Shown: in pieces, positions 1 through 32,372 of the stretch
Numbering within the stretch: position 1 is the first letter of the stretch
Layout: each line of letters starts with the position of its first letter
Source: Gemmatimonadota bacterium
Lineage (GTDB): Bacteria > Gemmatimonadota > Gemmatimonadetes > Gemmatimonadales > Gemmatimonadaceae
DNA: 32,372 nucleotides
NCBI GenBank assembly: GCA_026387935.1
Contig: JAPLKU010000017.1
Coordinates: 1 to 32,372 of the forward strand
Direction: 5' to 3'
The notes under the pieces: generated by a model
Databases searched by the model: none
Told to the model about the DNA's origin: nothing
The model's input: only the letters and a program-made list of their open reading frames with translations
Made by a program: the position numbers and the translations under genes

Positions 1-180
1 CCTTGCGGGCTCAGGCTCGCAGATTTGGGCCGCCCCGGCGACGGGGCGATGACGTCACTGGCGCGGCACGGGCGCCGGCGCGCGGGCGCGGTCGCGCAGA
101 GACCGGGCGAAGGCCTCGACCTCCTCGCGGGTCCGCGCGGCGTCGGGCGAGATCGGAACCGCCGCGACGCGGGCGCGCGC
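1..180. other. Contig-end segment that does not fit the E2 gene (possible chimera)
   Basis: This segment is visibly more GC-rich than what follows, and read on the plus strand it gives Arg/Gly-rich protein with no resemblance to an E2 subunit-binding domain. Read on the minus strand, about 180 down to 55 gives a plausible protein C-terminus (VAAVPISPDAART, then EEVEAFARSLRDR) ending in TGA at 57-55. A perfect 7-bp GC hairpin with a 4-base loop follows at 31-48, like a minus-strand terminator. I infer the 3' end of an unrelated gene fused to the E2 gene. Misreading of genuine sequence remains possible. Confidence 0.45.
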
Positions 181-993
181 ATCGGCCTCGACCTGAGCGG
201 CGTCCAGGGCAGCGGCCCCGGCGGGCGCATCATCAAGCGCGATATCGAAAGCGCCGCGACGGCTCCTCGTGCAGCGGCTGCGCCGGCAAAGCGCCCGTCC
301 AGCGGCGCTGACTACGACGACATCGCTCTCACGCAGATCCGAAAGACCATCGCGCGTCGGCTCGCCGAGTCCATCGGCCCGATTCCGACGTTCTATCTCA
401 CCGCCGAGTTCGATCTCGAGCGCGCGGGCGAAATGCGCACCGCGATGGCCGCGATGGGTGACGAGTACAAGGTCTCCTTCAATGACATCATCCTGAAGGC
501 GACGGCGACGGCGCTTGCGCAGCATCCCGAAGTGAACGCGCACTGGCTCGGCGACCACATCCGGTACTGGAATCGCGTGAACCTCGGCATGGCCGTCGCG
601 ACGGATGACGGGCTCATCGTGCCGGTGATCTTTGACGCCGACCAGAAGCGCCTCTCGGAGATCAGCGCGGAATCAAAGGCGCTCGCCAAGAAGGCCCGCG
701 AGCGGAAGCTCAAGCCCGAAGAGTTCACGGGTTCGAGTTTCTCCGTGAGCAACCTCGGCATGATGCAGATCGAGCAGTTCACCGCGATCATCAATCCGCC
801 CGAAGTTGGCATCCTCGCGATCGGCGCGATTGAGGACAAGCCGGTGAAGGGCGCCGATGGTGCGGTCACCTTCCGAAAGACGCTGCGCGTCACGATGAGC
901 TGCGATCACCGTGCCGTGGACGGCGCGGTTGGGGCGCGGTTCCTGCAGACCCTTCGCAAGATGATTGAAAACCCACTCATGCTGGTCTACTGA
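1..993 (+). CDS. pdhC: Dihydrolipoamide acyltransferase (E2), PDH-type, 5'-partial
   Basis: E2 core of a 2-oxoacid dehydrogenase complex, moving the acyl group from lipoyl-lysine to CoA in the cytoplasm. The frame is open from base 1 with no convincing start, so the 5' end (lipoyl domain, linker) is missing. Recognisable protein begins near base 180 with the tail of the peripheral-subunit-binding domain (GLDLSGVQGSGPGGRI), then an Ala/Pro linker (about 240-305) and the catalytic domain. The active-site motif HRAVDG is at 907-924, with catalytic His and Asp; the DHRAVDGA form suits pyruvate or branched-chain E2 better than SucB. A PFSVSNLG-like FSVSNLG block and INPPEVGILAIG are also present. 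The lpd gene starts 2 nt after the stop, so E2 and E3 are co-transcribed. Residues encoded before about 180 do not resemble an E2 and may be chimeric sequence. Acyl specificity cannot be read from the sequence. Confidence 0.88.
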   Translation, partial: PCGLRLADLGRPGDGAMTSLARHGRRRAGAVAQRPGEGLDLLAGPRGVGRDRNRRDAGARIGLDLSGVQGSGPGGRIIKRDIESAATAPRAAAAPAKRPSSGADYDDIALTQIRKTIARRLAESIGPIPTFYLTAEFDLERAGEMRTAMAAMGDEYKVSFNDIILKATATALAQHPEVNAHWLGDHIRYWNRVNLGMAVATDDGLIVPVIFDADQKRLSEISAESKALAKKARERKLKPEEFTGSSFSVSNLGMMQIEQFTAIINPPEVGILAIGAIEDKPVKGADGAVTFRKTLRVTMSCDHRAVDGAVGARFLQTLRKMIENPLMLVY

Positions 994-994
994 A

Positions 995-2395
995 ATGGCA
1001 TCCTTTGACGTGATTTTCCTCGGCGGCGGTCCCGCCGGGTACGTCGGCGCCATTCGCGCCGCACAGCTTGGCCAGAACGTCGCAGTGATCGAACGCGAAG
1101 GACTCGGCGGCACCTGCGTGCTCTGGGGTTGTATCCCGGCCAAGGCGCTGCTCGAAGCCGCCAGTATCGCCAACCGCGTGAAGCACGCCGCGGAGTTCGG
1201 CGTCAACGTCGGCGAAGTGAAGCTCGACTACGGCGTAGCCATGAAGCGTTCGCGCGACGTGAGCGGCAAGAACTCAAAGGGCGTTGAGTTCCTCTTCAAG
1301 AAGAACAAGATCACCTGGATCAAGGGCCTTGGCGTCCTCGGTTCCGGCAAGTCGGTGAAGGTCACCGCGGACGGTAAGACCGAAACGCACACCGCGACGA
1401 AGGGTGTGGTGATTTCGACCGGCTCGCGCGTGAAGGGCCTCCCGCAGGCCGGGCTCGATCTCAACAAGACCACTGTCATTTCATCGGACGAGGCGCTGAT
1501 TCTCGACAAGGCGCCCAAGACCATCGCGATTGTGGGAGCTGGCGCAGTTGGTTGCGAGTTCGCCGACGTGTTCAACGCCTTCGGCAGCAAGGTGACGCTC
1601 ATCGAAGTGATGCCACAGATCTTGCCACTCGAAGACGCGGATTGTGGCGTCGAAGTTGGCCGCAGCTTCAAGAAGCGCGGCATCGACGTGATGGTCGGCG
1701 CCAAGATGACCGCCGCCAAGGTCGGCAAGTCGTCAGTGAAGCTGACCGTGGAGTCAGGCGGCGCGAAGAACGAAATCGAAGTGGATGTTGTGCTCGTCGC
1801 GGCAGGTCGCGCGGCAAACATCGACGGCATCGGGCTCAAGGAAGCGGGAGTTGCGCTCACCGATCGTGGTTTCATCAAGATCAACGAGCGCATGGAAACG
1901 AGCGTCAAGGGCCTCTACGCCATTGGTGACGTAGCCGGCCCGCCGATGCTCGCCCACAAGGGCGAGCGCGAGGGCATGATCGTGGCCGAGGTGATCGCGG
2001 GCCAGAAATTCCACCCGCTCAACTATGGCAACGTGCCCAACGCGACCTACTGCCACCCCGAAGTGGCTTCCATTGGCATGACGGAAGCGCAGGTGAAGGA
2101 GAAGAAGATTGAGTACAAAGTCGGCAAGTTTCCCTTCAGCGCGAATGGACGTGCGCGCACCTCGGGCGAGACCGAAGGTTTCGTGAAGATCATTCGCGAT
2201 GTGAAGTACGGCGAAATCCTCGGCGCGCACATCGTCGGGGCGCACGCCACTGAGCTCATTCACGAGCTCGCGGTCGCGCGCGAAAACGAATTCACCGTAG
2301 AGGAGATCGAACTCGCGATTCACGCGCACCCGACGCTGTCTGAAGCGATCGCCGAGGCGACGCTGGACGCGATGGGGCGGATGATTCACGCGTAG
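995..2395 (+). CDS. lpdA: Dihydrolipoamide dehydrogenase (E3)
   Basis: FAD-dependent class I disulfide oxidoreductase of 466 aa, which reoxidises dihydrolipoamide on E2 with NAD+. Visible features are the N-terminal FAD Rossmann motif GGGPAGY (about residues 10-16), the redox disulfide C41-VLWG-C46 in GGTCVLWGCIPAK, and a second nucleotide motif GAGAVGCEFADVF. The FAD-contacting ATGs-like segment YAIGDVAG is followed by the interface catalytic His445/Glu450 in HPTLSE. Length is normal for the family. I chose ATG 995, 2 nt after the E2 stop, because the protein then begins directly with the FAD strand MASFDVIFLGGG; an upstream in-frame ATG at 965 lies inside E2 and adds unrelated residues. No clear Shine-Dalgarno is seen, so translation is probably coupled to E2. 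The VLW in the disulfide loop replaces the common LNV. Confidence 0.97.
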   Translation: MASFDVIFLGGGPAGYVGAIRAAQLGQNVAVIEREGLGGTCVLWGCIPAKALLEAASIANRVKHAAEFGVNVGEVKLDYGVAMKRSRDVSGKNSKGVEFLFKKNKITWIKGLGVLGSGKSVKVTADGKTETHTATKGVVISTGSRVKGLPQAGLDLNKTTVISSDEALILDKAPKTIAIVGAGAVGCEFADVFNAFGSKVTLIEVMPQILPLEDADCGVEVGRSFKKRGIDVMVGAKMTAAKVGKSSVKLTVESGGAKNEIEVDVVLVAAGRAANIDGIGLKEAGVALTDRGFIKINERMETSVKGLYAIGDVAGPPMLAHKGEREGMIVAEVIAGQKFHPLNYGNVPNATYCHPEVASIGMTEAQVKEKKIEYKVGKFPFSANGRARTSGETEGFVKIIRDVKYGEILGAHIVGAHATELIHELAVARENEFTVEEIELAIHAHPTLSEAIAEATLDAMGRMIHA

Positions 2396-2425
2396 GACGC
2401 ATGCAAATGCCGAAGCGGGCGTGAC

Positions 2426-2475
2426 GACAGCGGCGCGCTCGAGCGGTCCTGAACGACCGCCTGCGCGCCGCTGTC
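2426..2475. terminator. Long hairpin after lpdA
   Basis: A perfect 13-bp inverted repeat (2426-2438 with 2463-2475) encloses a second 6-bp stem (2443-2448 with 2455-2460) around a 6-base loop. It sits 31 nt after the lpdA stop and separates E2-E3 from the Rieske cluster. There is no strong U-tract (GGGAAAACCCTTAG follows), so it could act as an intrinsic terminator of low-U type or as a 3'-end stabiliser. Confidence 0.6.
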
Positions 2476-2559
2476 GGGAAAACCCTTAGTAGTGAACCTT
2501 TTGCGGTCCGCGCGGTAGTATCCGGGACGCGCAGCGCGCAGCGGAAGCACGCTCATCTG

Positions 2560-2565
2560 AGGAGG
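2560..2565 (+). promoter_or_regulatory. Strong Shine-Dalgarno AGGAGG of the Rieske cluster
   Basis: AGGAGG lies 4 nt before ATG 2570 and fixes that start. Most other starts in this window have weak or no Shine-Dalgarno, so it stands out as a well-translated leader gene. Confidence 0.7.
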
Positions 2566-2569
2566 CTGG

Positions 2570-3154
2570 ATGTTTGCCCTCGCCCTGGCCGGTGTAATTG
2601 TCATGGGAGGTGTCGACACGCTCGAGTTCCCTCGCGCGGCGAACAGCGGCCCTCGTGAAGCGCCAGCGGGCGTATCGGCCCCGGCGACGGACACCGTCGC
2701 ACGAAAGCGCGCGAAGGCGGTGGAACTGAGTGACTGGTACGCCACCCGCCTCTCGATCCACAAAGCCGCGAGCTGGGCCATGATCCCGCTCTTCGTCGGG
2801 CAGTACTACACCGGACAGACGCTCATCAACGAGGGGACCGATTCGCCGGAGTGGGTCAAGCGCACCCATCCCGTGCTCGCGACCGGCGTCCTTGCACTCT
2901 TCGCGACGAATACGGTTACCGGAGTGTGGAACCTCATCGAAACGCGAGACAACGAGAAGGGCCGTGCGTGGCGCACCACGCATGCGATCCTCATGCTCGC
3001 CTCCGACGCCGGGTTTGCGTATGTCGGTCAGCTGTCGCGCACGGCAAAGCAGTCCGGCGACGTCCGGAATCAACACCGCACGGCGGCCATCCTTTCCGGA
3101 AGCGCGGCCTTGGCGTCATACCTCATGATGCTTTCGCCCATCCGGAGAGACTGA
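2570..3154 (+). CDS. Four-helix membrane protein with one His per helix (possible b-type cytochrome)
   Basis: A 194-aa protein I cannot assign to a named family. After a hydrophobic N-terminus (1-13) and a polar segment to about 58, four predicted membrane helices follow at roughly 62-82, 99-122, 136-155 and 170-188. Each begins with a histidine: H64, H100, H138 and H169. Because successive helices alternate in direction, H64/H138 would lie near one membrane face and H100/H169 near the other, the layout expected for two b hemes as in cytochrome b561-like bundles. That heme role is inference. The gene opens a cluster with two Rieske proteins and overlaps the next start by 1 nt (TGATG), supporting electron transfer in the membrane. 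It might instead be a structural membrane protein with conserved interfacial His residues. Confidence 0.75.
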   Translation: MFALALAGVIVMGGVDTLEFPRAANSGPREAPAGVSAPATDTVARKRAKAVELSDWYATRLSIHKAASWAMIPLFVGQYYTGQTLINEGTDSPEWVKRTHPVLATGVLALFATNTVTGVWNLIETRDNEKGRAWRTTHAILMLASDAGFAYVGQLSRTAKQSGDVRNQHRTAAILSGSAALASYLMMLSPIRRD

Positions 3155-4014
3155 TGAGCGCCACACACGACGCCCCCTGCAGCGGATGCGCGCTCGACCG
3201 GCGCACCTTTCTTTCGCAGTCCACGCTCGTGGCCGTCGCGGCGTTGCTCACCGATGCCTGTGGCACTGGCGTGTGGGATCCGCAGGTCCCGGCCACGCCT
3301 CTCGCTCCGACCGCCGGCCTGAGCCTCCGCGTAACCGATTATCCGGCGCTCAGCGTCGTCGGCGGAATCGTCCAGATCACAGACCCCGCCGCTGGCCCGC
3401 TCGCCATCGTGCGTATCGGGGCCACCAGCTTCGTCGCCCTGTCGCTCAGGTGCCCGCACCAGGGCACGACCGTGAACGTGTCGGGCGCCGGGTTCGTCTG
3501 CCCAAACCATGGCGCCCGCTTTTCAACGACAGGCACCTGGACCGGCGGTCAGGCCACCGCGAATCTGACGTCATACCCGATGACATACAACGCAGTGACT
3601 GGCACCCTCAGCATGCCGGCCACGACGACCACCGCTCCGGCAACGCCTGTCGCCAACGGCACCAAGCTGCTGGTGACGCTCGCGACCGTTCCAGCACTCG
3701 CCGTCGTCGGCGGCATTGCCAGGGTGGACGGCAACAGCTCGTCGCCAATCGCCCTGGTGCGAAGCAGCGAAACAACCTATGTGGCGCTCTCCATGCGCTG
3801 CCCCCATCAAGGCGCAACGGTGTCCATCCAGTCGGGTGGGTTTACCTGCCCGCGCCACGGGGCGCGCTTCTCGGCTGTCGGCACCTGGCTCGGCGGCGAA
3901 CGCACCACAAGCCTGCGGGTGTTGACGTCAGCATTCGATGCCGCGGCCGGATCCGTCACGATCACGATTCCGACGGGTAATGGTGAAGGTGACGACGTCA
4001 TCGGCAATCACTAG
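3154..4014 (+). CDS. Tat-exported protein with two tandem Rieske [2Fe-2S] domains
   Basis: A 286-aa protein. The N-terminus has CSGC (C9/C12), a twin-arginine signal DRRTFL (R16-R17) and a hydrophobic stretch ending LLTDACG, where C36 gives a poor lipobox. Two Rieske domains follow, each complete: C100-P-H102 with C116-PN-H119, and C216-P-H218 with C232-PR-H235, joined by a Thr/Ala/Pro linker near 155-170. Neither domain has the extra Cys pair of bc1/b6f Rieske proteins (CTHLGC...CPCHG), so the disulfide is absent and the clusters should be of the ferredoxin-like type. The reading frame is open further upstream (to 2851), but ATG 3154 overlaps the previous stop and starts just ahead of the Tat motif. 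It probably sits at the outer face of the inner membrane, taking electrons from or giving them to its membrane neighbours. Two clusters in one exported polypeptide is unusual. Confidence 0.88.
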   Translation: MSATHDAPCSGCALDRRTFLSQSTLVAVAALLTDACGTGVWDPQVPATPLAPTAGLSLRVTDYPALSVVGGIVQITDPAAGPLAIVRIGATSFVALSLRCPHQGTTVNVSGAGFVCPNHGARFSTTGTWTGGQATANLTSYPMTYNAVTGTLSMPATTTTAPATPVANGTKLLVTLATVPALAVVGGIARVDGNSSSPIALVRSSETTYVALSMRCPHQGATVSIQSGGFTCPRHGARFSAVGTWLGGERTTSLRVLTSAFDAAAGSVTITIPTGNGEGDDVIGNH

Positions 4015-4034
4015 CACGAGCCCCACACTCCCCA

Positions 4035-4535
4035 ATGTCCATCGTCGAAACCCTCGCGGCCGCGGTCAAGCCGTGGAACGAGCTCTACTCGCACTCGAAG
4101 GTCGTGTCCGCGTCGGTCACCTACGCCCACCTCGGCTCGCTGCTGGTTGGGGGTGGTTTTGCGATCGCCTCGGATCGCACGGCGCTTCGCGTCCGCACAG
4201 CGGACATTGAGGAGCGGCGTCGCGTACTCCGCGATTTCGCCGGCATCCACAAGCCGGTGGTCACGGCGCTCGCCATCATCGTGGTCAGTGGGCTCGCGAT
4301 GATGCTCGCCGATGTCGAGACCTTTCTCGTCTCGCCGGTGTACTGGACGAAGATGGCGCTGTTCGTGCTGTTGCTGTCGAATGGATATCTCGTGATGCGC
4401 ACCGAGCACTCGCTGACAACGAATCCGTCGCCAGCGAATCCCCTCTGGGGACGCTTCACCATGGGCGCCATTGCGAGCCTGATCCTCTGGCTGACCACGA
4501 CGCTCATCGGCGTGATCCTGATGAGCGCTTCCTAG
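4035..4535 (+). CDS. Four-helix membrane protein of the Rieske cluster
   Basis: A 166-aa integral membrane protein, family not securely recognised. Helices are expected at about 26-46, 72-92, 103-121 and 141-163. Histidines occur at H20, H32 (inside helix 1), H72 (start of helix 2) and H125 (end of helix 3); H32/H72 could ligate a heme, but this is inference. A charged cytoplasm-like loop (about 47-70, rich in Arg/Glu) separates helices 1 and 2. The SPVYWTKMALFVLLLSNGY segment resembles small uncharacterised 4-helix families such as DUF2214/DUF6644 (recalled resemblance, untested). It lies 20 nt after the double-Rieske gene and 15 nt before the single-Rieske gene, so it is probably their membrane partner. 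No clear ribosome binding site is seen before ATG 4035. Confidence 0.75.
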   Translation: MSIVETLAAAVKPWNELYSHSKVVSASVTYAHLGSLLVGGGFAIASDRTALRVRTADIEERRRVLRDFAGIHKPVVTALAIIVVSGLAMMLADVETFLVSPVYWTKMALFVLLLSNGYLVMRTEHSLTTNPSPANPLWGRFTMGAIASLILWLTTTLIGVILMSAS

Positions 4536-4550
4536 GGGAAACTCACGATC

Positions 4551-5060
4551 GTGACCAACGACAGCATGGGGCGCACGAACGGCCCCTGCCCCGGATGTGA
4601 TGTCGGTCGACGCGCCTTTCTGCGCGATGCCGCACTCATTGTCGCCGCCATCGGCGTTGCCGGATCGCGCGCCGGCGCCATGCCGATGGGCGCCATTGAG
4701 TCGATCGCACGCCACGGCGATTCGACGACCTATCCGATTCCAGCAACCGACGGCGTAAACGTCGACAAGAAGAACGACACCATGGTTGCGCGGGTCGGCG
4801 GAAAGCTGTTCGTCTTTGCCCGTACCTGCCCGCACCAGAACACGGCGCTCAAGTGGCTCGACAAGGACAAACGCTTCCAGTGCCCGAAGCACGATTCCAA
4901 GTACACGCCTGAGGGTGTGTTCATGGAAGGCCGGGCGACGCGTTCACTCGACCGGTTTGCCGTCCGCAAGGAAGGCAACACCGTGATTGCTGACCTCGAC
5001 AAGCTTTTTGAAGAGGACAAGTCGCGCGCCGAGTGGGCGGCGGCGTTTATCAGCGTGTAG
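4551..5060 (+). CDS. Tat-exported single-domain Rieske [2Fe-2S] protein
   Basis: A 169-aa protein with CPGC (C13/C16), twin-arginine motif GRRAFL (R20-R21) and a hydrophobic stretch of about 27-38, followed by a Rieske fold. Cluster ligands are C93-P-H95 and C111-PK-H114. The disulfide cysteines of bc1-type Rieske proteins are absent. The start may be GTG 4551 or the in-frame ATG 4566; both keep the Cys pair and Tat motif. A charged C-terminal extension (about 150-169, KLFEEDKSRAEW) follows the domain. Its N-terminal layout, PC-x-GC then three residues then RR-x-FL, matches the double-Rieske protein two genes upstream, although the Rieske domains differ. It is likely exported folded with its cluster loaded, and acts with the same membrane proteins. 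It may be soluble or held by an uncleaved signal. Confidence 0.87.
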   Translation: MTNDSMGRTNGPCPGCDVGRRAFLRDAALIVAAIGVAGSRAGAMPMGAIESIARHGDSTTYPIPATDGVNVDKKNDTMVARVGGKLFVFARTCPHQNTALKWLDKDKRFQCPKHDSKYTPEGVFMEGRATRSLDRFAVRKEGNTVIADLDKLFEEDKSRAEWAAAFISV

Positions 5061-5167
5061 GGAATTTCATTGTAACCGCCGTCGATATGATCAGCGAAAA
5101 AGCGAGCGACGTCATCCTCGCCGATGCCACGACAACGCTCGGTGCGCCCATAGCGTAACTACACCTC

Positions 5168-7690
5168 ATGCCCACAACAATAAAATCCCCCACCGGCAGC
5201 GCCCTACCTGGCGCGACCGAAGATCTCGCGCGCTTTGAAGACGTCGGGTTCCTGACCTGCATGACCCTCACCTTGATGGGGAACTACTCCCAGACGGGTC
5301 ACTTCGGCGGTCCGCTCGCGTACACGCCATACAACGTCGCCACACACCTCGCCGGCCCCGAGCGCGGTGGCCTCCGATTCGATTATCGGCGCCCGAAGCA
5401 TCCGTACAGCGACAAGTTCCTCCTCGCCGGCGGGCACTGCATCAACACCTGCTACAGCCTCTGGATGCTGATGGGCGAGGCGATGGCGCGGAAACACACT
5501 GCCACTGGCGACCAGCGCTACGCGGTTGATCCGACAATCGGCATGTTCGGCATTGACGCGCTTGGCTTTCGGCGCGGCGCGGGAGCACTGGCCACGATGC
5601 TCAAGGACAACGGGCTCGACAGCGATCCACTCTTCACGCAGTCGAAGATCCGTGGCATCCGTTCTCTCGCCGGCCACGCGGAGAGCACCGACCTCACGAA
5701 TGACGTAAATGGCGGGCCGTCAGGAATCGGCATCGCGACCGCGGCCGGCAAGGCGGCATTCTGGGATATCATTGGCGCGCCTATCGACGGCGGCCCGAAG
5801 GTGATCGCCTTTGAAGGCGAGTTTGCGATGACCGAAGGCCACGCACAAGAGCTCAAGACCCAGGCGCTCGCGCTCAAGGTCGGGAAGCGGCTGCGGGTGA
5901 TGATCTCCGAGAACAATGCCGGCATCGATGATTCACTCATCGGCGGCGTGATCGACCAGAAGTACGCCGACGTCTACGACCTCGCCGAGCAGTGGCGCTG
6001 CTACGGGTGGCACGTGCTCAACGTCGGCGACGGCAATGACTACGGGCAGGTGTTGGACGTCCTCTCAGCGATGGAACGGATGGACGCTGCCGATCGCCGT
6101 CCGCTCGTAGCCATCGGCAAAACGACGAAGGGCTACTGGCCCGCCGCAGTCGGCGGAAAGATCTCTGCCGATCGCGAACAGATCGTGAACTACAAGTCGC
6201 ATCCGTACGGCTTCAAGATGAACTCGGAGTATTTCGTCTCGCTCGCAGAGACGTTCGAGAAGCGGTACGGCGTCACCTTTGCCGGCATTCGTGACGGCGC
6301 AACCAAGACCGAGCGTGACCGGCTCGTGCAGTTCAAGACCAACATCGACGTCGTGATGTCCGTGCTCCACAGCACCGGAACCGGCGAATGGCTCGCCGAG
6401 CGCCTGGTCGGCATCGCCGACACGCTCACTGAGCCCAAAGTGCGCATCGCGATCAACACCGATCCCTTCCAGGACGAGCGGCTCCGGGTGGCAAAGCTTC
6501 CGCTCGAACCGCAGAAGGTGACCGTCACGAATGCCGCATCTGGCGCGACGAAGAACGTCTCGATCGCGCTCTTCAAGAAGCCCGGCGAAATGGCCGGCGC
6601 GCGGCGCTGCATTTCCGAAATCGTGAAATGGCTGAACTACGTCACCGACAATCGGATGCTGACGCTCGCCGCCGATCTCTCGGAATCCATCAATCTCGAG
6701 CACGGCAGTCTCTGGGGTCACTACGATCCAGAAACCAATCCGCACGCCACCCGCATCAAGGCGGCCATTCAGGAAGCCGGCAACGTCAGCACGGCGATCG
6801 GCATGGTGTCGCAGAGCGCCTCGCTGGATCCGGAGAAGTTTGCCGGCGTCTGGGCGATCAGCGGCACCTACGGCGCGTTCACGCCGCTCATGTACACGCC
6901 GGCGCGAATCTGGAGTCAGCAGAATCAGGACAGCCGCTTCCGCATGGGCGTGCTGCATATCCTCGTTGGCCACTCGGGCCCTGAAACTGCCGCCGACGGC
7001 CGCAGCCACTTCGGCATTTTTGCGCCCCAGGTATGGAAGCTCTTCCCACGCAACCAGACGATTCATCTCAACTTCTGGGACTACAACGACGTTGCGCCGG
7101 GCTACTTCGCCGCCGCGGAAATCGCCGCGCGCAATCCGAAGGTCGGCATCATCACCCTCGAGGTTGCGCGCCCCGACTTCCCTGTCGCCGACCGCACCAC
7201 GTTCGCCGACACTGACATTCGTGCGGCCGCGAAAGGGTTCTACATCATTCGCGATTTCGCACCCGGCAAGCCGCGCCATGGCTACGTCATCGCACATGGC
7301 TCGAGCGCCACGTTCAACGTGGTGAGTGCGTTGCCCAAGCTCGAGGCCGCTGGCATCAACATTCGCGTCATTGCGGCCATCAGCGAAGAACTCTTCGATC
7401 ACCAGAGCGCGGCGTATCGCGACTCAGTGCTGCCACCCGACGCGCTCGCCGACCTCATGGTCGTCTGCACCGGGACGCGCCGCGTGTGGCCCGTCAAAAA
7501 CGTCGGCCCGCTCACCGACGAGTATTCGATGACGTCAGACTGGGATCACCAGTGGCTCACCGGCGGAAATGAATCCGACGTGGTCGCCGAGGCGCACCTC
7601 GACGTCGCCTCGATCGTGAGCGGCATCCAGCGCTTCGCGTCGGACCGGCCGCAACGCATCAGCCGCCAACAGGCAATGCTCAAGCCGTAA
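5168..7690 (+). CDS. Transketolase-family thiamine-diphosphate enzyme (840 aa)
   Basis: The protein follows the transketolase plan: an N-terminal TPP-binding domain (GHFGGPLAY, then SDKFLLAGGHC), a central pyrimidine-binding domain (about 460-690) and a C-terminal domain with the typical ELFDHQSAAYRDSVLP segment. At the Mg/TPP site, where transketolases have GDG, it has E216-G-E, followed by EGH and later ISENNAGID. Asp to Glu at the metal ligand suggests an adapted or divergent site. At 840 aa it is much longer than usual transketolases (about 620-680), nearer to homodimeric pyruvate dehydrogenase E1, yet the C-terminus reads as transketolase. Substrate is therefore unsettled: pentose-phosphate transfer, or a divergent E1 serving the E2/E3 encoded upstream. 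It starts 107 nt after the Rieske cluster and may be transcribed separately. I chose ATG 5168; no Shine-Dalgarno is obvious. Confidence 0.85.
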   Translation: MPTTIKSPTGSALPGATEDLARFEDVGFLTCMTLTLMGNYSQTGHFGGPLAYTPYNVATHLAGPERGGLRFDYRRPKHPYSDKFLLAGGHCINTCYSLWMLMGEAMARKHTATGDQRYAVDPTIGMFGIDALGFRRGAGALATMLKDNGLDSDPLFTQSKIRGIRSLAGHAESTDLTNDVNGGPSGIGIATAAGKAAFWDIIGAPIDGGPKVIAFEGEFAMTEGHAQELKTQALALKVGKRLRVMISENNAGIDDSLIGGVIDQKYADVYDLAEQWRCYGWHVLNVGDGNDYGQVLDVLSAMERMDAADRRPLVAIGKTTKGYWPAAVGGKISADREQIVNYKSHPYGFKMNSEYFVSLAETFEKRYGVTFAGIRDGATKTERDRLVQFKTNIDVVMSVLHSTGTGEWLAERLVGIADTLTEPKVRIAINTDPFQDERLRVAKLPLEPQKVTVTNAASGATKNVSIALFKKPGEMAGARRCISEIVKWLNYVTDNRMLTLAADLSESINLEHGSLWGHYDPETNPHATRIKAAIQEAGNVSTAIGMVSQSASLDPEKFAGVWAISGTYGAFTPLMYTPARIWSQQNQDSRFRMGVLHILVGHSGPETAADGRSHFGIFAPQVWKLFPRNQTIHLNFWDYNDVAPGYFAAAEIAARNPKVGIITLEVARPDFPVADRTTFADTDIRAAAKGFYIIRDFAPGKPRHGYVIAHGSSATFNVVSALPKLEAAGINIRVIAAISEELFDHQSAAYRDSVLPPDALADLMVVCTGTRRVWPVKNVGPLTDEYSMTSDWDHQWLTGGNESDVVAEAHLDVASIVSGIQRFASDRPQRISRQQAMLKP

Positions 7691-7705
7691 CTGCGGTAGA
7701 AAGCA

Positions 7706-7742
7706 ACGGCGCGCTCCGGACCAATCGTCCGGAGCGCGCCGT
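7706..7742. terminator. Perfect 16-bp hairpin between convergent genes
   Basis: Arms 7706-7721 and 7727-7742 pair perfectly around the 5-base loop CAATC. It lies between the transketolase-family gene (+) and the LVIVD gene (-), so it probably ends transcription from both sides. Neither side has a long U-tract. Confidence 0.75.
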
Positions 7743-7774
7743 CACTGCGTCACGACTTGTCGCTTGCTCGTGCG

Positions 7775-9787
7775 TTACGGAATAACTGGCGACACGCAGG
7801 TCACCTTCGAGAGATCGGCGATCGCCTTCGCCACCAGCTGCACGCGTCCCTTGTCAGACGCACCGGCTACGTCGCCGGTGACCGACGTGCCGATCGTCGC
7901 GAGCGCGGCGTTCCGTCCGCCACATCCGCCGCGCTCCGCCGACATAAGGTCGTTCCGGATCGCCGCAATACGGCTCGCCGAAAGCCCGCTATTCCGCTCG
8001 AGCTGGTCCAGATACGCCCGCGCCAGCGGGAGACTTGGCGGCCACACCGTGTGCGGCTGCTCCTGAGAGTTGAACTGCTCGTAGCGCACCGTCTTCGCTG
8101 CGTCGATTTCGTTCTGCGAGAGGTACTGACTCGGCGTCAGCTCGTGCACGTCGAGTCCGCGCGCCTCATCCGACGAAACAATCACGCCGTTGTACCAGTA
8201 CGTGGACCAGTAGCCGCCACCCGGCCCGCGATCGAAGAAGCCAATCTCGATCGGCTTCGCCGGATCGGTCCAGTCGAATACGGTCGCGCCGCCCATGTAG
8301 AAGGCCTGCACCATCACATCGCGACCCGGAATCGGAATGAGCGAGCCGTTATGCGCCGTGCAGATCTCTTCGTTCGTCTGCGGAGCCGGCATCTTGTAAT
8401 AGCTCTTGAACTTCAGCTCGCCATCTTCGACAGTGAAGATCGCGTTGCCGCCCCATTCCATCTTGTCGGTCGCGCGGCACCGCGGTGCGCCACCGCCGCC
8501 CCACTCGTCGGAGAAGAGCAGCTTCGATCCGTCGTTGCTGAACGTGGCCGAATGCCAGAAGGACATGTTGGAGTCAGCGACGGACTTGAGGCGCTTCGGG
8601 TTTTTTGGGTCACGAATATCGAAGAGCAATCCGTAGCCGGCGCAGGCCCCACCGGCGTAGCCAACCGCAGGATATGCCGTGATGTCGTGGCAACCGCTCT
8701 GACCGACGCCACCACCGCCACCGCCGCCGCCACCGCCGCCGCCACCCGCGCGGCCGCCACCCGCACGGCCGCCAGCCGGAGGAGCACCAGCTGTAGCACC
8801 GGTTGCAGCACCAGCTGCAGCACCGGCGCCGCCAGCAGCGCCACCTGCGCCGGCAACCGCGCCCGGAGGCGGAGCGCCACGACCACCGCCACGGCCACCG
8901 CGCGCGCCCGTATCAGACGGCGGCGGTGCGTGAACCGTGCGACCGGCGAGATCAGCGAGAAGGTGCGGTGAGTTCACCACTGCCGCACGCTCGGGGTTCT
9001 TGAGTGGCACCTTGATGATTTCGATACGGAACCGCGCGCTGCTCGAGTCACCGGCCGGCGCGTCCTGACAGTTCGCAAGTTCCTTTGACGAACGCACCGC
9101 CGAATAACCCGAGACGTAGACGTAGATGTTGTCCTTGTCGCCCGGATCCTGCACGAGCGAATTCGTGTGCGAACCGCGGCACGTCTGCACGTTGGTAATG
9201 AGTCGCGGACTCGCCTTGTTCGAGATGTCGAACACGCGAACACCACGGAACCGGTCCATGCTCACCGAGTCGGTGATCGGCGTCGTACCGCAGTCATTGC
9301 GCGCGCCCTGCGATTCGCCGGAGATGAAGAGCAGGTTGCCGTACACCGTCGGGTCGCCCTGGCTCGTCGGGCAGAGATATGCCGACACGAGTTTGGGTGA
9401 GCGCGGGTTGGACATCTCCCAGATCGCGAAGCCGCGATAGTTGCCCTGAATCGCGTAGGTGCCCGAGAACGCGAGGTCAGAACCTGTCGCGCCGCGGCCT
9501 GTGAATGCCGGCGGTGCCGGCGAGTTCGACAACAGCTTCATGTTGAATGCCGCTTCGCCGGCCTCGCTGGCAGCGGCGCCCGGCTTGAGGCCAATGCGCG
9601 GATCCGGATTCGGCGCCTTGGCGGTTTCCGGATACTTCATCAGCGGCGAATTCGAGAGCGAAATGTCGCCGGAGACGGTTCGGCCGTCAGCCGGACGCGG
9701 CGGGCCGCCGGGCGTGAGCCCGCGCGAGCAGGCGGCGGCGACAACGAGAAGCACTGCAAAAACAAACGCGAGTCTGGAAGTACGCAT
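7775..9787 (-). CDS. LVIVD-type beta-propeller lipoprotein with glycine-rich insert
   Basis: A 670-aa exported lipoprotein: Arg-containing n-region, hydrophobic core and lipobox VVAAAC with lipidation Cys20. The body has repeated short blade motifs such as YRGFAIWEMSNPRSPKLV, FRGVRVFDISNKASPRLI and YGLLFDIRDPKNPKRL, the LVIVD/choice-of-anchor propeller pattern. Between blades, about residues 290-370 form a Gly/Ala/Pro-rich low-complexity stretch with a run of about a dozen glycines (about 8700-8900), then the fold resumes at CHDITAYPAVGYAGG. Cysteines in the propeller suggest envelope disulfides. It lies 67 nt downstream of a DUF305 lipoprotein on the same strand; DUF305 and LVIVD proteins are often neighbours (known from memory). 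Function is unknown; surface binding or metal handling is a guess. Confidence 0.85.
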   Translation of the reverse strand: MRTSRLAFVFAVLLVVAAACSRGLTPGGPPRPADGRTVSGDISLSNSPLMKYPETAKAPNPDPRIGLKPGAAASEAGEAAFNMKLLSNSPAPPAFTGRGATGSDLAFSGTYAIQGNYRGFAIWEMSNPRSPKLVSAYLCPTSQGDPTVYGNLLFISGESQGARNDCGTTPITDSVSMDRFRGVRVFDISNKASPRLITNVQTCRGSHTNSLVQDPGDKDNIYVYVSGYSAVRSSKELANCQDAPAGDSSSARFRIEIIKVPLKNPERAAVVNSPHLLADLAGRTVHAPPPSDTGARGGRGGGRGAPPPGAVAGAGGAAGGAGAAAGAATGATAGAPPAGGRAGGGRAGGGGGGGGGGGGGVGQSGCHDITAYPAVGYAGGACAGYGLLFDIRDPKNPKRLKSVADSNMSFWHSATFSNDGSKLLFSDEWGGGGAPRCRATDKMEWGGNAIFTVEDGELKFKSYYKMPAPQTNEEICTAHNGSLIPIPGRDVMVQAFYMGGATVFDWTDPAKPIEIGFFDRGPGGGYWSTYWYNGVIVSSDEARGLDVHELTPSQYLSQNEIDAAKTVRYEQFNSQEQPHTVWPPSLPLARAYLDQLERNSGLSASRIAAIRNDLMSAERGGCGGRNAALATIGTSVTGDVAGASDKGRVQLVAKAIADLSKVTCVSPVIP

Positions 9788-9820
9788 CGTGGGGAGGACC
9801 TCTGAGGTTTGAAAACCGTT

Positions 9821-9868
9821 CTACCGACTACCGTCTGCCATCTACCGTCTGTTCCTACGGTACCGTCT
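9821..9868. repeat. Short CTACCGTCTG direct repeats
   Basis: Two exact copies of CTACCGTCTG (9828-9837 and 9842-9851, 14-nt period) are flanked by partial copies CTACCG at 9821 and TACCGTCT at 9861. They span the DUF305 stop codon (9855-9857) and the gap before the LVIVD gene. Confidence 0.6.
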
Positions 9869-10511
9869 CCAGCATCCTGAGCATCAAACTGATCTCGGCC
9901 GACTGATCCGAGACCACATCGTTGGCAAACCTGAATACGGTCTCGTCGTGACCAGCGTTGCCGTGGCTGAATAAGGTGGTCACCATTTCGATCGCGCCGC
10001 GGTGATGGCGAATCATGCCGTTGAGAAAGAGCCGGTCGAACGCCACACCACGCGCCTTTTCCAGCGCGGCCATCTCCTCGTCGCTCAGCATGCCCGGCAT
10101 CATCTCTTCGTGGACCATGCCGCCCATCTTCATCACGTGGCGGGTGGCTGTGGAGTCGGGGACTGCCTGCGCCCGCTCGCCCAGCCAGCGGCGCATCATA
10201 TGTATCTCATCGCGCTGCGCGACCACGATGCGTTCGCAGAGGCGCTGGACATCGGCGCGGGCGCCATGTGAAGGCGCCCAGCCCGCCATCTGCACCGCCT
10301 GAGCATGGTGCGGAATCATCCCCTGCATGAAGTCGACGTCAGCGGGCGCAAACGCCCGCGCCGCACTGTCGGCCGTCGCCAGCGCGATGGTCATCGCCGC
10401 CGAGCCATTTCCCACCACCCCGACGCCGGAAGCGAGAACGATGGGCTTGGTCTGCGGCGCCGAATGGCAGGCCGCAGCAACTATGAGTACCGCAATCCAG
10501 AGATGCCGCAT
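9855..10511 (-). CDS. DUF305 lipoprotein, His/Met-rich
   Basis: A 218-aa protein with lipoprotein signal ending VAAAC (Cys15). It is a DUF305 (ferritin-like four-helix) domain with the paired family motifs FMQGMIPHHAQAV (H68/H69) and LNGMIRHHRGAIEM (H169/H170). Additional potential metal ligands are H104 in EIHMM and a Met/His-rich stretch at 125-141 (HVMKMGGMVHEEMMPGM). Such residues suit copper or other soft-metal binding in the envelope, but the family's role is not settled. It is the first gene of a minus-strand pair with the LVIVD lipoprotein and is divergent from lipB (77 nt apart). The start is preceded by AGGA 4 nt upstream and by a TAGTTT -10-like element ending 8 nt before ATG. Confidence 0.9.
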   Translation of the reverse strand: MRHLWIAVLIVAAACHSAPQTKPIVLASGVGVVGNGSAAMTIALATADSAARAFAPADVDFMQGMIPHHAQAVQMAGWAPSHGARADVQRLCERIVVAQRDEIHMMRRWLGERAQAVPDSTATRHVMKMGGMVHEEMMPGMLSDEEMAALEKARGVAFDRLFLNGMIRHHRGAIEMVTTLFSHGNAGHDETVFRFANDVVSDQSAEISLMLRMLETVP

Positions 10512-10576
10512 GATTCCTAAAACTACCGCGCCAACCGGACGGCGGCGACTGAGCCGAGAACCTCCGGCCGGAAGAA

Positions 10577-10582
10577 TAGATT
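10577..10582 (+). promoter_or_regulatory. -10 element TAGATT of lipB, probably leaderless
   Basis: TAGATT ends 6 nt before ATG 10589, so a transcript starting at the usual distance would begin at or next to the start codon. No Shine-Dalgarno and no good -35 box are seen. It matches the arrangement before the helicase gene at 15082. Confidence 0.45.
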
Positions 10583-10588
10583 TAGACC

Positions 10589-11335
10589 ATGTCGTCGACC
10601 CACCGCCACCTGCTCGTCGCCTCGCTCGGGACCGTTGGGTATACCGATGCGCTGGAACTGCAGCGCGCGGCCGCGCGCGCGCGGCTCGACGGGCGGCTAG
10701 ACCAGGACCTCCTGATCCTCGTTGAGCATCCGCCGGTCGTCACAACCGGGCGGAGCACCAAGGACGGACACCTGCTGCTCAGTGCAGCGAATCTCGCGGC
10801 GCGCGGCATCGAACTCTTTGACGTCGAGCGTGGCGGCGATGTCACGTTCCACGGCCCGGGTCAACTCGTCGGCTATCCGATCATCGACCTCAAGCGGCAC
10901 AAGGAAGATTTGCACTGGTACCTCCGGCAGGTGGAACAGCTGCTCATCGACGCGCTCGCGGCAATCGGAATCGTCGCCAACCAGAATATTGGCAAAACTG
11001 GGGTATGGACGAACGACCGGAAGATCGCGTCCATCGGCGTGCACGCCCGCCAGTGGGTCACGTGGCACGGGTTTGCTCTCAACGTGACGACGGACCTCTC
11101 GTATTTCGACGTCATGGTGCCCTGCGGCATCACTGATGTCGTGATGACAAGCGTCGCACGCGAACTCCTCGAACAGAACATCTCCACCTGCTTTGCCCCG
11201 TCGGCATCGTTGTTCGACGACGTCCGCACCGCTGTCATCGCGGCCACCGCCGCACGTTTCGGCCTCTCGGCGGTCGCGATTGACGCCGATGCGCTCCGAA
11301 CGACGCTGGCGGCGCCAAGCGTACCGTCGCCGTGA
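10589..11335 (+). CDS. lipB: Octanoyltransferase LipB
   Basis: Transfers octanoyl from acyl carrier protein to the lipoyl-domain lysine of E2 and GcvH, the first step of endogenous lipoate attachment. The 248-aa protein has the family signatures LVEHPPVVTTGRS, RGGDVTFHGPGQLVGYPI and RKIASIGVHARQWVTWHGFALN. The catalytic dyad is visible as Lys145 (RKIASIG) and Cys179 (VPCGI). Length is within the family range. The gene shares GTGA with the next one (4-nt overlap), so the two are translationally coupled. Its presence 8 kb from E2-E3 fits the same pathway, though not the same transcript. ATG 10589 is preceded by a -10-like element at a leaderless distance. Confidence 0.97.
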   Translation: MSSTHRHLLVASLGTVGYTDALELQRAAARARLDGRLDQDLLILVEHPPVVTTGRSTKDGHLLLSAANLAARGIELFDVERGGDVTFHGPGQLVGYPIIDLKRHKEDLHWYLRQVEQLLIDALAAIGIVANQNIGKTGVWTNDRKIASIGVHARQWVTWHGFALNVTTDLSYFDVMVPCGITDVVMTSVARELLEQNISTCFAPSASLFDDVRTAVIAATAARFGLSAVAIDADALRTTLAAPSVPSP

Positions 11336-12486
11336 CAATCCGAACGCTGGCACGCTCGGTCGCGGCGGGTGTGTTGGCGCTGAGTTCCGCATGCGGCGGC
11401 ACGACGCCAATCCCGGAACCAATCGTCGCGACAATCCCTGCACCACTACCCCGCGCCGACCGGCCGCGCTCCTATGCGTCGCTGGACTCCGGCTCCGGAC
11501 GCGTGACCGTATTCCTCGCCACCACCCGACGGTTCGTCTCCAGCGATCGCCCGGCCAACCGCTTCACCGGCGACGACGCCGACTCACTTCAGTTCGCCGT
11601 CGTCGGAGTAAATGTGCCCGGCTATCGCGCGCGTGGCACCGGTGAGTTGCCACGCACGTCGTCGATCTATTCAGCCTTCGGCGCGCCTCCCGATCCTCAG
11701 CGTGCGTTCTTCGTCACGAATGTGGTCACGACAGACTCCGCGCGCTTTGTGCAGCGCCTCGCTGGCGATATTGCCGCCACGCGATCGCGGAACGTGCTTG
11801 TCTTCGTGCACGGCTTCAACGTGTCGTTCGAAGACGCCGCCGTTCGCGCCGCACAGATCGCCGCCGACATGAACTTCGACGGCAGCGTTGTCGTCTTCAG
11901 CTGGCCCTCCGCGGCATCAGTGACGAGCTATGTGCGCGATCTCCAGACCGCGCGCAACGCCGGCTATCATCTGCTCCGCCTCGTGCGCAACATCGTGCCG
12001 GCGGCGCAGCCTGACCATGTTCACCTGCTCGGGCACTCGATGGGCTCCGAGGTCATCGGCAAAGCCGCCGCGCTCGTCACGCCCGCCGACTCGGCGGCAA
12101 AGTTCGCGCAGGTGGTACTCGCCGCACCCGACATCGACGCGAGAGTCTTCCGGCGCGAACTATTGCCCGTCCTCGTGGCGCACTCGCTCCGCGTGACGCT
12201 CTATGCGTCGAGCGACGACGACGCCCTGCGCGCATCGCGCTCGGTCAACGGAGTCTGGCGTTTAGGCTTAGGTGGCGATTCACTTACGGTAGTGCGCGGC
12301 ATGGACACGATCGATGCCACACGCATCCGCGCCGACGCGCTCGGCCACACGCTCTTCGGAAACTCGATTTTCCTCGCTGATCTCGCGGCGCTCATAGGTG
12401 ACGGCCGGTCGCCCGAGGAGCGCCGACTCCTTTCGGTTCAGCGCGGCAATCTCACCTTCTGGCGGTTTCGCGGGGACGCGCGATAA
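11332..12486 (+). CDS. DUF900-type alpha/beta hydrolase lipoprotein
   Basis: A 384-aa protein starting with GTG inside the lipB stop (GTGA). The signal peptide ends LALSSAC (Cys21), indicating an envelope lipoprotein. The domain has VFLATTR near the start, the oxyanion-loop NVLVFVHGFN (about 154-163), the WPS strand (about 191-193) and the nucleophile elbow GHSMG with Ser236, all as in DUF900/esterase-lipase proteins. Candidate Asp and His of the triad are in APDIDAR and DALGHTLFGNS. Substrate is unknown; lipid or ester hydrolysis in the envelope is likely. Coupling to lipB is curious since LipB is cytoplasmic; no functional link is evident. It faces the GT39 gene tail to tail with a 17-nt gap and no clear terminator. 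Confidence 0.87.
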   Translation: MTIRTLARSVAAGVLALSSACGGTTPIPEPIVATIPAPLPRADRPRSYASLDSGSGRVTVFLATTRRFVSSDRPANRFTGDDADSLQFAVVGVNVPGYRARGTGELPRTSSIYSAFGAPPDPQRAFFVTNVVTTDSARFVQRLAGDIAATRSRNVLVFVHGFNVSFEDAAVRAAQIAADMNFDGSVVVFSWPSAASVTSYVRDLQTARNAGYHLLRLVRNIVPAAQPDHVHLLGHSMGSEVIGKAAALVTPADSAAKFAQVVLAAPDIDARVFRRELLPVLVAHSLRVTLYASSDDDALRASRSVNGVWRLGLGGDSLTVVRGMDTIDATRIRADALGHTLFGNSIFLADLAALIGDGRSPEERRLLSVQRGNLTFWRFRGDAR

Positions 12487-12503
12487 AGGCGGTTGCTGCC
12501 GGA

Positions 12504-14042
12504 CTACCGCGGCTGGTCGGTCGGGTAGAGCGCCTTGAAGTTCTTCGCCCGATACACATCGAGCATCATCACCATTTGCCGACCGCGGTACACACCGAAC
12601 CGCGTGATCGGATCAATGCGTTCGAAGTAGGGTGCGAAGCGTTCGAGCACATCGTCATTCTCGCGCACTTTCTTCACGATGATCGCGTCCTGGCCGAGGA
12701 AGGCGCTGTCGGAGTGTGTGTAGAAGAAATGATGCGGATCGGCGCAGAGGCAGAGCACGGGCATCTCTGGCCCCATCGCGACTGAGGCCTTGCCCGCCTG
12801 AATCCAGCTCGTGGCCGCGATGAAGCCAACGTTCGGAACGTAGCCGAGCGATTCGAGCGTCGGTCGCAGCATCCGCCAGGTTACGAGGTCGCCCGTCGGA
12901 TCGCCGCGCTCAAACGCTTTCGGCGCCACCCGCGCCATCCAACCCGTGGCTGCGTGCGTGGTGAGCACCAGAATCAGAACGCCGTACCCGCTGACACTCC
13001 ATCGCAGCCAACGCCTCGCACCGGCGTCCGCGCGCGCGAGCCGTTCAGCCACACCGGCGCCGAGCACCGGGAACACAAAGAGCCACCCCGGCGCCTGCCA
13101 GTGCGGGAGCCCGACATCGCCGCGCAACGCAATGAGCGTGAACACGACTATCGGTCCGGCGGCAATCGAGAGCAGAAACCAGCGCCGCTCGTCACTCGGG
13201 CCGGCCCGAAACGTGCGCCACACCGAGGCCGCGAGTGGGATGAAAATCCACGGCAGCACCCACGCCATCTGGCCACCGATGTTGGCGAGCAGCGTTTCAA
13301 GATGAATCCCCGTCCCCGGCGTCGCGCGCGTGCTCTGGAATGCGAATGACGCCCAGTGGTGCTGCGCATTCCAGACCACGACGGGCGTGAAGCAGGCGAG
13401 CGCGACCAACGCGCCGACGTACGGCCCCGGTGTCGCAAGCCACTTCCGGTAGCGCGGCGTCGTGACCAGAAATCCAAACGTTCCGGCGAGCACAAACACG
13501 CCGTGATACTTGGAGAGCATCGCGAGCCCGGTGAGCAATCCGGCCACGAGCCACGTCGCGAATGGATTACGCGCGTCGTCGCCGAACAGCAGCGCGGAAA
13601 TCTGGTCGACCGCCGCAGTGGTCAGGAGCATCAGCGGGCCGTCTGGTAACACCCATCCGCCGGTGCTGAGACTGAACACCGCCGACACGTTCAGGAGCAG
13701 CGCGCCGATCAGCCCGGCCTGTTCGTTGAACAGTCGCCGGCCGATCGTGAAGGTGAACCAGGTCGTGCCGGCAAAGCACAGCACGAACGGCAGGCGCACA
13801 ACCGCTGACGATTCGCTATGGGCGAGCTTCGCGAAGATTCCTGCAATCCAGAAGTGGAGCGGAGGATGGTCGAAGTACGAGAGCGAGAGCTGCCGAGCCA
13901 CCGCGACGGCGTATGACTCGTCTACGCCAAGCCCGACTGTAGCCGCGAGCAGGAATCGGACTACCGCACCGATGGCGATGATGGCCAGCACCGAACCTGC
14001 GGCGTCGGTTCGTCGAATAGAAAACGAGGTGCCGTTGATCAC
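12504..14042 (-). CDS. GT39/ArnT-like membrane glycosyltransferase
   Basis: A 512-aa polytopic membrane protein of the GT-C fold (dolichyl-phosphate-mannose mannosyltransferase/ArnT-like). Helix 1 (about 17-37) is followed by the periplasmic-loop motif GVDESY with the expected catalytic acidic pair D41-E42, then YFDHPPLHFW (D58-H59) typical of PMT_2 proteins. About ten hydrophobic segments follow, and a soluble C-terminal domain of about 130 residues ends the protein. Such enzymes use polyprenyl-phosphate sugars to modify lipid A, glycans or proteins at the outer face of the inner membrane. The acceptor cannot be read here. ATG 14042 lies 9 nt after the stop of the plug-domain gene, so the two are likely co-transcribed. 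Confidence 0.88.
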   Translation of the reverse strand: MINGTSFSIRRTDAAGSVLAIIAIGAVVRFLLAATVGLGVDESYAVAVARQLSLSYFDHPPLHFWIAGIFAKLAHSESSAVVRLPFVLCFAGTTWFTFTIGRRLFNEQAGLIGALLLNVSAVFSLSTGGWVLPDGPLMLLTTAAVDQISALLFGDDARNPFATWLVAGLLTGLAMLSKYHGVFVLAGTFGFLVTTPRYRKWLATPGPYVGALVALACFTPVVVWNAQHHWASFAFQSTRATPGTGIHLETLLANIGGQMAWVLPWIFIPLAASVWRTFRAGPSDERRWFLLSIAAGPIVVFTLIALRGDVGLPHWQAPGWLFVFPVLGAGVAERLARADAGARRWLRWSVSGYGVLILVLTTHAATGWMARVAPKAFERGDPTGDLVTWRMLRPTLESLGYVPNVGFIAATSWIQAGKASVAMGPEMPVLCLCADPHHFFYTHSDSAFLGQDAIIVKKVRENDDVLERFAPYFERIDPITRFGVYRGRQMVMMLDVYRAKNFKALYPTDQPR

Positions 14043-14051
14043 TCCGTCAGC

Positions 14052-14909
14052 CTAGGCCAGCGCCGGAGGCTTCGACGGCGGCTCGCGCGTCCAGATCACG
14101 ATCACGCCGCACGCCGTGTCGCGCTGGCGGAGCTTCGCCGGCGTTTCCGACGGTCCGCGATAGACCTCTATCGCTTCGACCATGAGCGCGGACATGTCGT
14201 CCATATGGAACGTGCCCGACGGCACGTACGATCCGTCCACGTAGTACGACACCTTGCAATCATTGGCCAGCGTCGGTCCGGAACTGCGCCCGCTGCGGCT
14301 CAGCACAGTGTTCCGACCCATGCTGATCGTCGTGTGGTCAAAGTTGGTCTCACCATTGGTGACGCGAACCCCAGCGACGGTGCGCAACAAATCACTCGGC
14401 CGCTGAGGATGGCGACGCTCGATATCTGCGTGCGTGATGAACGCCCCTACGCCGACCATCCGTCGTGCCCAGAAGTCGGTCATGCGACCATTGCTGCCGG
14501 CTTCGCGGATCATCACCGAATCGAGCTGCTCGGCAATGCCCTTGAGTTCGAAATCCACTTGCTTGTGACGTCCTTCCTCCAGCGTCACCCGCTGTTCGGC
14601 GGCTTCGAATCCAATTCGGCGTGCGATCAGCCGCACCCGGCCAACTGGCGCGGCAAGAAACTCGAAGACGCCAGAATCGTTGGAAATGGCCTTCAACTCG
14701 ATGCCGGCGATCAAAACCTCGGCTCGCGGAACGGGAACACCGTTCAGGTTCGTGACAACGCCCGAGAGCGTGGTTGTGCGTTGCGGCAATGTTGGGGGCG
14801 TCTGTGCCTTCGCCACACCTGGCCGTGAGGTGCCAACGACCATGAGTGCAAGCGTGATGCGTGCGGCGCTCGCCGCGCGGCCTACCAATTGTCGTCTCCC
14901 GGTACCCAT
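14052..14909 (-). CDS. Carboxypeptidase-regulatory plus TonB-plug protein lacking a barrel
   Basis: A 285-aa exported protein. The signal sequence ends near VAKAQ (about residue 36). A carboxypeptidase-D regulatory-like (Ig) domain follows (about 45-125: LSGVVTNLNGVPVPRAEVLI, then GVFEFLAAPVGRVRLIARRIGF). Then comes a TonB-receptor plug-like domain (about 150-275), with ITHADIERRHPQRPSDLLRTVAGVRV, YYVDGSYV and VEAIEVYRGPSETP. There is no beta barrel: the gene stops where one would begin. Similar stand-alone plug proteins are common in Gemmatimonadota (from memory). It might act as a surface adaptor or decoy; it is not clearly a fragment since the ends are clean. It is upstream of, and probably co-transcribed with, the GT39 gene. 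Confidence 0.83.
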   Translation of the reverse strand: MGTGRRQLVGRAASAARITLALMVVGTSRPGVAKAQTPPTLPQRTTTLSGVVTNLNGVPVPRAEVLIAGIELKAISNDSGVFEFLAAPVGRVRLIARRIGFEAAEQRVTLEEGRHKQVDFELKGIAEQLDSVMIREAGSNGRMTDFWARRMVGVGAFITHADIERRHPQRPSDLLRTVAGVRVTNGETNFDHTTISMGRNTVLSRSGRSSGPTLANDCKVSYYVDGSYVPSGTFHMDDMSALMVEAIEVYRGPSETPAKLRQRDTACGVIVIWTREPPSKPPALA

Positions 14910-15069
14910 GCGCGCCCCCGTGGTGAATGACTACGGGCACCTCTGGCCAATACCCGATGCCAATGACCCTTCACGATCCTTCGCATCCCTGCAGAGCCCA
15001 TCACAACCCTGCAGAAGTAACCGGCTGGCCCCCCGAAGCGCCACGTTCCGCCACAGAGAGGGCTTTCGG

Positions 15070-15075
15070 TATATT
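15070..15075 (+). promoter_or_regulatory. -10 element TATATT of the helicase gene, leaderless spacing
   Basis: TATATT ends 6 nt before GTG 15082, placing the likely transcript start on the start codon. No -35 match and no Shine-Dalgarno are visible. It lies in the 172-bp divergent region between the plug-domain gene and the helicase, which shows nothing else clear. Confidence 0.5.
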
Positions 15076-15081
15076 GCCGGG

Positions 15082-17175
15082 GTGACGGAAGAAGCGAAAG
15101 TCTACCCTCTGAGGAGCCGCGAAGTCGGCCCGCGCGCAGCACATGGCACGGACGGGCTGAACGAAGCGCAATCGCGCGCTGCGACGCATTGCGGCGGCCC
15201 GCTGCTCATCGTCGCCGGCGCCGGAACGGGTAAAACGCGCACGCTCGTACACCGAGTCGCGCATCTCATAGATACTGGCGCTCGCCCGGAACGCATTCTG
15301 CTGCTGACGTTCACGCGCCGCTCGGCGCAAGAAATGCTTTCGCGGGTGGAACGCCTCGTCGGCAGCGAGGGACGAGCGGTGCATGGCGGCACCTTCCACG
15401 CCACCGCGCACCGGCTGCTGCGCAAGTTCGGCCCACAGGCCGGCATCGCCGCCGATTTCACCATCATGGATCAGGGCGACGCGGAAGACCTGATGCAGCT
15501 CTCGCGGGCGCAACTCGGCTTCGCCGACAAGAAGCGCCGGTTTCCGAAAAAGGAAACGCTGCACCGCGTGTACAGCCGCCATGTCAACACCGAAATCCCT
15601 GTCGCGGCGCTGCTCTCCGACGAGTATCCGCAGTTCGCCGACCACGAAGAAGCGTTCCAGAAGATTTTCGCCGACTACACAGCGCGCAAGCAGGACCGCA
15701 ATCTCGTGGACTACGACGACCTGCTCCTGTTCTGGGCCATGCTCGTTGGCGGCGATGGGGCGGGCGCAAACTCCCTTGGCGCGCTTGCGGCGAAAATCTC
15801 CGGGCTCTACGACCACGTACTGGTCGACGAGTATCAGGACACGAACGTGCTGCAATCACGAATCCTGCAGGGGATGGCCGGCGCGCACCGCAACATCACC
15901 GTGGTCGGCGACGACGCGCAGAGCATCTACTCGTTCCGCGGGGCGACGATTCGCAACATCCTGGACTTCCCGCAGCAGTTTGCCGGAACGACCGTCGTCG
16001 CGCTCGAAGAGAACTACCGCTCCACACAGCCCATGCTCGACGTCACGAACACGCTGATTTCGCGCGCGGAGGAACGCTACACGAAGAATCTCCACACACG
16101 CCGCACTGGTGGGGAGAAACCCTGGCTCGTCACCGCGCACGATGAGCAGGCGCAGACACGCTTCGTGGTGGATCGCATTCTCGAACTCCACGAGAACGGA
16201 ACGCCACTTCGCGAAATGGCCGTCCTCTTCCGCGCGGGCTACATGAGCGCTGATCTCGAGATTGAACTCGCGGCGCGGCGTGTGCCCTTTGAGAAATGGG
16301 GCGGTCTCAAGTTTCTCGAAGCCGCGCATGTGAAAGACGTGCTTTCCTTCCTACGTATTCTCGAAAATCCGCGCGACGAAGTCAGCTGGTACCGACTGCT
16401 CCTCCTCCTCCCTGGCATCGGCGACACCACGGCCCGCAGCGCGATTGATCATTTGCATGGCGCCGCATGGAGCCTTGCCGCCTTTGCTTCGTTCGCAGCG
16501 CCGCCGCGGGCGCGCGCGGCGCATGGCGCGCTCGCGGTACTGTTCGAAGCCCTGCGTGGATCCACGCCCGACGGCGAGGGCGCGCTCTCGCGCGAAATCG
16601 CGGCTATTCGCCGCGTGTACGACAACATTTTGCGTGAGCGATACGACCGCGTAGAGCCGCGCCTCGCGGACCTCGATCAACTGCAGACCATCGCCGGCGG
16701 ATACCCGAGCCGCGCGGCCTTCCTCTCCGCGCTCGCCCTCGAGCCGCCGCAGTCCACACAGGACCTCGGCTTCGGCTCGGACTCTGAAGACGACACGCTC
16801 GTCCTCTCCACCGCGCACAGCGCCAAGGGCCGCGAATGGGACGCCGTCTTCGTCATCTGGGCCGTGGACGGATACTTCCCGCTTGCGCGCGCCCTGGGCG
16901 ACGACGAGCAGGTCGAGGAGGAGCGCCGCCTTCTCTACGTGGCCATGACCCGCGCACGAAATCACATGGCGGTGAGCTATCCACTCAACGTGTACGATAC
17001 GCGGCGCGGCGCCGACTACTCGCTGGACCAGGTGTCACGCTTTCTCGACCGCGGGGTACGTGAGGGAATGCAGCGCATCGTCGTCGAGTCTGTGGCCACC
17101 ACCGAGGTTACCGACCCGTCGGCGGCACCAGTGGTTGACCTCAGGGCGCAACTCCGCGGACGGTTTGGCGGCTAG
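15082..17175 (+). CDS. UvrD/PcrA-type superfamily 1A DNA helicase
   Basis: A 697-aa ATP-dependent 3'-5' helicase of the UvrD/Rep/PcrA class, acting in DNA repair and replication restart. All SF1A motifs are visible: Walker A AGAGTGKT (A45-T52), Ia LTFTRRSA, GTFHATAHRLLRKFG, Walker B DEYQDT (D249-T254), III VVGDDAQSIYSFRGA, IV LEENYRST, V STAHSAKGREWD and VI EERRLLYVAMTRAR. An open frame extends upstream to 14680, but that part runs antisense to the plug-domain gene and is not helicase-like. GTG 15082 gives a normal N-terminus, with a -10 element 6 nt before it. The end is slightly shorter than UvrD and lacks its long Arg/Lys-rich tail. The stop TAG overlaps the convergent gene's stop in a shared CTAG. 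Confidence 0.94.
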   Translation: MTEEAKVYPLRSREVGPRAAHGTDGLNEAQSRAATHCGGPLLIVAGAGTGKTRTLVHRVAHLIDTGARPERILLLTFTRRSAQEMLSRVERLVGSEGRAVHGGTFHATAHRLLRKFGPQAGIAADFTIMDQGDAEDLMQLSRAQLGFADKKRRFPKKETLHRVYSRHVNTEIPVAALLSDEYPQFADHEEAFQKIFADYTARKQDRNLVDYDDLLLFWAMLVGGDGAGANSLGALAAKISGLYDHVLVDEYQDTNVLQSRILQGMAGAHRNITVVGDDAQSIYSFRGATIRNILDFPQQFAGTTVVALEENYRSTQPMLDVTNTLISRAEERYTKNLHTRRTGGEKPWLVTAHDEQAQTRFVVDRILELHENGTPLREMAVLFRAGYMSADLEIELAARRVPFEKWGGLKFLEAAHVKDVLSFLRILENPRDEVSWYRLLLLLPGIGDTTARSAIDHLHGAAWSLAAFASFAAPPRARAAHGALAVLFEALRGSTPDGEGALSREIAAIRRVYDNILRERYDRVEPRLADLDQLQTIAGGYPSRAAFLSALALEPPQSTQDLGFGSDSEDDTLVLSTAHSAKGREWDAVFVIWAVDGYFPLARALGDDEQVEEERRLLYVAMTRARNHMAVSYPLNVYDTRRGADYSLDQVSRFLDRGVREGMQRIVVESVATTEVTDPSAAPVVDLRAQLRGRFGG

Positions 17176-18284
17176 CGCACGACTGAGTACGGATCGCCGC
17201 CCGCCGCCGCAGCCTGCGCGATTCGATCCACTGTTCGCCGCACACTGCGCCCGTCCCGCTCCCACGCGCGCTCGAAATCTCCCAAGCCCGTCGCGTAGAT
17301 CCGCCGTGCAAGCAACGCAGCGTTATCGAGACGCACGCGCGCGCCGTACGTCTTGTCAATCGTCGCCAGTTGCGGCGCGATCGTGTCCACGAGCAATCGC
17401 CGCACGCGCGCATACACCGAGTCGCGCCCCGTGAGGCGCGACGTTCGCACGACCGAGTCTCCGCCTGAATTAGCGCGCGCCGCACCGGCGTACGGCAACG
17501 CCTTGAACACGGAGTCGATCTCCCGATACGCCCGCTCCCACACCGTGCCAAGCAATCGCTCATCGGTCCAGCGCGCTTCGGCCGTCCGCGCATTCGTCGC
17601 GTCGCCGCGCGCAAGGAAAAACTCAACCGTCCCTCGATTCCCCACGAACTCCGCAAAGCTCTCGTTGAACACCGCCTCACCGGGCAAGTACAGCCGGTTG
17701 TGCGTCAGCTCGTGGATCACCGTCTGCACGATGAAGAGCGGGTCGTCCGACAGCGTCGTCGAAAGGAGTGGATCGTTAAACCAGCCAAGCGTGCTGAACG
17801 CCGGAGCGGGTCGCAGGTACGTGTCATAGCCCTCCGCCGCGAGATCGCGCTCCGCGCGCGCCGCCGCGGCGAAATCAAAGAATCCCTTGTACGGCACGCG
17901 CCCCACAACGGGAAACCACCACGACGCTGGCACCAACGCATCGCGCCGAGTGCCCGAAAGCACGAGCACGAGCGTGTCATGATCGAGCTGCGCGAACTTC
18001 GTGAACACTTGCTTGGTCGGAAGCCCGAGCGAATCCACGGCAAACTTGCGCGCGGCGAGCACCAGTTCGAGCTTCGCGCGCGTCGCCGGGGGAGTCCTCG
18101 AATCCGCAACCAGTCCCGCAATCGACTTTCGGCGCGACAAAATGCGCGCTTCTTCCCATGCGCCGCGTACGAGGTACCGCCCCATGGGAGTCGCGGCAAC
18201 AATCAGCGCCGCGCCACCAACGACGCCGAGCAGCAGCCAACCAATCCACCCAAGTCGCGGGCGCACGAGTTTGCGCTGCCTCAC
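17172..18284 (-). CDS. Predicted aminopeptidase (HExxH zinc metallopeptidase, PF10023-like)
   Basis: A 370-aa membrane-anchored protein. One N-terminal helix (about 12-32) is followed by a domain resembling the predicted aminopeptidase family (DUF2265/PF10023). Evidence is SRRKSIAGLVAD, FSTLGWFNDPLLST and the zinc site HELTH (H191, E192, H195) with third-ligand candidate E208 in FNESFAEFVGNRG. I set the start at GTG 18284 because it overlaps the previous stop as GTGA and gives a short basic n-region before the helix. The frame is open back to 18431, but that region lies inside the barrel gene. The catalytic domain should face the periplasm. It is third in a minus-strand set with the M30-type peptidase and the barrel, each joined by a 4-nt overlap. 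Substrate unknown. Confidence 0.88.
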   Translation of the reverse strand: MRQRKLVRPRLGWIGWLLLGVVGGAALIVAATPMGRYLVRGAWEEARILSRRKSIAGLVADSRTPPATRAKLELVLAARKFAVDSLGLPTKQVFTKFAQLDHDTLVLVLSGTRRDALVPASWWFPVVGRVPYKGFFDFAAAARAERDLAAEGYDTYLRPAPAFSTLGWFNDPLLSTTLSDDPLFIVQTVIHELTHNRLYLPGEAVFNESFAEFVGNRGTVEFFLARGDATNARTAEARWTDERLLGTVWERAYREIDSVFKALPYAGAARANSGGDSVVRTSRLTGRDSVYARVRRLLVDTIAPQLATIDKTYGARVRLDNAALLARRIYATGLGDFERAWERDGRSVRRTVDRIAQAAAAGGDPYSVVR

Positions 18285-19282
18285 CTGTTGGTCGAGGCGC
18301 CGGCGGGCGCCGCGCGCGCGAAGCGAATGCCGATGCGGTGCGTCACCTGATCGATGCGACGGAAACGCTCCATGGCATAGTCCACGCTGAAGCGACCCAT
18401 CACCACGCCCGCGCCGAGCGCCACCGGCCATCGATCATCACTGCCATCCCGCACCGTGTAGCCGGCCCGCGCCACGAACTCGGCGCCGCGCACTCCTGGC
18501 CACAACAACTCCGCGGCTGCGGTTGCACTCAGATCACCGCGCACCCCGCGCAACTCGGCCATCGGGCGCAGCCTGGCGCGCTGGAAATGCTGCACCGGCG
18601 CCGCGACTCCCACGCGCCAGATTGCTGGGAGCGAGCCGCTCGTCGCCCCGAGTTTCACTGTAGTACCCACGTGCTGGTACGCGGCGGCGAGGTCCCATCC
18701 ACGGTGCGATGTCCACGCGACGCCGAGCGACGCAGCAACACCATCGGCAGAGAGATCGGCTACGCTCGTGCGCATCATCTCCACCGTGATGCCACTCCGG
18801 AGGCCTGCGATCCACGGCAGCGTCCGCGCGTAGCCAATTTCAAACGCGACGTCCTGCGCCGACACGTTGCGCCCCGTCTCGGCTCCATCGACTCCAACCG
18901 CCGGCGCGACGATCTCCTTCACGCTACCGTAGTCGAGCATCGTGGCGCCAATGCCAATCGTGCCGCGCCAGGCTGGAAAGGTGACGGCCCCCGCACTGAG
19001 CTGCGTGGACGCGATATACGCTTCCGATGCAACGGCCGCGCCAAACCGCGTCGCCTTCGCTAACTGCGCCGGCGATGCAAAGAGCGACCATTCGTCACTG
19101 ATCGAGGCGACCGTCGCATCGCCAAGTCCGAGTGAGCGCGTCGATGTCGGAAGCGTCAGCAGGATCCCAGCGTGCGACGCCTGCGCCATGGCAGAACGAG
19201 GAGCGCCAAGGAGCGTGGCCACGAACACTACGCTTCGCAGCACCGCAGCTGGGCGAGACTGTCCGTTGCGACGAATGATCAT
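18281..19282 (-). CDS. PorV/PorQ-like outer-membrane beta-barrel protein
   Basis: A 333-aa protein with signal peptide ending AMAQA (about 30-35). The mature N-terminus, LTLPTSTRSLGLGDATVA then DEWSLFASPAQLA, is the PorV/PorQ (FadL-like) signature of a small glycine-rich turn followed by NPA-like SPA. The rest alternates hydrophobic and polar residues in strand-length stretches, as expected for an outer-membrane barrel. In Bacteroidetes, PorV relatives help type IX secretion; no other such component is seen here, so a secretion role is unproven. The start ATG overlaps the upstream peptidase stop (ATGA) and the stop overlaps the downstream aminopeptidase start (GTGA). Confidence 0.82.
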   Translation of the reverse strand: MIIRRNGQSRPAAVLRSVVFVATLLGAPRSAMAQASHAGILLTLPTSTRSLGLGDATVASISDEWSLFASPAQLAKATRFGAAVASEAYIASTQLSAGAVTFPAWRGTIGIGATMLDYGSVKEIVAPAVGVDGAETGRNVSAQDVAFEIGYARTLPWIAGLRSGITVEMMRTSVADLSADGVAASLGVAWTSHRGWDLAAAYQHVGTTVKLGATSGSLPAIWRVGVAAPVQHFQRARLRPMAELRGVRGDLSATAAAELLWPGVRGAEFVARAGYTVRDGSDDRWPVALGAGVVMGRFSVDYAMERFRRIDQVTHRIGIRFARAAPAGASTNR

Positions 19283-21630
19283 GGCGGCAGCCTCATGATG
19301 CCCACCTGACCTGCCAGAAACGCGGGAAGCAGTGCGAGCCCCGGCGTGGTGAGCGCGAGGCGAATCGGTTTGCCGGTGCCATCAGAGCGCACGATCGCAT
19401 GCATCATGGTGCCTGGCAACATCGCCGAACGCAACGAGGCGCCGGGCGGCAGCAGGTAAGTCGGCAGAGGAAAGGGGTTCGTGAATCCTGCGACTACTGC
19501 CTCGCGCGCCATCAGCTGACGAAGGTTTCGCGAGAGAAACCGCTGCCGTGGCGGCACGGCTATTCGCGCAACACCGGGAAGTGAATCGCCAACGAGGGCA
19601 AGGCTGAAATCGCCGAAGAGCGCGCCAAACGGTTCGCCGGCAACCCGCTCCACATTCGCAGTGCCAACCGCCGGAGATTCCACGAGCCGGCGAAAAATCG
19701 CATCCCCTTTCTGGTCCGCGAGCCAGCGGAGAAACAACCAGGTCGCGCCGCGCTCCTCGATTGAGCCCGTCCCGTCGTAGCTCGTGACCGAATGATTCTG
19801 CGTGGAATTCAAATACACATACGCATTGAGCAACTGCGGCGCGATGAATGGCGCTGCCGAATCAGGGAAAAGCTGCGTGGTGGTGCTTCGCCCCAACGGC
19901 GCGGGATACCGGGCCTCGAAGAGTTTCGACGCCAATTCCTCGGCCATGTGGCTCAGCCCTTCGTTCAGCCACGTCTCCTCGGAATCGCCGCCGCGCGCAA
20001 GGACATGCTGGTTGAATGAAATCAGGTGCTGCAACTCGTGCACGAACGTACCCTGCAGCGTACGGATGACATCGGGCTCCTGGTGCGCGCAGCTGTATCG
20101 CCCAGTGGAATCGGGAACGAGCCCATAGAAAATCTCGGCGGCATTGCTCTGCTCCGCTCGCTCGAGCACATCGAGCCCATAGAAAAATCCGGTCACGTAC
20201 CCACGCTGCACGCAATCCGTCGCCTGGGCGAGCGCGTTGACCACCGGCGTGAGCAACACGATGATCCGCCCGTTTCCATCCACATCCGACTCCGAGCCAA
20301 ACGCCTTCGCGTCGAGTGGATAGAGATCGCGATCCATGAGTGAAGCCAGCGCGGTAATCCGCGCATCGGTGAGCGCCCGCTCTGTCGTGTCGGTGTAGAG
20401 AAGTACATGTTCGCCGGCAAAACGCAGGCGCGCCGTCACGCGCGCAAACCGTGAACCGTCCACCGCGGCGACAACCGAGAAGCCGCGTAGCGACCCAAGC
20501 GCGGGTGCGGCCACTGCACTGGCCAGCACGCCGCCACGGTCCACGCTTGTCGCGAGCGCACTCCGCGCCGTGCGCGACGCGGTGCGCGACGCGGTGCGCG
20601 ACGCCGTGCGCGACGCCGCCTCGGCCCGCGCCTGATTCGCGATCCGCAACTCAAGCGCACGCAGGGTCGATTCAAACTCGCGCTGTGCGAGGCCGCGGTT
20701 CGAGCCTGCCGGGTTGGGAGACACGACCGCCGCCGGTAGCGTACCCGCCGTTCCCGACGCCCCGAGCCGCCAGTCCGAGAGAAATGGCGGTTGCGCGCCC
20801 GCTGCGAACTGCGCCGACACGAGGTACGTCGCGCCCGCCTCGCCGGCAAAGCTGAGGCAATCACCGAGCCGGCTGGCCGGCACCGTCGTCGATTCAAAAT
20901 TTCGCAGCGTGATCGTGGAGGTCGAAGTCGCGATCGTCACCACGCGCGCGTTGGATACGACGTCGCCGATCACTGCGGCAACCAGCGTTTCACCTCCCGC
21001 AAGGCACGGTGGCACCACCATCCGCACGCTCGTCGTACTCCCGCCCGGCAAAACGGGCGACTCGGCTTCGCCAATCTTCACGCGCGTGCCGCCAACCACA
21101 AATCCGCTGCCGGTGAGTGTCAGCGTGTCGCCGGCGCGCGCCGCGCCCGGCACTGCCGACCTGACGATCGGCGCCGCCACCGCCGTCGCGGTAAACTGGA
21201 CCCCTCCACCGTCAGTCGCCGCGAATGCGACGTCAACGACCGTCGTGTCGCCCGCCTGGCCGAGCACGATCCGCGCGGTGGCCTGTCCAGTCGCGTCAGT
21301 CACTCCGATCGGATCGTCCACCCGCGAGCCACCGGCTGCGCCGCGCGTGACGGTAAAACGAACACGCACGCCGATCGCCGCGGTGCCATCGGCACGCTCG
21401 ACGCCGATCATCAGAGCCGACGCCAGCGGATTCCCAGCGCTTCCCACCTGATGGTCGCCGGAAATAACGCGAATCCGGTGCTCGATTTCCGGCTCAACCG
21501 GCTGCTCGCGATTGCACGCGCTGACGCAGAACACAGCCCCCAGCAACACCAGACGGAAGTGTTGCCGAACATGCATAAACCGTGCGAGCCATAACACGTT
21601 GTCAGTCAATGCTTTATACAGATTTTTCAT
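19279..21630 (-). CDS. M30-type zinc metallopeptidase lipoprotein with Ig-like and IPT/TIG domains
   Basis: A 783-aa envelope protein. Lipobox CVSAC gives lipidated Cys39. An Ig-like (Big_1-type) domain covers about 52-150 and an IPT/TIG domain about 153-235. A fourfold ASRT linker (about 338-354) follows, then the peptidase domain: DVDGNGRIIVLLTPVVNA (about 449-467) and the zinc motif H531-ELQ-H535, with E557 in WLNEGLSHMAEEL as likely third ligand. This resembles the M30 hyicolysin family. ATG 21630 has a Shine-Dalgarno (AAGGA, 8-9 nt upstream). An in-frame ATG at 21576 would give a shorter, more canonical lipoprotein signal, so the true start is uncertain. It leads a coupled operon with a PorV-like barrel and a predicted aminopeptidase, suggesting surface proteolysis. 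Confidence 0.87.
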   Translation of the reverse strand: MKNLYKALTDNVLWLARFMHVRQHFRLVLLGAVFCVSACNREQPVEPEIEHRIRVISGDHQVGSAGNPLASALMIGVERADGTAAIGVRVRFTVTRGAAGGSRVDDPIGVTDATGQATARIVLGQAGDTTVVDVAFAATDGGGVQFTATAVAAPIVRSAVPGAARAGDTLTLTGSGFVVGGTRVKIGEAESPVLPGGSTTSVRMVVPPCLAGGETLVAAVIGDVVSNARVVTIATSTSTITLRNFESTTVPASRLGDCLSFAGEAGATYLVSAQFAAGAQPPFLSDWRLGASGTAGTLPAAVVSPNPAGSNRGLAQREFESTLRALELRIANQARAEAASRTASRTASRTASRTARSALATSVDRGGVLASAVAAPALGSLRGFSVVAAVDGSRFARVTARLRFAGEHVLLYTDTTERALTDARITALASLMDRDLYPLDAKAFGSESDVDGNGRIIVLLTPVVNALAQATDCVQRGYVTGFFYGLDVLERAEQSNAAEIFYGLVPDSTGRYSCAHQEPDVIRTLQGTFVHELQHLISFNQHVLARGGDSEETWLNEGLSHMAEELASKLFEARYPAPLGRSTTTQLFPDSAAPFIAPQLLNAYVYLNSTQNHSVTSYDGTGSIEERGATWLFLRWLADQKGDAIFRRLVESPAVGTANVERVAGEPFGALFGDFSLALVGDSLPGVARIAVPPRQRFLSRNLRQLMAREAVVAGFTNPFPLPTYLLPPGASLRSAMLPGTMMHAIVRSDGTGKPIRLALTTPGLALLPAFLAGQVGIMRLPP
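20570..20617 (-). repeat. Four tandem 12-bp units encoding ASRT
   Basis: The plus strand shows four copies of GTGCGCGACGC(G/C) in a row, which encode the ASRT/ASRT/ASRT/ASRT linker in the M30-type peptidase. Two copies end in G and two in C. Whole-codon (12-bp) units keep the frame, so copy number could vary by slippage without breaking the gene. Confidence 0.9.
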
Positions 21631-21637
21631 GGCTGAA

Positions 21638-21645
21638 TTTCCTTT
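21638..21645 (-). promoter_or_regulatory. Shine-Dalgarno AAAGGAAA of the M30-type peptidase gene
   Basis: Read on the minus strand, AAAGGAAA lies just before ATG 21630 (gap 7 nt) and supports that start. It overlaps the -35 box of the divergent dnaE promoter. Confidence 0.55.
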
Positions 21646-21673
21646 GACAGACCGCGTCTCGAAGGGCTACCTT
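21644..21673 (+). promoter_or_regulatory. Candidate sigma70-type promoter of the dnaE operon
   Basis: TTGACA (21644-21649) is a perfect -35 box; an 18-nt spacer leads to TACCTT (21668-21673), a moderate -10 box. ATG 21685 is 11 nt further on, implying a leader of only a few nucleotides. No Shine-Dalgarno lies before dnaE. Confidence 0.6.
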
Positions 21674-21684
21674 AGAGACATCCG

Positions 21685-24600
21685 ATGAGCTTCGTACACC
21701 TCCACTGCCATTCCGAGTATTCGCTCCTCGACGGAGCGAACCGGATCGACGATCTCATCGCCAAGGCGAAGGAGTTCGAACAACCCGCACTCGCAATTAC
21801 CGACCACGGTAATTTGCACGCTGCGTGGGAGTTTCAGGAGAAGGCGAAGAAGGCGGGAGTCAAGCCGATTATCGGGATGGAGGCGTATGTCGCCCCCGGC
21901 GATCGAAAGCTCAAGGCCCGCGCCGCCGCTGGCGAGCGCAACTACTACCACCTCGTCCTCCTCGCGCGCGACCTCGAAGGGTATCGCAACCTCGTCAAGC
22001 TTTCCTCGCTTGCCTACACCGAGGGCTTCTACTCCAAGCCCCGGGTGGACCGCGAGCTGCTCGCCAAGTACAACGCCGGCATCATCGTCTCCAGCGCCTG
22101 CATGGCTGGCGAGGTTGCCACACACCTCCTCGGCGGCCGATTCGACGCCGCGAAGGAAGCGGCGGAGTGGTACGCGAACGTCTTCAAGGACCGTTACTAC
22201 CTCGAAGTCCAGGCGCACGAGGCCGGCGAGCAGAAAACACTGAACGCCGAAATCTTCAAACTGGCCAAGTCCACTGGCCTCAACGTCGTCGCGACAAACG
22301 ACTCGCACTTCCTCCGGGCCGAGGATCATGACGCGCACGACGTGCTGCTCTGCATCGGCCTCAAGAAGGACCGGCTCGACGCCGACCGCATGCGCTACGA
22401 CAACGGCCTCTACTTCAAGAGCGCCGACGAAGTCAGCGATCACTTTCCGAAACACCCGGAAGTGCTCGAGAACACGCTCGCCATTGCCGATCAGGTGAGT
22501 GTCGAGTTCACCAAGAAATACCACCTCCCCGCCTTCCCGCTGCCCAAGGGCGCGAAAACGGAGAACGATTACCTCGTCAAGCTCGCGACCGCCGGTGCCA
22601 AGGAGCGCTACGGCTCCCCGCTCCCCGACAATGCCAAGGAACGCCTCGACTACGAGCTCGGCGTCATCACCAAGACAGGCTACGCGGGCTATTTCCTCAT
22701 CGTCGCCGATTTCATCCAGGCCGCACGCGACCGTGGCATTCCGGTCGGCCCCGGTCGTGGCTCTGCCGCCGGATCGCTGGTCGCGTACTCGCTCAAGATC
22801 ACCGACGTCTGCCCGCTCAAGTTCGATCTGCTCTTCGAACGCTTCCTGAATCCCGAGCGCGTGTCGATGCCCGACATCGACGTGGACTTTTGCGAAGAGC
22901 GCCGCGGCGAAGTACTCGAGTACGTCCGCAACAAGTATGGGCGCGACTGCGTGGGCCAGATCATCACGTTTGGAACGCTCAAGTCTCGCGCCGCCATCAA
23001 GGACGTGGGCCGCGTGATGGGCTTCACGCCGGCCGAGACCGACGCGATCGCGAAGATGATTCCGAACCAGCCGAACTTCTCGCTTACGGTGAAGGAAGCC
23101 ATCGAGAAGGTGCCCGAGCTCAAGAAGCTGTACCAGCAGGACGACCGGCACGAGCAGTTCCTCGATTACGCCATCGCGCTCGAAGGCCTCTCGCGCCACG
23201 CCGGCGTGCACGCGGCTGGTGTCGTGATCGCGCCAGGTCCCCTCGACGAGTACGTGCCCGTCTGCACGCAGGAAACGAAGGGGTCTGCCCAGGGCAATGA
23301 TGAACGAGTAGTGGTCACGCAGTTCGACATGAACGCGCTCGAAAAGGCGGGCATGCTGAAGATGGACTTCCTGGGCCTCACCACGCTCACGATCCTCCAT
23401 CACGCGCTCGAGAACATCACGGCGCGCGGCCTGACCGCTCCTGATCTCGCCACGCTCCCACTCGACGACGAGGCCACCTACCGCGCGCTGCGCGCTGGCC
23501 GCACCGCCGGCGTCTTCCAGTTTGAATCGCCGCTCGGCACCGACCTGCTCCGCTCCATGCGCGCCGACCGCTTCGACGATCTCGTCGCGTCGAGCGCCCT
23601 GATGCGCCCAGGCCCGCTCGACGCGGGCATGCACAAGGTCTATTGCCGCCGCAAGCGTGGCGAAGAGCCGGTGAGCTACGCGCTGCCGGAACTCGAAGAG
23701 ATTCTCTCGCCGACGTATGGCGTCATCACCTATCAGGAACAGGTGATGCGCATCGCGCAGCGGCTCGCGGGCATTTCGCTCGCTGAAGCCGATGTGCTGA
23801 GAAAAGCCGTGGGCAAGAAGGACGCGGAGCTGATCCGCGCAGAAATCGACAAGTTCGTGACCAAGGCCATCGCCAAAGGCTACGATAGGAAAATCATCGA
23901 GGAAATCGGCGCACAGATCGAAACCTTCGGCCGCTACGGCTTCAATAAGTCGCACTCGGTCGCATACTCGGTGCTCTCGTACCACACCGCGTACCTGAAG
24001 GTGCACCACCCCGCCGAGTTCATGGCGTCGCTGCTGTCAGCCTGCATCGGCGACACGGACTCCGTGGTCAAGTACATCAGCGAGGCGCGTGACCTCGGCA
24101 TCGAGATCCTGCCGCCCGACGTGAACGAAAGCGGCTATCGCTTCACCGTCATCGGCGACAAGCAGGTTCGCTTCGGACTCGGCGCCGTGCGCAACGTGGG
24201 CCGCTCGGCGATTGATTCCATCATCGCGGGCCGCTCGAAGAAGGCGTTTGGATCCATTTACGATTTCGCGGAACGTGTGGACCTCCGCCTCTGCAACAAG
24301 CGCGTCTTCGAAGCGCTGCTGTACTCAGGCGCATTCGATTCACTCGGCGGGCACCGCGCGCAGTTCGCCGGCGCGCTCGACGGCGCCATCCAGGCCGCGT
24401 CTCTCGCGCAGACCGAAATCGCGACTGGCCAGGGCTCCCTCTTCGGCGAATCGTCGGCCAATCCGAAAACGACGCTGCGCCCAGTGCTGCCGACCGTCGC
24501 CGAGATGTCTGAGCATGAGCGACTGACGAAGGAAAAGGAAGTTCTCGGCTTCTACATCTCCGGCCATCCGCTCGAGCCCTTCCGCGCCGAAACTGAACTC

Positions 24601-25161
24601 CTCGCCACACACACCGTCGGCACGCTCGGCCAGTGGCACGACCAGCCGATGGCGCTTACCGTCGTCGTCACGACCATCAAGAAGCAGATCTCAAAGAAGT
24701 CAGGCAATGAGTTTGCCCGACTCACCGTCGAAGATTTCTCTGGCGCTGGCGAAGTCCTCGTCTTCCCCGAAGCCTGGGCTGCGATCAAGGACCGCATCGT
24801 GTCCGACGTTCCGGTGCTCCTCAAGGGTGCATACGGCCGTCGCGATCAGTTGGCCGACAATCCGACCTTCATCGTCGAGTCCGTCACGCGGCTGGCCGAA
24901 CTTCGCACGACAGGCCAGATCGCAGTCGCAATTGATCTTGCGCCTGATCCGTCCATTTCGACAGGCGTGCTCGCCGACATTCGCGCCGTGGTCGAAGCAC
25001 ACCCGGGCGCGGCGCCACTCGAGGTGCGCTGGCTCGGCACCGACGGGACAAAGGTGCGTATGCGCTCCGCCACACTGACACTCTCCCCGGCCAGCAACGC
25101 GCTGCTCGAACTGCGCGCACTGCTCGGTACTGAACGGGTCCAACTCGTGCGCGGAGGCTAA
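21685..25161 (+). CDS. dnaE: DNA polymerase III alpha subunit
   Basis: The replicative polymerase, 1158 aa, full length for DnaE1. In order: PHP domain (HLHCHSEYSLLDG at residues 4-16; ITDHGN; TNDSHFL), polymerase catalytic domain with the active-site aspartates D397/D399 in MPDIDVDF and D561 in KMDFLGL, fingers and the HhH region (SAYHTAYLKVHHP-like SYHTAYLKVHHPAEFM), and an OB domain (ALTVVVTTIKKQISKKSGNEFARLTVED). The PHP His/Asp residues look intact, which in many bacteria means an active proofreading PHP, but I cannot establish activity. It heads a five-gene set with accA 8 nt downstream. The start is set by MSFVHLHCHSEYS, typical for the family, with a promoter just upstream. Confidence 0.98.
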   Translation: MSFVHLHCHSEYSLLDGANRIDDLIAKAKEFEQPALAITDHGNLHAAWEFQEKAKKAGVKPIIGMEAYVAPGDRKLKARAAAGERNYYHLVLLARDLEGYRNLVKLSSLAYTEGFYSKPRVDRELLAKYNAGIIVSSACMAGEVATHLLGGRFDAAKEAAEWYANVFKDRYYLEVQAHEAGEQKTLNAEIFKLAKSTGLNVVATNDSHFLRAEDHDAHDVLLCIGLKKDRLDADRMRYDNGLYFKSADEVSDHFPKHPEVLENTLAIADQVSVEFTKKYHLPAFPLPKGAKTENDYLVKLATAGAKERYGSPLPDNAKERLDYELGVITKTGYAGYFLIVADFIQAARDRGIPVGPGRGSAAGSLVAYSLKITDVCPLKFDLLFERFLNPERVSMPDIDVDFCEERRGEVLEYVRNKYGRDCVGQIITFGTLKSRAAIKDVGRVMGFTPAETDAIAKMIPNQPNFSLTVKEAIEKVPELKKLYQQDDRHEQFLDYAIALEGLSRHAGVHAAGVVIAPGPLDEYVPVCTQETKGSAQGNDERVVVTQFDMNALEKAGMLKMDFLGLTTLTILHHALENITARGLTAPDLATLPLDDEATYRALRAGRTAGVFQFESPLGTDLLRSMRADRFDDLVASSALMRPGPLDAGMHKVYCRRKRGEEPVSYALPELEEILSPTYGVITYQEQVMRIAQRLAGISLAEADVLRKAVGKKDAELIRAEIDKFVTKAIAKGYDRKIIEEIGAQIETFGRYGFNKSHSVAYSVLSYHTAYLKVHHPAEFMASLLSACIGDTDSVVKYISEARDLGIEILPPDVNESGYRFTVIGDKQVRFGLGAVRNVGRSAIDSIIAGRSKKAFGSIYDFAERVDLRLCNKRVFEALLYSGAFDSLGGHRAQFAGALDGAIQAASLAQTEIATGQGSLFGESSANPKTTLRPVLPTVAEMSEHERLTKEKEVLGFYISGHPLEPFRAETELLATHTVGTLGQWHDQPMALTVVVTTIKKQISKKSGNEFARLTVEDFSGAGEVLVFPEAWAAIKDRIVSDVPVLLKGAYGRRDQLADNPTFIVESVTRLAELRTTGQIAVAIDLAPDPSISTGVLADIRAVVEAHPGAAPLEVRWLGTDGTKVRMRSATLTLSPASNALLELRALLGTERVQLVRGG

Positions 25162-25169
25162 GTACACGA

Positions 25170-26135
25170 ATGGGTACATCCGCGATGGAATTCGAGAAAC
25201 CGCTGATCGAACTCGAACGGCAGATTGACGACATCAAGCGCTCGTCGCTTGAACGCTCAGTGGACATTTCTGCCGAACTCGCCCCGCTCGAACAGAAGCT
25301 GAAGGCACTGCGTGTCGAGGTGTACCAGAACCTCACACCGCTGCAGCGCGTGCAGGTGGCCCGCAATCCGCGACGTCCCTTCACGCTCGACTACGTGCGG
25401 CTCGCGTTTACCGACTGGATTGAACTCCATGGCGATCGCGCCTTCCGCGACGATCCGGCCATCGTGGGCGGCTGGGCGCGCCTCGATGGTGAGACCGTCA
25501 TGATCATCGGCCAGCAGCGCGGTCACGACACCAAGGAAAACCTGCATCGTAACTTCGGGATGCCGCATCCCGAGGGGTACCGCAAGGCCCTGCGGCTCAT
25601 GAAGCTCGCGGAGAAGTTCCACGTCCCGGTGTTGACGTTCATTGATACGCCGGGCGCGTGGGCCGGAATCGGCGCCGAAGAGCGCGGCCAAAGCGAAGCC
25701 ATCGCGAGAAACCTGCTCGAGATGAGCCAACTCACCGTGCCGATCATTGCCACGGTCATTGGCGAGGGCGGCTCAGGCGGCGCACTCGCACTGGGCGTGG
25801 CCGACCGCGTAATGATGCTGTCGAATTCCGTCTATTCGGTGATCACGGTGGAAGGATGCGCCGCGATTCTCTGGAACGACGGCAAGAGTCTCGAGATGCG
25901 CGAGAAGGCCGCGACGGCCCTCAAGATCACGGCGCAGGACCTGATCGATCACCACATCGTGGACGAAGTGATTGCGGAACCACCTGGCGGCGCGCATGCC
26001 GACCACGAGAGTACCGCCACGTCGTTACACGACGCCCTCATCAAACATGTGGATGAACTGCGCCGACTCAAGCCCGACAAGCTCGTACGCCGCCGGCGCG
26101 AGAAGTACCTCCGCATGGGCGAGACCGATGAATAG
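25170..26135 (+). CDS. accA: Acetyl-CoA carboxylase carboxyltransferase subunit alpha
   Basis: Part of the AccA-AccD carboxyltransferase that makes malonyl-CoA for fatty acid synthesis. The 321-aa sequence follows the family closely: MEFEKPLIELERQIDDIK, then RNPRRPFTLDYVRLAFTDWIELHGDRAFRDD, HNFGMPHPEGYRKALRLM (here RNFGMPHPEGYRKA), FIDTPGAWAGIGAEERGQSEAIARNL and IGEGGSGGALALGVADRVMML, the last two forming the oxyanion/CoA pocket. ATG 25170 and in-frame ATG 25185 are both possible; the latter begins exactly at MEFEKPL, while a GGAGG (25153-25157) 12 nt before 25170 slightly favours the former. accD is not in the window. It sits between dnaE and ricT; the dnaE-accA order is known from other bacteria. 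Confidence 0.98.
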   Translation: MGTSAMEFEKPLIELERQIDDIKRSSLERSVDISAELAPLEQKLKALRVEVYQNLTPLQRVQVARNPRRPFTLDYVRLAFTDWIELHGDRAFRDDPAIVGGWARLDGETVMIIGQQRGHDTKENLHRNFGMPHPEGYRKALRLMKLAEKFHVPVLTFIDTPGAWAGIGAEERGQSEAIARNLLEMSQLTVPIIATVIGEGGSGGALALGVADRVMMLSNSVYSVITVEGCAAILWNDGKSLEMREKAATALKITAQDLIDHHIVDEVIAEPPGGAHADHESTATSLHDALIKHVDELRRLKPDKLVRRRREKYLRMGETDE

Positions 26136-26147
26136 GGTGGTAGCCCC

Positions 26148-27533
26148 GTGGTAATCGAAGTTTCATTCAAGGGAAATCGGCGCGAGTTCTTCGACTGGCC
26201 TTTTGAAGACGCTCCCGCCGTAACGACGGCCGTTGTCGTGGAAGTCGAACGCGGCGAGGATCTCGGTCATGTCCATGCCACCGGGGACCTCGCCCTCAAG
26301 CGCAAAGCCGGCACGACGCATGGCAAGGCGAGCTCCAATCCCCTGCGTAAGGCGATGCGCGCCGCGAACGGCGACGAGATCACGCGCGCCACGCAGCAAC
26401 GTGCGGACGAGTACCACGTGCGGGTGCGCGCCATCGAGAAGGTCCGCGCGCTCGGGCTCGACCTGAAGATTTCCGATACCGAGTGGCAGTTGGACAAAAA
26501 ACGCCTCACCGTGTTCTTCACGGCGGAGCAGCGCGTGGACTTCCGGCAGCTCGTCCGGCAGCTCGAAGGCTCGCTTGGTACGCGCGTGCATATGTGGCAC
26601 ATCGGCGTGCGCGATGAAGCCAAGCGCGTGGACGGCGTCGGCCGCTGTGGCCGCCAGCTCTGCAGCGCCAGCTGGCTGCCGGAGTTGATCCCGGTGAAGT
26701 CGAGTGTCGCCAAGGATCAGCATCTCTCGACGCTCAACCCGGCGCAGATCTCCGGCGCCTGCGGGCGGCTCATGTGCTGCCTGCGCTATGAGCATGAGTT
26801 CTATGTCACCCAGCGCAAACGGTTCCCCAAGGAAGGGAAAATCATCACGACGGCACTCGGTGAGGAGAAGGTTTCCTCACTCGACATTTTCCGTGAGACC
26901 GTGACGCTGCGCAATCCGGTTGGCGAGTCGCGGATTGTGCCGCTTGTGCAACTCCGGCAGGAAATGGCGGGCGAGCCGGTCACCGTCGTCGAAGACGAGC
27001 GTACGGCGAACGATGGCGGCGAGCTCGAGGAAGAAGTCATTCCGCGTCCGATGCCGCGGCAACATCGCGAACGCCCGCGACCTCAGCCGACGCAACAATC
27101 GCAGAAACCGGCGCAACAAGCAGGGCAGTCGCAGCCCGAGCGACCACCACGCGAACCACGTTCGCCGGAGCAGAAGAGCAAGAATCGGCAGCGGAGTCAA
27201 GGGCGCAACGACGGGCGCAACGACGGGCGCGACCAGCGTCGCGATCAACCGCGTGATCAGCGTCCACGTGGTCAGCAGCAACCGCCGCGTGACACCACGC
27301 CGGCGAGCGCGGAGTCGGGCACGCCGACACCGGGTGGCACGCCTGTCCAGGGCGCGGGTCCTCCTGGCGCCACGCAGGGAGAACCCGGCAGCGGTCGCCG
27401 TCGCCGCCGTGGGCGGCGTGGCGGTCGTCGCGGGAATCTCGGCCCGGAACAAGGTGGTTCACAGGGTGGACAGCAAGGCGGGGAATCCAGTCCGCCGTCC
27501 GGCGGTGATGCACCGAACGGAGGAGCGGAATGA
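26148..27533 (+). CDS. ricT: PSP1/RicT-family protein with long basic disordered tail
   Basis: A 461-aa protein. The first about 275 residues form a PSP1/RicT (YaaT) domain: a conserved Cys-rich core GRCGRQLCSASWLPEL, then SGACGRLMCCLRYEH, which in RicT ligates Fe-S with partners. RicT with RicA/RicF tunes RNA maturation by RNase Y in Bacillus (established knowledge); the partners are not seen here. From about 290 to the end the sequence is low complexity: Pro/Gln/Arg-rich, with RNDG repeats, then a GRRRRRGRRGGRRG block and a Gly/Ser/Pro tail. That tail is predicted disordered and probably binds RNA or acidic partners (inference). GTG 26148 gives the expected N-terminus (MVIEVSFKGNRREFF). Its stop overlaps metG by 4 nt (ATGA). 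Confidence 0.9.
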   Translation: MVIEVSFKGNRREFFDWPFEDAPAVTTAVVVEVERGEDLGHVHATGDLALKRKAGTTHGKASSNPLRKAMRAANGDEITRATQQRADEYHVRVRAIEKVRALGLDLKISDTEWQLDKKRLTVFFTAEQRVDFRQLVRQLEGSLGTRVHMWHIGVRDEAKRVDGVGRCGRQLCSASWLPELIPVKSSVAKDQHLSTLNPAQISGACGRLMCCLRYEHEFYVTQRKRFPKEGKIITTALGEEKVSSLDIFRETVTLRNPVGESRIVPLVQLRQEMAGEPVTVVEDERTANDGGELEEEVIPRPMPRQHRERPRPQPTQQSQKPAQQAGQSQPERPPREPRSPEQKSKNRQRSQGRNDGRNDGRDQRRDQPRDQRPRGQQQPPRDTTPASAESGTPTPGGTPVQGAGPPGATQGEPGSGRRRRRGRRGGRRGNLGPEQGGSQGGQQGGESSPPSGGDAPNGGAE

Positions 27534-29095
27534 CCGGCGAGAAATTCTACATCACCACGGCAATCGACTACGCCAACGGCGAGCCGCATTTCGGGCACGC
27601 TCTCGAAAAAATCGGCGCCGACGTGATCGCGCGCGCGCACCGCCAGATGGGCCGGAACGTCCACTTCCTCATCGGCATGGACGAGCACGGCCAGAAGGTC
27701 GCGCAGACGGCCGCGGCACTTGGTATCGAGCCGCAAACGTTCGTTGATGAGATTGCCGTCAAGTTCCGCACCATGTGGGACCTGCTCGGCATTTCCTACG
27801 ACCAGTTCATACGTACCACGGACGCGCCGCACAAGAGCGGAGTGCGCGCCTTCATCAAGCGCATCGCCGAGGCGTCGCCTGAAGATTTCTACGAAAAGGA
27901 GTACGAAGGGTGGTACTGCGTAGGGTGCGAGCTCTTTAAGCGCGCCGACGAAATCGTCGACAAGAAGTGTGTGCTGCACCCCACGCGCGACCTCGAGTGG
28001 ACCAAGGAGAAGAACTGGTTTTTCCGTCTCTCCAAGTATCAGGGCTTTCTCTCGCGCCTCGTCGAGGAGCGGCCAAATTTCATTCAGCCGGAATCGCGCC
28101 GAAATGAAATTCGTGCCCTCCTCGCCTCAGGCCTGGAGGATTTGTCGATTACCCGCGCGCGGCTCGCGTGGGCGATTCCCTTCCCCATTCCGTCACCCGC
28201 TACCCAAGGCCCATCTCCCGAAGTTCAGGGGACGTGGGTCTGGTTCGACGCGCTGCCCAACTACCTCACGGCCACCGGCTACCCAGCCAAGGGTTTCAAG
28301 GATCGCTGGCCTGCCTCGCTGCATATCGTCGGTAAGGACATCACCCGACTGCATGCCGTCGTCTGGCCTGCCATGCTGCAGGCCGCAGAACTTCCGCTCC
28401 CCGAACGTGTTTGGGGGCATGGGTTCCTCTCCTTTGGTGGAGAACGGTTCTCCAAGTCGGCCGGCGTGAAGATTTCACTCACCGACGAAATCGCCCGCTT
28501 CGGCCCCGATGCGTTTCGCTATTTCCTGCTGCGCGAAATCCCGTTCGACGGCGACGGCAGCTATTCCGTCGAGCGATTCGAAGCCGTCTACACCTCCGAA
28601 CTTGCCAACGGGCTTGGCAACCTCGCGAGCCGTGTCACGGCGATGATCGAGAAGTATCGCGCGGGCGTGGTACCGCCCGCGGCTGCCGCATCGCTCGACG
28701 CCGAAGACGGCGCCGATCTCGCCGCTGCCCAGTCTGCACTTGATGGCTCACGCGGCTATCTCCTGCACGAAGCGCTCGACGCGATTGCCCGCACCACGAC
28801 CCGTGCAAATCTCTTCATCCAGACCTCGCAGCCCTGGGCGCTGGCGAAAGACCCGGCGAAGTCTGCCGAACTCGACGTCGTGCTCGCCGCCCTCGTGCGT
28901 TCGCTCGCGCGCCAGGCCGTGGCCCTCGCGGCCTACATGCCGAACAAGGCCGAGGCGCTCTGGACGCAGTTGGGAGGCCCCGGAACAGCGGGAGCCATGC
29001 CCTACGCGCAGCTAGCCGCGCTGCAGGCGACCGGCTGGCAGGTCAAAAAGGGCGATGGCCTCTTCCCGAGGCCGGCCGAGCCGGCCAGTATATAG
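27530..29095 (+). CDS. metG: Methionyl-tRNA synthetase, short form
   Basis: Charges tRNA-Met in the cytoplasm. The 521-aa class I synthetase begins KFYITTAIDYANGEPHFGHALEKI, with the HIGH-type motif H20-FG-H23, and has the KMSKS-type loop as RFSKS (R306-S310). The CP domain has GWYCVGCELF and, about 20 residues on, KKCVLHPTR: one zinc knuckle of the Cys-x2-Cys ... Cys-x2-His kind. WFDALPNYLTATGY and the anticodon-binding alpha-helical domain follow (about 370-510). It lacks the C-terminal EMAP/tRNA-binding dimerisation domain of the longer enzymes (about 650 aa), which explains the length. It shares ATGA with ricT and is followed after 2 nt by an M23 peptidase, so it is internal to the dnaE unit. 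Confidence 0.96.
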   Translation: MTGEKFYITTAIDYANGEPHFGHALEKIGADVIARAHRQMGRNVHFLIGMDEHGQKVAQTAAALGIEPQTFVDEIAVKFRTMWDLLGISYDQFIRTTDAPHKSGVRAFIKRIAEASPEDFYEKEYEGWYCVGCELFKRADEIVDKKCVLHPTRDLEWTKEKNWFFRLSKYQGFLSRLVEERPNFIQPESRRNEIRALLASGLEDLSITRARLAWAIPFPIPSPATQGPSPEVQGTWVWFDALPNYLTATGYPAKGFKDRWPASLHIVGKDITRLHAVVWPAMLQAAELPLPERVWGHGFLSFGGERFSKSAGVKISLTDEIARFGPDAFRYFLLREIPFDGDGSYSVERFEAVYTSELANGLGNLASRVTAMIEKYRAGVVPPAAAASLDAEDGADLAAAQSALDGSRGYLLHEALDAIARTTTRANLFIQTSQPWALAKDPAKSAELDVVLAALVRSLARQAVALAAYMPNKAEALWTQLGGPGTAGAMPYAQLAALQATGWQVKKGDGLFPRPAEPASI

Positions 29096-29097
29096 GG

Positions 29098-30063
29098 ATG
29101 CCCCGGCGCTCCTGGACCATCATGATCGTCCCGTCCGACAACGAACGGGCGCGGTCGTTCACGGTCACCGAAACGCACCGTAAAGCCGCTTGGTGGGCCG
29201 GCGGATTCGTTGCAGCAACCCTCCTTGCCGCACTGGTCTTTCTCTTCACGCCGTACGCGACGCCAGGCGCGCGATTGCTGCTCGCCGACAACGCGCGGCT
29301 GCGCGGGGAAATGCGCGGCATCGAGGTGCGATTCTCGGCGCTCAGCGACACGATCAGCGGAATCATGAAGCGCGATCAGGAAATCCGCGCACTCGCCGGC
29401 ATCTCCGAAGACTCACTCCTGCGAGGAACGATGGCAGCTTCGCCCGCCACCGCATACGCGGAGCAGCGCAGTGACGACGCTCGGCGTATCACGGCATTCC
29501 TTCCCTCGGCACCGAAAAGCAAGCCCTTCCTCAATCGGCTCTCCTTTGGCGGATCGGGGCCGGACATTGACGAGCTGACGAGGCGCGCCAGTGAGCTGTC
29601 GCAGAGCTTCCGCGCCGTCAGCGACACGCTCAATCGGAATCTCGAGCGCGTCGCGAACACGCCGTCCATTATGCCCACGACGGGATGGCTGTCGAGTCAT
29701 TTCTCGCTGAGCCGGATGCACCCGATTCTCCATGACAAACGGCCGCACGAAGGCATCGATGTCAGCGCGCCCATGGGGGCGCCGATCATCGCGCCAGCGA
29801 GCGGAACGGTGCGCAACATCGGCTTCGAACCTGGCTACGGAAACAGTTTTGAGATCGATCACGGCAACGGCATCGTGACCCGCTTTGCCCACTGCTCGCG
29901 CATCATGGTTCGAGCGGGTCAACCCGTGTCGCGCTCACAGCTCATTGCCACAGTCGGCAATACCGGCCTCAGCGTTGGCCCGCACCTGCATTACGAAGTG
30001 CATGTGAACGGAAAGCCAGTGGATCCGCTCCGCTACGTGCTGCCAGAAAAACGCGCAGACTGA
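29098..30063 (+). CDS. M23-family membrane-anchored peptidoglycan hydrolase
   Basis: A 321-aa protein with a cytoplasmic basic N-terminus, one membrane helix (about 33-51), a polar, partly coiled-coil stretch (about 58-205) and a C-terminal M23 (LytM/lysostaphin) domain. Zinc residues are visible: H217 and D221 in RPHEGIDVSAP, and H296/H298 in GPHLHYEV; SHFSLSRMHPI precedes them as in active M23 enzymes. All four ligands are present, so endopeptidase activity on cell-wall cross-links in the periplasm is likely, rather than an inactive activator such as EnvC. ATG 29098 is 2 nt after metG, the last gene of the dnaE unit. No Shine-Dalgarno is seen; TATATAGGG just before ATG might be an internal -10 element, but a -35 is lacking. 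Confidence 0.92.
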   Translation: MPRRSWTIMIVPSDNERARSFTVTETHRKAAWWAGGFVAATLLAALVFLFTPYATPGARLLLADNARLRGEMRGIEVRFSALSDTISGIMKRDQEIRALAGISEDSLLRGTMAASPATAYAEQRSDDARRITAFLPSAPKSKPFLNRLSFGGSGPDIDELTRRASELSQSFRAVSDTLNRNLERVANTPSIMPTTGWLSSHFSLSRMHPILHDKRPHEGIDVSAPMGAPIIAPASGTVRNIGFEPGYGNSFEIDHGNGIVTRFAHCSRIMVRAGQPVSRSQLIATVGNTGLSVGPHLHYEVHVNGKPVDPLRYVLPEKRAD

Positions 30064-30071
30064 CGAAACAA

Positions 30072-30100
30072 AAGAGGGCGCCCGGGATGGGCGCCCTCTT
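30072..30100. terminator. Bidirectional intrinsic terminator
   Basis: A perfect 12-bp stem (30072-30083 with 30089-30100) around loop GGGAT. On the minus strand it is followed by a U-rich run (TTTTGTTT including the stem end), a good intrinsic terminator for lemA. On the plus strand it follows the M23 gene by 8 nt and ends CTCTTCACTTCC, a weaker U-tract. Confidence 0.88.
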
Positions 30101-30126
30101 CACTTCCCTGCCGATCGGCCGGCGAA

Positions 30127-30714
30127 CTATGGCTTCTTCGCCGGCGTCGTCATGTCAATCTTCGGCACCGTCGCGGCGGCCTTGTCCGCGTCGAAATACT
30201 CGCGCGGTTGCATGCTCATCACCTTCGCCGTCATCACCTGCGGGAACTTCCGGATGTAGGTGTTGTACTCGTTGACGGCGCTGTTGTAATCCGTGCGCGC
30301 AACGCCAATCCGGTTTTCCGTTCCCGAAAGCTCATCCTGCAACCGCAGGAAGTTCTCATTGGACTTGAGCTGGGGGTACGACTCGCTGATCGCGAGCAAA
30401 CGGCCCAGTGCGCCGTTCAGCCCCTGCGACGCCGCGGCCATTTGGCCCAGGTTGCCGCCCGTGATGGCGCCGCCGAGCTTGGCGCGCGCTTCGGCCACGT
30501 TCGTGAACACTTCGGACTCCTGCTTGGCGAAGCCTTTCACAACTTCAACAAGATTGGGAATGAGGTCCGCGCGGCGCTGCAGCTGTACGGCAATCTGCTG
30601 CTTGGCCTTGCTCGCCCCTTCATCAAGTGTCTGGATGTCGTTGTAGCCGCAGCCGGACATCATCACCGTAAGCGCGAGGAATACGGGGGCAAATCCGAGC
30701 CGTTGGTATCGCAT
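30127..30714 (-). CDS. lemA: LemA-family lipoprotein
   Basis: A 195-aa protein of the LemA family, helical envelope proteins of unsettled function often encoded beside TPM-domain proteins. From ATG 30714 the N-terminus is MRYQRLGFAPVFLALTVMMSGCG, a good lipoprotein signal with lipidated Cys22. A TTG-initiated extension to 30753 would add 13 residues ahead of it and is less likely. The typical LemA core follows: YNDIQTLDEGASKAKQQIAVQLQRRADLIPNLVEVVKGFAKQE, then SYPQLKSNENFLRLQDELSGTENRI and YNTYIRKFPQ. It is the last gene of the minus-strand set with the TPM protein and the nucleotidyltransferase-like protein, and ends at a strong terminator. Confidence 0.95.
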   Translation of the reverse strand: MRYQRLGFAPVFLALTVMMSGCGYNDIQTLDEGASKAKQQIAVQLQRRADLIPNLVEVVKGFAKQESEVFTNVAEARAKLGGAITGGNLGQMAAASQGLNGALGRLLAISESYPQLKSNENFLRLQDELSGTENRIGVARTDYNSAVNEYNTYIRKFPQVMTAKVMSMQPREYFDADKAAATVPKIDMTTPAKKP

Positions 30715-30775
30715 GTGTGCTTGTCTCACCAGTGGGAGAAAGTGTGAACTCAAATTACGACGCTCTGCCCTGCAG

Positions 30776-31486
30776 TTACCCTACGGACTGATCGTCAATA
30801 TGTGCCACGAACTTCATTAATCCGGCGTGGAACCCACCGAGAACGGCATCCAGTTCGGACTTTGGAATTTCCGCTGTTCCGCGCCGTTGTCCCAGTGCCG
30901 CTGCAAAAGGCCCGGAGTCGAACCCAGCCAGCGATCCGGCCTGTGTGCACACCGCGACGGCCTCAGCCGCTGGATCGGCCCCGGAAAGGCGAATCCCGGC
31001 CCGAAAGAGCGCCACCGCCCGGCTGGCCTGCGCCCCCAACAGTGCCCGCTGCTGCTTGGCGTCACGGCCGACCGCCGCGATGCCGCCCCGCACGGCCAGC
31101 AGCATGGCCAAAGCCTCGTACTCCAGTTGGCTCCGAATGTCCGCATCACTGATCGACGCACGCGGCATCACCGCGAACCCGCCCGCCGCATGGAGCACAC
31201 GATTCCTGTCCGCAATATCGGCATGCTCGATCGCGAACACATCCGCGCTCGACTTCCACTCGGCGTCGGTCATGGTCAGCGGCACGGCGTTCCCAGCCTC
31301 CTGCCACGACCGGCCAATCGCGCCCGACGCCTGGAGCGCCTTCACGTCAAGTGCGCGGACTACAACCAGGACGTTGTGCCCGGATTTCGCGGCGGGATCC
31401 GTCGCAGTGGATCCGTACACGACCACGCCGAGCAGCGCGTCACCATGCGCAGCCTTGAGTTGGGTGACCAGTTCGTCGAGTGTCAT
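30776..31486 (-). CDS. Nucleotidyltransferase-fold protein lacking catalytic aspartates
   Basis: A 236-aa cytoplasmic protein, no signal peptide. The N-terminus resembles the minimal nucleotidyltransferase fold: LGVVVYGSTATDPAAKSGHNVLVVV, where G25-S26 matches the GS motif, but the following strand, normally D-x-D/E, reads SGHNVLVVV (35-43) with no acidic pair. It is thus probably inactive. The rest (about 60-236) is helical, with a hydrophobic AGIRLSG-AD stretch, compatible with a substrate-binding helical bundle. ATG 31486 is backed by a Shine-Dalgarno (AAGAGGAA, 31499-31492). The frame is open to 31780, but that part is antisense-like Arg/Gly-rich sequence and overlaps the TPM gene. It sits between the TPM and lemA genes, suggesting a shared role; what it does is unknown. 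Confidence 0.8.
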   Translation of the reverse strand: MTLDELVTQLKAAHGDALLGVVVYGSTATDPAAKSGHNVLVVVRALDVKALQASGAIGRSWQEAGNAVPLTMTDAEWKSSADVFAIEHADIADRNRVLHAAGGFAVMPRASISDADIRSQLEYEALAMLLAVRGGIAAVGRDAKQQRALLGAQASRAVALFRAGIRLSGADPAAEAVAVCTQAGSLAGFDSGPFAAALGQRRGTAEIPKSELDAVLGGFHAGLMKFVAHIDDQSVG

Positions 31487-31491
31487 TGGTA

Positions 31492-31499
31492 TTCCTCTT
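31492..31499 (-). promoter_or_regulatory. Shine-Dalgarno AAGAGGAA of the nucleotidyltransferase-like gene
   Basis: On the minus strand AAGAGGAA ends 5 nt before ATG 31486 and decides that start. The 88-nt gap before it (31487-31574) is strongly purine-rich on this strand, with several GAAGA/AAAGAA stretches. Confidence 0.7.
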
Positions 31500-31574
31500 A
31501 AAAATCTGCCTCTTCGTTCTTTCTTTTTGTTTCTTCTTCTAGACCACCCTTCGCAGTTCTTCTTCCGGCCTCTT

Positions 31575-32372
31575 CTAAAAACTCCCGCTCGACCCGCCGC
31601 CGGAGAATCCGCCGCCGCCGCCAAAGCCGCCGAACCCTCCTCCGCCTCCGCCACCACCAAAGCCGCCGCCACCGCCCCACCGGCCGCCGCCGCCCATCGC
31701 CTGGCCAATGGCCTGTCCGAGGAGAAAGCCCATGCAGCCACTGTGCCGCCCGCGCGAAAGCAACAGCACGATGACGACAAAGAAAATCAGCGCGGAGAAG
31801 GGCGAGATGCCGCCCCCGCCAGACGGCTCGCCAGACGGCTCGCCGCGCGCGCGGCGGGTGCGAGGTGGCGCTTGGATGCCGGCCGAATCGAGCGAAAACT
31901 TGAACTCACCAGCGAAACGCTCGGCGAGTCGCGCCGTTATCAAATAGAGCGCCGCGCCGTAGTCGCGCTGCCGCTGCTGGGCGAGCAGCGCTGACGCTTC
32001 GCGACGGATATCACCGGCCACCGCGTCGGGGAGGAACCCTTCCGTGCCGTTGCCGGTCGTGATGCTGAGATAGCCGCGACCGTCCGGACTCGTTTCCTTT
32101 GGCGCGAGCAGCACCACAACGCCCGCATTTCGTTTGGCATCGCCGATCGCTGCCTTCGAGCCCACCTTCCATTCGCGGCCAATCTGCAGTGCCACGTCGC
32201 CCACCTCGCGCCCGCCAAGATCGCGCAGCGTGACGATGGCAATCTCGCCGCCGCTCTTTGCCCGCACGAACTGCGCGAGGCGCTCGATCTGATCAGCGCG
32301 CTCGGCGCTGATCACACCGGCAAAATCGCTGAGCATTCCGCGCGGTGGCGGAATGGTGAGCGCGCCCTGGGC
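31575..32372 (-). CDS. TPM-domain envelope protein, 5'-partial
   Basis: At least 265 aa in the window; the frame is open to the right edge, so the N-terminus (signal peptide) lies outside. The edge reads AQGALTIPPPRGMLSDFAGVIS, which suggests that AQ is the signal-peptide end and LTIPPPRG..DFAGV is the start of the TPM domain. An in-frame ATG at 32336 is internal to this domain and probably not the start. TPM signatures are IAIVTLRDLGGREVGDVALQIGREWKVG, GVVVLLAPKE and GYLSITTGNGTEGFLPD. A membrane helix (about SALIFFVVIVLLLS) and a Gly-rich tail ending SGGGSSGSF follow, the usual C-terminus of this family. TPM proteins are found beside LemA in many genomes; photosystem or phosphatase roles are known only for plant relatives. 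Two in-frame GEPS repeats at about 31821-31844 sit before the helix. Confidence 0.92.
   Translation of the reverse strand, partial: AQGALTIPPPRGMLSDFAGVISAERADQIERLAQFVRAKSGGEIAIVTLRDLGGREVGDVALQIGREWKVGSKAAIGDAKRNAGVVVLLAPKETSPDGRGYLSITTGNGTEGFLPDAVAGDIRREASALLAQQRQRDYGAALYLITARLAERFAGEFKFSLDSAGIQAPPRTRRARGEPSGEPSGGGGISPFSALIFFVVIVLLLSRGRHSGCMGFLLGQAIGQAMGGGGRWGGGGGFGGGGGGGGFGGFGGGGGFSGGGSSGSF

Follow-up and report, generated by a model that had tools for sequence, protein, structure and literature searches.

A conserved gene cluster in Gemmatimonadota encodes two four-helix membrane proteins and two classes of exported Rieske protein, a candidate electron-transfer module

The window analyzed here, a stretch of 32,372 nucleotides from a Gemmatimonadota genome of 2.8 Mb, carries four adjacent genes, which we named P1 to P4 (Table 1). 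The initial annotation had described them as overlapping or lying within 20 nt of each other, and both the open reading frames and the coordinates agree with this. The TGA stop codon of P1 and the ATG of P2 overlap by 1 nt; P2 and P3 are 20 nt apart, and P3 and P4 are 15 nt apart. The cluster is flanked by a gene reading as dihydrolipoamide dehydrogenase and by a transketolase-like gene. A secreted protein with LVIVD repeats and a long insert rich in Gly and Ala (window positions 7775–9787, reverse strand) and an adjoining DUF305 protein (9855–10511, reverse strand) were rejected as parts of the module, as they are located past the transketolase-like gene and on the other strand.

Table 1. Features of the four-gene cluster, with positions in the window.
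Feature	Position	Strand	Description
P1	2570..3154	+	194 aa; four-helix protein with invariant H64, H100, H138 and H169; relative of DUF4079
P2	3154..4014	+	286 aa; double-Rieske, Tat-exported; probable Tat lipoprotein
Rieske domain 1 of P2	3397..3579	+	CPHQGT..CPNHGARF; without disulfide Cys, without Ser/Tyr
Rieske domain 2 of P2	3742..3912	+	CPHQGA..CPRHGARF; without disulfide Cys, without Ser/Tyr
P3	4035..4535	+	166 aa; four-helix membrane protein; DUF6644 above cut-off
P4	4551..5060	+	169 aa; single-Rieske, Tat-exported; CPHQN..CPKHxSxY, without disulfide
Rieske domain of P4	4773..4958	+	
N-termini of P2 and P4 with CxxC	3154-3260, 4551-4640		

AlphaFold predicts P1, with high confidence, to form four helices (residues 56–91, 94–124, 132–159 and 163–185; pLDDT above 93 in the core), as expected from its earlier description as a four-helix protein with four histidines. 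The window protein contains exactly these four histidines and no other. All four are invariant in 59 of 59 P1 sequences from a family in which column identity averages 37%, which refutes free variation at these positions. Other invariant residues include P73, G82, F111, N114, T117, G118, N121, F149 and M187. Each histidine is found 6–8 residues inside its own helix, one per helix and on alternating faces, so that H64/H138 and H100/H169, in a pairing derived from the helix boundaries, lie on opposite faces. Four helices with conserved histidine pairs near both faces are the trait of the two-heme four-helix class, and in the predicted structure the histidine arrangement is the ligand pattern of such a cytochrome. 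P1 is accordingly predicted to be a two-heme b-type transmembrane cytochrome. The mean number of Lys and Arg residues is 5.2 in the N-terminal linker, 4.0 in loop 2–3 and 1.3 at the C-terminus, compared with 2.0 and 2.4 elsewhere, and this charge bias suggests that the N-terminal linker, loop 2–3 and the C-terminus face inward. A caveat to the transmembrane reading is the low hydrophobicity of helices 1 and 3 (family-averaged KD19 of about 0.9–1.1).

The similarity of P1 to described families is distant. The window protein scores 24.9 bits against DUF4079 (cut-off 31.4) in an alignment that spans 37 residues only, and 21 of the 39 family members match this profile weakly, with E up to 0.01. 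Against the prokaryotic cytochrome b561 profile (PF01292, Ni_hydr_CYTB) it reaches 14.3 bits (cut-off 30.1), with weak matches in 5/39 members (best E 0.001). A profile search of the PDB returned chance matches only and no P1 homologue. At the level of structure, the best Foldseek match is the designed diheme protein 4D2, a weak one with an E of 0.067; the superposition gives an rmsd of 1.8 over 100 residues and a Z of 12.4. Since generic helical bundles reach a Z of 16, the fold match by itself proves nothing. Cytochrome b6 chains occur among the structural matches, and no eukaryotic CYB561 chain is among the 50 matches listed, an absence that carries no weight. Sequence similarity between P1 and m4D2 was rejected as within chance (E 0.12–0.34), though the alignment passes through H100.

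In its predicted form, P1 resembles the cytochromes b561 (PF01292 and PF03188; E. coli CybB and eukaryotic CYB561), which are small transmembrane four-helix bundles with two hemes. Eukaryotic CYB561 carries one histidine on each of its four helices. In contrast to this group, P1 stays below the PF01292 cut-off, has no PF03188 match and is accompanied by Rieske partners. A likeness is also seen to 4D2 and CytbX, antiparallel four-helix bundles with heme-ligating histidines on alternating helices, placed symmetrically in 4D2 (PMC10120048). However, these are artificial sequences, so that homology is not implied, and the hemes of 4D2 are closer together than the histidine spacing in P1 suggests.

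P3 was also modeled with four long helices (mean pLDDT 93), in line with its annotation as a second four-helix membrane protein. It matches DUF6644 with 28.7 bits (cut-off 27) over nearly the whole profile. Weak Pfam matches to DUF2214, UPF0093 (HemJ) and CopD hint at kinship with a heme- or metal-handling superfamily. These profiles, together with DUF4079 for P1, are the closest Pfam sequence relatives of the membrane proteins; the DUF families among them have no known function, and neither protein falls into a family with a known non-redox role. Two histidines of P3, H32 and H72, are invariant, while H20 and H125 vary; W14, D47, R48, D93, K106, N116, S148 and W152 are invariant as well. Counted from the helix ends, H32 and H72 are offset in depth by about nine residues and are therefore not expected to share one heme. 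Thus, of the initial proposal that both histidine-bearing proteins are heme candidates, the part concerning P1 is supported by its predicted diheme ligand set, but P3 offers only two invariant histidines at differing depths. As a guess, P3 might contain a quinone site or a single heme. The idea that P1 and P3 are paralogues found no support in profile comparison.

Rieske domains were matched above the Pfam cut-off twice in P2 (1.2e-19) and once in P4 (2.1e-8), and the two proteins carry CxH..CxxH ligands and the Tat signals RRTFL and RRAFL, so that their reading as exported double- and single-Rieske proteins was correct. A tree of the Rieske domains resolved two classes, with P4 domains grouping at 100/98 and P2 domains at 88/86. 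The Ser and Tyr residues beside the cluster are kept in 41/41 P4 clusters, whereas among 46 P2 clusters Ser occurs in 6 and Tyr in 4. The disulfide Cys pair is found in 0/41 P4 and 7/46 P2 clusters and in neither window protein. In yeast, the Ser raises the Rieske potential by about 130 mV and the Tyr by about 65 mV (PMC12954380); P4 should therefore be the higher-potential partner of the two. A lipobox-like Cys follows the Tat signal in 34 of 39 P2 proteins, and none follows the P4 signal. P2 of the window has a Cys after its signal within an atypical lipobox and, judged from this sequence feature, is probably a Tat lipoprotein. The only other Rieske protein found in the genome is a ring-hydroxylating oxygenase. 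A CxxC-type motif immediately preceding the RR is also found in the majority of P2 and P4 homologues (37/42 and 37/39); the control consisted of three other Tat genes, one of them a possibly truncated Rieske gene, and the motif is thus not known to be special.

To assess the conservation of the cluster, we searched 298 sampled Gemmatimonadota genomes. P1 homologues were found in 89 of them, a count that leaves out one more match, a 33-aa fragment, and in 30 of 61 close genomes. Full-strength P3 is present in 86 of the 298. Both proteins occur together in 78 genomes, P1 alone in 11, P3 alone in 8 and neither in 201 (Fisher p about 1e-49, shared ancestry ignored). The commonest gene order among the fetched loci is P1-P3-P4-P2 (13 loci), in which the Rieske proteins are single-domain; P1-P3-P4 occurs in 9 loci and P1-P2 or P2-P1 in 7. 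The window and five relatives have the order P1-P2(double)-P3-P4, either as such or with an additional gene. In 3 loci a gene of about 650 aa on the opposite strand splits P1-P2 from P3-P4. This gene had been considered an LVIVD protein, but where it was checked (L055:10029-12020) it encodes an ABC-F type ATPase lying inside the module, with equivalents in L056 and L059. The cluster is thus not confined to one genome: the genes are linked across the phylum in varied orders. Gene orders have been shuffled while the linkage was kept, which speaks for a functional tie rather than mere operon inheritance. The double-Rieske P2, listed at first as a component of the module, is indeed present here but is a local variant of a module whose commonest form is single-Rieske. 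Another double-Rieske P2 occurs in a different family of the order (L102:5137-5949); its second domain is divergent, and it is perhaps an independent duplication. Outside Gemmatimonadota, a wide genome scan with P2 found only distant Bacteroidota Rieske proteins. No P1 was found in plasmid records, and no acceptor gene is consistently adjacent to the module.

We consider it probable that P1 to P4 make up a compact module for membrane electron transfer, with a diheme P1, P3 and two classes of exported Rieske protein. P1 would be a four-helix b-type cytochrome in which H64 and H138, on helices 1 and 3, hold one heme and H100 and H169, on helices 2 and 4, the other; the former probably lies towards the cytoplasm and the latter towards the periplasm. 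As the hemes would then lie near opposite sides of the membrane, electrons could cross it. P2, a putative lipoprotein at the periplasmic face, would exchange electrons with P1 in one direction or the other. P3 may be the partner membrane subunit, perhaps with the quinone site or single heme considered above, and would pair with P4, the Rieske protein tuned towards higher potential. Most likely, the quinol pool would supply electrons to P1/P3, from which they would pass to the Rieske proteins and then to a periplasmic acceptor.

The main competing explanation is that P1+P2 and P3+P4 are two separate pairs that share an operon, have different periplasmic partners and form no four-part complex. 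This is consistent with the 7 loci that contain P1 and P2 alone, with the adjacency of P3 and P4 even where the ABC-F gene parts them from P1-P2, and with the genomes that have only P1 or only P3. Indeed, the latter make a four-part complex that is obligate everywhere unlikely. However, P1-P3-P4 without P2 is common, P1-P3-P4-P2 is the most frequent order of all, and the co-occurrence of P1 and P3 is very strong. On balance we regard two independent pairs as somewhat unlikely, though clearly the best of the alternatives.

Two further readings assign the membrane proteins to other tasks. P1 and P3 might form a membrane cytochrome that, like E. coli CybB, handles superoxide or peroxide or reduces quinone, with the Rieske proteins as periplasmic electron stores or sensors. 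The Ni_hydr_CYTB matches of a few P1 members point in this direction, but they do not reach the cut-off, stress genes were not seen as consistent neighbors, and CybB is not known to require Rieske partners; this role is improbable. Alternatively, the two proteins might insert or transport heme or a metal instead of carrying electrons, and the Rieske proteins would be cargo or regulators. The proximity of P3 to UPF0093 (HemJ) and CopD fits such a function, but the matches are weak, Rieske clusters carry electrons, and the placement of the invariant P1 histidines on alternate helices suits bis-His ligation of heme. We therefore judge heme or metal handling to be less probable again.

Next, we compared the proposed electron-transfer module with the known quinol-oxidizing complexes. 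The best-known partner of respiratory Rieske proteins is the 8-helix cytochrome b found in the bc1 and b6f complexes. The module resembles these complexes in combining an exported Rieske protein with a membrane protein that is predicted to bind two b hemes, and P4 has retained the Ser/Tyr pair by which respiratory Rieske clusters are tuned. It differs from them by the lack of the 8-helix cytochrome b (PF00033), of a c1/f-type CxxCH cytochrome and of the Rieske disulfide, and by the presence of Rieske proteins of two classes. In addition, cytochrome b has two histidines on each of two helices, whereas P1 has one per helix. Consistent with the initial annotation, the four proteins contain no CxxCH motif. 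Its statement that bc1-type cytochrome b is missing holds genome-wide: PF00033 had no match in this genome, in a search whose controls matched in 8 of 14 cases. Alternative complex III (ACIII; ActABCDEF) is likewise a quinol-linked membrane complex, composed of NrfD-type subunits, multiheme c cytochromes and Fe-S subunits, and is not known to contain a Rieske protein. All of these ACIII subunits are missing from the module. Neither an NrfD-type ActC nor a multiheme ActA is encoded inside it; an NrfD match is located on a separate contig (contig 23), where its neighbors are a five-CxxCH protein and a large Tat protein. This locus is ACIII-like, and elsewhere the genome encodes a heme-copper oxidase.

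These data bear on whether the module substitutes for bc1 as the main quinol:cytochrome c route where cytochrome b is missing. PF00033 is absent here and from 40 P1 genomes, as such a substitution would predict. However, P1 is distributed independently of cytochrome b among the 298 genomes (both 49, P1 only 40, cytochrome b only 108, neither 101; p 0.61), and NrfD is found in 61/61 relatives. Replacement of bc1 was therefore rejected as very unlikely, slightly more so than heme or metal handling. The same distribution, together with the ACIII-like locus and oxidase of this genome, indicates that the module is best read as an accessory route and not as the main complex III. The earlier proposal of a compact quinol-linked complex unlike bc1, b6f and ACIII thus agrees with the absence of PF00033 and of ActA/ActC, but the complex would not be the sole quinol-oxidizing route. 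That P1 and P3 feed two exported Rieske proteins in a new type of quinol-Rieske complex, unrelated to the cytochrome b of bc1/b6f and widespread in Gemmatimonadota beside ACIII, is a tentative possibility that we hold with less confidence than the electron-transfer module as such. If true, Rieske-linked electron transfer at the membrane would have been solved independently here with a far smaller four-helix partner, a natural counterpart to the minimal diheme proteins of designers (4D2, CytbX). The module would also represent an unrecognized branch of the respiratory chain in an abundant soil phylum, and DUF4079-like and DUF6644 proteins would gain a testable redox role. We found no description of the module in the open-access literature under Rieske and Gemmatimonadota, the DUF names or double-Rieske.

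A role of the module in nitrous oxide respiration was rejected as highly improbable: nosZ is common in relatives (27/61), and one of them has a nosZ propeller match (G053:C11 172133-177576) at a distance of about 5 kb from P1, but this genome has no nosZ, and the 15 of 30 P1 genomes that carry it compare with about 13 expected. According to a title cited in PMC5902568, the clade II NosZ of Wolinella depends on a Rieske/cytochrome bc complex. Finally, one P1 homologue (L079:7918-8592) carries a CxxCH motif in its N-terminal linker, which is possibly a c-type heme site.
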